DNA of 64,000 bases from Nitrospira sp. GTDB taxonomy: Bacteria > Nitrospirota > Nitrospiria > Nitrospirales > UBA8639. The position numbers were made by a program, and so were the translations under genes. The stretch covers positions 124,001 through 188,000 of the forward strand of contig WTGX01000004.1 of assembly GCA_011523385.1 (NCBI GenBank), written 5' to 3'. The notes beneath the pieces were generated by a model. That model did not search any database. It was not told where the DNA came from and saw nothing but the letters and a program-made list of their open reading frames with translations. This document shows, piece by piece, positions 1-64,000 of the stretch (within the stretch, counting starts at the first letter, position 1; the number at the start of each line of letters is the position of its first letter).

Positions 1-84
1 CGGATCAAAACGGCCGACGTGGTGACGGCCTTGAAACGTTCACCGCACGTTGTACACATTCAATCATTCAGGAGGAGTTCCTAA
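1..84 (+). CDS. C-terminal tail of an upstream CDS (partial, product unknown)
   Basis: Frame 1 reads RIKTADVVTALKRSPHVVHIQSFRRSS then TAA at 82-84; runs off the window start. Confidence 0.35.
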   Translation, partial: RIKTADVVTALKRSPHVVHIQSFRRSS

Positions 85-97
85 GGACAACACAACG

Positions 98-248
98 ACA
101 GCGACGGGGAAGATGGTGCAAATCCATCACGGTGCCGCCACTGTAAGCGGGGAATGATCTGCAAGAGACCACTGTGAACGGAACGTTCATGGGAAGGCGC
201 AGGGTAGTGATGATCCGCGAGTCAGGAGACCCGACTGTCGTTGACCTC
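98..248 (+). ncRNA. Cobalamin (B12) riboswitch
   Basis: GGTGCAAATCC-ATCACGGTGCCGCCACTGTAAGCGG, GAGACCACTGTGA, GGGAAGGCG, CCGCGAGTCAGGAGACC: the ordered conserved blocks of the AdoCbl riboswitch, directly upstream of a BtuB-like receptor. Confidence 0.93.
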
Positions 249-282
249 TGGACCCACCCTTCGAGCCAAAGGGAGGTAACGC

Positions 283-2256
283 ATGTTTCAGCGATTCTTT
301 TTCATTTGTCTTTTTCTCCACGTGCTGTTTGTTCCCTCTTTCTCTTTCGGTGAATCAGATACGACTTCCTCGGATGTCCAGACCTTGGACCCCGTGGTCG
401 TGAGTGCCACGAAAACGCCGGTTCCCCTTCGGCAGGTAACGAGTGCGGTCGAAGTCTGGACCGAAGAAGACCTCCAGCAGCGGCAAATCAAGACGGTGGT
501 GGAAGCTCTTCGCCTGTCACAAGGTGCAGCCGTGTTTCAAAACGGTGGTCCGGGCGGCAGTACGGCTGTACGGATTCGAGGTGGGAGTTCCAGCCAAACC
601 CTGGTTCTCATCGACGGAGCGATCGTGAATAGCTCGACGTTGGGACAATTCAATTTCGCGCATTTGACCACAGATAATATTGAAACAATAGAAATCGTTC
701 GGGGTGCCCAGAGCACGCTTTGGGGAGCCGATGCCATGGGTGGAGTGATCAATATTACGACGAAACGGGGACAAGGGGTCCCGAAGGCCGGTGCGTTCTT
801 TGAATACGGATCGTTCAACACCTTGCGGGAAGGTGGACACGTGTCAGGAAGCAAGGGGCCGTTTGACTTTTCATTTGCGCTTTCCCGGTGGGACACGACC
901 GGCATATCGCAGATCAATCATCGAAGAGGAGCAACTGAACGCGACGCCTACCGGAATTGGCAGGCTTCTTCCCGAGTCGGGGTAGCCCTGCCTCGGGACG
1001 GCCGGCTCGATTTCAATTTTCGGTGGTGGGATGGTTCCTTGAATATCGATAGCAGTTTCGGCCCTTCTGACGTATTACATGCTAAAAGTGACAGCAGACG
1101 ATTCAACTTTGGCGGAACGTATCAACAACCCGTGACCGATTGGTGGAATCACGTGTTGACGCTGTCTCGCTCTCAAGAAGCAAGCCTGTTCGACCCGGGA
1201 ACGTTACAGCGTAATTTGACAACAGGAATGACACGCACACCCTTTGGTGATCCTAATGAAACGCACGTCGTGGCCAACCGAATCGAAAGTCAACACGACT
1301 TTCGCCTGAATCAATACGTGACGTTGACGGCAGGCTATCAATTTCGTGAGCAATTGGGAGAGAATGACGCAGGCATCTCGGAGAAGATCGTCTCTTCTCA
1401 TGCGGGGTTCGGTCAAATGCAACTCAATCTGTTTGATCGATTCTTTGCCACTGCCGGGGTGAGGCATGATGCGTATAACGTGTTTGGCGATGCCACGACC
1501 TATCGCGTCACCGGCGGATATCTGATCAAGGAAACGAATACGAAGATACGCGGCAGCTATGCCACGGGATTCCGGGCCCCTGCAATCAACGAATTGTACT
1601 GGCCGGGTTTTGGTAATCCCGCTTTGCAGCCTGAAGAAAACCAAAGTCTCGACGTAGGCGTCGATCAGACCTTTCTTGCCGGCAGAGTGACAATGAGTGG
1701 CGGCTATTTTTGGAATCGGTATCGTGATCTCATTCAGACGATTCAGAGTGAACCAATATGCGGGACAGGCTCTTTTGGAGTCAATTTTTGTCCCGTCAAC
1801 GTGGCTTCGGCAAGCACGCAAGGGTGGGAGGGCATGGTGAATATTGTCGTGGCCCAAGAACAACCCTGGATCAAGCGGTTGGAACTGAAAGGGCAATATA
1901 CCATGACCCTGACCCGTGACCTGATGTCCGGTGCCAGATTGCGTCGCTGGCCGGTCAATCAAGCCAGTCTGAGCCTGTTTTATCAACCAATGGATTCCGT
2001 CAACACGATCCTCGATTTTCGTTTTGTGGGAAAACAATATAATGGCGCCGGGAATACCCAGCCCGTCGGCTCGTTTGAAGTGGTCAATCTGGCGGTGAAC
2101 TATGATTGTTCCGATCAATTCCAAGCCTACATCCGTGTGGACAATCTCTTTGATGAAGAATATGAAGAAATTTTGTATTACGGCACACCGGGACGCTCCG
2201 TTTTCGGTGGAATCCGTGCGAATTTTGATCTGCCGTTTGGGGCTGGTATGAATTAG
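283..2256 (+). CDS. btuB: TonB-dependent vitamin B12 receptor (BtuB-like)
   Basis: Signal peptide, TonB-box/plug (VVVSATKTPVPLRQV, GGSSSQTLVLIDG, IEIVRGAQSTLWGADAMGGVINI), C-terminal beta-barrel; under a B12 riboswitch. Confidence 0.9.
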   Translation: MFQRFFFICLFLHVLFVPSFSFGESDTTSSDVQTLDPVVVSATKTPVPLRQVTSAVEVWTEEDLQQRQIKTVVEALRLSQGAAVFQNGGPGGSTAVRIRGGSSSQTLVLIDGAIVNSSTLGQFNFAHLTTDNIETIEIVRGAQSTLWGADAMGGVINITTKRGQGVPKAGAFFEYGSFNTLREGGHVSGSKGPFDFSFALSRWDTTGISQINHRRGATERDAYRNWQASSRVGVALPRDGRLDFNFRWWDGSLNIDSSFGPSDVLHAKSDSRRFNFGGTYQQPVTDWWNHVLTLSRSQEASLFDPGTLQRNLTTGMTRTPFGDPNETHVVANRIESQHDFRLNQYVTLTAGYQFREQLGENDAGISEKIVSSHAGFGQMQLNLFDRFFATAGVRHDAYNVFGDATTYRVTGGYLIKETNTKIRGSYATGFRAPAINELYWPGFGNPALQPEENQSLDVGVDQTFLAGRVTMSGGYFWNRYRDLIQTIQSEPICGTGSFGVNFCPVNVASASTQGWEGMVNIVVAQEQPWIKRLELKGQYTMTLTRDLMSGARLRRWPVNQASLSLFYQPMDSVNTILDFRFVGKQYNGAGNTQPVGSFEVVNLAVNYDCSDQFQAYIRVDNLFDEEYEEILYYGTPGRSVFGGIRANFDLPFGAGMN

Positions 2257-2262
2257 TATGTT

Positions 2263-2389
2263 ATTGATATGAAAATAGCCAAATCCACTCCAGATTTGTC
2301 ATTCCTGCGAAAGCAGGAATCCAGTGACTCTGTTTTTTCGGGCGAAGAATGAATAAAGACCCTGGATCCCCGATCAAGTCGGGAATGAC
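2263..2389 (+). repeat. Interspersed repeat, family A (dRS3-like hairpin with conserved leader)
   Basis: ATTGATATGAAAATAGCC ... GTCATTCCTGCGAAAGCAGGAATCCAGTG ... CTGGATCCCCGATCAAGTCGGGAATGAC; related copies at 27663 and 56220. Confidence 0.8.
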
Positions 2390-2496
2390 TGAACACATAC
2401 AAGGATGACAGGAGGTGGTGGTGAGAAATTGTCAGCGAATGAGTGCCCATTTACAATTCTCATCAGCAGGCTGTAGCGGGGATACAGGAAACCATC

Positions 2497-3096
2497 ATGA
2501 GTGCATCGACTGACCATAAAGCCAGAATGCAGCGGGTGAAAGCGTCGGTCGATCGCCGCATCGAGGCCGCGAAGGAAGAGCGCGGTATTCTGATCGTGTT
2601 CACCGGCGCAGGGAAGGGGAAAACCACCGCGGCTCTGGGCATGGTCATGCGTTGTATCGGACATGGCATGAAGGTAGCCATTGTGCAGTTCATCAAGGGG
2701 GCGATTGATACGGCCGAACAACGGGCTTTACGCGACTTTGGAGATCTGGTGACGTTTTTGCGTCTGGGGGAAGGATACACGTGGGAGACCCAGGATCGTG
2801 AACGTGATACGAAAGTGGCCCAGGAAGCCTGGGGAAAGGCCGCAGAGTTTCTGCGAAACCCCGATTATGCCATGGTTGTTCTCGATGAATTGAACATTGC
2901 CATGAAATATGAATACGTTGACGTGGCGGAGGTCTTGGCCGTCATTCGAAACAGGCCGGTGATGCAACACGTGGTGATCACCGGTCGGGGAGCGAAGCCG
3001 GAATTGCTGGAGGCCGCTGATCTCGTCTCTGAAATGAAAATGCTAAAACATCCCTTTCGAAAGGGAATCAAAGCCCAAAAAGGAATCGAATTTTAA
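2497..3096 (+). CDS. cobO: Cob(I)yrinic acid a,c-diamide adenosyltransferase (CobA/CobO type)
   Basis: P-loop GAGKGKTTAALG, VLDELNIAMKY, VVITGRGA; ATG at 2497 preferred over the longer ORF. Confidence 0.92.
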   Translation: MSASTDHKARMQRVKASVDRRIEAAKEERGILIVFTGAGKGKTTAALGMVMRCIGHGMKVAIVQFIKGAIDTAEQRALRDFGDLVTFLRLGEGYTWETQDRERDTKVAQEAWGKAAEFLRNPDYAMVVLDELNIAMKYEYVDVAEVLAVIRNRPVMQHVVITGRGAKPELLEAADLVSEMKMLKHPFRKGIKAQKGIEF

Positions 3097-3141
3097 CTTT
3101 TGCCGGCCGAGCGAACGCTCAGAACCAAAAAACAGTGTTCT

Positions 3142-3726
3142 ATGCGGATTAGTAAAGTCTATACCAGGTCAGGCGATGCCGGAAAAACCCGTTTGGCCGG
3201 CGGGCAGGAAGTGTGGAAGGACTCCTTGCGCGTGGAAGCCTATGGCACGGTCGATGAACTGAATTCCGTGATCGGCCTTGCCAGGGCGTTGAACGCCGAG
3301 CATTCCAAAGCGGTGGCAACCGGGGAGAAACTCGATGAGCCCTTGCGGTGGATTCAAAACAAATTGTTCGACGTCGGGGGGATCCTGGCTACGGCGCCGG
3401 GCGAGACCTTCAAGAATATGCCGGTGGTGACGGCCGACCACGTGGTCAGGCTGGAACGTCTGATTGACGCCTGCCAGGAAGATCTGGAGCCGTTGAAGGA
3501 GTTCATCCTGCCGGGAGGGGGAAAGGTGTCCGGGTTTTTGCATCAGGCCAGAACCATCTGCAGGCGCGCCGAACGTCTCTGTGTGAGCTTGTCTCGTGAG
3601 GAGGAGGTTCCCCCTGAACTCGTGCGGTTCTTGAATCGTTTGAGTGACGCCCTGTTCGTGTTGGCGCGCTGGACCGCGAAAACGCAGGGGGAAAACGAAT
3701 ACTTGTGGGAACGGGAAGGGAGTTGA
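3142..3726 (+). CDS. PduO-type ATP:cob(I)alamin adenosyltransferase
   Basis: MRISKVYTRSGDAGKTRLAGGQ ... AYGTVDELNSVIGLAR ... ILPGGGKVSGFLHQARTICRRAER. Confidence 0.93.
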   Translation: MRISKVYTRSGDAGKTRLAGGQEVWKDSLRVEAYGTVDELNSVIGLARALNAEHSKAVATGEKLDEPLRWIQNKLFDVGGILATAPGETFKNMPVVTADHVVRLERLIDACQEDLEPLKEFILPGGGKVSGFLHQARTICRRAERLCVSLSREEEVPPELVRFLNRLSDALFVLARWTAKTQGENEYLWEREGS

Positions 3727-3727
3727 G

Positions 3728-4237
3728 ATGCTGTGTCTTATCCTCGGAGGGGCGCGTTCAGGAAAGAGCCGGTTGGCATTGAACCTGGCGGGACAAGACT
3801 TGCCAAAGGCGTTTGTCGCGACCGGAGAGTCGGGTGACGAGGAGATGGCCGCGCGCATTCGAAAACATCGACAGGACCGCGACCCATCCTGGGAAACCCA
3901 CGAAATTCCCGTTGACGTGAGCGATTGGCTCAAAAGCAAGGGGGTCCTGTACAAGGCGGTGGTGATCGATTGCCTGACCTTGTGGTTGTCGAATCTGCTC
4001 CACAGTGGGCTTCAGGAATCCCAGGTTCTCTCCTCCATTGATGAACTGATGCGATCGTCTCGAATGGTTCCCGGTACGGTGGTGTTGGTGAGTAATGAAG
4101 TGGGCCTGGGAATCGTTCCGGGCGACGCCGTGACACGGCAATTTCGAGACCTCGCGGGAGTCATGAATCAACGCGCTGCCGCGGCAGCCGATGCCGTGTA
4201 TTTGTCCGTGAGCGGTCTCCCCATGAAATTAAAGTAA
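3728..4237 (+). CDS. cobU: Adenosylcobinamide kinase / adenosylcobinamide-phosphate guanylyltransferase
   Basis: MLCLILGGARSGKSRLAL, FVATGESGDEEMAARIRKHRQDR, VSNEVGLGIVP. Confidence 0.94.
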   Translation: MLCLILGGARSGKSRLALNLAGQDLPKAFVATGESGDEEMAARIRKHRQDRDPSWETHEIPVDVSDWLKSKGVLYKAVVIDCLTLWLSNLLHSGLQESQVLSSIDELMRSSRMVPGTVVLVSNEVGLGIVPGDAVTRQFRDLAGVMNQRAAAAADAVYLSVSGLPMKLK

Positions 4238-4263
4238 AGGAACCTCCGCATGTCGGGTGCAAC

Positions 4264-5334
4264 ATGAACGAAGAAGGAATGGATCTGGCCCTTCCGGCCT
4301 TGAGGCCTCCCGACGAAGACGTTCGGTTTCAGACGCAGGCCCGGCTCGATTCGCTCACCAAGCCCGTGGGAAGCCTGGGACGACTTGAGGAAGTTGCCGC
4401 GAACTACCTTGCGATCACCGGTAGCGTCTCCGCTCCGCGTCTCGATTCCGTTGTGTGTACGCTGGCGGCCGACCACGGCGTGACGTCTGAAGGTGTGAGC
4501 GCGTACCCGCAATCCGTGACTGCGCAAATGGTGAAGAATTTTGTCCATGGCGGTGCCGCAGTGAATGTCCTGGCTCGCCATGCTGAAGCATCCCTGCGTT
4601 TGGTGGATATGGGAGTGGCCGAGGATCTTCGCGCATGTGCCGGTCTCCTGGATCATAAGATTGCTTATGGAACAAAGAATTTTCTCTGCGAACCCGCAAT
4701 GTCCCGTGAACAGGCGTTGCAGTCGATTCAGGTTGGGATGGATTTGGCGAAGGCCGCTTGGGCGGACGGGAAAAATCTTATTGCCGTCGGGGAAATGGGA
4801 ATCGGTAATACGACGTCGAGCGCGGCCATCGTGTCGGTGCTGACCGGGCAAAGCGTGGAAAAGGTCACGGGCCGGGGAACCGGTGTCGACGATCGAACCC
4901 TGAAACGGAAAATCTCCGTTATTGAGCAGGCGCTTGAGTTGCATCATCCATCTTCCTCCGACGCCCTTGAGGTCTTGACGAAAGTCGGAGGATTTGAAAT
5001 TGGCGGGATGGCCGGCCTGATGCTCGGGGCTGCGGCCTGTCGGGTACCGGTGGTGCTGGACGGCTTTATCACCGGAGCGAGCGCCTTGCTCGCCGTGGCG
5101 CTGGAGCCCCGGTGCCGGGAGTATCTCATCGCGTCGCATCTCTCACGGGAACCCGGTCACCGGATCGTGCTCGATCATCTGCGACTTGACCCGTTGTTGG
5201 ATTTGCGGATGCGGCTTGGGGAGGGAACCGGCGCCTGTTTGGCCGTGACGCTCATTCACGCTGCCTTGAAAATCTATAGGGAAATGGCCACGTTTGACGA
5301 AGCAAGGGTTTCTGGTGCGCTGCCGCAATCATAA
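4264..5334 (+). CDS. cobT: Nicotinate-nucleotide--dimethylbenzimidazole phosphoribosyltransferase
   Basis: RLDSLTKPVGSLGRLEE, AADHGVTSEGVSAYPQSVTAQM, GEMGIGNTTSSAA, GTGVDD. Confidence 0.95.
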   Translation: MNEEGMDLALPALRPPDEDVRFQTQARLDSLTKPVGSLGRLEEVAANYLAITGSVSAPRLDSVVCTLAADHGVTSEGVSAYPQSVTAQMVKNFVHGGAAVNVLARHAEASLRLVDMGVAEDLRACAGLLDHKIAYGTKNFLCEPAMSREQALQSIQVGMDLAKAAWADGKNLIAVGEMGIGNTTSSAAIVSVLTGQSVEKVTGRGTGVDDRTLKRKISVIEQALELHHPSSSDALEVLTKVGGFEIGGMAGLMLGAAACRVPVVLDGFITGASALLAVALEPRCREYLIASHLSREPGHRIVLDHLRLDPLLDLRMRLGEGTGACLAVTLIHAALKIYREMATFDEARVSGALPQS

Positions 5335-5352
5335 CCCGGAGACTGGACGTTC

Positions 5353-6117
5353 ATGATCAGGTCCTGTCTGTTGGCGTGGCATTTTCTGACGATTATTCCG
5401 CTTTTCAAGTCGTCGCGTGTTCAACTTGCTCCGCGGGAACTGGCATCCTCCATGCAATGGTACCCTGCGGTCGGTCTGGCGATCGGAGGAATACTTGTGG
5501 CTGGCGATACCGTGTTCGGCATGGTTCTGACGCCGGACATGACGGCGCTGCTGATCCTGTGCGTCCTGGTCGTTCTGACCGGAGGTTTACATCAGGACGG
5601 ATTGGCCGATACCATTGATGGATTGGGCAAGAGGGGCAGTCCGGCGGAGCGGCTGGCGGTAATGAAGGACGGGAGTATCGGCGCATTGGGTGCGACCGGC
5701 TTGGTCCTGGTACTGGGGTTGCGTTTCGCGGGCATCCTGCATCTGCCTTCACCTGAGCGAACGGGTCTGTTGTTGTGCATGCCGGTGATCGGAAAATGGG
5801 CCATGGTGGTCAGTACGTTCGGCAGTTCGCATGCCCGGGTTGGCGGTGGCCTCGCGTCCGGCTTTTTGAATGAAATCCGGTTGAAGGACGTGCTGTGGGC
5901 CACCCTCTGGGCCGGAGTTGCTCTCTGTGCCATTCTTGGGTGGCAAGCGGGCGGGCTGTTTCTGGGGCTCGGCGTCGCTGTGGCGCGCGGTATGGTTTTT
6001 CTGTGCTCCCGTGTTTTTGGCGGGATCACGGGAGACGTGCTGGGCGCGATCAATGAAGTCACGGAAATCCTGTTCCTGTTGGCCGTCCCGCCGATTCTGC
6101 TGCTGGTGGTTTCCTGA
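5353..6117 (+). CDS. cobS: Adenosylcobinamide-GDP ribazoletransferase
   Basis: Polytopic; GGLHQDGLADTIDGLG motif, MKDGSIGALGATGL. Confidence 0.94.
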   Translation: MIRSCLLAWHFLTIIPLFKSSRVQLAPRELASSMQWYPAVGLAIGGILVAGDTVFGMVLTPDMTALLILCVLVVLTGGLHQDGLADTIDGLGKRGSPAERLAVMKDGSIGALGATGLVLVLGLRFAGILHLPSPERTGLLLCMPVIGKWAMVVSTFGSSHARVGGGLASGFLNEIRLKDVLWATLWAGVALCAILGWQAGGLFLGLGVAVARGMVFLCSRVFGGITGDVLGAINEVTEILFLLAVPPILLLVVS

Positions 6118-6120
6118 TTC

Positions 6121-6315
6121 GTGAAGCGCCACCTCAAGAAAACGTGTGGGCGATGCGGCTGTGCGTTCACGTGTGGACTGTATGGGTGCTGGTGCGGCGA
6201 CGTGCCGGTTTCTGACGCCCTCTACGCGGCCATTGCCGAACGGTTCGCGGATTGCCTGTGCCCGTCATGCTTGAAGGCCCTGTGCGCGGGGGACCTGGAC
6301 GTCAACGCAGGCTGA
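6121..6315 (+). CDS. Small cysteine-rich CWC-type protein
   Basis: 64 aa: CGRCGCAFTCGLYGCWCGDVP...CLCPSCLKALC; GTG start, RBS context, stop overlaps the start of cbiB. Confidence 0.75.
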   Translation: MKRHLKKTCGRCGCAFTCGLYGCWCGDVPVSDALYAAIAERFADCLCPSCLKALCAGDLDVNAG

Positions 6316-7283
6316 TGGTGGACTGCATGATCGCCCTCAATCTTTTGGCTGCTTGTGCCCTTGACGGTTTGCTGGGAGATCCCCGGTGGATGCCGCATCC
6401 GGTCAGGTGGATGGGGGCGTGCATCAACCTGTGCGAGCCGGTGCTCAGAAGCCGGTTCACTTCCGGTTGGATTCGGCGTATCGCAGGCATCCTCCTTGCC
6501 TTGTTGATCCCGGGGCTGAGCTTTATGGCGGCATGGGGCGCGCTGAAATTGGCCTTTCTTGTGCATTCATGGTTTGGCAATTTTCTGTGGATTGTGCTGG
6601 GCTACACGACGTTGGCGGCGAGGGATTTGGCGAATCACGCGTGGGAGGTCTATCACCGTCTTTGCACCGGCTCATTGCGGGAGGCCCGTCAAGCCGTGTC
6701 GTTGATGGTTGGACGGGATGCCGAACGGTTGACGGAAACCGACATCTCCAGGGCGACTATTGAGAGCGTGGCTGAAAATACGTCTGATGGCGTGGTCGCG
6801 CCGTTGTTCTATCTGGTCATTGGCGGGCCGCCGTTGGCGTTAGCCTATAAAGCCGTCAATACCTTGGATTCAATGATCGGGCATCGGGACGCATCGTATC
6901 GTGACGTTGGATGGGCATCGGCCAAGTTCGATGATCTCGCCAATCTCATTCCATCGAGGGTGAGCGCGGGGTTGCTCGTGGCGTCGGCGTACTTTCGCCA
7001 TGCCGCCGTGGCGAATGCGTGGAGGATTTATCGACGGGATTGCTCCAAGCATGCCAGTCCCAACAGCGGCCATCCCGAGGCGGCGATGGCCGGTGCATTG
7101 GGGATCCTGTTGGGCGGGCCGACCGTCTACAAGGGCGTGCAAGTCAATCGCCCCCAAATAGGTGATCCTGCGAACGTGCCTCAACCCCGTCACGTTCCCC
7201 TGGCGATAGAATTGATGTGGATTTCATCCGGGCTGGCCATCACGCTGGCCGTGGTCTTTGCGACATTGTGGAACAGCCTGTAA
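6315..7283 (+). CDS. cbiB: Adenosylcobinamide-phosphate synthase (CbiB/CobD)
   Basis: LDGLLGDPRWMPHPVRWMG, SVAENTSDGVVAPLFYL, NTLDSMIGHRD, GHPEAAMAGAL; start overlaps the upstream stop (TGATG). Confidence 0.94.
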   Translation: MVDCMIALNLLAACALDGLLGDPRWMPHPVRWMGACINLCEPVLRSRFTSGWIRRIAGILLALLIPGLSFMAAWGALKLAFLVHSWFGNFLWIVLGYTTLAARDLANHAWEVYHRLCTGSLREARQAVSLMVGRDAERLTETDISRATIESVAENTSDGVVAPLFYLVIGGPPLALAYKAVNTLDSMIGHRDASYRDVGWASAKFDDLANLIPSRVSAGLLVASAYFRHAAVANAWRIYRRDCSKHASPNSGHPEAAMAGALGILLGGPTVYKGVQVNRPQIGDPANVPQPRHVPLAIELMWISSGLAITLAVVFATLWNSL

Positions 7284-8386
7284 TCCACGGCGGGAACGTG
7301 TACCGCGCCGCCAGGCTCTTGTCCCGGGATCCATCGGATTTATGCGATTTCAGCGCCAGCATCAATCCCTTGGGCGTTCCCCTTGCCGCCCGACGCGTCC
7401 TGCAAACCGCCATCAACAAAGTTCAACATTATCCGGACCCCGAGGGCATGGTCTTGGTCCAAGCCATTGCCGCACGGCACGGCATTGCACCTGATAACGT
7501 GTTGCTGGGGAATGGAACGATGGAACTGATATATGCTTTTCCTGCCGCCTTGAACGTCGGACACGGGTTGATCCTTGGTCCGACCTTTTCCGAATATGAA
7601 CGGGTGTTGACGTTGGCACACGCTCGCGTGACGCGCATCGTGGCACGCTCGGAAAACGATTTTCGTCCGCCCGTTCACGAAGTACTGGAACAACTGGAAC
7701 AACCGCCTTCCTTTGGTTCCGGCAAGCGCCGTCTGCCGATTGATGCCGTATTTCTGTGTAATCCGAACAGCCCGACCGGGCATGGCGTCTCGCGAAACAG
7801 CGTCTATCGTCTTTTGGAAGCCGTCAAGCGACAACGTGGATGCCTGATCGTGGATGAGACGTTCGTGGAGTTCTGTGAGGAGAAGTCCGCGATCCAAAGG
7901 GCCGTTCGCGATGATTCGCTGCTGGTACTGAGAAGTTTTACCAAGTTCTACGGGATTCCCGGTCTTCGGATCGGGTATGTCGTGGGCACGGCAAAGAGTC
8001 TGCGGGGGATCAGGGACCGGCTTCCCCCCTGGTCCGTGAATGCGCTGGCCCAGGAAGCGGCCTTGGCCTGTTTGCAGGATCACCGTTACAGAAAGCGGAC
8101 GTTGTTGTTTATCCAAAAGGAACGTCCTGTCTTCAGGCTGGCGCTTGAGCGGATTCCCGGGGTTCGCGTCTATCCTTCGTCTGCGAATTTTTTTCTGGTA
8201 GAGTTACCCGGACCGCTGACGAGTCATCAGGTACGGGTCACGTTGATGGAACGCGGCTACCTTGTCAGGGACTGCTCAAATTATCCGGGGTTGCATGAAC
8301 GAATGCTTCGGTTTGCCGTAAGAACGTCTCGCGAAAATGCCCGATTGGTGAAACACTTGCAGCACGTGGTGCAGGCGCAACCATGA
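7268..8386 (+). CDS. cobD: Threonine-phosphate decarboxylase-like PLP aminotransferase (CobD/CobC, HisC-like)
   Basis: HGGN...DFSASINPLGVP, LGNGTMELIY, FLCNPNSPTGH, VDETFVEFCEE, RSFTKFYGIPGLRIGYVVG; GTG start at 7268 inferred. Confidence 0.88.
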   Translation: MEQPVIHGGNVYRAARLLSRDPSDLCDFSASINPLGVPLAARRVLQTAINKVQHYPDPEGMVLVQAIAARHGIAPDNVLLGNGTMELIYAFPAALNVGHGLILGPTFSEYERVLTLAHARVTRIVARSENDFRPPVHEVLEQLEQPPSFGSGKRRLPIDAVFLCNPNSPTGHGVSRNSVYRLLEAVKRQRGCLIVDETFVEFCEEKSAIQRAVRDDSLLVLRSFTKFYGIPGLRIGYVVGTAKSLRGIRDRLPPWSVNALAQEAALACLQDHRYRKRTLLFIQKERPVFRLALERIPGVRVYPSSANFFLVELPGPLTSHQVRVTLMERGYLVRDCSNYPGLHERMLRFAVRTSRENARLVKHLQHVVQAQP

Positions 8387-8859
8387 ACCTTCGGAATCTG
8401 ACCGGGTTTGGCATTCTCGTCGTGCTGATCGTCGCGGGTTTCCTGTTTTCACGTCCCCAGGGAGGAACCCCCGACGTTCCGGACGATCCCGAGGCCCATG
8501 AAGCACTGGAGTTGGTGCGTTCCCATCCCGCTCGAAATGCCCCGACGTTGGAGGATGCGATCAATCAGTACGTCGAAACGTTGAGATCTCAGGGTACACC
8601 CTTGCATCGAGGGGAGTGGCAGGTGGGCAAGGAACGCCCCGGCGTCTATGCGGTCAGGATGCTCGTCCGCGAGAAAGGGTTTAATGAATGGATTGAACGG
8701 GAGTTTGCCTGGCGGGTCACGTTAAAGGACAAGACCGTCAGGGTGATTTCTCTGGCCGCCATTCCCTTTATGCCGTTTCATGAGTTGCCGCCGTTGCCGC
8801 ATCAAGATCAGATATCAGGGACACTCAGGCAGCTTCCGGCGGAAACGCGACCTGGATGA
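8383..8859 (+). CDS. Hypothetical membrane-anchored protein
   Basis: N-terminal TM segment; ATGA-type overlap with the preceding gene. Confidence 0.65.
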   Translation: MNLRNLTGFGILVVLIVAGFLFSRPQGGTPDVPDDPEAHEALELVRSHPARNAPTLEDAINQYVETLRSQGTPLHRGEWQVGKERPGVYAVRMLVREKGFNEWIEREFAWRVTLKDKTVRVISLAAIPFMPFHELPPLPHQDQISGTLRQLPAETRPG

Positions 8860-9151
8860 CGCCGTTTTCCACGCGGGTCTGGTAACAGGACGCTGCCCAC
8901 TCCGGAGTAGGATTTTCCATGCATGCGCCCGTGCGTACGTTGAACTCCCAGCCGTGCCACGGGCATTCGACGACCTCGCCGTCCAGTGTGCCTTCCCCGA
9001 GTGGACCCCCTGCATGGGGACACGTATTATTCAGGGCCAGAATTTTTCCGTCCACGTTGAATAAGGCCACACTGGGGGCGTTGTCGAGTTCAACCGACAG
9101 GCACGTTCCCGGTTCGAGATCTTCAAGCTTGGCAACGTCGAAATATTTCAT
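8825..9151 (-). CDS. Rieske-type [2Fe-2S] ferredoxin
   Basis: NNTCPHAGGPLGEG ... VVECPWHGWEFN Rieske motifs; Met at 9151 preferred over the longer ORF. Confidence 0.9.
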   Translation of the reverse strand: MKYFDVAKLEDLEPGTCLSVELDNAPSVALFNVDGKILALNNTCPHAGGPLGEGTLDGEVVECPWHGWEFNVRTGACMENPTPEWAASCYQTRVENGVIQVAFPPEAA

Positions 9152-9281
9152 GGCGGTAAATTCTTGCAAAAGAGTAGGAAACTTACCAAGGTCCTTTGTG
9201 CCTGTGCAAGCAATGGACGGTTGCGTTGTTGCTTCGGTATCGTTTCTGATGCTATACAAACGTTCAAATTTTAGGTGATCA

Positions 9282-9812
9282 ATGACGCTCCTGTTAAATG
9301 CCACATATGAACCCTTGCGGGTTGTGCAATGGCAAAAGGCCGTGACCCTGCTTTGCCAGGGGAAAGTCGAGGTCCTGGAATTTTATGACCGGGACATTCG
9401 AGGGGTGTCGATCAGTTTCAAACTGCCTTCGGTGATGCGACTGTTGAAAGTCGTCAAGTTGAAGTCCAATCACCGGGCCGTCAAGTTTTCCCGTATCAAC
9501 ATTTTCACTCGCGATAAATATACGTGCCAGTACTGCTGCAAACGGTTTCGCACCGAAGAACTCACGTTCGACCACGTGGTGCCGATTGCGAAAGGAGGCA
9601 CGAAAACCTGGGAGAATATCGTGACGGCGTGTTGGCGCTGTAATAATAAAAAGAGCGGACGAACCCCGGAAGAAGCCCGCATGCACTTGAAGAAGAAACC
9701 GCAAAAGCCGAGGTGGAATCCGACCCTGACCATCATGATTGGCATCCGGAATGCTCCGGAGAGTTGGCGCGACTATCTCTATTGGCACATGGAATTGGAC
9801 TCCGATGAATAA
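9282..9812 (+). CDS. HNH endonuclease family protein
   Basis: FTRDKYTCQYCCKRFRTEELTFDHVVPIAKGGTKTWENIVTACWRCNNKKSGRTPEEA. Confidence 0.92.
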   Translation: MTLLLNATYEPLRVVQWQKAVTLLCQGKVEVLEFYDRDIRGVSISFKLPSVMRLLKVVKLKSNHRAVKFSRINIFTRDKYTCQYCCKRFRTEELTFDHVVPIAKGGTKTWENIVTACWRCNNKKSGRTPEEARMHLKKKPQKPRWNPTLTIMIGIRNAPESWRDYLYWHMELDSDE

Positions 9813-10437
9813 TGCCGGTTTTCAAATTTCGTTGGACTTGTATGGCCGCCTGTGCGTGGTGATCGGCGGCGAGGATGAAGCGGCGCACAAGACCGGCCTG
9901 TTGTTGGACGTGGGGGCCAAAGTCACCGTGGTGAATCCCACCCTGAACGTAGCGCTTCGGAAACTCACGGCCGCCGGGAAAGTCCTGCACCGGGGACGCC
10001 GGTTTCGATCCACGGATACCCAAGGGGCCTTTGTCGTCCTCAACACCCTGCCGGATGATAAGGAGTTTGCCAAATCGTTGCGTGCTTTGTCGGAAGCGGA
10101 ACGGTTTCTGGTGTGGTCGATCGATCAGCCGGAGTTGTCGAATTTCATGATGCCCGCCCTGGTCCGGCGAGGGGCTCTTCGCATGGCGATCAGTACGGGT
10201 GGGGCGTCTCCCGCCCTTGCCGGCGCCTTGCGGCGAAACGGCGAAGAGATCTTTGATGAAGAATTTGAAAGGTATCTGGCTTGGCTGGGAGAACTACGCA
10301 AAGACGTCCAGGCCAATGAACCGAACGTGGAAAAAAGACGAGAGCGATTGAAAGCGGCAGTGGAAGGTTTCCGGTTGACCGGGTCGGTCGAGTATCCCGC
10401 CGCCTGGCTCGCGCAGAAAGCCTCTTCTGATTCATAA
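9805..10437 (+). CDS. Precorrin-2 dehydrogenase / sirohydrochlorin ferrochelatase-like (Met8/CysG N-terminal type)
   Basis: ISLDLYGRLCVVIGGEDEAAHKTGLLLDVGAKVTVV; RMAISTGGASPALAGALRR. Confidence 0.87.
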   Translation: MNNAGFQISLDLYGRLCVVIGGEDEAAHKTGLLLDVGAKVTVVNPTLNVALRKLTAAGKVLHRGRRFRSTDTQGAFVVLNTLPDDKEFAKSLRALSEAERFLVWSIDQPELSNFMMPALVRRGALRMAISTGGASPALAGALRRNGEEIFDEEFERYLAWLGELRKDVQANEPNVEKRRERLKAAVEGFRLTGSVEYPAAWLAQKASSDS

Positions 10438-10452
10438 CGAGGATGGTGCGGT

Positions 10453-10761
10453 ATGGTCTTGTTGGAATTCAGCATGTCTCCCCTGGGAAAAGGCGAAAGC
10501 GTGGGGAAATACGTCTCCCGCTCTTTGCAGATTATTGACAAAAGCGGAGTTGAGTACCGGCTGAATCCCATGGGAACGGTGCTCGAAGGGGAATGGGATG
10601 AAGTGTTTGACGTGGTGCGTCAATGTTATGAGCGGATGAAAAAGGATTGCGACCGCATTTCCTGTACGATGAAGGTTGATTACCGTAAGGGTCACACCGG
10701 GCGTCTCAGCGGGAAAGTCGCCAGTGTGGAAAAACGGCTCAAGAAGAAACTGAAGACGTAA
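10453..10761 (+). CDS. MTH1187/YkoF-like thiamine-binding family protein (DUF77)
   Basis: MVLLEFSMSPLGKGESVGKYVSRSLQIIDKSGVEYRLNPMGTVLEGEWDEVFDVVRQCYE. Confidence 0.88.
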   Translation: MVLLEFSMSPLGKGESVGKYVSRSLQIIDKSGVEYRLNPMGTVLEGEWDEVFDVVRQCYERMKKDCDRISCTMKVDYRKGHTGRLSGKVASVEKRLKKKLKT

Positions 10762-11896
10762 AATCCGCCGGCGGTTCATACACGCGAGGTACTTTGGAGC
10801 CAAGATTGCAAAGGACCTCATAGGGAATCGAATCCTGCCAGTTCGCCAGGTCGAAGGCCGTAATCGCCTGGGTTTCCGATTTGCCCATCAGGATCACATC
10901 ATCGCCGGGTTTAATCGTGGGGTCGTCGGTGACGTCGACGACGGTCATATCCATGCAAATCCGTCCGATAATCGGGAAGCGCCGGTCATGGATGATGACC
11001 TCTCCCGTATTGGAGAGCCGGCGATTGTACCCGTGGGCGTACCCGATGGGAAGGATGGCCAGCCGGGAATCCCGTTGCGTGCGATAGACGTCACCGTAAC
11101 TCACGGGTTCCCCTTTCCCTGCCGTTTTCAGGTGTACGACTTTGGTCGTCAGGGACATGACCGGCTGAAGGGAAACTGGAGTCTCCCTGCCCGGTACCGG
11201 CGCGTATCCGTACAACGACAGTCCGGGACGAACCATATCCAGGTGCGCGGAAGGGTGCCAGAGAATCCCCGCGGTGTTGGCTGCATGACGGCAGGGAGAA
11301 GGTCCATTCGCGGGCAGGCTCGAAACGGCTTCGTGAAAACGTTCGAGTTGATAAAGGGTAAAGGCCGGGTCCGGGTTGTCGGCATCGGCCAGATGAGTCA
11401 TGACTCCCTGACACACGAGACGGTGGGAAAACGTGGGTGTCTGCAAGAGAGCGGGCACGTCCCCGGTCTCGAAGCCCAATCGTCTCATGCCCGTGTCCAC
11501 CTTGACGTGAACGGGGTAGGGGGCGTTTTCTTGCACAACTTCCCGGCTCAGCGCCTGCAAGGTGTCGGTATTGGAGAGTACGGGAATCAGGTTGGCCTGA
11601 ACGAGATCTTTGACTTGCTCAGGCAGGATACCGCCCATCACGATAATGTCTTCTAGCCTTCCGGCTTCCCGCAGGAGAATCCCTTCGTGTACCGTGGCCA
11701 CACCGAACCGCCGGATGCCGAGTTGCGACAAGGCGTCGGCCATGGCGCAGCATCCATGGCCATAACCGTCGGCCTTGATGACCGCTAAAATGTCCACGTG
11801 CGGCGCGAGTACGCGACGAAGTTCACGCAGGTTATGCGCGAGGGCGGAGAGATGAATGGTAGCCAGGGTCGGTGACAGCGCGGAAGCAGTGGGCAT
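10739..11896 (-). CDS. alr: Alanine racemase
   Basis: VIKADGYGHGCCAMADAL PLP-lysine motif; C-terminal GRICMDMTVVDVT. Confidence 0.96.
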   Translation of the reverse strand: MPTASALSPTLATIHLSALAHNLRELRRVLAPHVDILAVIKADGYGHGCCAMADALSQLGIRRFGVATVHEGILLREAGRLEDIIVMGGILPEQVKDLVQANLIPVLSNTDTLQALSREVVQENAPYPVHVKVDTGMRRLGFETGDVPALLQTPTFSHRLVCQGVMTHLADADNPDPAFTLYQLERFHEAVSSLPANGPSPCRHAANTAGILWHPSAHLDMVRPGLSLYGYAPVPGRETPVSLQPVMSLTTKVVHLKTAGKGEPVSYGDVYRTQRDSRLAILPIGYAHGYNRRLSNTGEVIIHDRRFPIIGRICMDMTVVDVTDDPTIKPGDDVILMGKSETQAITAFDLANWQDSIPYEVLCNLGSKVPRVYEPPADFTSSVSS

Positions 11897-12456
11897 TAAA
11901 TCTCCAGAATTTCTTCCTCCTTTTTCTTGAGCAGTTCGTCGACCAGCTTGATCTTGCCGTCCACGACTTTTTGAATGTCCGCCTCACCGCGTCGCAAGTC
12001 GTCTTCGGTAATCGTGGAGTCTTTTTGGAGGCGCTTGAGTTCATCATTGCCCTCTCGACGAATGCCTCGAATGTGGATTTTCGTCTCTTCCCCGTATTTC
12101 CGGCACACTTTCACGAATTCCTTGCGACGTTCCTCGCTCAAGGCCGGAATCGGAATGCGAATCACCTTCCCGTCGTTCGACGGATTCAATCCGAGGTCCG
12201 AGGACAGGATGGCTTTTTCAATGTCCTTGATGCTCGTGGGGTCCCACGGCTGGATCATGATCAACCGGCTGTCCGGCATCGAGAGGTTCCCCACCTGCTG
12301 CAAGGGAGTCGGCGTCCCGTAGTACTCGACTTTAATATGATCGAAGAGCGATAAAGACGCCCGGCTGCCCCGGATGGAAGCCAGTTCCTTTTTCAGGTGC
12401 TCGATGACGCCATTCATCTTTTCTGTGAGCTGTTCAATCGTTGTCTGAGACGGCAT
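11896..12456 (-). CDS. frr: Ribosome recycling factor
   Basis: MNGVIEHLKKELASIRGSRASLSLFDHIKVEYYGTPTPLQQVGNLS... Confidence 0.97.
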   Translation of the reverse strand: MPSQTTIEQLTEKMNGVIEHLKKELASIRGSRASLSLFDHIKVEYYGTPTPLQQVGNLSMPDSRLIMIQPWDPTSIKDIEKAILSSDLGLNPSNDGKVIRIPIPALSEERRKEFVKVCRKYGEETKIHIRGIRREGNDELKRLQKDSTITEDDLRRGEADIQKVVDGKIKLVDELLKKKEEEILEI

Positions 12457-12468
12457 GGTGAACCCCTG

Positions 12469-13200
12469 TTAATTGAGAACTGCGTCGTGTTTGACCACGG
12501 TTCCGATTTTTTCCCCCAGAACCACGCGTTTCAAATTGCCCGGTTCGGTGAGGTTAAATACGATCAAGGGAAGATTGTTGTCCATGCACAGCGTGATGGC
12601 CGTGGCATCCATGACTTTCAGGCTTTTGTTGAGGACGGACAGGAACGGCAGTTCATGAAACATTTTGGCCGACGGGTTGTCCAAAGGATCGGAATCATAA
12701 ATGCCGTCGACCTTGGTGCCCTTCATGATGACGTCGGCTTTGATTTCCATCGCGCGCAGAGCCGCGGCCGTATCCGTCGTAAAATAGGGGTTCCCCGTGC
12801 CGGCGGCGAAAATCACGACCCGTTTTTTCTCGAGGTGCCGGATGGCGCGCCGGCGGATGTAACTCTCGGCCAATTGCCGCATTTCAATGGCCGATAAAAC
12901 CCGTGTGGCCACCCCGGCTTTCTCCAGGGCGTTTTGTAAGGCGAGGGCATTCAACATGGTGGCGAGCATGCCCATATAGTCGGCCGCCGCGCGTTCCATC
13001 CCGTCCGCGCTCGCGGCCAGGCCTCGAAATATATTGCCTCCGCCGATCACCAGCGCGACCTCAACGTCCATGTTCACGACGTCCTTGATTTCACCGGCAA
13101 GCGCCGTGAGGATGTCGCGGTTAATGCCGTAGGTTTGGTTCCCTGCAAGCATTTCCCCGCTGATCTTGAGGAGAATGCGGCGGTACTGCACAGGCGTCAC
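12469..13200 (-). CDS. pyrH: Uridylate (UMP) kinase
   Basis: [42 protein letters not shown]. Confidence 0.97.
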
Positions 13201-13793
13201 TCCTGGCCTAATTGGTATCGCGTAAACCGGGCAATGGAAATGTTTTCACCAAGTTTGGCAATTTTTTGCGTGAGGATTTCCGTGATCGAGACGTTGGGAT
13301 CTTTGATGAAACTCTGTTCCAGGAGGCAATTTTCCTGGTAGAATTTTTCCAATTTTCCCTGAACGATTTTGTCGATGGCTGCTTCAGGCTTCCCGAGTTC
13401 TTTCGCCTGGGCCAGGTAAATCGCCTTTTCCCGTTCCACCTGTTCGGACGGGACTTGCTCGCGTTTCACGTAGGAAGGATTGGCGGCCGCAATCTGCAAC
13501 GCGACGTCTTTGACCAATTCCTGAAATTCTTCATTGCGGGCGACGAAATCCGTTTCACAATTGACTTCAACCAGGACGCCGATTTTGTTGCCGGCGTGGA
13601 TGTAGGATGAGACGACGCCTTCCTTGGTTTCCCGCCCGGCTTTTTTCTGAGCCGCGGCCAGACCGCGTTGGCGGAGGAGATCAATGGCTTTTTCAATATC
13701 CGAATCGGTTTCTTTCAGCGCATTTTGACAGTCAAGGATTCCGGCTCCTGTTTTGCCACGTAGTTCTTTGACCAAGGTACCCATGCTGGACAT
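13197..13793 (-). CDS. tsf: Elongation factor Ts
   Basis: [54 protein letters not shown]; start at Met 13793. Confidence 0.96.
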
Positions 13794-13857
13794 CGTGTAT
13801 CCTTCTCCCTTTATTTGGCTAGGATGAAAAGAAATGTCGACGACGTGCCGTGACGTT

Positions 13858-14670
13858 CTACGCGGAAGGCGCTTGAACGCTTTCCACCGGACTCTCGGTT
13901 GCACGGGTGGAGAGCAAGTCGCTCATAATCGTGTCTTCTTCTCCACCACCACTCGAATCCTCCTGTTTGTTGCGAAGGTCCAAGCCTTCCAGGCAGGCGT
14001 CGGCAATTCGGGCGGTAAAGAGTTTCAAGGAGCGAATGGCATCGTCATTCCCGGGGATGGGATAATCGATCCGTGTGGGATCGCAATTGGTATCCACAAT
14101 GGCGACAACGGGAATGCCTAAACGGTTGGCTTCCTTGACGGTAATGTGTTGAATGCGCGTGTCGAGGACGTAAATGCAGCCGGGCAAACTTTCCATGGCC
14201 TTGATGCCGCTCAAGTATTTCTCCAGTTTGCCCCGCTCTTTTTCCATCAGCAACACTTCTTTTTTCTTCAGCCGTTCATGCGTGCCATCGGTTTGAGCGG
14301 CTTCGAGTTTCTTGAGTTGCCGGATACTTTTTCTGATGGTTTCGAAGTTGGTGAGCATACCCCCCAGCCAGCGCTGGGTGACGTAATACATGCCGCACCG
14401 TGTGGCTTCTTCTTCCACGATGTCGACGGCTTGACGCTTGGTGCCCACAAAGAGGACCGATTCCCCGGCCGCAACGGTATCCCTGACAAAATTATAGGCG
14501 TCGAAGAAGAATTTGGCGGTTTGTTGCAAATCAATGAGATAGATGCCGTTTCTTTCTCCGAAGAGATACGGCTTCATTTTGGGATTCCAGCGATTGGTTT
14601 GATGCCCAAAATGTACGCCTGCCTCTAACATGTCTTTGATGGATACCATACTGTGGTTTTTCGCCTCCAT
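13858..14670 (-). CDS. rpsB: 30S ribosomal protein S2
   Basis: [63 protein letters not shown]. Confidence 0.98.
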
Positions 14671-15018
14671 TCAGAGAGATTAGGAATTAAGCCATCACTT
14701 GAAACGGTATTCCGGTGAGAATCGGCCGTTGGCTCATGGCGTCAATCCGTTGACTTAAACCAACAAGATTTAACACAACCCCTGTTTTTAATGCAAGGTC
14801 CATTGTCGTCTCTGCCCGGGGGCAGGGACATGACTTCTGGCACCAACAATGTGCCTTGGAAAACCCCGCGTCATGAGATGACGCGGCTACAAATATTGGG
14901 GGACGTTTTGACGGGGATTCCTGAATGCCGGTAAAGTAATTTTTGTCCGATAGCTGTCCTCTGTATGCCCGTTCTTTTGGGCACCCATTTGTCGCCCTGC
15001 GCCAAGGTGCTGGAGAGG

Positions 15019-15123
15019 TCATCCTGAACGAAGTGAAGGATCTGCTTTTCCAGGCGTTCGGTTGTTGAGCGAGAGATTCCTCGCGAGGCCCTTCACTTCG
15101 TTCAGGGCAAGCTTCGGAATGAC
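15019..15123. repeat. Interspersed repeat, family B
   Basis: GTCATCCTGAACGAAGTGAAGGATCTGC...GAGATTCCTCGCGAGGCCCTTCACTTCGTTCAGGGCAAGCTTCGGAATGAC; related copy at ~32265-32372. Confidence 0.8.
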
Positions 15124-15204
15124 AAAACTGGGCCTGGTGTGGAAACTTCTGGGTTGTCAGCAGAGTCATGCGTTATTCACGATTTTTGAGATGAGGTTGT
15201 AAGA

Positions 15205-16560
15205 ATGGTTGAAGTTCCTATCAAGCTGTATGTGCAAGGTCTTGCCAAAGAGGCCAACGCCGCAACCCGTGCCGTCGCATTGATGACGAGTCAAGACAGA
15301 ACCGTGGCCCTGACGGCCATGGCGGAACAGTTGGAAGCGAGCATGGACGACGTGTTGACTGCCAACAAAGAGGATCTCGAGGCCATTCCCAAGGAATGGG
15401 GGCCGGACGAGTATCGTAAAGCGAGAGAACTCATTACCGTTACGGAAGAAGGTCTTCTCGACGTCGTCGCCCATATTCGGCGGATTGCGGAGGAACCCGA
15501 TCCCACGCGAGAAACCTCACAGGCTTGGTTGACGCAAGAAGGTCTGCACGTGCATCGCGTACGCGTCCCTATCGGCGTGATCGCCGTCATTTCCGAATAT
15601 GGCCCGTCCGTGGTTGCCGAATCAATGGCGATGTGTCTTCGGTCGGGAAACGTGTGCGTGGTGCGGGGCGGGAAAGAATGGTTTTGGACCAATTCCGCGG
15701 TCGCCAGGATCTTGCGTGAGACCGCGGAACAACACGGTGTGTCTCAAGGGGCCCTCACGTTTGTGGATCGCCCCGATCATGAGGGCGTGCTTGAACTGGC
15801 CCGGTTGAGAAACGTGGTGCACGGCGTCGTGCCCAGGGGAAAAGCGAGCTTGCGCAAAGTCGTCATGGAGCAGTCACGGGTCCCGGTCCTGGGGTACGAC
15901 GGCGGCCTGTGTCACGTTTACGTGGATAAAGACGCGGACGTGCCGTTGGCTCAAGGGATCGTGGTCAATTCCAAGATTCAGGATCCGGTTGCCACCAATG
16001 CCGCGGATACGCTGTTGGTTCATCAGGCTATTGCACGGCAGTTACTGCCGGGCCTGCTCCGGCGGTTGCTCAGTGAATTTACGGTTGATCTCATCGGCTG
16101 TCCGAAAACCGTCTCCATGATGGGCATTATGGCCATGACCGGACACAAGGGGATTCGAGCGGCCACGGATGAGGATTGGGAACAGAAAAGACAGGCGCTG
16201 ACGTTGGGGATCAAGGTTGTCGGTGATCTCGACGAAGGGTTGGCCCATATTGCGGCTTACGGACCTGGCCATACCGACACCATTGTGACCCGTCGTTATG
16301 ATACCGCGATGCGATTCGTCCGGGAGGTGGATTCCGGCTCGGTCTTGGTGAATGCCTCGACCCGCTTGCATTCGGGTTCGCAGATGGATCTGGGTGAAGA
16401 ACTGGGAACGAATACCTCGCATTTCCACGTGAGAGGGCCGTTGACGCTTCGATCCCTGACCACGGAAAAATACGTCGCGTTCGGGAACGGTCAGTTGCGA
16501 CAACCCCATCCCGTTCCCCAGGCGTATCAGGATGCGATGATGCTGTCCTCGAAATTCTGA
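15205..16560 (+). CDS. proA: Gamma-glutamyl phosphate reductase
   Basis: AATRAVALMTSQDRTVALTAMAEQL; YEPSVVAESMAMCLRSGN-like region; VDSGSVLVNASTRLHSGSQMDLGEELGTNT. Confidence 0.95.
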   Translation: MVEVPIKLYVQGLAKEANAATRAVALMTSQDRTVALTAMAEQLEASMDDVLTANKEDLEAIPKEWGPDEYRKARELITVTEEGLLDVVAHIRRIAEEPDPTRETSQAWLTQEGLHVHRVRVPIGVIAVISEYGPSVVAESMAMCLRSGNVCVVRGGKEWFWTNSAVARILRETAEQHGVSQGALTFVDRPDHEGVLELARLRNVVHGVVPRGKASLRKVVMEQSRVPVLGYDGGLCHVYVDKDADVPLAQGIVVNSKIQDPVATNAADTLLVHQAIARQLLPGLLRRLLSEFTVDLIGCPKTVSMMGIMAMTGHKGIRAATDEDWEQKRQALTLGIKVVGDLDEGLAHIAAYGPGHTDTIVTRRYDTAMRFVREVDSGSVLVNASTRLHSGSQMDLGEELGTNTSHFHVRGPLTLRSLTTEKYVAFGNGQLRQPHPVPQAYQDAMMLSSKF

Positions 16561-16713
16561 TCCACGATTAAGAAACACCGATTTCAAATGTCTGGGACAG
16601 GCTTTTCCCTTCCCCTCCTTTGTAAGGAGGGGCAAAGGGGAGGGAACGAGAAAGTCAGAGCTTTCTTAAACGTTTCGTCAAGCTCTCAGTGCCAGCAGCC
16701 CGGTTTTGCTCCC

Positions 16714-18156
16714 ATGGCCAAATTGGACATTGCCCGGCATCTTGCCGAATGGAGACTTCGCAGGTTTTCTGATGAGGATTCCTATTATGCCTGGCAACGC
16801 CAATCCTTAACCGGAGCGCGACTTCAGCTTCTGCAACAAGCGGCTCAAGCCCGTCGTGAATCAGAGGACGCGGATGAAGCCTTTTATGATCTGGCGGCGT
16901 CTCCCGACATTCTTCCCGTTTTGCATAGCCAACGATACGGGTATTACAACGTGCTCGGCCCCGCGATCGCGGATGCATTGGCAGGGGCACAGTGCGTGTT
17001 GGACGTGGGATGCGGGGTTGGCATTCTCACGACCTGGTACGCGGCCCGTTTCCCGAACGTGACGTTCATGGGCATCGACCGGTCCCTGAAATCGATTGAA
17101 GCGGCGCAGCAGTTTGCGCAATTCCACCAACTCGAAAACGCCAGCTTTCACCATTGCGAAATACCCCAACACGAAATACCGGGGACCTTTGACACCATTG
17201 TCGCCACGCAGGCCCTGTTTCAATCGGAATCCGATCCCGGACTCCCAAGCCGGAGTTGGACGACCCTTGAGCGCGACCGGGATGCCCGGCAACAGCAGGA
17301 CCTGGAAGAGCGCACGGGCATCGGGCCTCGTTTGGACTGGCTGCTGAAAGTGCCGGTGGTTTCGGGAAGGGTCGTTTTGTTTGAAAAGGCCGTGCATCTG
17401 GGCAGGCGTGTGTTGTTTCAGCGGGCCCTGGAAGCGAGGGGGTATGTTCCCGTTGCGGAGCCGCAACTGTTGACGTATTCGGAACTCGGTGAGGCGATTG
17501 AAGATGGGCCTTTGTACGTCGTGCAGCGAGGTCCTGCGTCTCTTGTGGCGGCGTTTCGGGAAGACGTGCCGCAGGATCTGCAACAGGGGATGTATCGTTG
17601 CCGGGGAGCCCGTGCGGAATTCGTGTATGCCAGGTTGCCCAAATACGACGTCCGTTCGGAACAGGTCAAGACGAACCTCGTGATACAGGACGGTCGTTGC
17701 GAAACAGGTCGGACGGGCGGGGGGTTGGGCTATGTCCTCCTCATGCTGCATGGGACGTTTTTCGGTCTTCTGACCGGCGCAATGGAATGGCGACCCCTGA
17801 TGGTTGAACTGGTCCGGCATGAATTGAAGCAAGGCCGGGAGTCCATCGAGACTCGACTCACACGTATTTGGTCTGAACAGGAGAGCGGTCCGCCTGAAGA
17901 ATCGCCTCTCTATGAAAATCATAGTCTTGCGGCCGAGGAAGTCTGGCGACAACTTCCGGACCGGGTCGTCCTGCGACAGCAGACCGACGAGGAGGCGGAT
18001 GGGCGACAGCGTCACATTGAATATGGGCGCTGTGGCGGGAATTTCCATTACCTGTATTGGGCCAATACCTTCGATCAACGGCAAATCGTGATCATGGAGC
18101 AGGAGCGAAGCGCGTTTCTGGAGACCTATTATGCCGAAGCAACCGGTGAGTCCTGA
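16714..18156 (+). CDS. Large SAM-dependent methyltransferase (class I fold) with uncharacterised C-terminal region
   Basis: VLDVGCGVGILTTWYAARFPNVTFMGIDRS; start set to ATG 16714 because the upstream ORF extension translates an intergenic repeat. Confidence 0.82.
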   Translation: MAKLDIARHLAEWRLRRFSDEDSYYAWQRQSLTGARLQLLQQAAQARRESEDADEAFYDLAASPDILPVLHSQRYGYYNVLGPAIADALAGAQCVLDVGCGVGILTTWYAARFPNVTFMGIDRSLKSIEAAQQFAQFHQLENASFHHCEIPQHEIPGTFDTIVATQALFQSESDPGLPSRSWTTLERDRDARQQQDLEERTGIGPRLDWLLKVPVVSGRVVLFEKAVHLGRRVLFQRALEARGYVPVAEPQLLTYSELGEAIEDGPLYVVQRGPASLVAAFREDVPQDLQQGMYRCRGARAEFVYARLPKYDVRSEQVKTNLVIQDGRCETGRTGGGLGYVLLMLHGTFFGLLTGAMEWRPLMVELVRHELKQGRESIETRLTRIWSEQESGPPEESPLYENHSLAAEEVWRQLPDRVVLRQQTDEEADGRQRHIEYGRCGGNFHYLYWANTFDQRQIVIMEQERSAFLETYYAEATGES

Positions 18157-18208
18157 GACGGGCAAATGGATTCTGGCCGGGTACGAGCGAAGACCGAACG
18201 GCATGGTT

Positions 18209-18238
18209 GATATTTTGCATTACAAATGCAAAAATATC
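18209..18238. promoter_or_regulatory. Near-perfect inverted repeat upstream of ATPase gene (candidate operator)
   Basis: GATATTTTGCAT-TACAA-ATGCAAAAATATC, ending 2 bp before ATG 18241. Confidence 0.55.
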
Positions 18239-18240
18239 AC

Positions 18241-19464
18241 ATGTCTTCGTTGTATATCAGTCGCTCACTGGAACCGGTCCTCAAGAAAGCGGCCTGCGAG
18301 TTTCCTGCCGTGGTCCTGACCGGGCCGCGTCAATCCGGCAAGACGACCCTTCTGCAACGTCTCTTCGGCAATCGTTACCGTTACGTTTCCTTGGAGCCAC
18401 CCGACGTGCGCGCAGCCGCCACGGAAGATCCGCGTGGGTTCCTGGAGCTTTACCCGTCGCCGGTTATCTTCGATGAAGTGCAGTACGCTCCCGACCTGTT
18501 TCCCTACATCAAGGAAAAAATTGACGCGGATCGTGCCAGGAACGGTCAATATCTGTTGACTGGTTCCCAGCATTTGTTGCTCACCGAGAAGGTCACTGAG
18601 TCATTGGCCGGTCGCGCGGCCATGCTTCGCCTGTTTCCACTGTCGAGGCGGGAGGCAGAGGGCCGGCCGCGGCGTGCCTTCGTCTGGGAGCGCAAAACCC
18701 CATCATCTTCGAGGTCGCCGCATGCTTTTGGTGAACTGTGGAAAGGTTTCCTGCGAGGCGGGTACCCGGAGCTTGCGGTAAAACCCAACCGGGATCTTTC
18801 CCTTTGGCATGCCAGCTACATCCAGACTTATCTCGAACGGGACGTCCGCTCGATCCGGCAGATTGGGGACCTGACCCAGTATCAGAATTTCCTCCGTGTG
18901 GTGGCGGCGCGTAGCGCGCAACTCGTGAATCTAAGCGACGTTGCCCGTGACCTCGGGGTTGCGGTCAACACCGTCAAGACTTGGCTCTCCGTGCTTGAAG
19001 CCACCTACCAGGTTATCGTGCTGCGTCCGTATTTCGCCAACGTCGGGAAACGGCTCGTGAAGACCCCAAAAGTGTATTTCACCGACGTCGGGACGCTCTG
19101 TTACCTGGCGGGTCTCAAGGATCCCGAACATGCAACCTCCGGCCCCATGGGCGGTGCCATCATGGAAACAGCGGTGCTGTCTGAAATTGTCAGGACTCTG
19201 ACGCATCGGGGGATCGACCCGCAAGTCTACTTTTGGCGGACCACGGCAGGAACGGAAGTGGATTTTGTCGTTCAGACCGGTGCAGGGTTGATTCCCATTG
19301 AGGTGAAGTTGTCAGCGACACCGCGGCCGGCCATGGGCGGCGCCATCAGGACGTTCCAAGTGGATATGGGAAGTGCGGCGATGTCCGGATACGTGGTGCA
19401 TCCCGGTGACATACGCCTACCCCTCGGTCCCGGCGTGACCGCGCTGCCTTTCGTCGACCTGTAG
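18241..19464 (+). CDS. ATP-binding protein, AAA/DUF4143 family
   Basis: VVLTGPRQSGKTTLLQRLF (Walker A), VIFDEVQYAPDLFPYIK (Walker B), LLTGSQHLLL, C-terminal EVDFVVQ...PIEVKLS nuclease-like motif. Confidence 0.92.
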   Translation: MSSLYISRSLEPVLKKAACEFPAVVLTGPRQSGKTTLLQRLFGNRYRYVSLEPPDVRAAATEDPRGFLELYPSPVIFDEVQYAPDLFPYIKEKIDADRARNGQYLLTGSQHLLLTEKVTESLAGRAAMLRLFPLSRREAEGRPRRAFVWERKTPSSSRSPHAFGELWKGFLRGGYPELAVKPNRDLSLWHASYIQTYLERDVRSIRQIGDLTQYQNFLRVVAARSAQLVNLSDVARDLGVAVNTVKTWLSVLEATYQVIVLRPYFANVGKRLVKTPKVYFTDVGTLCYLAGLKDPEHATSGPMGGAIMETAVLSEIVRTLTHRGIDPQVYFWRTTAGTEVDFVVQTGAGLIPIEVKLSATPRPAMGGAIRTFQVDMGSAAMSGYVVHPGDIRLPLGPGVTALPFVDL

Positions 19465-19570
19465 CGTTGTACTCGACTACAAACGAAGAACAGGCGTCAC
19501 TTTGGCGGACTGCCCTTAGCGCGATCGTTCTGCAGGTGGAGCGGGATTTTTCAGGAGCCTGTGGGGAAAA

Positions 19571-19646
19571 TGGTGGCGGTGAAGGGTTTCGAACCCCTGG
19601 CCCGCGGCTTATGAGTCCGCTGCTCTACCAACTGAGCTACACCGCC
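19571..19646 (-). tRNA. tRNA-Met (CAT anticodon), CCA encoded
   Basis: Reverse complement GGCGGTGTAGCTCAGTTGGTAGAGCAGCGGACTCATAAGCCGCGGGCCAGGGGTTCGAAACCCTTCACCGCCACCA folds as a cloverleaf. Confidence 0.96.
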
Positions 19647-19774
19647 ACGCAGAAAAGTAATCCATTTTTGTATAGCACACGGAATCATTCCCCGACAATG
19701 TGTATTCGTTTAGGACAAGTGTCTTCAAGTTACCTTTTCGTCTCTTCGTTTCCTCTCCCTCCAGGGGAGAGGAT

Positions 19775-20968
19775 TCAATGCGTGCGTTTGTCGTCGATTT
19801 CACCGGCCAAGGCATTCAGAACGCCGAGTGCCTGCTCACTGAGTTCCGCCGGCTGTTCATCGGCCTGTTGGGCGGGGAGGGCGTCGTCTTTGGATTTGGG
19901 TCTCGTGGCGTTGAGGAGATCTTCCTCGAGTTCGTCCAGCGTGGGTTCGGAATCGGCTTGAATGGCGAACAACCGTTGCAAGGCGAAGATGGCCCGGGCG
20001 TGGCTGTGCCAGGGTCCGCTGTGTTCACTGTCATGGACTCGCGTGATCAATTGCCAAAAGCCTGATTCGGCGGCTTCCGGCATGGTGCCGTCCGCAAAGG
20101 TCTTGAGTTTTTCAATCAACGCCTCTTCCGTTCGCTCAATGCCCGGGATGAAGGTGACGATTGAACGGAGAGAGGGTTTTCTGGACAGCGTGCGCAACGT
20201 CTCTCTCCAGAGATCCGATTGTGCCTGCCCGGTCCCGGATGCCTCTGCCTCCTGTTCGAGTCTGGCCTGGAGAGCGGTCAGGTAGTGGGTCAATGCCTTG
20301 ACCTTTCTTGCTGAAAGGCTCCCCAGCGGGATGCCCCAAATATGCGCGACTTCGTGGTCTTGCAGGGGAGCGAGTCCCGAGAGTTCGTACTCCTGCTCCG
20401 CGTTTTTTAATCGCCGTCTTTGTCGTTCCCGTCGCCGGATCAGGGTCTGATATTCGATAAGCATCCGGTCATGATGATAGTCGTCTTCGGCGATTTCTTC
20501 CTGTTCCAATGCGCGTTCCAACCGGCGGATTTCCGGTCGCGGAAGCGCGGACACGGCAGATTGCTTGCGGTCCTTCAACTCCGCCCGGTCAACGTGAAAT
20601 TTTGACGTGAGCAACCCTTCAGCCGCCCGAATGGTCAAATCGGTCAGGGCCATTTGTTTCTTCAGGCATTCGACTTGCAACCAGGGCCGTTCGCGTTTTT
20701 GACGAAGAAACCCGCTGTATTGGGCAATACGCTCGTTCACTTCGCGGGTTGCAGCCACAAGCGACTTTTTTGTCTCGGGTTGATCTCCGGCCATGAAACG
20801 GGAGTCCGGCTGATCTTCCACAATAAATTGAACGTCATCTTCAGACGGCTCCAGGTACTGGAGCAGGAGCAGGCGGACCATGATCCGGCTTTGGACGGGC
20901 AGGGTTTCGATGACGGATTCGATGAGTTCAGACGTGAGCGGTGAATGGGTCAGGGTCGTGGTCGTCAT
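19775..20968 (-). CDS. Hypothetical protein, 397 aa, helical/charged
   Basis: Long ORF just downstream of a co-oriented small ORF; no recognised domain. Confidence 0.72.
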   Translation of the reverse strand: MTTTTLTHSPLTSELIESVIETLPVQSRIMVRLLLLQYLEPSEDDVQFIVEDQPDSRFMAGDQPETKKSLVAATREVNERIAQYSGFLRQKRERPWLQVECLKKQMALTDLTIRAAEGLLTSKFHVDRAELKDRKQSAVSALPRPEIRRLERALEQEEIAEDDYHHDRMLIEYQTLIRRRERQRRRLKNAEQEYELSGLAPLQDHEVAHIWGIPLGSLSARKVKALTHYLTALQARLEQEAEASGTGQAQSDLWRETLRTLSRKPSLRSIVTFIPGIERTEEALIEKLKTFADGTMPEAAESGFWQLITRVHDSEHSGPWHSHARAIFALQRLFAIQADSEPTLDELEEDLLNATRPKSKDDALPAQQADEQPAELSEQALGVLNALAGEIDDKRTH

Positions 20969-20973
20969 GGTTT

Positions 20974-21204
20974 TCAGGCTTCGTCTTTCGCTTCCAGATA
21001 TTGGGCCACGTATTCACGGACGTCTTGAATTGTTCCCTCGGAGTACAATTTCCGGGGAATTTCCACGACGTGCAGGTCTTCCAGTGTCATACCACGTTCA
21101 ATCGCCCATTCTTCATCCGAATACAAAGTGACGGCGCCGTCCGGATGACGGTACACGAAGAGGATATCCTTTTCCTGATCTTGCGTCTCTTCCATGAGCC
21201 TCAC
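20974..21204 (-). CDS. Small conserved-looking hypothetical protein (76 aa)
   Basis: MRLMEETQDQEKDILFVYRHPDGAVTLYSDEEWAIERGMTLEDLHVVEIPRKLYSEGTIQDVREYVAQYLEAKDEA; 5-bp gap to the next gene. Confidence 0.65.
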   Translation of the reverse strand: MRLMEETQDQEKDILFVYRHPDGAVTLYSDEEWAIERGMTLEDLHVVEIPRKLYSEGTIQDVREYVAQYLEAKDEA

Positions 21205-21330
21205 GAAGCGTGATGCGTTTCGGATAACACACCGGAATAAATTCTGTCAAAAGAATCCCTTATCCAAGGCGGACACGCAGGTCCGCCTCTACGTAGGGGC
21301 GAACCTATGTGTTCGTCCGCCCCGCTCATG

Positions 21331-22014
21331 TCATTTTGTCGCGGTGGGTCGGAAACAGGAGCGACGCCAGAAGACGTAGACGGTAAACGCTATCAGCGAG
21401 AGAAAAAATACCGTCCGAATGCGCCCGTATCCGAAACAGGCAAAGTTGGCCATGGCGTTGCACAAACCGAACGCGGCATAGGCCATGTACACCAACAGGG
21501 CCCAGGGACGGAGTTTCAGGAACCCGTAGCCGATGGCGAGGTGCAGGGTGGGGGATTGCGCCTTGGCCAAGAGCCCCGGCAGGCCCTCGGGTTTGGAACA
21601 GAACAGGGTAAGGCTGTATTCGGGATTCGCCAGAATGATGTAGAGGTCCGTGAACGCGGTAAAGAGAAACAAGCCGCCCAGGTATCGAATATCGTGCGCG
21701 TGACGCCAGGCCGTTTTCAGGGCTTCAACCTGACCCGGGGGAATGGGCAGGGAGGCTTCATAAGCCTGCAGGCACCACCAGGGTACGATGATCATCAGAG
21801 CAAAAAAGAACCCCGCTCCGGTTCCCCCGAGATGGCCGAGTCCCCACGTGATGGTGCCCAATAATCCCCCCACGGCCAGGACCCGGGCCGCGTGGAGAGG
21901 ATAGCCGCGGACCCATTGCCCCAGACCCGGCACCAGGCAAGACAAGGTGGCGCCTTTAATGGAGGATTCCGTAGCGGATGTCGCCGAAGAATCCGATGGC
22001 TCCATGGTTTTCAT
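21331..22014 (-). CDS. Polytopic membrane protein, unknown function
   Basis: Several hydrophobic segments; LVPGLGQWVRGYPLHAARVLAVGG. Confidence 0.75.
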   Translation of the reverse strand: MKTMEPSDSSATSATESSIKGATLSCLVPGLGQWVRGYPLHAARVLAVGGLLGTITWGLGHLGGTGAGFFFALMIIVPWWCLQAYEASLPIPPGQVEALKTAWRHAHDIRYLGGLFLFTAFTDLYIILANPEYSLTLFCSKPEGLPGLLAKAQSPTLHLAIGYGFLKLRPWALLVYMAYAAFGLCNAMANFACFGYGRIRTVFFLSLIAFTVYVFWRRSCFRPTATK

Positions 22015-22093
22015 CGGGCTCCCGGGCAGAAGGCCGGATTCGGGAGGGTGAGAAGATGAATGGCTGATTCGCCGCGAAAACCGAGGGGCGGGA

Positions 22094-22801
22094 TCAGCCG
22101 CCGAGGGTATCGAGAGCCTCTTTAAGGCTCTTCATAATACAGGTGAAGATGGGGATGTCCCGCTTCGTGTAGCGACTCCCTTCCGCCTCGCGCAGGTGCA
22201 TGACGAGATCGAGAAAGTCTTGCGGTTGGTCCGTTTCGAACGCCACCACGAATTCCTGGTCATCCAGGCCGAAGGAGTAGGTTGTATTGAGTTTCACCGA
22301 CGGGTATTTGTGGCCGATTTCAATGTGCTCGTCCATCATGCCCTGCCGGGCGGCCTTGGTCAGGAGGTACCACTCACGGGTTTTCTCGAAGGGATAGATG
22401 AAAATGTATTTGCTGCGCCCGGGCGTGATCTTCAGCCGCCGGCTTTCCTGGCCTTCGTGCACGTGGTGGTCCACGTAGACCGAACGTTTCGTCATCGAAA
22501 GGTATGAATAAGGGATCGTCAGATACTTGCCGAGCCCGGTGGCCAACGCCTTGGACATTTGCTCCTGAAAGAGCTCGAGATCGTAGGTAATGCGCCAGAG
22601 CAGGAAATCACAATCGCCGCGAATACCGACCGTGGAATAGGGGACGACAATGACCTTGCCGGTGAATTCCTCAATGGCCCGGGTGAATTCCTGCTTTCCG
22701 GCTTGTCGCTCGTCATGCGGAAGTCTCCGCCAAGCCGGATCGACTTTGAAAAAGATGAAGTTGACGTATTGCCGTTTGGCTGGTTGTTCTGCGGCAGCCA
22801 T
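22094..22801 (-). CDS. Chlorite dismutase / HemQ (coproheme decarboxylase)-family heme protein
   Basis: KYIFIYPFEKTREWYLLTKAARQGMMDEHIEIGHKYPSVKLNTTYSFGLDDQEFVVAFETD family signature. Confidence 0.9.
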   Translation of the reverse strand: MAAAEQPAKRQYVNFIFFKVDPAWRRLPHDERQAGKQEFTRAIEEFTGKVIVVPYSTVGIRGDCDFLLWRITYDLELFQEQMSKALATGLGKYLTIPYSYLSMTKRSVYVDHHVHEGQESRRLKITPGRSKYIFIYPFEKTREWYLLTKAARQGMMDEHIEIGHKYPSVKLNTTYSFGLDDQEFVVAFETDQPQDFLDLVMHLREAEGSRYTKRDIPIFTCIMKSLKEALDTLGG

Positions 22802-23194
22802 ACGAATTCCTCCCCGGACAGACTGAATATGAAGCGATCGTATAGGAATGACTATCTATCAATTTTTTGTCGATGTTGTCAACGAAGCGTCCGCTTCTCC
22901 TTTCTTCTCCTTCTTTCGTAGTCGTGCCATCTCATGGCGCCTTCTTTTCTTTCTTTTGCGGTAGCGGCGACATCCATTCGGGATGGCACCCTTCGACAAG
23001 CTCAGGACAGGCTCCTTCGGCTTCGCTCAGGACAGGCAGGGCAGGCGCAGGCCGTCCCCTACGAGGTCATGGTTCATTCTGGTAGGGGTGCCTGCCTTTC
23101 CCTCTTCCATTCCGTTGTAGGGGCCGTCCCCCTGTGGCGGCCCAGCGGTATTTTGTTCTTTACCTGACGTCATATAATAAAATTCATAGCACTA

Positions 23195-23223
23195 TTGACA
23201 TGTAATGGTGAAAAGACTATAAG
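23195..23223 (+). promoter_or_regulatory. Sigma70-type promoter for OMP gene
   Basis: TTGACA-17 nt-TATAAG upstream of 23287. Confidence 0.65.
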
Positions 23224-23286
23224 TCTTATACTCCAGCGTGTACTTCGTGTAAATTTCGCAAACCCTCATAAAAAAAGGAGAAAACA

Positions 23287-24294
23287 ATGAATAAATATAT
23301 TTCTCCACTATTGATGCTTGTCATCGCTACCTTTGTGATGGCCTCAGGCTGGGCCCAAGCACGCTCCGAGGGGTTCTACATCAGCAGTGACATTGGCCTC
23401 AATATCGCCTCGGGAATTGAGACCACCGGATACAGCAACGACCGGGCCAGCGTGTGTGATGAATACACCAATCCCATGTATAGAGAAGTTGAGGACAGTG
23501 GAGCCGTCGACGCTCCTACTAATGGAACCAAGTATAGCGAATATAACTGCACGGGCCCTAATCGCGGTTCGACTGGCGACTGGCATAACAAATTCGACAG
23601 TGCAACGGGTATCCTGGCCGGAGCCGCGGTGGGTTACAGCTTTGCAAAGCAAAGTCCAAACAGCCCCTTGGGCGGCCTCCGCGTGGAACTGGAATACTTC
23701 TACCGTCAATCGAACTATGATGAGTCAGCCGCTGTTCCATCGGGTGAGGGTGAGAGCGGCGACAAGCTCCAGCAGGAAATTGTCCGAGCGACGGATCGGA
23801 TTGACGGTATCACCTCGCACAATCTGTTCGGGAACCTGTACTACGATTTTGCCAACACCAGCCGGTTCACGCCCTATATCGGGATTGGCGGTGGCATGGG
23901 GGCTACCGATATGGCGTATAGCAGCGTCTGGGCGAGGAATTCCGACGCGAGCAAAATCGATACGGGGTATGGGTTGCCCAATGCTTCCGATATCCGCCAG
24001 AACCTCGCCGGAACGGTGAGTGTGGCCGAAACCACGCTCAGCGATACGCTTTGGGGTCTTCAGGTCCTGTTCGGGGTGGATTACGCAGTCACGGAAGCCA
24101 TGTCGCTGGGGCTCAAGGGGCGCTGGGTCAGGTTCAATTCCTTCGATAGTGGTCAAGGCCCTCTCGTTTGGGACCCGTTACGGGGTCACGTTCCGAATCT
24201 GCGGAGAGACGGAAGCGAACCTGTAGCAGGCGGACTCAAGACAGACAACATCGATTTTTTCGGTATCAGCGTGAACATGAAGTATCATTTCTAG
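23287..24294 (+). CDS. Outer-membrane beta-barrel protein, paralog 1
   Basis: Signal peptide; GILAGAAVGYSF, HNLFGNLYYDFANTSRFTPYIGIGGG, SDTLWGLQVLFGVDYAV, C-terminal NMKYHF. Confidence 0.88.
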   Translation: MNKYISPLLMLVIATFVMASGWAQARSEGFYISSDIGLNIASGIETTGYSNDRASVCDEYTNPMYREVEDSGAVDAPTNGTKYSEYNCTGPNRGSTGDWHNKFDSATGILAGAAVGYSFAKQSPNSPLGGLRVELEYFYRQSNYDESAAVPSGEGESGDKLQQEIVRATDRIDGITSHNLFGNLYYDFANTSRFTPYIGIGGGMGATDMAYSSVWARNSDASKIDTGYGLPNASDIRQNLAGTVSVAETTLSDTLWGLQVLFGVDYAVTEAMSLGLKGRWVRFNSFDSGQGPLVWDPLRGHVPNLRRDGSEPVAGGLKTDNIDFFGISVNMKYHF

Positions 24295-24361
24295 GCCATC
24301 CCTGCTTTTTCGCCGGCCCGGAACAGGCCTCATGACCAGGTGTGGGCCTCTCTCCTGGATT

Positions 24362-24590
24362 TGTAGCCGCGTCATCTCATGACGCAGTTGTTTGAATGGT
24401 CTCTCTATGCGCGATAAGATTGCGTGGCTACAACTACAGAGAGGACCGTGTTTTTACATGTGTAGCTGCGTCATCTCATGACGCAGTTGTTCAACGGCCT
24501 CTCCAGCCACATGAGATGCGGTGACTACAACTACGGAGAGGCCGGCGCATTTATTTTTTGCAGTTGCAGCCGCGTCATTCCGGGTCAAAG
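24362..24590. repeat. Tandem ~100-bp palindromic repeats, family D (2 copies + partial)
   Basis: TGTAGCYGCGTCATCTCATGACGCAGTTGTT...CTACAACTACRGAGAGG twice in tandem; core also in inverse orientation near 14868. Confidence 0.8.
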
Positions 24591-24624
24591 CCTGGGACAT
24601 GCCTCAAGATGCAGGTTTTTCTCA

Positions 24625-25908
24625 ATGACCACGGCTGAAATCATTGCGGTGGGCTCGGAATTGCTGCTTGGCGGGCGGGTCGATACCAATTCGCTTTTTC
24701 TCAGCGAGTCGCTGGCGGAGTATGGGATCGAAGTCCGGTTCAAGTCCGTGGTCGGGGACGACGTCGAGGACATAGGCGCGGCCGTCATGAACGCGGCCAG
24801 GGGGGTGCAACTCGTGCTGATTACAGGCGGTCTTGGTCCGACCGTGGACGACGTCACCCGTGAAGCCGTGGCCCGGGTGACCGGAAAGCCGTTACGCCTT
24901 CGTCCCCGTGCCCTCGACTCCATCACGGCGCGTTTGCAATCAGCCGGACGGTCCGTGACGGCAAACCAGCGCCGGCAGGCGTTCCTGCCCGCCGGTGCCA
25001 CGCTCCTTCACAATACAGCCGGGGTCGCGCCGGGCTTTGCCATTCAGTGGAAGCGTTGTTGGGTTTTTTGCCTGCCAGGGGTCAGCCATGAGGTCCGCAG
25101 GATGTGGACGGAATCGCTCCTGCCGGTTCTCCGGCAGGACGGGCTTCTTTCGCCGGCCATCGAGACTCGGACAATCCATACGTTTGGGCTTCTCGAGGGA
25201 GAAATCAATGATCGAATAGCCGGGATCATCCCAGCCGCAGGCTCCTTTCGTCTCGGTCTTCTGGCCTCTCCGCTCGGGGTTTCGGTGTCCCTCACGCGAT
25301 CACAAACAATTGAAAGACGGCAGACAGGGAAGGGGAGGGCGGTGAAATCCGGTCCGTCACTCGATAACCTGATGGATGACGTGATTGCCGAATTGGGGCC
25401 GCACGTTTTTTCCATCGATGGACAAACCATGGAGGAAGTGGTGGGACGTCATCTTCGGGACCGGGGCTTCACCCTTGCCGTGGCTGAAAGTTGTACGGGC
25501 GGGCTGATTACGCATCGCCTGACCCGGGTAGCCGGCAGTTCGGCCTACGTGGACCGGGGGGTGGTGTGTTATGACAACCGGGCGAAAATCGAATTGCTGG
25601 GGGTGTCCGAATCGTTGTTGAAAAAATATGGGGCGGTGAGCGCGCAGGTCGCCAAGGCCATGGCTCAGGGTATTCGAACGAGAAGCAAGGTGGACGTGGG
25701 CCTGAGCGTGACGGGCATCGCCGGACCCGGCGGCGGAACGACACACAAGCCCGTCGGCCTGATCTACGTCGGGCTGGCCACGTCAGAGGGAACCTCGACG
25801 CAAGTCTTCCGGTTTCATGGAGAACGGGACGCGATTACACTCCGGGCATCGCAGGCAGCTCTTGACGTATTGCGGCATTGGTTGCAGGTTTCTTTTGGTG
25901 AGGGCTGA
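24625..25908 (+). CDS. cinA: CinA family nicotinamide-nucleotide amidohydrolase
   Basis: AEIIAVGSELLLGGRVDTNS, ITGGLGPTVDDVTREA, LAVAESCTGGLITHRLT, GPGGGTTHKPVGLIYVG; ATG 24625. Confidence 0.95.
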   Translation: MTTAEIIAVGSELLLGGRVDTNSLFLSESLAEYGIEVRFKSVVGDDVEDIGAAVMNAARGVQLVLITGGLGPTVDDVTREAVARVTGKPLRLRPRALDSITARLQSAGRSVTANQRRQAFLPAGATLLHNTAGVAPGFAIQWKRCWVFCLPGVSHEVRRMWTESLLPVLRQDGLLSPAIETRTIHTFGLLEGEINDRIAGIIPAAGSFRLGLLASPLGVSVSLTRSQTIERRQTGKGRAVKSGPSLDNLMDDVIAELGPHVFSIDGQTMEEVVGRHLRDRGFTLAVAESCTGGLITHRLTRVAGSSAYVDRGVVCYDNRAKIELLGVSESLLKKYGAVSAQVAKAMAQGIRTRSKVDVGLSVTGIAGPGGGTTHKPVGLIYVGLATSEGTSTQVFRFHGERDAITLRASQAALDVLRHWLQVSFGEG

Positions 25909-26480
25909 TGGGATTCCGAACCTTTTTGGCGATTGATCTGCCTTCCTCTCTGCAATCGGCCATCGGTCAGAACATCAGAACGGTCAAACGGGAATTGCCC
26001 GGACTTTCATGGAGTCACTCTGGAAATCTCCATATCAACTTGAAGTTTTTTGGCGACACGACGGAGAGTCAGGTTGATCAAATCCGCCGGGTGGTGGAAC
26101 CGGCGATTGCCCACGTTTCTCCTTTCGATCTTGAACTCAAGGGCTTCGGGGTGTTTCCGGATAAACAGTCGCCCCGCGTCTTGTGGATTGGTCTTGGTGG
26201 AACTCTGGATCGCCTGGTCGCGTTGGCCGGGTGCGTCGGCCGGGCAGTGGTTCCTTTGGGGTTTCCGGAAGAGGAGAGACCGTTTCGACCGCATCTGACC
26301 GTGGCTCGCGTGAAAAAGGATCATCGTGCGGTCGGGCGAGTTTTGGATGCGTTGGGCACGTTCACGGCTCCCTTTTCCTGTGGGTCGTTATCCGTTCAAC
26401 GGGTGACCTTGTTCAAGAGTGACCTACGGCCAACTGGACCGGTCTATACAAAATTGTGGGACGTTGCCTTGAATGGGTGA
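25908..26480 (+). CDS. thpR: RNA 2',3'-cyclic phosphodiesterase (LigT/ThpR)
   Basis: HxT motifs NLHINLKFFG and FRPHLTVARVK. Confidence 0.93.
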   Translation: MGFRTFLAIDLPSSLQSAIGQNIRTVKRELPGLSWSHSGNLHINLKFFGDTTESQVDQIRRVVEPAIAHVSPFDLELKGFGVFPDKQSPRVLWIGLGGTLDRLVALAGCVGRAVVPLGFPEEERPFRPHLTVARVKKDHRAVGRVLDALGTFTAPFSCGSLSVQRVTLFKSDLRPTGPVYTKLWDVALNG

Positions 26481-26571
26481 GGAGTCGTGATTTTTCTTTG
26501 CGAACGATGGTTGGCCTCCTGACGGGTTTTCAGTATGATAGAGGTACGCAGGCTTGAATCCAGGAGGCGCT

Positions 26572-27654
26572 ATGAGCGATCGAAGTACAGATAGTCAAGG
26601 GAAAACGAAGGCATTGGAACTGGCTGTGACCCAAATTGAAAAGCAGTTTGGGAAAGGCTCGATCATGAAACTGGGAACGGGTGACGTGTCCGCGGACGTG
26701 CAGGCCACGTCCACCGGGTCGTTGGCCTTGGATCTGGCCTTGGGCGTCGGCGGGTTGCCGCGAGGACGAGTGGTGGAAATTTTCGGCCCGGAATCCTCGG
26801 GGAAAACCACCCTGTGTCTGCATGCGATTGCGGAAACGCAGAAAGCGGGAGGGTCCGCGGCATTCATCGACGCGGAACACGCGCTGGACGTTTCCTATGC
26901 GAAAAAATTGGGTGTTCAGACCGATGATCTCCTGGTGGCCCAACCCGATACCGGCGAACAGGCCTTGGAGATTGCCGAGACGTTGGTCAGGAGCGGGGCG
27001 ATCGACCTGGTGGTCGTGGACTCCGTCGCCGCCTTGGTGCCCCGCGCGGAAATCGAAGGTGAAATGGGCGATTCGCACATGGGGCTTCAGGCGCGCCTGA
27101 TGTCCCAGGCCCTCCGCAAATTGACCGGAGCCATTTCCAAATCCATGACCACGGTGATCTTCATCAACCAGATCCGGATGAAGATCGGCGTGATGTTCGG
27201 CAATCCCGAAACCACGACCGGCGGGAACGCCCTGAAGTTTTATTCCTCGGTGCGGCTGGACATTCGGCGGATCGAGTCCATCAAGGAGGGGCAGGAGGTG
27301 ATCGGGAGCCGGGTTCGCGTCAAAGTGGTGAAGAACAAGACGGCGCCGCCTTTCAGGCAGGCCGAGTTTGATATCATGTTTGCCGAGGGCGTGTCCAAAG
27401 CCGGGGAACTCATTGACCTAGGCGTCGAAAAGAAAATCGTCGATAAGGCCGGAGCGTGGTATTCGTTTCGTGAGGAGCGGTTAGGCCAGGGTCGTGAAGC
27501 CGCGAAAGCATTTCTGAAAGAGAACCCTGAGACTGCCGGAGAAATTGAAATGGGGATCCGGGAACAGGCCGGACTGTCGGCAATGGCGAAGGACGCGGGT
27601 TCGACTGAAGCAGAACCGGAAAAGAGGCCGGCCCCCATGCGGGGGAAAGTCTAG
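26572..27654 (+). CDS. recA: Recombinase RecA
   Basis: [38 protein letters not shown]... Confidence 0.99.
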
Positions 27655-27662
27655 AAAGATGT

Positions 27663-27834
27663 ATTGGTGTGAAAATGGCCAGCAACACCACGAATCCGTC
27701 ATTCCCGCGGAAGCGGGAATCCAGTGTCTTTCTCCTTCCGTCCCTCCATTCATGCGGTCCAGCCTGGAACAAAAAAAATCTCTGGATTCCCGATTAGATC
27801 CCCGATCAGGTCGGGGACAAGCGTCGGGAATGAC
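27663..27834 (+). repeat. Interspersed repeat, family A
   Basis: ATTGGTGTGAAAATGGCC...GTCATTCCCGCGGAAGCGGGAATCCAGTGTCTTT...GATCCCCGATCAGGTCGGGGACAAGCGTCGGGAATGAC. Confidence 0.82.
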
Positions 27835-27903
27835 GGGATTGGAGAGAGGTGCCCCCTTTGCCCGTCTTCGTATACGGGCGGCGAGCCTGCAAGAGGGATT
27901 CCC

Positions 27904-30543
27904 ATGTCCCTGACCGCCAATGAGCTTCGACAGTCGTTTTTGGATTTTTTCCGTGCTGTCGATCACACTGTCGTTCCCAGCGCGTCGCTCCTTCCCCAGG
28001 CCGATCCCACGCTCCTGTTCACCAACGCGGGCATGAACCAGTTCAAGCGCGTGTTCCTGGGCGAAGAACAGCGTTCGTACTCCCGGGCCGTTTCCGTTCA
28101 ACGGTGCATGCGAGCCGGGGGCAAGCACAATGATCTGGAAAACGTCGGGTATACCCGTCGTCATCATACGTTCTTTGAAATGCTCGGCAATTTCTCGTTC
28201 GGCGACTATTTCAAAAAAGACGCCGTGCATTACGGCTGGGACTATTTGACGAAGACGCTGGGACTGCCCGCGGATCAATTGTGGGTCACGATCTTTCAGA
28301 ATGATGATGAGGCCTTTACATTGTGGGAGAAGAGCGTGGGCGTGCCCGCGACGCGGATCGTGCGGCTCGGGTACAAGGACAATTTCTGGCAAATGGGGGA
28401 GACCGGCCCCTGCGGGCCTTGTTCCGAAATCCACATCGATCAGGGGGAGGCCCTCGGGTGTGGCCTGGCCTCGTGTGCGGTGGGGTGTGATTGTGACCGG
28501 TATCTGGAAATCTGGAACCTTGTGTTCATGCAGTTCGACCGCGATGCCGAAGGCAACCTGCATCCGTTGCCGAAACCCAGTATCGACACCGGCATGGGCC
28601 TTGAACGGCTGGCCGCCGTGGTCCAGGGCGTGGACAGCAATTATGCCACCGACTTGTTCATGCCGCTGCTCTCGGCGATTGCCGGCCGGACGGGTTGTAC
28701 GTACGGCAAGGATGAAAACGCCGACCGGTCCATGCGGGTCATTGCGGATCATTTGCGGGCCATCACGTTCATGATCACGGACGGGATACTTCCATCGAAC
28801 GAAGGCCGGGGATACGTGTTGCGACGGATTTTACGCAGAGCTTCCCGACATGGACGGCTCTTGGGCGTGACCGAACCGTTTCTGCATGAATTGACCGGCG
28901 CGATTAAGACTCAGATGCAAGGGGCCTACCCCGAACTGGCCGATGCGGCTGAGACGTGTCGCACAATCGTCGAAGGTGAGGAGGAACGGTTTATCGGCAC
29001 GTTGGACCAAGGCTTACCCATCCTGAACCGTATGGTCGGTGAAGCCCAAGCCGGAGCTCTGGACGGCGAGAGCGTCTTCAAACTGTACGATACGTATGGT
29101 TTTCCCTTGGATTTGATCGAAGAGGCTGCTCGTGAACAGGGTTTGGTTGCCGATCTCGAAGGTTTTCAACGTGCGTTGGAAGCGCAGCGTGACCGGGCAC
29201 GCAAATCGGCTGTTTTCGTCGCGGAACAGGAGAAATCGTTTATCACCGAATTGGCACAACAACTTCCTCCTACGGAGTTCCTTGGCTATCAGGCGCTTCA
29301 CTCCGAGAGCGTGGTGCAGGTTATGCTCAAAGGAGAGGTTCCGGCGGACGAAGTCGTGGAAGGCGAAGACGTGGAACTGATCCTGAATGTCACCCCCTTC
29401 TATCCCGAAGGCGGCGGTCAGGTCGGGGATCAGGGGACGTTGACGGGCACGGAAGGCCGGATTCAGGTCAGGGAAACCACCAAGGTTGGCGGAAAACTCC
29501 TGCTGCACAAGGGAACGGTCGTCGCCGGATGCGTCCGTAAGGGCGAGCCGCTGGCTGCCGCGGTGGACTCGACGACCCGGCACGGCGCGGCCCGGAATCA
29601 TACCGCCACCCATCTCCTCCACGCGGCGCTTCGAGAAGTGCTGGGCTCTCAGGTGAAACAATATGGTTCGCTGGTCGCCCCGAACCGGTTGCGTTTTGAT
29701 TTTTCCTATTTCAAGCCGCTCCGCACCCGGGACCTTGAAGAAATCGAAGCCATGGTCAATTTTCACGTGTTGGGCAATACGCTCGTCCAAACCGACGTCA
29801 TGGGTATCCAGGAGGCGATTCACGCCGGCGCCCTGGCGTTTTTCGGTGACAAGTACGGTGAACGGGTGCGGGTCGTGGGTATCGGGGAGTTCAGCAAGGA
29901 ACTGTGCGGGGGCACGCATTGCCGGCATACGGGGGAAATCGGCTCGTTCCGCATTCTCTCCGAAGGCGGGATCGCGTCCGGGGTGCGGCGTATCGAGGCA
30001 TTGACCGGGACAGGGGCATTGGCGCATGGAAAAAAGCTGGAATCCGACGTCAGGGAATTGGCGGAGTTGTTGAAAAGCAGCCCTTCGGAAATCGTCCCGA
30101 AAACACGGAAACTCGTTTCCCAGTTGAAGGAAAAGGAGCGGGAACTCGATCAACTCAAATTGAAATTGATGGACCAGAGTGCCGGGGGCGGCGAGGCCCA
30201 AGTTCGGGAGATCCGGGGCATTCACGTTCACGTTCAGGAGGCCCAGGGGTTATCGATGCAGGAACTCCGACTGCTTTCCGACAAGGTGCGGAACAAGGTC
30301 CCCAAGGGTGTGATCGCCTTGGGCTCGGTTGCTGATGAGAAAGTCTCGTTGTTGGTGATTGTATCTCCCGACCTGACGCCCACGTTGCAGGCCGGGCAGT
30401 TGATCAAGGACATGGCGCGCGAAATTGGCGGATCGGGCGGGGGGCGGCCCGAAATGGCTCAAGCCGGGGGGAAGCATCCTGAAAAATTGGGTCAGGCCCT
30501 TGAAAAAGTGTTTGACCTGATCGAAGCGCAGGTCCCTGGATAG
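27904..30543 (+). CDS. alaS: Alanyl-tRNA synthetase
   Basis: MSLTANELRQSFLDFFRAVDHTVVPSASLLP, LLFTNAGMNQFK, GGTHCRHTGEIG; start at 27904 (upstream ORF extension is repeat DNA). Confidence 0.98.
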   Translation: MSLTANELRQSFLDFFRAVDHTVVPSASLLPQADPTLLFTNAGMNQFKRVFLGEEQRSYSRAVSVQRCMRAGGKHNDLENVGYTRRHHTFFEMLGNFSFGDYFKKDAVHYGWDYLTKTLGLPADQLWVTIFQNDDEAFTLWEKSVGVPATRIVRLGYKDNFWQMGETGPCGPCSEIHIDQGEALGCGLASCAVGCDCDRYLEIWNLVFMQFDRDAEGNLHPLPKPSIDTGMGLERLAAVVQGVDSNYATDLFMPLLSAIAGRTGCTYGKDENADRSMRVIADHLRAITFMITDGILPSNEGRGYVLRRILRRASRHGRLLGVTEPFLHELTGAIKTQMQGAYPELADAAETCRTIVEGEEERFIGTLDQGLPILNRMVGEAQAGALDGESVFKLYDTYGFPLDLIEEAAREQGLVADLEGFQRALEAQRDRARKSAVFVAEQEKSFITELAQQLPPTEFLGYQALHSESVVQVMLKGEVPADEVVEGEDVELILNVTPFYPEGGGQVGDQGTLTGTEGRIQVRETTKVGGKLLLHKGTVVAGCVRKGEPLAAAVDSTTRHGAARNHTATHLLHAALREVLGSQVKQYGSLVAPNRLRFDFSYFKPLRTRDLEEIEAMVNFHVLGNTLVQTDVMGIQEAIHAGALAFFGDKYGERVRVVGIGEFSKELCGGTHCRHTGEIGSFRILSEGGIASGVRRIEALTGTGALAHGKKLESDVRELAELLKSSPSEIVPKTRKLVSQLKEKERELDQLKLKLMDQSAGGGEAQVREIRGIHVHVQEAQGLSMQELRLLSDKVRNKVPKGVIALGSVADEKVSLLVIVSPDLTPTLQAGQLIKDMAREIGGSGGGRPEMAQAGGKHPEKLGQALEKVFDLIEAQVPG

Positions 30544-30578
30544 TCGTGAACCCGGCTCTACCTCCCCTTGAATCATTG

Positions 30579-31598
30579 ATGCTCAAAAAAACTTTCCTCA
30601 TCATTTCCGGCGTTCTTCTGTTGGGATTTGGTGTCGGATTCGCGGTGCTGAACCAACTCGAACCCGTTGGCCATGCTTCCCGGGTGACGGTGTTGGATAT
30701 TCCCGAAGGGGCGTCCTTGTCCGAAGTGGCGGAAGAACTTCACCGCCAGAAGCTGATCAAGAGCGATTGGGCGTTTGTCTGGTTGGGCCGTCTCTCCGGC
30801 TCGGACCGGAAGATCATTCCGGGGGAGTATGAATTTCATGGAGGCATGGACCCCTCGCTTATTCTGGAGAAGATCATCAATGGCGAGGTCATCCGGTATA
30901 CAATCACGATCCCCGAAGGCTTTTCGGTGAGCCAGATTGCCGGTTTATTGCACGAAAAGCGCCTGGCCGACCGGGAGAAGTTTCTTCAATGCACCAGGGA
31001 TCCGGTCTTCATTGAAACCCTGTCGCTGTCCGTCGATGACCGCGTCGATAACCTGGAAGGCTATCTTTTTCCCGATACCTATCAGTTTGCTCGTCACGTG
31101 GCGCCGGATCGATTGATTGCGACAATGGTGGCCCGGTTCAAGCAGGCCGTAACGAAGGAAGACCGGCGACGAGCCGCGGAATTGGGTCTGTCCCTGCACG
31201 AGGCGGTCACGTTGGCCTCGGTGATTGAAAAAGAAACGGCCAAGCCGGATGAGCGCCCCCTGATTTCCGGAGTGTTTCATAATCGACTACGAAAGAGCAT
31301 CCCGCTGCAAAGCGACCCGACGGTCATTTACGCCTTGAATGAATTTGACGGCAATCTCCGCAAAAAGGACCTGTCGGTCGAAAGCCCCTACAATACTTAC
31401 CGGGTCGTGGGGTTGCCCCCGGGCCCCATTGCCAATCCGGGAAGCGCCGCGGTTCGTGCGGCCCTCTATCCTGAGCCGAGTCAGTATCTGTATTTCGTGT
31501 CACGCAACGACGGCAGCCATGAATTTTCGGCAACGCTTGCCGAACATAACCGGGCCGTGAGGAAATATCAGTTGCGTCAACGTCGCCGTTCCTCGTAA
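30579..31598 (+). CDS. mltG: Endolytic murein transglycosylase MltG (YceG-like)
   Basis: N-terminal TM; VIEKETAKPDERPLISGVFHNRL, LQSDPTVIYAL, SPYNTYRVVGLPPGPIANPG. Confidence 0.95.
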   Translation: MLKKTFLIISGVLLLGFGVGFAVLNQLEPVGHASRVTVLDIPEGASLSEVAEELHRQKLIKSDWAFVWLGRLSGSDRKIIPGEYEFHGGMDPSLILEKIINGEVIRYTITIPEGFSVSQIAGLLHEKRLADREKFLQCTRDPVFIETLSLSVDDRVDNLEGYLFPDTYQFARHVAPDRLIATMVARFKQAVTKEDRRRAAELGLSLHEAVTLASVIEKETAKPDERPLISGVFHNRLRKSIPLQSDPTVIYALNEFDGNLRKKDLSVESPYNTYRVVGLPPGPIANPGSAAVRAALYPEPSQYLYFVSRNDGSHEFSATLAEHNRAVRKYQLRQRRRSS

Positions 31599-31610
31599 TC
31601 TTCCGTCACC

Positions 31611-32075
31611 ATGTCTTTTGAACAACGCGTCACGTCCCTTGGACTGACCTTGCCGACGCCTCCCCAACCCGTGGCCACGTACGTGCCCTCCGTTCGTGTC
31701 GGCGACCTGCTTTTCATCAGCGGCGTGGTGCCCAGCCGTGACGGGCAGATTGTCTTTCAGGGAAAGGTGGGACGCGATCTCTCCAGGGAAGACGGGTATG
31801 AAGCGGCCAAGGTCTCGTTGCTCAATGCCCTGGCCAATATCCGTCAGGCCGCGGGTTCTTTGGATCAGGTAAAACAGATCGTCAAAATGACGGGGTACGT
31901 GGCTTCTCACGAAGGGTTCAGAGAGCAGCCTTACGTGATCAACGGTGCGTCGGACTTGCTGGTGGCGATCTTCGGAGAAGCGGGACGGCACGCCCGTGCG
32001 GCCGTGGGAGTGGCCGAATTACCTCTGGGAGTTCCGGTCGAACTCGAATTGACCGTTCACCTGTTGCCCCGGTAG
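31611..32075 (+). CDS. RidA family protein (YjgF/YER057c/UK114)
   Basis: YVPSVRVGDLLFISGVVPSRDG...; GRHARAAVGVAELPLGVPVELELT. Confidence 0.9.
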   Translation: MSFEQRVTSLGLTLPTPPQPVATYVPSVRVGDLLFISGVVPSRDGQIVFQGKVGRDLSREDGYEAAKVSLLNALANIRQAAGSLDQVKQIVKMTGYVASHEGFREQPYVINGASDLLVAIFGEAGRHARAAVGVAELPLGVPVELELTVHLLPR

Positions 32076-32126
32076 CCGGAAAGGCCCGTTGTTTGAAATG
32101 ACGATTCAGGAACGAGCCACGCTCAC

Positions 32127-32185
32127 GTCGTTCTCTTCACGGACGAATAAAAAACCCCCGGATCCCCGCTAAAAACTGCGGGGAT
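32127..32185 (+). repeat. 59-bp direct repeat (left copy) flanking OMP paralog 2
   Basis: GTCGTTCTCTTCACGGACGAATAAAAAACCCCCGGATCCCCGCTAAAAACTGCGGGGAT; ~57/59 identical to 33724-33782. Confidence 0.9.
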
Positions 32186-32425
32186 TGTAAATGTTCACTA
32201 ATTCGTTGACAATTTCCGTCGATGGCTTGAGGGGTCACCATCCGTACGAGCACGCGCCAGTGGTCATCCTGGGCGAAGCGAACGGATCTGCTGTTCCAGA
32301 CGTTCGGCGGCTGAAACGACGAGATTCCTCGCTAGGCCCTTCACTCCGTTCAGGGCAAGCTTCGGAATGACCATTCTGGTGTGATTAGTCTCTCCATTCT
32401 GTCAACGAATGAGTGAACACATACA
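32186..32425. mobile_element. MITE-like non-autonomous element (240 bp)
   Basis: TIRs TGTAAATGTTCACTAATTCGTTGACA / TGTCAACGAATGAGTGAACACATACA (23/26), GGGAT direct repeats at both ends, uninterrupted empty site at 33778-33783; no ORF. Confidence 0.82.
32265..32372. repeat. Interspersed repeat, family B (inside the MITE-like element)
   Basis: GTCATCCTGGGCGAAGCGAACGGATCTGC...GAGATTCCTCGCTAGGCCCTTCACTCCGTTCAGGGCAAGCTTCGGAATGAC. Confidence 0.8.
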
Positions 32426-32512
32426 GGGATGACAAAGAAAGGCACAGAACATAATCCTGCTATCCGGGAACTCGACCCGGCGGTCTTATACGTCCCGATT
32501 AAGTAAAACTTA

Positions 32513-32541
32513 TTGACGCCAAGAACGCCTTGCTATAAAAT
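32513..32541 (+). promoter_or_regulatory. Sigma70-type promoter of OMP paralog 2
   Basis: TTGACG...TATAAAAT; same arrangement upstream of paralog 3. Confidence 0.6.
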
Positions 32542-32606
32542 CTGCTGCACTAAAAATAACTGAGTGTGCAGTGATATTTATAAAGGGAAAGGGGGAAGGT
32601 GACAAC

Positions 32607-33560
32607 ATGAAAAAATTCTTACTCGTGCTGGTGGTCATGGGGTTGATTCTTTCATCCGGTCCGGTGTGGGCCAAGGACGGATTATACCTGGGGATGGATA
32701 TAGGCGTGGCCGTGGCCCCGGACATGGACGTGCAGACCGGGGGATTTGATGATTGGTCACCCGATGGGAAGGGCACACGATGCGACGTTACCCTTAACCC
32801 AGAGCGAGTGCAGGGGGGAGACTGTGAAGATGATCCGAGAGCCTGGGGTCCGGCGAATGAGTCTTTTGATGGCGGCTCGGGCATCCTGGCGGGATTGGCC
32901 GTGGGGTATCGCCTGGGTGGCTTCAGGGTCGAGGGTGAATATTTCTATCGCGGTGCCCGGTATGACAGTACGGCGACCCCCATTTTTGCTGGTGGGTGGA
33001 ATCCAAACAACCAACCGGAATATGGCCGTGGTGATGACAGCGCTCCCAATGTCGAAGATGCCGTGGATGACCTGTTGTCGCACAACTTCTTTGCCAACTT
33101 GTATTACGATTACCGCTCGGACTCGAAGTTTACCCCGTATGCGGGCTTTGGCATCGGGCTCGCTCAGGTCTCGGTCGCGTACCGGACACGTTGGCAGCGA
33201 AGCACGAACCCAGATAACATCACGGTCTTCGACACCACGGGTTCCGAAGGCGCTGCTGGGAGGGCATTGAACGAAAAGCTCGCCGGGTCCGTGACGCATG
33301 ACCGGGCCAGAATGTCGGATACGCTTTTCGGGTATCAGTTGTTGGCTGGCGTGGATTATCAGGTCAGCGAGCCCCTCACGATCGGGCTCAAGTTCCGGTA
33401 CGCGATGTTCGGGGAATTCGAGGACGAGTCGGTATATACGAAACTCCGTGGGCATGCCCCGGTGGTCGGGAATCCCCCAGCAAGGCCTGCGACCTACTAT
33501 ATCAGCACGGATGACATTCAATTCTGGGGCGTGAGTCTGAACATGAAATATCAGTTCTGA
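32607..33560 (+). CDS. Outer-membrane beta-barrel protein, paralog 2
   Basis: Signal peptide MKKFLLVLVVMGLILSSGPVWAKDG; LLSHNFFANLYYDYRSDSKFTPYAGFG; C-terminal NMKYQF. Confidence 0.9.
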   Translation: MKKFLLVLVVMGLILSSGPVWAKDGLYLGMDIGVAVAPDMDVQTGGFDDWSPDGKGTRCDVTLNPERVQGGDCEDDPRAWGPANESFDGGSGILAGLAVGYRLGGFRVEGEYFYRGARYDSTATPIFAGGWNPNNQPEYGRGDDSAPNVEDAVDDLLSHNFFANLYYDYRSDSKFTPYAGFGIGLAQVSVAYRTRWQRSTNPDNITVFDTTGSEGAAGRALNEKLAGSVTHDRARMSDTLFGYQLLAGVDYQVSEPLTIGLKFRYAMFGEFEDESVYTKLRGHAPVVGNPPARPATYYISTDDIQFWGVSLNMKYQF

Positions 33561-33723
33561 CCGGCGACCTTGGAACGGCCGGAAACGTTGTTTCCGTAAC
33601 GATTGCCCGCCTGACCGGAACTTCGTCATAGCCATTTGCCATCGGGTGGTCTGTTTTCTCCTGCCGTCATTCCCGATAGAAAGAACTGGATCCCCGATTA
33701 AGGATGTCGTGGACGAATCCAGA

Positions 33724-33782
33724 GTCGTTCTCTTCACGGACGAATAAAAAAACCCTGGATCCCCGCTAAAAACTGCGGGGAT
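33724..33782 (+). repeat. 59-bp direct repeat (right copy)
   Basis: GTCGTTCTCTTCACGGACGAATAAAAAAACCCTGGATCCCCGCTAAAAACTGCGGGGAT. Confidence 0.9.
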
Positions 33783-33864
33783 GACAAAGAAAGGCACAGA
33801 ATATAACCCTGTTATCCGGGAACTCGACTCATCGGTCTCATAAGCACTGAACAAGTGCCGCTTA

Positions 33865-33892
33865 TTGACGACAAAACATCAAGCTATAAAAT
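33865..33892 (+). promoter_or_regulatory. Sigma70-type promoter of OMP paralog 3
   Basis: TTGACG...TATAAAAT. Confidence 0.6.
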
Positions 33893-33958
33893 TCGCTGCA
33901 TTGGAAAACAGTCAGGCATAAGGCATGCAGTGATGTTTATAAAAGGAGCGGTGACAAC

Positions 33959-34921
33959 ATGAAAAAAATCTTGATTGTGCTGATGGTCATGGGGTTGGTG
34001 ATCTCCTCTGGTCCGGTCTTGGCCAAGGACGGATTTTATATAGGAGGGGACTTGGGCATCGCGGTGGCCCCGGGAATGGACGTGGATGCCTGGGATAATG
34101 ATGTTTCAACTAGATGTGACGGCTTCATTAATAATGACGGGTCAGGTAATCACATGGTGCCACCGTTAGCCGGTGATTGCAATCAGTCGGCTAATAAAAA
34201 TGACGGATTCTGGACTCAGCAGTTTAATGGAGGTACCGGCATTTTGGCTGGAGCGTCTTTGGGGTATCGTATGGGGAGTTTCAGGGGCGAGGCGGAATAT
34301 TTCTATCGCGGTACGACCTATGATGACTTGGACAATACAATCCAATTCATAACACCGACTGGGACGGAAGAGTTTCAGGGTGGTAAAGTTGGACAAGAAC
34401 TCTCTGCCATAGAAGCCGGGGTGGATGACGTGCTGTCGCACAACTTCTTCGCCAATCTGTACTATGACTATCAGTCAGACTCCAAGTTTACGCCGTACGT
34501 GGGCGTTGGAGTTGGGTTTTCCCGGGTGTCGCTGGATTTCTTTAACCGATGGGGGAGGAATCCTGATGCCAGCAAAATCACGACGTTCAACGAAACTGAG
34601 GGTACTCAAGATCAGAAAGACTTGCTGCATGAACGACTCGCAGGCACAACCACCATCGGTAGGGCCAAGCTTTCGGATACGCTGTTCGGATATCAGGTGC
34701 TCGCGGGCGTGGACTATCAGGTCAGCGAGCCGGTGAGTATCGGGCTCAAGTTCCGGTGGGCGGATTTCGGCGAATTCGAGGATGGGCGAGAGTGGGATCA
34801 GCTTCGTACTCATGCCTCCGCGGTTGGACCGGAAGCAGGCAGCCCGCGGGTGCGGTACTCAGCGATGACGCAGGATATTCAATTCTGGGGCGTGAGCCTC
34901 AACATGAAGTATCAGTTCTGA
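33959..34921 (+). CDS. Outer-membrane beta-barrel protein, paralog 3
   Basis: Signal peptide MKKILIVLMVMGLVISSGPVLAKDG; strongly similar to 32607-33560; C-terminal NMKYQF. Confidence 0.9.
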   Translation: MKKILIVLMVMGLVISSGPVLAKDGFYIGGDLGIAVAPGMDVDAWDNDVSTRCDGFINNDGSGNHMVPPLAGDCNQSANKNDGFWTQQFNGGTGILAGASLGYRMGSFRGEAEYFYRGTTYDDLDNTIQFITPTGTEEFQGGKVGQELSAIEAGVDDVLSHNFFANLYYDYQSDSKFTPYVGVGVGFSRVSLDFFNRWGRNPDASKITTFNETEGTQDQKDLLHERLAGTTTIGRAKLSDTLFGYQVLAGVDYQVSEPVSIGLKFRWADFGEFEDGREWDQLRTHASAVGPEAGSPRVRYSAMTQDIQFWGVSLNMKYQF

Positions 34922-35037
34922 CCTGTCGATCTGAAGCGGTTGCCACCGCCGTGTGGCAGACGGTTGTTCAATCGCCCTGAATTTTGTCCTGAGCCTTGCC
35001 GTTGGTTGACGGCAAAAAGGGCCTCGTTATACAGTAT

Positions 35038-35076
35038 AAAGTGGCCGCGTCATTTACTGTGGCGCGGCCACTTTCT
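35038..35076. terminator. Strong hairpin, probable terminator after OMP paralog 3
   Basis: AAAGTGGCCGCG-13 nt-CGCGGCCACTTT perfect 12-bp stem. Confidence 0.7.
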
Positions 35077-35151
35077 ATTTCAACTCTCGGGGCGTTTCGA
35101 TGCGTCTGGATATGAAATATCAGTTTTGATCATGGAAGGGGTAATTGCGAT

Positions 35152-36810
35152 ATGAGACACGTGTTTCTTGCTTTACTGGTCGTTTGTATAACGGCTTCGT
35201 TTGTACAGGCTGAATTGTTTCCGGCCTCCGGGCCTCCGGGGGCCACGGTGACGATTGGTGGGACCGCGTTCGGAGAGTTTGTTTCGACTGCGGAGAATCG
35301 GGTGGACTTCAACGGCGTGCCCGCGTTGATTCAGCTCTGGGAGCCTGATCTGGTCATGGTCAAGGTGCCGCTGGGCGCCAGGAGCGGCGACGTGACGGTA
35401 TCGGGAACGAAAGGCACCGTGGTAGCAGGCCGGTTTGCCATTCAGCAGGTGAAGATTACCAAGTTGGTGCCGCCGGAAGCGGAGCCCGGCTCGGTGCTCA
35501 CGATCGAGGGTGAGCATTTCGGGAATACCGCGGGATCGCGCGATCCCAATACCATGTTCGGCGTGAACCGCGTGTTGATCAATGGCATTCTGTCGGAAAT
35601 CCTGAAATGGCGGCCCGGGAAGATTGACGTCAAGATCCCGGCCAATGCCAAGTCCGGTGACGTGGTCGTGCAACTGGCTTCCTCCGATCCGTTGCCGGAT
35701 GGGTCATGTTGCGCGCCGGTCAAATATGCCGAGAGTAATCGCATGCCGGTTTCCTTGATCCCCAGTATTTCGTTTGCGCCGAATCGAGGGCCCGTCGGAA
35801 CCAAAGTCGTGCTGAGCGGGCAACAGTTCGGTGATGCCAAAGGGCCGAATGATGCGATTACGATCGGCGGCAAGCCTGTGACGATTGCCAAATGGGCTCC
35901 ACGCACCATCGTGGTCCACGTGCCGCTCAACGCCGTGAGCGGGCCCGTGACGTTTCAACAGGACGGGCGTGCGAGGACTTTGGGCCAATTCGAATTGGTC
36001 GAACCCGGATCCGATGGGTTGTTCCCGGCTCAGGGGCCGATCGGCACCTTGGTTCATATCAAGGGAAAAAATTTCGGAGTATTTTCCGAAGCGGGGAGTA
36101 CGGCGTATGCGTTCGATTTCGATCCCGGCCAGAACCGCGTGGAAATTGGCGGGGTTCCGGCCATTATTCACCGATGGCAGGACAACGAAATCAACGTGTG
36201 GGTGCCCTATAGCGCCAAGTCCGGTCCCGTTGTCGTGAAGCGAGGCGGTACAATTCCCAAACCCGATGGGACCTGTTGTGCCAAGCAAGATGTCGTCGAC
36301 TTGGAAGTGGGCTCATTTACCGTGCAGACGCCGAAGGTCACGTCTTACTCTCCGAAGGAAGCCGGGATCGATGAGATCGTCACGCTGAAAGGCGAGGGGT
36401 TCGGGGAGTTCCTGAAAATCGCGGAGGCGACGCGCCTGGAATTGAATACCGATGCCCATGATTGGAAGAACTATCGACTGGGGCCCGACGTCTCACGCAC
36501 GGAAGTGCTGGTGAACGGGGTCGCGGCCGTCGTGGTCTCGTGGAAGGATACCGAAATCAAGGTTCAGGTGCCCAGGCGGCACGTGTTCGGGTTCGGGCAT
36601 CCCGAAGGGTTTTACGTGGATCCCACCAAAGGAGAAATCGTCGTGCGTCGCGGGTCCTGGGATTTACTCAAAAACGGCCGGTGCTGTTCCCGGAAGCAGT
36701 GGCAGAGCGCCGTGGCGGGCGAATTCAAGATTCTGCCACGGGGATTGCCCCACAAGGAATTTTTCTACGATTATACGCAAGAGCCTTGGAGAACCGACCA
36801 GGCACCGTGA
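35152..36810 (+). CDS. Secreted IPT/TIG-repeat protein
   Basis: Signal peptide; five IPT-like repeats (e.g. LFPASGPPGATVTIGGTAFGEF, LFPAQGPIGTLVHIKGKNFG); three DGxCC/NGxCC motifs. Confidence 0.85.
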   Translation: MRHVFLALLVVCITASFVQAELFPASGPPGATVTIGGTAFGEFVSTAENRVDFNGVPALIQLWEPDLVMVKVPLGARSGDVTVSGTKGTVVAGRFAIQQVKITKLVPPEAEPGSVLTIEGEHFGNTAGSRDPNTMFGVNRVLINGILSEILKWRPGKIDVKIPANAKSGDVVVQLASSDPLPDGSCCAPVKYAESNRMPVSLIPSISFAPNRGPVGTKVVLSGQQFGDAKGPNDAITIGGKPVTIAKWAPRTIVVHVPLNAVSGPVTFQQDGRARTLGQFELVEPGSDGLFPAQGPIGTLVHIKGKNFGVFSEAGSTAYAFDFDPGQNRVEIGGVPAIIHRWQDNEINVWVPYSAKSGPVVVKRGGTIPKPDGTCCAKQDVVDLEVGSFTVQTPKVTSYSPKEAGIDEIVTLKGEGFGEFLKIAEATRLELNTDAHDWKNYRLGPDVSRTEVLVNGVAAVVVSWKDTEIKVQVPRRHVFGFGHPEGFYVDPTKGEIVVRRGSWDLLKNGRCCSRKQWQSAVAGEFKILPRGLPHKEFFYDYTQEPWRTDQAP

Positions 36811-37796
36811 AAGTCGTTCCATCCTCTTTTTATGCCCTCCTTCGGTTGATGCTCGCGGCATTGGTCTGTCTCCCGGGCTTAGCGGGACAGGTCCAAGCCG
36901 GAGAGAACGTGGTTTCGACCATCCAGAAGAGCGGCACGAAATCCACGCTCCTCGGGACGTTCTTTGTGAGCGCGCAACGCGGTTGGACCGTAGGCGCGGG
37001 GGGAACCGTCTTGAAAACGGAGGATGCGGGGGAGACGTGGCAGGCAGTGACGCGTCGCACCGCGGCCCTGTTAACAAGCGTCTATTTTACGGATTCTCAA
37101 CACGGGTGGATCGTCGGGCAGAACGGGACCATCCTGCATACGAATGATAGCGGGAAACAGTGGCACCGGCAGGTTGCCGGGGTTGGTGCCGCACTCTATG
37201 ACGTGTATTTCCTGAATCCTTCGCAGGGCTGGATCGTCGGAGACCGGGGCACCATTCTGCGGACTGCGGACGGTGGCGCGACGTGGGAGGATCAAAGCAG
37301 TTCGACCGCGGTGGATTTGTTCGGCGTACAGTTCATCGATGCGCAAAACGGGTGGGCGGTCGGTGCGATCGGAACAATCCTCGTCACGCGAGACGGCGGG
37401 CAAAACTGGATTCAACAGGCCACCGACAGTGCCACGACGTTCTTCGATCTGTACTTTACGGATCCCGAGGGTGGCTGGGTTGTAGGCTCCCAGGGTGCCA
37501 TCTTTCAAACGATCACCAGTGGAGAAAAATGGGTTGATCGTACCCTGCCGTGCGGGTCTCCCTGTATCAGGCCGCCGGACTTTTTACAAGTCCAGTTTAC
37601 CGGGTTCCGGGCCGGGTGGATCATTGGCGAGCGAGGCGCATTTCTGACCACCACGGACGCCGGTTTCACGTGGACCGAACCGGAACTCTCCGAGCCCTTC
37701 AGCCTCTATGGGTTATCCTTTCCGGACCCCAAGATCGGCTGGGCCGTGGGCGACGGCGGAATCATCCTGAAGATCACTGTCCCTTCATCCTCTTGA
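36807..37796 (+). CDS. YCF48-like / BNR beta-propeller secreted protein
   Basis: Repeats of the type GWxVGxxGTILxTxDGGxxW; GTG start overlapping the upstream TGA. Confidence 0.88.
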   Translation: MKVVPSSFYALLRLMLAALVCLPGLAGQVQAGENVVSTIQKSGTKSTLLGTFFVSAQRGWTVGAGGTVLKTEDAGETWQAVTRRTAALLTSVYFTDSQHGWIVGQNGTILHTNDSGKQWHRQVAGVGAALYDVYFLNPSQGWIVGDRGTILRTADGGATWEDQSSSTAVDLFGVQFIDAQNGWAVGAIGTILVTRDGGQNWIQQATDSATTFFDLYFTDPEGGWVVGSQGAIFQTITSGEKWVDRTLPCGSPCIRPPDFLQVQFTGFRAGWIIGERGAFLTTTDAGFTWTEPELSEPFSLYGLSFPDPKIGWAVGDGGIILKITVPSSS

Positions 37797-37811
37797 ATCT
37801 TTCAGTCCCGG

Positions 37812-38552
37812 TTACCCCAAATTTCCCAATTTATATTGCAGGATGCTGAGCGCCACCAATGGAGCGGTTTCGCTCCGAAGGATGCTTTTGCCCAGCGTAA
37901 TGGATTGAAAGCGTTGGTCGAGAATTTCCTGCACCTCTTCCTGTGTCCATCCTCCTTCGGGGCCGACAACGAGCGCGATAGTGCCTCGGAACGTGTGATC
38001 GATGGAAAGGGAACCGAGACTTTCCTCCGCACTTCGTTCAAGTAACGCGCACCGGAGTGTCGCGTGGGGAACGTGTTTTAATAAATCGGATAATGTCATG
38101 GGTTGGATGATCTTGGGGTAGGTCCATTGCTCCGATTGCTGTGCGGCATCGACGGCGATCCGTTGCCACCGCTCTTGCGTGGTTTGGACGCGACTTGCCG
38201 GTGGACGGACGATGACCCTCGACGTGAGCAATGGAATAATCTCGGCGACTCCAAGCTCCGTGGCTTTTTGAATCATCCAGTTCATGCGATCCCCTTTCAG
38301 AATGGCCTGAAACAGGACAATCGGAGCCAATGGCGCGGGTGGACCTTCGATTTTTTCAAGGATGGAGGCCTGTAGCGATTTCGACTCCAGGCGGTCGATC
38401 CGAACCCGGTATCGAGACCGGCGCTCGTCTCCGACACAAATGTTCTCGCCTTCACGGATGCGGAGACTCCTCGACAGGTGAGTGAAGAGGGGACCGTCAA
38501 TCGTGACAGTGTGGTTGGCAATCCGGTTTGATTGAATGAAAAAGACCGGCAT
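37812..38552 (-). CDS. rsmE: 16S rRNA m3U1498 methyltransferase RsmE
   Basis: LVVGPEGGWTQEEV, ITLGKSILRSETAPLVALSILQY. Confidence 0.93.
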   Translation of the reverse strand: MPVFFIQSNRIANHTVTIDGPLFTHLSRSLRIREGENICVGDERRSRYRVRIDRLESKSLQASILEKIEGPPAPLAPIVLFQAILKGDRMNWMIQKATELGVAEIIPLLTSRVIVRPPASRVQTTQERWQRIAVDAAQQSEQWTYPKIIQPMTLSDLLKHVPHATLRCALLERSAEESLGSLSIDHTFRGTIALVVGPEGGWTQEEVQEILDQRFQSITLGKSILRSETAPLVALSILQYKLGNLG

Positions 38553-38601
38553 ATGGCAAAGGAAGGGGAGGGGATAGGATAGGATAGGACGAGACGGTCG
38601 C

Positions 38602-39729
38602 CTATTCGAACATGTTCTTGACCTTGCCGAACAAGCCGTCTTCCTGGTCTTTCGATGCGGTTCCGCTTTCTTCGGCAAAGGCGGTCAGCAGTTCCCGTTG
38701 TTTGGCCGACAGTTTGGTAGGAACGGTGACGTTGATCCGAACGAGTTGATCGCCGATGGCGCGACCTTTCAATGCAGGCGCTCCCAGTCCTTTGAGTCGA
38801 AGAACCTGATCGTGTTGGGTGCCTTCGGGAATTTTGACGCTGGTTTTACCTTTGAGCGTCGGCACATCGACTTTGCCGCCCAGGGCAGCCGTGACCATGT
38901 CCAGCGACAACTCGACGAGAATGTCATTGCCTTTTCGGGTAAAGACCGGGTGCGGTTTGACTGCGACTGCGACGTAGAGATCGCCGGGCGGACCGCCATT
39001 GACACCGTGTTCACCTTCGCGAGCCAAGCGAAAGCGCATGCCGGTATCGATTCCCGCGGGAATGGTAACGGATAGGGTTCGTTCCCGGTACACCCGTTTT
39101 TGCCCGCGACAAGTGGGGCAGGGATCCGTAATGATTTGTCCTGTGCCCTGACACTGCCCGCAAGTCCGGTTGATCGAGAAGAAGCCTTGTTGCAGTCGAA
39201 TCTGCCCGGTGCCCTGACAGCCGCGACATTGTTGGACGGCATCGTTTGATTTGGCTCCCGTGCCTTTACAGGAGTCGCAGCCTTCCCATCGCGGGATTTT
39301 GAGTTTGGCCTCTTTCCCCTCGATGGCTTCTTCAAAGGAAAGTTCCAGGTTATATTGCAGGTCATTGCCCTGCTCCGGCCGGCTCCGGCCCCCTCTCCCT
39401 CCGCCGAAGAAATCTTCGAAAATGTCTCCGAACACATCGCCGAATCCTTGCCTGATGTCGAACCCTTCAGCTCCGCCGAAACCTTGCTGGCCCGCCGAAT
39501 GCCCGAACATGTCGTACCGTTTCCGCGATTCTTCATTGCTCAGGACTTCATACGCCGCATTGGCTTCCTTAAACTTTTCTTCGGCTTTTTTCTTGAGTTG
39601 TGGGTCGCTCTGCAAATCGGGATGGTGCTGGCGGGCCAGCTTTCGGAAAGCCTTCTTGATCTCGTCATCCGAGGCGGCCCGATCGACTCCGAGCACTTCA
39701 TAATAATCCCGTTTGGTCACGCTAGCCAT
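38602..39729 (-). CDS. dnaJ: Chaperone DnaJ
   Basis: J-domain with HPD; four CxxCxGxG zinc repeats. Confidence 0.98.
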   Translation of the reverse strand: MASVTKRDYYEVLGVDRAASDDEIKKAFRKLARQHHPDLQSDPQLKKKAEEKFKEANAAYEVLSNEESRKRYDMFGHSAGQQGFGGAEGFDIRQGFGDVFGDIFEDFFGGGRGGRSRPEQGNDLQYNLELSFEEAIEGKEAKLKIPRWEGCDSCKGTGAKSNDAVQQCRGCQGTGQIRLQQGFFSINRTCGQCQGTGQIITDPCPTCRGQKRVYRERTLSVTIPAGIDTGMRFRLAREGEHGVNGGPPGDLYVAVAVKPHPVFTRKGNDILVELSLDMVTAALGGKVDVPTLKGKTSVKIPEGTQHDQVLRLKGLGAPALKGRAIGDQLVRINVTVPTKLSAKQRELLTAFAEESGTASKDQEDGLFGKVKNMFE

Positions 39730-39742
39730 CTTTTCCGGTCTA

Positions 39743-39994
39743 TCATTTTAGTTGTGTGATAATTGCGCGTTGCTTCTGCAGCACCGGCTTGCTGTTTTTT
39801 TTCTGCTCCTGCAACCAGCTAAAGGCAGCGTCGTAGTTCGTACGAAAACCTACCTGCTTGATGTGTCCTTTGCTCCATCCCGGCTCGCTCCGGTGCTCTG
39901 CCTCACGGCGGTCTATGTCGTTGGTAATACCCGTGTGGACAATCCTATTGCCTATCTTGAAATGGTACCTATAGGTGTCTCTATCTGTCGGCAT
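39743..39994 (-). CDS. Small GIY-YIG-like domain protein
   Basis: YRYHFKIGNRIVHTGITNDIDRREAEHRSEPGWSKGHIKQVGFRTNYDAAFSWLQEQ. Confidence 0.65.
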   Translation of the reverse strand: MPTDRDTYRYHFKIGNRIVHTGITNDIDRREAEHRSEPGWSKGHIKQVGFRTNYDAAFSWLQEQKKNSKPVLQKQRAIITQLK

Positions 39995-40493
39995 GGCCGT
40001 TCTCCTCAAAAAGGGTCGATAACTCGTACGCTATCTGCACAAACCTGATTATATCAATCTGGGCGCGGGTTGTCTTGCGTCTGTGGGTGCTCCTTATAGT
40101 GATTCTGTCAGTATAAACTCGCTCGACCTTTTTCTTCGAGTCCTGTTTTGGTGCCCGGTAAGGCAATATTTCTTTGGCATGAATGACAGAATTGCACGCA
40201 TGTCTGAAGGTTAGCGGATACTCGCTGTTTTTTGAAAAATCAGACCAATATTCTCCGCAATTCTGCATACTGAAGTTGTCTTTTCTTTCTTCCAGCAAGT
40301 CCAGTAGGCCACGCACCGCCGTTGCGACCCATAGCATCAACCTTCTTGTCTCGTTTTCATGGAAAACCTGTGTCCAAACAACCACGTTTTGGACTTTGGC
40401 CACTTCTCTATCGGCCAGAAGCAGACTCATCACAAGATATAAATCCTTGCGTAGAGTCAGCATATCAACGATGGGGTTATCTGTAGATCTCAT
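39981..40493 (-). CDS. Hypothetical protein (170 aa) between dnaK and dnaJ
   Basis: Coherent ORF overlapping the next co-oriented gene; motif LTFRHACNSVIHAKEI. Confidence 0.7.
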   Translation of the reverse strand: MRSTDNPIVDMLTLRKDLYLVMSLLLADREVAKVQNVVVWTQVFHENETRRLMLWVATAVRGLLDLLEERKDNFSMQNCGEYWSDFSKNSEYPLTFRHACNSVIHAKEILPYRAPKQDSKKKVERVYTDRITIRSTHRRKTTRAQIDIIRFVQIAYELSTLFEENGHADR

Positions 40494-40553
40494 TGTTCTG
40501 CTAGAAACTCCAAAGCATAACTGTTACGACCGTGAATCTTGAGTCTAATCAAA

Positions 40554-42479
40554 TTATTTTTCCTTATCCACCTCTTCAAATTCGGCATCGACCACTTTTT
40601 CATCTTCGGCTTTTCCGTCGCTCGAGCCGCCGTTGGTGCTTGTGCCGTCTCCGGCGTTGCTGGAAGCGTCTGCCGACGTCTTTTTGTACATTTCTTCCGC
40701 GAGCTTGTGCGAGGCGGTCGTGAGGGTCTGCATGGCGGCTTTCATGGCTTCCACGTCTTCTCCCTCCATGGCCTTCTTCATGCCGTCAATCGCTTCCTGA
40801 ATTTTGGTATTCTCTTCTTCGGGAATTTTTTCTCCGTGTTCCTGGAGATTCTTTTCCGTTCCATAGACCAGGGAATCGGCTTGATTTCGGATCTCTACGG
40901 TTTCGCGGCGTTTTTTATCCTCTTCGGAATGCGCTTCGGCGTCCTTCACCAATTGCTCGACTTCTTCCTTGCTCAGACCGCTGGACGCCGTGATCTTGAT
41001 GGACTGTTCTTTTTGCGTGGCCATGTCCTTGGCCGAAACGTGGACGATCCCGTTCGCGTCGATATCGAACGTGACCTCGATTTGCGGCATCCCTCGCGGG
41101 GCCGGGGGAATGCCCACGAGATCGAATTGGCCGAGCAGTTTGTTGTCATTGGCCATTTCCCGTTCGCCCTGAAAGACCCGAATGGTCACGGCGGTCTGAT
41201 TGTCCGCGGCGGTGGAAAAAATCTGGCTCTTCTTGGTCGGAATCGTGGTGTTGCGGTCGATCAAGCGCGTGAAGACGCCGCCCAGCGTTTCAATGCCCAA
41301 GGACAGGGGAGTCACGTCCAGGAGCAGCACGTCCTTGACGTCGCCTTTGAGGACGCCGCCCTGGATGGCGGCTCCGATCGCCACGACTTCGTCGGGATTC
41401 ACGCCTTTATGAGGTTCCTTGCCGAAGAAGGCTTTCACCCGTTCGATGACTTTGGGCATCCGCGTCATCCCGCCGACGAGTACCACTTCATTGATCTCGC
41501 CGGCGGAAATGCCGGCATCGGCCAAGGCTTTTTTGCAGGGCTCGATGGAGCGGGTGATCAGATCGTCGACGAGCTGTTCCAGTTTGGACCGGGAGAGTTT
41601 GAGCACCAGGTGTTTGGGGCCGCTGGCATCGGCGGTGATAAAGGGTAGATTGATTTCCGTCTCCTGTGCCGACGACAGTTCGATCTTGGCCCGTTCCGCG
41701 GCTTCTTTCAGGCGTTGCAGCGCCATGCGGTCGTTTTTCAGATCGATCCCCTGATCCTTCTTGAATTCGTCCACCAGCCAATCGATGATGCGAAGGTCAA
41801 AATCGTCACCACCCAGGAAGGTGTCACCGTTGGTGGCCTTCACTTCGAACACGCCGTCCCCGATTTCGAGGATCGAAATATCGAAGGTGCCACCGCCGAG
41901 GTCGTATACGGCGATGCGCTCTTCTTTCTTTTTCTCCAGGCCGTAGGCCAATGAGGCCGCCGTAGGCTCGTTAATGATCCGAAGGACGTTGAGCCCCGCG
42001 ATCTGGCCGGCGTCTTTGGTGGCTTGGCGCTGGCTGTCGTCAAAGTACGCGGGGACGGTAATCACCGCCTCCGTGACTTTTTCCCCTAAAAAGTCTTCGG
42101 CCGTTTGTTTGATCTTTTGAAGGATCATCGCCGACACTTGGGGGGGGCTGTATTGTTTGCCTTGGATTTCTACGTGCGTGTCCCCGTTCGAGGCGGCGAG
42201 AATCTTATAGGGCAACCGCTCGGTCGCTGTTTTGACTTCCTTGGTATTAAACTTTCTTCCCATCAGGCGCTTGACCGAGAAAATGGTGTTCTCGGCGTTC
42301 GTAATAGCCTGACGTTTGGCAATCTGGCCGACGAGCCGCTCTTCCTTGTCCGTCACCGCCACCACGGACGGCGTGGTGCGTCCGCCTTCCGAGTTGGCAA
42401 TCACCTCCGGGTCGGTCCCGCTCATGATGGCGATACACGAGTTCGTCGTTCCCAGGTCAATTCCAATAATCTTGCTCAT
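40554..42479 (-). CDS. dnaK: Chaperone DnaK (Hsp70)
   Basis: [59 protein letters not shown]. Confidence 0.99.
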
Positions 42480-43132
42480 GCTTCGGCTCCTTCCTTCGAT
42501 TCCTGTGCTTCTTCATCGCCTGGTTCCGGTTTGGTTTTCGCGACGGTCACCATGGCTGGTCGCAATATCCGGTCGTGGACAAAATATCCTTTCTGATACT
42601 CATCGACGATGACGTTCTCTGGGATGGTCGTTGATTCGACTTGTCCTACGGCTTGATGTTTGGCCGGATCGAAGACTTCTCCCACGCTCGAAACTTGTTT
42701 GATGCCCGTTTTTTGGAGGGTATCGAGAAAATGTTTGTATGTGAGGTCAACCCCCTCCAGGAGTCCTTCGATACGGTCTTGCTCGCGCCCGGATTGCAGT
42801 GCCCGTTCCAGGTTGTCTAAGGTAGGCAGCAAGTCCTTGAACAATTTTTCGTTTGCAAACCGGATGGTATCCTGTTGGTCTCGTTGAACCCGACGCTTGT
42901 AGTTGTCGAATTCCGCGGCCAGGCGCAAATATTTGTCATTCAGGGCGTGCAGTTCCTCGTCTTTTTCGAGAAGTTGGTTGGTTAGACTTGGAACTTCTAC
43001 ATTTTTCTGAGGATTTTCAGGTATCCCTTCTGCATCCGTGTCAACTGACTCGATATCCGGATGATCGGAAAGTGGCTTGGATACTGTGTCTTCACCACGA
43101 ATTTCATCTGATTGTTGAAGATTGTCGCTCAT
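42476..43132 (-). CDS. grpE: Nucleotide exchange factor GrpE
   Basis: [37 protein letters not shown]; 4-bp overlap with dnaK. Confidence 0.95.
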
Positions 43133-43154
43133 GTCACAGCTCGGATGTCTTGCT

Positions 43155-43183
43155 CAGATAGTCATCAAGACCTGGTAAGTCAA
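43155..43183 (-). promoter_or_regulatory. Sigma70-type promoter for grpE-dnaK
   Basis: Minus strand TTGACT-17 nt-TATCTG; no CIRCE seen. Confidence 0.55.
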
Positions 43184-43213
43184 CTGAAAAAAGTGAAAAA
43201 AGTGATGAAAAAT

Positions 43214-43249
43214 GCGAAAGAAAGGCGGGGTTCCGGTTTATGCCGGAAC
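43214..43249 (-). terminator. Probable terminator downstream of coaX
   Basis: GTTCCGGCATAAACCGGAAC hairpin followed by a T-rich stretch on the minus strand. Confidence 0.5.
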
Positions 43250-43266
43250 TCCAATCGGACGATCGC

Positions 43267-44037
43267 CTATTGGCCGGTTTTGCGGCGGTAGAGCAATTCC
43301 AGACCCTCCAGCGTGAGCGACGGCCTTATTTCTTGGAGAGTCCTCGATATTGGCGCAAGAATTGGGGCAAGGCCGCCGGTGGCGACGACCTTGGTTGAGC
43401 GACCGATTTCCTGTTCGATCCTGGTCACCATCGCATCGACCAGTCCGGCATAACCGAAGATCAAACCGGATTGGATGCTGCTTGTCGTATCGGTTCCGAT
43501 CACGCTTTTCGGACGGGTCAGCTCGACGTTGGGCAATTTGGCGGTATGGTGATGCAGGGCCTCGGCGGCGCTTTTGATCCCGGGGGCAATCGCCCCACCC
43601 AAATATCGTCCGTCTTCGGTGACGGTGCAAAACGTTGTGGCGGTTCCAAAGTCCACGATAATGAGATGGGTTCGATAGCTTGCGAACGCCGCAGCCGCGT
43701 TGACCAAACGGTCGGTTCCGATTTCCTGAGGGTTGGCATATTCGAGTGTCAGCCCAAAGGGAAAGTCAGGGGAGACGATGAGCGGGCAGTGCCGGAAAAA
43801 GGTTTCGATCATGGATGCAATCGTCGGGGTCAGGGGAGGGACCACGCTTGAAATGATGGTCCCGTGGATATCCTTGGCCTGAATGCCGGATTTCCGTGTG
43901 AGCGACGCGAAAACGATACCGTATTCGTCGGCTGTTTTCGTGTGATCCGTGGCCAGACGCCAGGAACTGCGCAGGGTTTGTCCGTCGAACACGCCGGAGA
44001 CGATTTGGGTATTGCCTATGTCGATCGTCAGAAGCAT
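43267..44037 (-). CDS. coaX: Type III pantothenate kinase
   Basis: MLLTIDIGNTQIVSGVFDG, GTDRLVNAAAAFASY, IVDFGTATTF, GGAIAPGIKS. Confidence 0.95.
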   Translation of the reverse strand: MLLTIDIGNTQIVSGVFDGQTLRSSWRLATDHTKTADEYGIVFASLTRKSGIQAKDIHGTIISSVVPPLTPTIASMIETFFRHCPLIVSPDFPFGLTLEYANPQEIGTDRLVNAAAAFASYRTHLIIVDFGTATTFCTVTEDGRYLGGAIAPGIKSAAEALHHHTAKLPNVELTRPKSVIGTDTTSSIQSGLIFGYAGLVDAMVTRIEQEIGRSTKVVATGGLAPILAPISRTLQEIRPSLTLEGLELLYRRKTGQ

Positions 44038-44040
44038 GGA

Positions 44041-44862
44041 TTATCGTAGATGTTGAACGTCACCCGCTCGAATTTCCAGGGTGTGAGCCTTGCCTTTTTG
44101 CACGGCGGACACCAGTAAGGTCCCATCGTTTCCGATGTCGATGGCCGTTCCGCGAATAGTCTCTCCTCCAACACAGGAAATCTCGACCTCCCTCCCAAGA
44201 GTTGCACAGGATGCCGTATACGATTTTCGTACGTGTTCGAATTGTTCCGCTTCCACGCAATCATACCAACTTTCCAACTGGTTGAACATATCGGCGATCA
44301 GGCTGTTTCGATTATGGTCCTGCCGGGTTATCTGGTAACACGAGATGGCGAGAGAGCGAATTTCTTCCGGGAAATCAGTTTCCCGGCAATTGACGTTGAT
44401 TCCGAATCCTACGACGCACGTCCAGATCCGGGAGCCGTGACTCGAGCTTTCACACAAAATTCCCCCGATCTTTTTGTCGACGTATAGCAGATCATTGGGC
44501 CATTTCAGCGAAAGCTCGATGCCGCAGGAACGTTGGGTCGCTTCAGCAAGAGCGAGTCCCGTCACCAGAGGGATCCAGGAGACGTGACGCGATATGTTCG
44601 GATGGTTGAGGATCAGGGAGCCATAGATATTGAGGTGAGGCGGAGAGATCCAATGTCGTCCCAGTCGCCCTTTTCCGGCCGTTTGAGCCTCGGCGAGAAC
44701 CGCGGTTCCGTGGGTTGCCCCGGAGCCGGCCAGTGTGAAGGCCGTGGCATTGGTCGAGGCCAGTTCTTCAAACAGATGAAGCGAGCGACCCAGCCTGCGC
44801 GTGGTCAACCGTTTCCGGATGATTTCAGCCTCCAACCGTACGGATGGCGTGGGAGTCGACAT
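44041..44862 (-). CDS. birA: Biotin--[acetyl-CoA-carboxylase] ligase
   Basis: LAEAQTAGKGRLGRHWISP, LKWPNDLLYVDKKIGGILCE, VVGFGINVN. Confidence 0.94.
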   Translation of the reverse strand: MSTPTPSVRLEAEIIRKRLTTRRLGRSLHLFEELASTNATAFTLAGSGATHGTAVLAEAQTAGKGRLGRHWISPPHLNIYGSLILNHPNISRHVSWIPLVTGLALAEATQRSCGIELSLKWPNDLLYVDKKIGGILCESSSHGSRIWTCVVGFGINVNCRETDFPEEIRSLAISCYQITRQDHNRNSLIADMFNQLESWYDCVEAEQFEHVRKSYTASCATLGREVEISCVGGETIRGTAIDIGNDGTLLVSAVQKGKAHTLEIRAGDVQHLR

Positions 44863-44874
44863 GCGTGAGCGACG

Positions 44875-45747
44875 TTATTGAGCGACCACGGGAAGCACGT
44901 CCAGGCTGATATCGACGGCCGGCGCGGAATGGGTGAGGGCTCCGATTGAAATGGCATCGACGCCCGTGGCGGCATACTCGCGGACGTTCTCGATTGTGAT
45001 GCCGCCCGAGACTTCGGTGTGCGCCTGCCCTTTGACGAGGTCCACGGCTTCCTTGACGAGAGACGGGGGCATGTTGTCCATGAGCAGTACGTCGGCTCCA
45101 CCGTCGAGGGCCTGGGTCACGTGCTCGAGGGTCTCGACTTCCACGCAAATCCGGAAGTGACGGGAGAGTCGTTCCTTGGCTTTTCGGCAAACTTCCCTGA
45201 GGGTCGTGCCGTGCGCTTCCAATAGCACCAGGTGATTGTCTTTGATGAGGACGCCGTCGCTCAACGACATGCGATGATTGGTCCCGCCACCGAGTGCAAC
45301 CGCCCATTTTTCAAGTCGTCGAAGGCCGGGAATGGTTTTTCGGGTATCGACGAGAACCGTGGGATAGTGCCGGATCTCGGCCCGGAATCGAGCGGTCAGG
45401 GTGGCAATGCCGGAAAGATGCTGCAGGAAATTCAGGGCCACTCGTTCTCCTCCCAGAATGGCACGGGCCGGTCCTTCAAGGGCTGCGAACGTCTGACCGG
45501 CTTCAAGCGTGGCTCCGTCCTCGAATGTTGCGTTCACCACGACAGAAGGATCCAGGACCCGATACACGGCGTTGAGAACCGCGACGCCGGCAAGGGTCAG
45601 GTTCTGCTTGGCGACCACGTTGGCTCCCGCACGAAGGGCCGGGTCCAGGAGCGCGCGCGTGGTGACGTCGCCGTCAGGCGCGTCTTCTTTCAAGGCCGCC
45701 TTAACGAGCGATTCGAGTTCAAACGGAGGCAGGGGAGTGGATGACAT
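44875..45747 (-). CDS. nadC: Nicotinate-nucleotide pyrophosphorylase (carboxylating)
   Basis: VDTRKTIPGLRRLEKWAVALGGGTNHRMSLSDGVLIKDNHL. Confidence 0.97.
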   Translation of the reverse strand: MSSTPLPPFELESLVKAALKEDAPDGDVTTRALLDPALRAGANVVAKQNLTLAGVAVLNAVYRVLDPSVVVNATFEDGATLEAGQTFAALEGPARAILGGERVALNFLQHLSGIATLTARFRAEIRHYPTVLVDTRKTIPGLRRLEKWAVALGGGTNHRMSLSDGVLIKDNHLVLLEAHGTTLREVCRKAKERLSRHFRICVEVETLEHVTQALDGGADVLLMDNMPPSLVKEAVDLVKGQAHTEVSGGITIENVREYAATGVDAISIGALTHSAPAVDISLDVLPVVAQ

Positions 45748-45753
45748 GGGATT

Positions 45754-48495
<2,742 letters not shown>

Positions 48496-48668
48496 AGGGA
48501 TGAAACTCACGCTGGCAAGGCTAAAAATCTTAGCATGGGGGGGAGGCCCTCGCAACCAAAGCGCCGGTTGTGTTCACAAGAACGAATGTGATAGAACCTC
48601 ACCACGCTTTTACAGGGGATTTTACTGAGTTATCGACAATTACGCCTAGCAGGACCAGGGAGCATTCG

Positions 48669-48779
48669 ATGCCCAGAGGACGAGAAAAAGATCGAGAGCT
48701 TCGTCGCAAACACCGAAAGAATCAACGACGTATGAAGGCTCTTGAGCAAGCCCAACGCAAAGCCGGCACGAAAAAGTAG
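48669..48779 (+). CDS. Very basic 36-aa small protein
   Basis: MPRGREKDRELRRKHRKNQRRMKALEQAQRKAGTKK. Confidence 0.5.
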   Translation: MPRGREKDRELRRKHRKNQRRMKALEQAQRKAGTKK

Positions 48780-48945
48780 CGGCCCCATCTTCAAATCTTC
48801 TCTTTCCTTGATGGGTGAGGGTGTATTAAGGATTAGTTGTAGCGCCCAGCCCACAATCACCGCCCAGGCCATGTTTTTTTCTTTCCCCCTCACCACAGCC
48901 CTCTCCCTCCAAGGGAGAGGGAGTAGATGAAAATAGCATCTCGAC

Positions 48946-49662
48946 ATGCCGGGATCGCTTATTAAGGTCGTGTTTTTCGATGCGGCCGGAACCTTGTTTC
49001 GCGTCAAGGGATCCGTCGGGGACGTATATCTGCAATATGCCGCAAAGTATGGCGTGCCTCGTTCGCCTGACATGGTGACCAAGGTGAACCAGGCGTTCAA
49101 GGATGCCTTTCGTCAAGCGCCTCCACCGATTTTTGCCGTGGAGCAACCTGAAAAATTGAAGCAATGCGAAAGGCTCTGGTGGTTTGACATCGTGCATGCG
49201 GTGTTCTATCGCGTCGGCATGTTCGAAGGGTTCGATGATTATTTCGAGGAGGTCTACGAAGCCTTTAGCAGGGCGGGTGCATGGGACATCTATCCTGAAG
49301 TGCCGGAGGTTCTGCGGCAATTGCGCTTGCAAGGGTATGAACTGGGGGTCATCTCCAATTTCGATACACGGTTTTTTGAAATTATCCGGGCGTTACGGTT
49401 GGAGCATTTTTTTGATTCCATCACGATTTCCAGTATCGTCGGATCGGCCAAACCGTCTCCTCAGATTTTCCAACGTGCCTTGGAGCAACACGTGGTCGAA
49501 CCGGAAGAGGCCATGCACGTGGGAGATGATCCCAAGGAAGATTTTGCAGGAGCCATCAATGCCCGGTTAGCGGGAGTCCTTCTCAATCGAGACAAGATAG
49601 GCATGGACGACGCGATACCTTGTGTTGCCGACCTGCGAGGCTTGTACCATTTTCTTCAATAA
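48946..49662 (+). CDS. HAD superfamily hydrolase
   Basis: VVFFDAAGTLFR, LGVISNFDTR, SAKPSPQIFQRAL, MHVGDDPKEDFAGAINA. Confidence 0.92.
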   Translation: MPGSLIKVVFFDAAGTLFRVKGSVGDVYLQYAAKYGVPRSPDMVTKVNQAFKDAFRQAPPPIFAVEQPEKLKQCERLWWFDIVHAVFYRVGMFEGFDDYFEEVYEAFSRAGAWDIYPEVPEVLRQLRLQGYELGVISNFDTRFFEIIRALRLEHFFDSITISSIVGSAKPSPQIFQRALEQHVVEPEEAMHVGDDPKEDFAGAINARLAGVLLNRDKIGMDDAIPCVADLRGLYHFLQ

Positions 49663-49663
49663 A

Positions 49664-49725
49664 GGAACCTCTGATTTAATGCACTATCGGGGGCAGGCTA
49701 TTCTTAATCGGGGATCAGAGGTTCC
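49664..49725. mobile_element. Short TIR element, family C (62 bp)
   Basis: GGAACCTCTGAT...ATCAGAGGTTCC perfect 12-bp TIR, flanked by TAAA on both sides. Confidence 0.7.
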
Positions 49726-49896
49726 TAAACACAATGTCCGGTCCCTTCCTTGACTTCGGAAATGACGGCCTGTTAGACTTTTTTCCAACTACTTGGTTTT
49801 ATTTGAAAAATTCTAGTTATTCATAAAAATAAATACGTAATTTCAATGCCGTACGCGAAAAATTTTTAGTATGGCTTGAATATTGTGAGGGATGTC

Positions 49897-52860
49897 ATGA
49901 AAGATTTTTTTGAGTTGGATCGTGATCTGATTCCGCAGTGGGGTCAGTTGATTTCAAGGGTCGAAGGCTTTGAAGAGGACTGGGGCGCCGGCGAAGACGC
50001 CGATCAGGAAAAGCTTCCTGATCCGCCAAGCGGCGTCAGGGCCGTCGCAGGCAACGGATTTATTACACTGAGTTGGGATGCCGTGCCGGATGCGATGTAT
50101 TACAACGTCTATTATCAGACCTCTCAAGGGGTCAGCATCAAGCCCAATGAACTGACTCGTCCGATTGCGAGTCAGGAAGATTTCAATCCCGTGATCGGAG
50201 TCACCAAGGAAAAAGGGAATTGTATCGAAGGTCCTTCCTGTCCCTACACGCATAACGATCTTGCCAACGGGTTGTGTTACCACTACGTGGTTACCGTCGT
50301 GACCGCGGATGGAGAGAGTCGGGAATCGGAAGAAGTCATGTCGATCCCTTCGCCGTACTTACCCGTGTTGCAGTTTGGGCAGGAAGGCGTCGATGACGGG
50401 GAGTTTCGTTCACCGACCGGCATTGCCCTCGACAGCGACGGGACCATCTACGTGGCGGATACCGATAATCATGCCATTCAACGGTTCGATAAGGACGGCA
50501 ACTGTTTGGCTCGTTGGGGCGGGGAAGCCGACTCGGAAGACGGCACGTTCTATTATCCCCGCGGGTTGGCGACCGCTCCAGAAGGACACGTGTACGTGGC
50601 GGACAGTGGAAACAACCGCGTCCAGAAGTTTGATCCCGACGGAAACTTTTTGAATGCCTGGGGCAAGTTCGGCTTTGCTTGGCGCGGGGCCGAGGCCGGG
50701 AAATTCGACGTGCCCTGGGGGGTGGCCACGGACCAGCAGGGCAATCTCTACGTGTCAGACACGAGTAACTCTCGTATCCAGAAATTCCAGTCGGACGGCA
50801 GCCCCCTGATCAAATGGGGAAAGGACGGGAGTTTCGACGGCGCCTTTTACTTCCCGCGAGGCCTGGCGGTCGACTTTGCCGGGCATATTTACGTGGCCGA
50901 TGAAGGCAACCATCGCATTCAGAAATTCGACTCCCGGGGCAATTTCCTCGCGAAGTGGGGAAGAGAAGGCATGGGTCTCGGGCAGTTCAAATCTCCCTGG
51001 GGCGTGGCGTGCGACGCTTTGGGCAACGTGTACGTCGTGGACAGCGGGAACCATCGAATTCAGAAGTTCGATTCCAACGGGACGTACCTGTGTTCGTGGG
51101 GCAACCGTGGGCTTACGGAAGCCCAGGTGAATTTTCCTTCCGGTATCGCAGTGGATAAAGAAGGGTACGTCTACGTGGTGGATAGTGGGAACTATCGCAT
51201 CTTGAAATTCGCACCCACGGAAGAGGAACTTGCCAGGGGCCGGGAAAAAGCCGACAAGGCCGCAGAAGCAGAAGGCGCCCAGCTGACCGTGCCGTTGGTG
51301 GGGAAACCCGGGGATACCGAAGCGATGCTGAGTTGGATGGAGGTGCCCGGCGCCGTGTCCTACAACCTCTACTTCAGCACCGATCCCGGTGTGTCCAAAG
51401 AGACAGCGACGCTTATTGAAGGGGTGACGAGTCCTTATACCCATACCGGCTTGACGAACAATACGGCCTATTACTATGCGCTCACGAGCATTGATGAGCA
51501 TGACGTCGAGAGTTCCCTGTCCAAAGAACAGGAAGTCATGCCCGTGCTGATCGACGTGGCCGCCCCGCAGAATCCGGATATCGTCCTGAATCATGGGGCG
51601 TATATGACGAATTCGTTGGACGTGGTGGCGACTATTTCAGCCAGGGACGTGGATACCGGCGTAGCAGGCTATTTCATCTCTGAAAATCCCATGACTCCGG
51701 GTGCGACCTTGCCGGGATGGATCGAAGTCGAACCGGAACATCGTTTTGGGGCGACGATTCCTCTGACCTTATCGCCCGGTGACGGGCCGAAAACGGTTTA
51801 CGCGTGGTTTAAGGACGTCGGTAATAACATCTCGATTCCGGCCAGTGCGAATATTTTGCTGAATACCTCGGGGTACGTATGTACGGGGAAATGGGGAAAA
51901 CCGGGTCGTGGGGCCTCGTTGCTGCACGGCGGTGAGTTCATGGCGCCGCTCTACGGGCTGGCCATCGACAACCAGGGTTCCCTGTTCGTCATCGACAACG
52001 GCAACACCCGTGTTCAAAAGTTCGATCGCAATGGGAACTTCATCTTGTTGTGGGGAAATTTCGGCACGGCCAATGGGAATTTCAACAGTCCCACGGGTAT
52101 CGCGTGCGATGGAAAAGGTGACGTGTACGTTTGCGATACCAACAACCATCGCGTACAGAAGTTTGACGGAAAACTGGGCCAATACCTCATGAAAATCGGT
52201 GGACGTGGGAACGGAGAAGGTCAGTTCAATGCGCCTTGGTCCATTGCCGTCGACCGGGTTCGTGGCTATCTGTACGTTGTCGATAGTGCCAATTTTCGCG
52301 TCCAGAAATTCGATGAGGACGGTGAGTTTGTGATGCAGTGGGGCAGTTTCGGGAATAACGACGGGCAATTCTATTTTGCCCGGGGCATTGCCGTCGATCA
52401 GAATGACGGGATGGCCTACGTCGTGGATATGGGGAATCACCGTATCCAGAAGTTTGATACCAGCACCAACGTCCTCCCGCAACTCGTGGCCAAATGGGGT
52501 GGGGGGATTGGTCCTGGGCACGCGAGCAGCGCGCAGGCCCAGGAGCCGGGCCAATTCCGTTCACCCTGGGGAATTGCGGTAGACGGCGCGGGTGACGTCT
52601 ACGTCTCGGACACTGGGAATCAGCGGCTGCAAAAATTTGATCGGGACGGAAACTTCATCACCCAATGGGGAGGGTTCGGCAATGCCGAAGGGCAATTCAA
52701 CTTTCCCTATGGGCTCGTGGTCGATCATCGAGGACATGTTTTTGTGGTGGATAGCGGCAATATGCGCGTGCAACACTTCATGCCGGCCGAAGACGCCGAA
52801 GAGTTCCTGCAGGAAGAAGCGGAAACAGTGGCGGCCCTTCCCGAAGGCGGCGAAGAATAG
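49897..52860 (+). CDS. NHL-repeat / fibronectin type III protein
   Basis: Twelve NHL repeats in two blocks of six (VYVxDxxNxRIQKFDxxGxFLxxWG), each block preceded by an FN3-like domain. Confidence 0.88.
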   Translation: MKDFFELDRDLIPQWGQLISRVEGFEEDWGAGEDADQEKLPDPPSGVRAVAGNGFITLSWDAVPDAMYYNVYYQTSQGVSIKPNELTRPIASQEDFNPVIGVTKEKGNCIEGPSCPYTHNDLANGLCYHYVVTVVTADGESRESEEVMSIPSPYLPVLQFGQEGVDDGEFRSPTGIALDSDGTIYVADTDNHAIQRFDKDGNCLARWGGEADSEDGTFYYPRGLATAPEGHVYVADSGNNRVQKFDPDGNFLNAWGKFGFAWRGAEAGKFDVPWGVATDQQGNLYVSDTSNSRIQKFQSDGSPLIKWGKDGSFDGAFYFPRGLAVDFAGHIYVADEGNHRIQKFDSRGNFLAKWGREGMGLGQFKSPWGVACDALGNVYVVDSGNHRIQKFDSNGTYLCSWGNRGLTEAQVNFPSGIAVDKEGYVYVVDSGNYRILKFAPTEEELARGREKADKAAEAEGAQLTVPLVGKPGDTEAMLSWMEVPGAVSYNLYFSTDPGVSKETATLIEGVTSPYTHTGLTNNTAYYYALTSIDEHDVESSLSKEQEVMPVLIDVAAPQNPDIVLNHGAYMTNSLDVVATISARDVDTGVAGYFISENPMTPGATLPGWIEVEPEHRFGATIPLTLSPGDGPKTVYAWFKDVGNNISIPASANILLNTSGYVCTGKWGKPGRGASLLHGGEFMAPLYGLAIDNQGSLFVIDNGNTRVQKFDRNGNFILLWGNFGTANGNFNSPTGIACDGKGDVYVCDTNNHRVQKFDGKLGQYLMKIGGRGNGEGQFNAPWSIAVDRVRGYLYVVDSANFRVQKFDEDGEFVMQWGSFGNNDGQFYFARGIAVDQNDGMAYVVDMGNHRIQKFDTSTNVLPQLVAKWGGGIGPGHASSAQAQEPGQFRSPWGIAVDGAGDVYVSDTGNQRLQKFDRDGNFITQWGGFGNAEGQFNFPYGLVVDHRGHVFVVDSGNMRVQHFMPAEDAEEFLQEEAETVAALPEGGEE

Positions 52861-52891
52861 CAGCCTGCCTCGCTTCCGTGAGATCGGTAAG

Positions 52892-52932
52892 GCCCCCGCG
52901 AAGGCATGTGCCATCCGGGGGCTTGATTTTTT
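52892..52932 (+). terminator. Rho-independent terminator
   Basis: GCCCCCG...CGGGGGC stem followed by TTGATTTTTT. Confidence 0.8.
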
Positions 52933-53073
52933 CAGTTTTTTGTGGTTGAGCCCGTCGATTTTTTTGGAAAATCTTGGTAAGCTGGTTTCGCATTTTTTCT
53001 CACCGGTTTTGTTCATCGACAATTTTGTGGTTTCTCCCATAATGGCTCGGTCGTAGAGGTGTATATTTTCTGA

Positions 53074-54555
<1,482 letters not shown>

Positions 54556-54595
54556 CGTGAGCCGGGACCCGACTGCGACAACCCTGTCAGCATCC

Positions 54596-56197
54596 ATGGC
54601 GTCCTGTCACGATACGATTGTCGTCCTTGACTTCGGATCACAGTACACCCAACTGATAGCCCGCCGGATTCGAGAATCCCACGTTCATTCCATCATCCTG
54701 CCTGCTTCCGCTTCCCTGGAAACGATTCAAGCGAATCGACCCAAAGGCATCATCCTGTCCGGGGGCCCCGCCAGTGTGACGAGTGCCGGACGCCCGGAAT
54801 GGTCAAGAGCGATTATGAAGGAAGTGCTGCCGGTTCTGGGCATTTGCTACGGCATGCAATTGATAGCCCAGTCCATGGGTGGGCGAGTGGGCCGGGCGAG
54901 GCGCAGGGAATTCGGTCGCGCGGAATTGCTGGTCCAGGACGGATCGGATTTGTTCAGGGGGCTGGGTGAGAAGCCCCCATTTTCTGTCTGGATGTCGCAC
55001 GGAGACCGGATCGAAACGTTACCCACCGGCTTCAAGCCGATTGCGCGGACGTCGAATTCTCCCATTGCCGCGATGAAATCGGTGAACCGGAGGCAGCGCC
55101 TCTACGGCCTGCAATTTCACCCTGAAGTTGCCCACACCACGTTCGGCGCACGTATCCTCAACAACTTTGTCCGTCATATTTGTGGGGCGAAACCGACCTG
55201 GACCATGGGATCGTTCCTGCACGATTCCATCGAACAAATCCGTGAACAGGTGGGCAAGGAGAAAGTGCTCTGTGCCCTGAGTGGGGGCGTCGATAGTACG
55301 GTGGCGGCGGCCATGACCCATCGGGCGATCGGGAAGCAGTTGACCTGTGTGTTTATCGACAACGGCGTGATACGGAAACATGAAGCCAACCAGCTTAAGC
55401 AGGTATTCGGGTCGTTGGACTTCAAGGCGGGCACCCATTCGCTTCGCTCAGGGCAGGCTCCGGCCCGCCCCTACATCCGTATGGTCGATGCCTCTGAACA
55501 ATTTTTACGGGCTCTGGGTCGAACGACCGACCCGGAAAAAAAACGAAAGATCATCGGCCGGCAATTCATCAAGGCGTTTGAACATGAGGCGCGGACCATC
55601 GGCAACGTGCGCTACCTGGTCCAGGGCACGCTCTATCCCGACGTAATCGAAAGCGTCAGCCACAGGGGACCTTCCGCCACGATCAAATCGCACCATAACG
55701 TCGGCGGGCTTCCCGCGCGGATGAAACTCCGTCTGGTCGAACCGCTCCGGGAATTGTTCAAGGATGAAGTCCGGGTCCTGGGTAAGGAACTGGGGCTGCC
55801 GGACGACGTGGTTCATCGGCATCCCTTTCCGGGGCCGGGCTTGGCCATTCGCATTCTCGGAGCGGTGACGCCTGCGCGCGCAGACATGCTTCGTGAAGCG
55901 GATGCTGTGTTTATCGATGAATTGAAGGCTCAGGGCTTGTACCGGCAGACGTGGCAGGCGTTTGCCGTGTTGCTGCCGGTTCGCACCGTGGGGGTGATGG
56001 GCGATCAACGGACGTATGAGCACGTCATCGGGTTACGAGCCGTGACCAGCGTGGACGGCATGACCGCGGATTGGGCCCCGTTGCCGCAATCTTTCCTGGC
56101 GCACGTGGCGAACCGGATCATTAACGAAGTGCCGGGAGTGAACCGCGTGGTGTACGACATCAGTTCCAAACCGCCGAGTACGATCGAATGGGAGTAG
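54596..56197 (+). CDS. guaA: GMP synthase (glutamine-hydrolysing)
   Basis: [56 protein letters not shown]; contains an atypical internal insert (see findings). Confidence 0.97.
55426..55469 (+). repeat. Interspersed-repeat-like palindrome inside the guaA reading frame
   Basis: GGCGGGC-ACCCATTCGCTTCGCTCAGGGCAGGCTCCG-GCCCGCC; shares CTTCGCTCAGGRCAGGC with intergenic DNA near 23024. Confidence 0.72.
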
Positions 56198-56219
56198 CCG
56201 ACGACACTCCGAATTGCTC

Positions 56220-56368
56220 ATTGGTATGAAATAGCCTGAAGCCGTCATTCCTGCGTAAGCAGGAATCCAGTGTCTTTCTCTTCACGAACGAAGGAAAAAG
56301 CAAAGACCCTGGATTCCAGTAAAGCGACTGGATCCCCGATCAAGTCGGGGACAAGCGTTGGGAATGAC
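56220..56368 (+). repeat. Interspersed repeat, family A
   Basis: ATTGGTATGAAATAGCC...GTCATTCCTGCGTAAGCAGGAATCCAGTGTCTTT...GATCCCCGATCAAGTCGGGGACAAGCGTTGGGAATGAC. Confidence 0.82.
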
Positions 56369-56468
56369 AGATTGGAGAGAGACGTCCATTTTTCATCTCT
56401 TGGGGTGCAGGCGGCCAGCCTGCATGAGGTAAGGAGGGATGAAGGGAAGGTGGCGACCGTTGAAAACC

Positions 56469-57413
56469 ATGATGGTTCGATTGCAAAAAGTCATTGCCGC
56501 CAGTGGAGTGGCTTCCCGGCGCGCGGCCGAAACCATGATCCGGGAAGGTCGCGTCACGGTGAACGGTAAAATCGTGCGCGTGCTCGGAACCAGCATTGAT
56601 CCGTCTAAGGACCACGTGAAGATTGATGGTCGTCACGTGCAACGGACCGAGCCCGAAGTCTTCGTCCTCCTGCATAAACCTCCCGGTTTCGTGACGACGA
56701 TGACCGACCCACAGGGCCGGCCCACGATCGCGGATCTGGTGGCGAAAGTGAAAGTGCGGGTCTTTCCGGTCGGCAGGCTGGACTATGACACCGAAGGCCT
56801 GCTGCTTCTGACGAACAATGGAAAGGTGGCGCAGGCGTGCGTCCATCCCCGCTACCACGTGCCGAAGACCTATTTGGTAAAGGTGTCGGGGGTGTGTACC
56901 GACGACGAAGTCCGGAATCTGCAGGACGGCATCGCCCTGGACGATGGGATGACCGCTCCCGCCGTTGTCAGGAAATCCGGAAAGGCCAAGGCCAATTCAT
57001 GGCTGGAACTTACGATTCACGAAGGCAGAAAGCATCAGGTCAAACGGATGCTCGAAGCCTTGGGGCATCGCGTCATGCGCATCAAACGAATTCGTTTCGG
57101 CCCGCTTGCCTTGGGAGATCTGCCCGTGGGCGCTTCCCGGTTTGCCACCGATGCCGAGGCCAATGCCCTGCGGGCAATCGTGCACCGAGCAACCGGTCCA
57201 CGGAACGCCCGGGCGCGGGCTTCGCAATCCGACTTGCAAAGTATAAAGCCGGATGGGGATACTGGTCCGCCGCGCGTGCGTCAAACGAATCCTTCGGCAA
57301 AAAGAAATTCAAACAGCAAGGTTCGTCCGGCTCCCGGTCGTGCCAAGCGGGCAGGACGAGCCATGAAAGGCCAAGGTCGCACGCGCACTCGGGAAAGGCG
57401 AGCAACAGGGTGA
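56469..57413 (+). CDS. rRNA large-subunit pseudouridine synthase (RluB/RsuA family)
   Basis: S4 domain (RLQKVIAASGVASRRAAETMIREGRVTVNG), PVGRLDYDTEGLLLLTNNG. Confidence 0.95.
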   Translation: MMVRLQKVIAASGVASRRAAETMIREGRVTVNGKIVRVLGTSIDPSKDHVKIDGRHVQRTEPEVFVLLHKPPGFVTTMTDPQGRPTIADLVAKVKVRVFPVGRLDYDTEGLLLLTNNGKVAQACVHPRYHVPKTYLVKVSGVCTDDEVRNLQDGIALDDGMTAPAVVRKSGKAKANSWLELTIHEGRKHQVKRMLEALGHRVMRIKRIRFGPLALGDLPVGASRFATDAEANALRAIVHRATGPRNARARASQSDLQSIKPDGDTGPPRVRQTNPSAKRNSNSKVRPAPGRAKRAGRAMKGQGRTRTRERRATG

Positions 57414-59170
57414 AGCGGACACACCATTGCGGAGAATTGACGCGTGAGCAGGATGGTCAAACCGTCACGTTGATGGGATGGGTGCATGGTCGTCGCGATC
57501 ACGGGGGCGTGTTGTTTATCGACGTGCGTGACCGTTTCGGTGTCACGCAACTCGTGTTTGACGTGGAGGCCGATAAAGCCATTCATGGACGAGCCAATGA
57601 ACTCCGTAACGAATTTGTGATAGCCGCCACGGGAACGGTGCGACTCAGACCCGAGGAGTCAATTAATCCGCAGATCGCAACCGGAGAAATCGAAATCAAA
57701 GTCGATGCATTGGACGTGTTGAATCGAGCCAATACCCCGCCATTTTTGATCGAAGAGGACAGCCAAGCTACGGAAGCCCTTCGGTTGAAACATCGCTATC
57801 TGGATTTGCGCCGTCCCCCCATGCAACGGTTACTCACGTTGCGTCATGATGTGGTTCACCGGACAAGGCAGTTTCTTCATGAACGCTGGTTTCTGGAAAT
57901 CGAGACACCGATTCTCACGAAGAGTACGCCCGAAGGGGCCAGGGACTATCTGGTACCGAGTCGCGTCAATCAGGGGGCCTTTTTTGCCTTGCCGCAGTCA
58001 CCGCAGTTGTTCAAGCAGATCCTGATGGTCGGCGGAGCCGATCGCTATTTTCAGATCGCCCGCTGCTTCCGCGACGAAGATCTGCGGCTCGACCGGCAGC
58101 CCGAGTTTACGCAGATCGACCTCGAAATGTCGTTTGTGGAACAAGACGACGTCATGAACCTCACGGAAGAGTTGTTGCGCCTCGTGTGCAAGGAAGCTGC
58201 GGGTATTTCCTTGCCGTCTCCCTTCCCGAGGCTGACCTATCAGGAGGCCATGTCACGGTATGGGACCGATAAACCCGATCGTCGTTTCGGATTGGAGCTA
58301 TACGATTTCAACGAAGTGGCCAAACGCGTCGAGTTCAAAGTGTTCCGGGAGACGGTCGAAAAAGGCGGGCAGGTTTCCGGACTCCTGGTCAAAGGCGGCG
58401 CGGACATTGCGCGTAACCAGATTGACCGGCTTATTGACGTCGCCAAAGAGTTTGGAGCCAAAGGCCTCGCCTGGGTCAAGATTGTTGAAGGATGGCAACT
58501 TGAGTCGGTCATTGCCAAATTCCTCGACGCCGGACTGTTTCGACAGGCGCTTCCGGACGCCGGTCCCGGAGATCTCCTGCTCTTTGTCGCGGACAAACCT
58601 CCCGTGACGTATGAGGTGTTGGGCCGGCTTCGATCATACCTTGGAGTCGAATTGGAGTTGATCGATGACGACAAATGGGAGCCGGTCTGGGTGACGGATT
58701 TCCCCATGTTCGAATACGATACGGCGGAACAGCGATACGTGGCGTTGCATCATCCCTTCACGTCGCCCCGCATGGATGACCTTCCCAACTTGCATTCCGA
58801 CCCGCTGCACGTTCACACCCAGGCCTATGACGTGGTTCTCAACGGATTTGAGATCGGCGGGGGCAGCATTCGTATCCACCAAAGTGAGTTGCAGCACAAG
58901 GTATTCAACCTGCTGGGGATTTCCAAGGAGGCCGCTCAGGAGAAGTTCGGGTTTTTGCTGGACGCGCTGGAGTATGGCGCCCCGCCTCACGGTGGGATTG
59001 CCCTGGGCCTGGACCGTCTGGTCATGCTACTCGGCAAAGCCGAGTCCATTCGAGAAGTGATTCCCTTCCCCAAGACACAAAAAGTGCAATGCCTGATGAC
59101 CGAAGCCCCGTCTGACGTCGGGCAAACCCAACTCAAAGAACTCGGCATCAGACTCGACGTTGAAATCTAA
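57410..59170 (+). CDS. aspS: Aspartyl-tRNA synthetase
   Basis: TREQDGQTVTLMGWVHGRRDHGGVLFIDVRDRFG, FRDEDLRLDRQPEFTQID; GTG start at 57410 overlapping the upstream TGA. Confidence 0.97.
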   Translation: MKRTHHCGELTREQDGQTVTLMGWVHGRRDHGGVLFIDVRDRFGVTQLVFDVEADKAIHGRANELRNEFVIAATGTVRLRPEESINPQIATGEIEIKVDALDVLNRANTPPFLIEEDSQATEALRLKHRYLDLRRPPMQRLLTLRHDVVHRTRQFLHERWFLEIETPILTKSTPEGARDYLVPSRVNQGAFFALPQSPQLFKQILMVGGADRYFQIARCFRDEDLRLDRQPEFTQIDLEMSFVEQDDVMNLTEELLRLVCKEAAGISLPSPFPRLTYQEAMSRYGTDKPDRRFGLELYDFNEVAKRVEFKVFRETVEKGGQVSGLLVKGGADIARNQIDRLIDVAKEFGAKGLAWVKIVEGWQLESVIAKFLDAGLFRQALPDAGPGDLLLFVADKPPVTYEVLGRLRSYLGVELELIDDDKWEPVWVTDFPMFEYDTAEQRYVALHHPFTSPRMDDLPNLHSDPLHVHTQAYDVVLNGFEIGGGSIRIHQSELQHKVFNLLGISKEAAQEKFGFLLDALEYGAPPHGGIALGLDRLVMLLGKAESIREVIPFPKTQKVQCLMTEAPSDVGQTQLKELGIRLDVEI

Positions 59171-59367
59171 GGAACCTCTGATTTATTGCACTATCGGGCG
59201 CAGTGCGGCGTTGTGTCCTCGCTCAACCCTCGCCTATCTATTTGATAAGCCTCGGGTTTCGCTGTGGGACGCTTTGCCCTGCATCCCGCTATCACATTAA
59301 ACCTGTCCTCGACCCCCGATTACAAACGTCGGGGGCAGGCTATTCTTAATCGGGGATCAGAGATTTC
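59171..59367. mobile_element. Long form of TIR element, family C (~197 bp)
   Basis: Starts GGAACCTCTGATTTATTGCACTATCGGG, ends TCGGGGGCAGGCTATTCTTAATCGGGGATCAGAGATTTC; ends match the 62-bp copy. Confidence 0.65.
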
Positions 59368-59399
59368 TTTGCACATGGTGAACGCACGCAACTTCAGTT

Positions 59400-60410
59400 T
59401 CAGGCGTTGAGCACGTTGACCACGATGCTGTGCAAGCCCGTGGCGCCGTTGGGTTGGGGACGGGTGATTGTTGAGGTTTGCACGGTGCCGGTGGTATCGA
59501 CGGCGCGAACGGACACCATGCTCTTGCCGTCCGGCATGTCATCCCGTTGATAGTTCCAGACCACCCAGGACCAAGGCGAATGAGGTGGCTCGATAGTAGC
59601 GTCGAGCCAGGTTTTCTCCTGGTCGAAACTCAGTTGCACCTGGGCGATGGAATTGGGACCGCCGAAGGCAATGCCGCGGAACTGTACGTTGGGTCCGCGG
59701 ATGGATTGATAATGTCCGGGACTGTCGATGCGGGAAAAAATATGGATCGTTCCCTCGTCGGTCCATCCTTTGCGTTGCCAATATCCCTGATAGTCCCCGT
59801 TGTACACTTCAATTTCCGTAATCCACTTGACGTTCTTGATGCCGTATAACCCGGGGACGATCAGGCGCAATGGAAATCCATGGGCCTTGGGGAGCTTTTC
59901 CCCGTTCATGAGATAGGCCAACATCACTTCATCGTGCATGGCCCGTTCAAACGGAATGCTGTCATGATAGGCGTCGGCTCCGCGGAAGATGACGTCCCGC
60001 GCGGTTTCAGGGTCGGCTCCGGCCTCAACGAGCAGTTCCTTGAGGGAAATCCCCCGCCAGATGGCATTGCCCAGGCTCGTTCCTCCCGGAAGGGTGTCGA
60101 TGCAGATGAGCGTGGAAACCTGGTCGAACGGTTTGCGATTCAGGACGTCTCGCCACTTGAGCACCATGGGGTTGGCGACTGCGCCCTTGACCATCATTTG
60201 CCATTGCTCCTGGTCGAGATCGCGTGAGAGGTTGTACGGAGAGTCCATGTAATTGACGGTATAAAATTTATCGTTGGGCGTGAAATACCGTGTTTCCCGG
60301 GGAGGCACGGCAAACATGCTGCCGAGGTCGCACCCGCCGGTGAGGCTGCCGAGGCCTGTCAGGGTTCCCAGGCCACCCAGTTGAAACAATTTGCGCCGTG
60401 TGATGTCCAT
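59400..60410 (-). CDS. Sulfite-oxidase-family molybdopterin oxidoreductase, Tat signal with possible lipobox
   Basis: MDITRRKLFQLGGLGTLTGLGSLTGGC; LICIDTLPGGTSLGNAIWRGISLKELL; AYHDSIPFERA; GFPLRLIVPGLYGIKNVKWITEIEV. Confidence 0.87.
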   Translation of the reverse strand: MDITRRKLFQLGGLGTLTGLGSLTGGCDLGSMFAVPPRETRYFTPNDKFYTVNYMDSPYNLSRDLDQEQWQMMVKGAVANPMVLKWRDVLNRKPFDQVSTLICIDTLPGGTSLGNAIWRGISLKELLVEAGADPETARDVIFRGADAYHDSIPFERAMHDEVMLAYLMNGEKLPKAHGFPLRLIVPGLYGIKNVKWITEIEVYNGDYQGYWQRKGWTDEGTIHIFSRIDSPGHYQSIRGPNVQFRGIAFGGPNSIAQVQLSFDQEKTWLDATIEPPHSPWSWVVWNYQRDDMPDGKSMVSVRAVDTTGTVQTSTITRPQPNGATGLHSIVVNVLNA

Positions 60411-60545
60411 GATAGAGGTGGGGGAGTATTCGAAGAGTCTCGTTCCCTTGCAATTACTATAGTACAGTGCCTGACCCTCTGCAAGAGGGTGTGTCGCAGC
60501 GTTAGGATTCCCGCTCGGGTTCAGGGATCTGCTTCATACATTTTC

Positions 60546-61571
60546 TCAGGTACTTCGGGGAGCGAGCGTCAACGGAACGGGCTCCCATAACCGGCCGCCG
60601 TTGTTCGTCCGGAAGAGTCCGGCGCGATTGGTGCCGACGTACAAGGTCGAAGGATCCATCGGACTGATGACTAATGCCCGAATATTGAGATTGGTCAGGC
60701 CTTCATTGATCGCGTTCCAGGTTTGGCCACCGTCCCGGCTGATATGGACTCCGGCTCGACTCGCCACGTACACCACGCCGGGGGTCATCGGGTCGAGAAT
60801 GAGATCGCTGAAAAATTGGTCGGGCAGGGTTTCACCGATCCGTTGCCAGGACTCCCCGTCGTTGGTGGTTTTATAGAGTCCTTTCAACGTGGCCGTGTAC
60901 ACGGTGTGGAGCGCATGCGGGTCGATCTTGATCTTGACTACGCTGAGGGCACGGGACGCTTTCAAGACCTCGGGCGGCACCAGGCCGTTGTTGACTTTTG
61001 TCCAGTTTTTGGCCCCGTCAAAAGATCGATAGACGCCTCCGCTGGTGCCGGCATACAGGGTTTGCGGCTGGTTGGGATCCACGTCGATGGTGACGACCAT
61101 GAGGACTTCAATCATGCCGTCCATGCGTTTGGCCCAAGTTTTCCCGGCGTTTTCCGTTTCAAAGACCCCCATCGACGTTGCGGCTAAAATATGCTGGCTG
61201 GACCCCGGGACGAATTTGATTTCGTGGACGACCGAGGTAATGGTCACGCCCTCCAAACCCTTGCGCTGCGAGATCCACTGGTGGCCGCCGTTAAAGCTCT
61301 TGAAGATCGCATCGCCCTTGGTTCCGGCGTACACGTTGGCGGGAAGCAGGGGATCGACGGCAAGCGAAATCACGCGCGAATGGGTCATGCCTTTTGAAAC
61401 GTTGGTCCAGGTCTTGCCGGTATCGCGCGTCTTGTAGATGTAATCGTTCGTGGCGACGTAGAGCAGGTGAGGCTTGGTTGGATGCAAGGCAATCTCGACG
61501 ACGGGTTCACCGCTTCCGCTGCAAGCCGAGAGGATCAGACAAAAGACGAGAGTTGAGGAAGGACGTATCAA
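60546..61571 (-). CDS. BNR/sortilin-like beta-propeller lipoprotein
   Basis: Lipobox LILSACSGSG; repeats such as LYAGTSGGVYRSFDGAKNWTKVNNGL. Confidence 0.88.
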   Translation of the reverse strand: MIRPSSTLVFCLILSACSGSGEPVVEIALHPTKPHLLYVATNDYIYKTRDTGKTWTNVSKGMTHSRVISLAVDPLLPANVYAGTKGDAIFKSFNGGHQWISQRKGLEGVTITSVVHEIKFVPGSSQHILAATSMGVFETENAGKTWAKRMDGMIEVLMVVTIDVDPNQPQTLYAGTSGGVYRSFDGAKNWTKVNNGLVPPEVLKASRALSVVKIKIDPHALHTVYTATLKGLYKTTNDGESWQRIGETLPDQFFSDLILDPMTPGVVYVASRAGVHISRDGGQTWNAINEGLTNLNIRALVISPMDPSTLYVGTNRAGLFRTNNGGRLWEPVPLTLAPRST

Positions 61572-61617
61572 CGTGGATTCGCGGTAGGCATGGCATCTCG
61601 AATGCCGTGAAGAGGCC

Positions 61618-62562
61618 TTACATATTAAAGTAATACTTGAGATTCAACGAGAGACCCCAGAAGCTCAGATCATTGGCTTGAATGGCGTAGCGAATGGGCA
61701 GATTGTATCCGGGAGTGCCGGGCCGCCCGACCGTGGATGTGTGCCCTCTCAGCGACTTCCAGGCATTATTCTCGTCCTTGAAATCGTCAAAGGCATTTCC
61801 ATAGCGGAATTTCAAGCCGACTGAAAATCGCTCACTCCAGGCGTAATCCATGCCCGCGATCCACTGGTAGCCGAACAGCGTGTCTGACAGCACTTCGTCG
61901 GCTAACGTGGCCAACCCTGCCGCGTTGCGATTTCGACCCAGGTCCCGGAGTGTCGTTTCGTTGTTGGTTCGGATTGAAGCTCCCGAATAATCCATTTGCA
62001 TGCGCATCACCCCTAACCCAACACCCAGATAGGGAGTGAACTTGGCCGATAGCATATTGTGAAAATCATAGTAGACGTTTGCGAAGAAATTGTCGGTTCG
62101 GAAATCGCTGATTTTTTCGCTTCGTTCGACAAACTCTGCTTGTTTGGGATCGCCGGGAACGTTGAGCGCCAGACGTTCACCGCTTTGCTCGCGCCGGAAG
62201 TACTCGGCTTCAAGGCGAAAGTCGCGCCACGCATAGCCGAGATTGACCCCGGCCAGAAAACCCGTGCCCAGATCAAAATTGTTCGGACGGCCCGGCAGGT
62301 CTCTGGGTGAACATTGCTCCAACGGAAGTGGGACCGTGGTTCCGTCGCTCAGCGTGTCCGCTTTCAACCACTGATCGCAGTTTGTCGGTATACCATTGTT
62401 CGTGCGGGTGGACTTGAGATCGTTCGGGAGGGAGATTCCGACGTCCGCGCCGAAATAGAATCCTTGTCGTGCATGCGTCTCGGAAGCTCCGGCGTCTGAG
62501 ACCGGGAGCAGGAGAAGCATCATGAAAACCGTTGCAATGAAATGACGTGCCATCATACGCAT
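61618..62562 (-). CDS. Outer-membrane beta-barrel protein, paralog 4
   Basis: GFYFGADVGISLPNDL; TGFLAGVNLGYAWRDFRLEAEYFRR; DTLFGYQWIAGMDYAWSERFSVGLKFRYG; C-terminal NLKYYFNM. Confidence 0.88.
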   Translation of the reverse strand: MRMMARHFIATVFMMLLLLPVSDAGASETHARQGFYFGADVGISLPNDLKSTRTNNGIPTNCDQWLKADTLSDGTTVPLPLEQCSPRDLPGRPNNFDLGTGFLAGVNLGYAWRDFRLEAEYFRREQSGERLALNVPGDPKQAEFVERSEKISDFRTDNFFANVYYDFHNMLSAKFTPYLGVGLGVMRMQMDYSGASIRTNNETTLRDLGRNRNAAGLATLADEVLSDTLFGYQWIAGMDYAWSERFSVGLKFRYGNAFDDFKDENNAWKSLRGHTSTVGRPGTPGYNLPIRYAIQANDLSFWGLSLNLKYYFNM

Positions 62563-62608
62563 CGAGAATCTTTCATGCTCTATCGAAATTTGTCGGACCT
62601 CACCAGTG

Positions 62609-63448
62609 TTACTCGATTAAGGGAAGGGTGGAGGCGGGCGCTTTGTCGGCACGTTCGTAACGTGCCATGGCCTCGGGCATCCATTTTTGAAGGTTTTCAA
62701 TACGTGTCTTATGGGCAGGGTGAGTTGACAGGAATTCCAGAGAGGAACCTTTGGAAGATTCCGCCATGCGTTCCCACAGAAGTACGGCTTCTCTCGGGTC
62801 GTATCCGGCCTCGGCGGCCAGGAGTAACCCGATGTAGTCCGCTTCCGATTCATGGCTTCGACTGAAGGGCAGCAAGACACCGATCCCCAACGCCTGCATG
62901 GCCAGTGTCTGAGTGATAGGCTTCAGGTCCAAGGCTGCCGCGGCGATCTGCATCCCCACATTGGCTGCCGAGTGCTGGCTGACCCGTTCGGCACCATGGC
63001 GGGCCAGGGCGTGAACCACTTCATGGCCCATGATCGCCGCCAACCCGTTTTCGTTTTTGGCCTCAGGGAAAATGCCCGTGTAAAATGCGATCTTGCCGCC
63101 TGACAGGGCCCAGGCATTCTTGGTCTTGTCGTCTTTGATCACCGTGACTTCCCATTGGAACGATTTCGCGCGTTCGGCGTACTTGGATTGTTTGGCCGCG
63201 GCAATAATCCGTTCGGCCACGCGTTGCACGGGCTCCACTTCCGCCGGGTTGTTGGAGATGACGACCCTTGGATCATTGAGCGTTTGGGCATAAGCTTGGT
63301 TGCCCATGTGGACTTCCTGGCTTTCCGGGATCAGCAGAAACTGCGACCGGTTCGTGTACGGGTTCGTCGCACATCCCGCCAGGTTGATGATGATAAAAAA
63401 CAGGGTCAGCGTTTGCATCGCACGCTTGACCATGTTTCGAAAGTGCAT
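62609..63448 (-). CDS. M48 family metallopeptidase lipoprotein (LoiP/YggG-like)
   Basis: Lipobox IINLAGC; HExxH in IMGHEVVHALARHG; SHESEADYIGLLLAAEAGYDPREA. Confidence 0.93.
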   Translation of the reverse strand: MHFRNMVKRAMQTLTLFFIIINLAGCATNPYTNRSQFLLIPESQEVHMGNQAYAQTLNDPRVVISNNPAEVEPVQRVAERIIAAAKQSKYAERAKSFQWEVTVIKDDKTKNAWALSGGKIAFYTGIFPEAKNENGLAAIMGHEVVHALARHGAERVSQHSAANVGMQIAAAALDLKPITQTLAMQALGIGVLLPFSRSHESEADYIGLLLAAEAGYDPREAVLLWERMAESSKGSSLEFLSTHPAHKTRIENLQKWMPEAMARYERADKAPASTLPLIE

Positions 63449-63499
63449 CGGAGTCTCCTTGCCCGATGGGTTTTGCCTCATTTGTGCAAAATTCTATTC

Positions 63500-64000
63500 T
63501 TACGATTCCGGGATGGAAATGTCGAGTTCTTCAACCGTTTCATAACGCGCCAGGGCCGGCGCCGTGCCTTGGCGGGGCCCGATGATCAGGAACACGAATT
63601 GGTCCGGTTTGATGTGCGTGCGAGCCGCTTTCCGGACTTGATCCACGGTCGCTTTCTCAATGCCCATCCTGAATCGGACAAGCCAATCGGACGGATACCC
63701 GAAATATTCATAGGTCAGAAATTTTCCGAGGATTTTTCCGGGCGAATCCACGGAAAAGACAAAAGAATTCAGAAGGCTGGCTTTGGCCTTGCGGACTTCC
63801 TCTTCGGTCGGAGGTTCCGCGTTCATGATTTTCCGGGCTTCCTCCAGCAAGGCGTCAATGCCAGCCTGCGTAGTGTCCGTTTTGGTGGACATGGAAAAAC
63901 TGGCGGTGGCCGGATAGTCCCACCCGAATCCGATCCCGCCATGCACGTCATAGGCCAACCCTTTCTGCGAACGAACGTTGGAAAAGAGCCGGGCCCCGAA
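63500..64000 (-). CDS. M16 (insulinase-like) peptidase, C-terminal part, truncated by window end
   Basis: GARLFSNVRSQKGLAYDVHGGIGFGWDYPATASFSMSTKTD; frame open to the window end. Confidence 0.85.
   Translation of the reverse strand, partial: FGARLFSNVRSQKGLAYDVHGGIGFGWDYPATASFSMSTKTDTTQAGIDALLEEARKIMNAEPPTEEEVRKAKASLLNSFVFSVDSPGKILGKFLTYEYFGYPSDWLVRFRMGIEKATVDQVRKAARTHIKPDQFVFLIIGPRQGTAPALARYETVEELDISIPES

Follow-up and report, generated by a model that had tools for sequence, protein, structure and literature searches.

A MITE of an IS481-like insertion sequence in Nitrospira, inserted at the tag/stem boundary of a REP-like palindrome

Insertion sequences that target REPs include ISPsy8 (IS3), ISPa11, ISPpu9, ISPpu10 (IS110) and ISRm22 (IS4); the families listed are IS3, IS110, IS4, IS256 and IS5, and IS481 is not among them (PMC1525189). 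An IS481-family element that inserts at a fixed REP point is described for a single genome, Pseudomonas fluorescens SBW25, in PMC11708052, which gives it ~1.3 kb, 49-bp inverted repeats and no true target-site duplication in the observed event. CGTC-tagged REPs have a CGTC or TGTC tag, a stem that nearly always starts with a paired AT, and a CCA tail; only fortuitous associations with transposase genes were found for them, and a dedicated transposase was reported to be lacking (Di Nocera et al. 2013, PMC3733652).

Here we describe a 240-bp element in a 64,000-nucleotide stretch of a Nitrospira sp. genome (the window), which, judged from its sequence, is a MITE of an IS481-like insertion sequence. 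The original prediction, a 240-bp element with 26-bp TIRs matching at 23 of 26 positions and a duplicated GGGAT, proved exact to the base. The features of the element and its surroundings are as follows.

32186-32425, plus strand: non-autonomous mobile element (MITE), 240 bp, recognised by its TIRs, 5-bp target-site duplication and empty paralogue
32186-32211, plus strand: left 26-bp TIR TGTAAATGTTCACTAATTCGTTGACA, TGTAAATG type; 25/26 positions as in the IRL of the autonomous element C24:100377-101435
32400-32425, minus strand: right 26-bp TIR, TGTATGTG type, reverse complement TGTATGTGTTCACTCATTCGTTGACA; 24/26 positions as in the IRR of the autonomous element
32181-32185, no strand: left target-site duplication GGGAT, from the sequence
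32426-32430, no strand: right target-site duplication GGGAT, from the sequence
32263-32289, plus strand: interior REP-like unit 1 (GTCATCC...GGATC), also elsewhere in the genome without TIRs
32324-32372, minus strand: interior REP-like unit 2 (GGTCATTCC...GGAAT on the minus strand), facing unit 1, also elsewhere in the genome without TIRs
32158-32185, minus strand: stem part of the REP-like palindrome that the insertion interrupts, from the sequence
32431-32433, minus strand: tag of the interrupted REP-like unit, reading GTC on this strand, in the right flank GGGATGAC
33755-33785, minus strand: intact REP-like unit GTCATCCCCGCAGTTTTTAGCGGGGATCCAG, the empty target upstream of the second OMP gene, from an exact pattern match
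32607-33560, plus strand: first OMP-like gene, with the element in its upstream region, from the list of open reading frames (paralogue 33959-34921)

The right TIR faces the GTC tag of the target. The longest interior frame spans 60 codons, in line with the prediction of an interior free of open reading frames, and leaves no coding capacity for a transposase. The interior had also been said to contain a repeat of a "family B", and it does recur elsewhere in the genome without the TIRs. Like bacterial MITEs mobilised by related insertion sequences, the element is short and non-coding, carries IS-like TIRs and a target-site duplication, is multicopy, with the same interior at other sites, and has an autonomous partner with the same ends in its genome. 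Unlike them, its interior consists of two facing REP-like units and its target is itself a REP-like unit.

The empty counterpart of the site lies within the same window. When one GGGAT was removed, the flanks aligned without interruption to 33724-33992 (223 identical of 260 aligned bases), where a single GGGAT occupies 33778-33782. The similarity reaches far past the palindrome, through the leader and into the start of the OMP gene, which identifies a true paralogous empty site and not merely another copy of a short repeat; the intact unit there is one of 58 exact pattern matches in the genome (reversed control, 0). The region 33776-33800 had been called the pre-insertion allele: it is indeed an uninterrupted empty site, but a paralogous one and not an allele of the same site. 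With this paralogue at hand, duplication of the OMP region followed by insertion, the order originally proposed, is the simplest reading. In a congeneric genome (G004, locus L226), a similar palindrome upstream of the OMP gene carries no element and represents a near-orthologous empty site.

The prediction had called for a comparison of the site between strains; between species, the site did vary. The stretch downstream of ridA showed no such ends in 12 of the 13 other genomes of the genus, with sequence available there, and the thirteenth (G013) carries a different short element downstream of ridA, flanked on each side by ATCCT and preceded by GTC. At this G013 locus (L222, turned), positions 2998-3251 hold the ATCCT-duplicated short element together with a further pair of ends, showing that the stretch downstream of ridA was hit more than once in the genus. 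The window also retains, at 32079-32127, a 49-bp remnant of a ~300-aa gene whose remainder is gone here; most other members of the genus carry this gene between ridA and their OMP genes.

A full-length transposase between the same TIRs and with a 5-bp duplication, for which the prediction had suggested a search, is present at C24:100377-101435, outside the window and 55 kb upstream of the window element. This autonomous element of 1,059 bp has the same TIRs as the MITE and an ATTCC duplication, and encodes a 345-aa IS481-like DDE transposase with an integrase core (Pfam). Its best NCBIfam model is IS481 (NF033577; 197 bits, E = 3.7e-58), followed by IS3 (98 bits). The NF033577 cut-off of 224 bits is reached neither by this protein nor by six scored relatives (179-208 bits), and we therefore file the transposase as IS481-like and not as a member of the family. 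The best family match, the integrase core, the element length of ~1 kb, the TGT...ACA ends and the single ORF are shared with the IS481 family, from which the clade differs in scoring 16-45 bits below the cut-off and in its conserved REP target with a 5-bp duplication. An assignment to IS21, guessed from the look of the ends, was rejected (47.6 bits vs 197 for IS481). D173, D240 and E282 are conserved throughout the clade, are shared with three outgroup proteins, and are predicted to be the catalytic D, D and E of the DDE core.

The MITE and the autonomous element are homologous over 34 and 45 bp at their ends, with the last 34 bp of the MITE matching the IRL side of the autonomous element at 91%, and their interiors are unrelated beyond. 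This indicates that the MITE was built from the ends of an insertion sequence of this family. Its outer octamers and subterminal bases are ordered differently from those of the autonomous copy, which points to a relative, not this exact copy, as the direct parent. We infer that the IS481-like transposase of the same genome is the enzyme that most likely moves the MITE in trans. With a single intact transposase and numerous decayed ends in the genome, activity may have ended. A plasmid search with a clade member (E 1e-40) returned no match.

Taken together, our preferred reading, to which we assign a probability of about 0.92, is that the window element is a MITE of an IS481-like insertion sequence, moved in trans by the C24 transposase and inserted at the tag/stem boundary of a REP-like palindrome by a clade specific for CGTC-tagged REPs. 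By analogy with what is known of DDE transposases, the enzyme would bind and pair the two shared 26-bp TIRs, cut at their TGT/ACA edges, and insert the element where the unpaired tag (C/T)GTC meets the foot of the stem, the two joins being staggered by 5 bp. The stagger would duplicate the first five bases of the stem (ATYCC here); the duplication itself and the fixed insertion point are observed.

That the insertion point is not random had escaped the original prediction: insertion occurred where the tag of a REP-like palindrome meets its stem, and relatives in other phyla choose the same position. Among short elements with both ends recognisable, collected from this genome and two others of the genus (n = 31), GTCAT stands directly at one edge in 22, vs 0.4% at shifted positions, and none used the tail end of the palindrome. 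Among the Nitrospirales short elements (L231-L270 and those of the window's own genome), 17 have distinguishable ends, and in each of these GTC is faced by the TGTAKG-type end.

The same rule was seen in autonomous relatives from the GTDB genome set (50 elements with both ends recognisable, counted as insertions and not as independent lineages, several being copies within one genome, as in Flavobacterium sp. LPB0248). Their hosts are Nitrospirota, Proteobacteria (Coxiellaceae, Legionella, Bradyrhizobium and others), Chloroflexota (Dehalococcoidia) and Bacteroidota (Flavobacterium, Mucilaginibacter, Pedobacter and others), and their ends are related, mostly TGTAAA.GTT....TAATTCG.T.ACA. Ends were chosen by TIR identity and duplication, and the GTC motif was not used. 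GTCAY stands at the edge, with the boundary between GTC and AY, in 48 of the 50, vs ~1% at shifted positions and at most 3/50 at any other shift; an exact 5-bp duplication starts there in 42. A general preference for orientation relative to the tag was rejected, as the autonomous relatives are mixed (25 vs 20). As an outgroup control, other transposases of the same genome (L052-L054; 28-31% identity) showed no GTCAT flank, a weak control given that their ends are not fixed with certainty. The clade thus appears to be specific for CGTC-tagged REPs, inserting at GTC|ATNN(C/T) in nearly all relatives.

Reconstructed empty sites share one plan, in which the tag (C/T)GTC is followed by ATNN(C/T), a loop and the reverse complement of the ATNN(C/T) block:

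Mucilaginibacter: GTC-ATTGC-GAGGTACGAA-GCAAT
Flavobacterium: GTC-ATTTC-GACGAAGGA-GAAAT
Dehalococcoidia: GTC-ATTCC-CGCGTAGGCG-GGAAT
window: GTC-ATCCC-CGCAGTTTTTAGCG-GGGAT

In each host counted, insertion occurs where the tag and stem of an abundant palindromic repeat meet; this repeat has 58 copies in this genome, 195 in a Dehalococcoidia genome, 292 and 50 in two Mucilaginibacter, 61 in a Bradyrhizobium and 24 in a Flavobacterium (reversed controls 0 in all hosts); in the Coxiellaceae host, a matching repeat was not identified. The units of this genome and of the Dehalococcoidia genome end in ...ATCCAG and agree with the definition of CGTC-tagged REPs (PMC3733652), and the targets share the plan of those repeats, with a CGTC/TGTC tag, AT at the start of the stem, a loop and a CCA tail. 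What differs from that survey is that a transposon clade here uses CGTC REPs as its insertion site. A search for PF01797 (Y1/RAYT) gave no match in this genome, in the Nitrospirales relative G060 or in the Dehalococcoidia genome G062, and thus no resident RAYT was found that would explain the repeats in these three genomes with CGTC-type REPs. Fifteen Y1 genes were present in the other hosts; within 1.5 kb, GTCAT-type words were absent from 13 of them and occurred once each at the remaining two.

It is less certain what the transposase recognises. We give slightly less than even odds to recognition of a duplex word of 5 to 8 bp, GTCATYCC, with no role for the palindrome; GTCATTCC without a stem would then serve as a target, and REPs would be hit because they are rich in the word. 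This would agree with the short Nitrospirales elements, in whose targets the exact stem partner is kept in only 2 of 20, so that the stem is either not strictly required or has decayed, and with the NN positions, which differ between hosts while GTC and AT are fixed. Against it, the reverse complement of the duplicated 5 bp lies within 45 nt downstream in 30 of 41 reconstructed targets of the autonomous relatives (vs 1/41 reversed), although the stem sequences are host-specific. This count does not separate a duplex word from a hairpin, since the REPs of the hosts may supply most GTCAT words.

A further proposal, which we consider improbable, goes beyond the use of REPs as a target: the IS481-like clade would have aided the spread of CGTC REPs as their dedicated enzyme and not as a mere parasite, with MITEs capturing and carrying REP units. 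The clade would then recognise the tag/stem boundary, and the two facing REP-like units of the window MITE would be the REPs that are carried.

Returning to the MITE reading, the TIR pattern was found elsewhere, as the prediction had required. Three matches occurred within the window, two of which are the element's own ends (0 in 100 shuffles), and at least 36 in the 2.5-Mb genome (up to 3 mismatches; reversed control 0); a shorter TIR core gave 54 matches in the genome vs 1 reversed. Two copies share the interior, one at C10:33442-33657 with 91% of aligned bases identical and its own duplication ATCCC/ATCCC, the other at C18:69522-69766 with 97% of aligned bases identical and one end truncated. 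Full-length relatives of the MITE occur in other species at 71-76% (G008, G011 and others).

Several remnants were noted in passing. A copy of the interior repeat with 85% identity at window 15014-15131 (G000:C24:139014-139131) was detected through the interior but missed by the TIR search. Another site of the TIR family lies elsewhere in the window:

2376-2455, minus strand: two decayed ends that belong to this TIR family, matching at 18/26 and 21/26 positions

These ends adjoin a REP-like palindrome downstream of a TonB-dependent receptor-like gene (283-2256), which is followed by cobalamin genes and has a cobalamin riboswitch upstream (59-252; Rfam RF00174, 95.3 bits). In G008 (L252, 279-630), two short elements have nested ends, apparently because one inserted into the end of the other or recombined within it.

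The distribution of the pattern was followed in 60 genomes sampled from the genus outward; many of the genomes analysed here are metagenome assemblies. Judged by the closest loci, the genus is the one to which Nitrospira sp. bin75 and related metagenome genomes of Nitrospirales belong. The pattern was present in 12 of 14 genomes of the genus, with up to 143 sites, and in 0 of 46 outside it. The transposase, intact or broken, was found in several of the TIR-bearing genomes of the genus, often at contig ends.

These copies bear on the question of whether the 240 bp could be the decayed internal-deletion derivative of one full insertion sequence at this site and not a separately mobile MITE. In its favour, the similarity to IS ends extends over 34-45 bp, and solo, decayed ends are numerous in the genome. 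Deletion in place is, however, contradicted by the recurrence of the same TIR-to-TIR interior at C18 and at C10, where the flanking 5-bp duplication is perfect but of another sequence; given also the diverged full-length relatives in other species and the clean empty paralogue, we judge it very unlikely. We find it scarcely credible that the locus is a REP cluster (a REPIN-like array) whose repeat units merely give the appearance of TIRs and a duplication: the interior and flanks are largely REP-like units, but the ends are TIRs common to a transposase-bearing element and not palindromic REP units, the TIR edges coincide exactly with the duplication and the empty site, and the 26-bp ends are absent from the 46 genomes outside the genus. 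That the GTC-plus-stem flank is extra sequence carried along with the insertion sequence, as PMC11708052 argues for the four bases beside the SBW25 element, is hardly tenable in view of the Flavobacterium copies within one genome, whose differing flank words go with matching duplications (ATTTC, ATCCT, ATTCC, GCTCC), of the mixed orientation relative to GTC (25 vs 20), and of the empty site in the window.

REP-targeting insertion sequences are thus already known, including one different IS481 element in Pseudomonas. As in those of PMC1525189, all copies of which sit at one point of the host REP, the point of insertion is fixed here, in other families and hosts. The SBW25 element resembles the present clade in its IS481-type transposase and fixed REP insertion point, and the available part of that report (PMC11708052) describes no MITE, unlike what we find here. 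In the open literature searched, no paper linked IS481 MITEs to REPs or described these repeat words in this way; as far as that search shows, the new elements are a distinct IS481-like clade that keeps a single conserved target rule in different phyla, the connection of this clade with CGTC REPs, and the MITEs that it would support, as read from genome sequences.

Some of the short repeats observed in the genus are explained by this MITE family. More broadly, CGTC-tagged REPs occur widely among bacteria, and their defining survey did not settle whether a transposase acts on them, or which one; the present clade, with insertions at the tag/stem boundary of such REPs in at least four phyla, supplies a concrete candidate enzyme. 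The clade also offers a natural case of a DDE transposase whose conserved target lies in mostly intergenic repeats, and such an intergenic target may explain the persistence of the element and its crossing of phyla.
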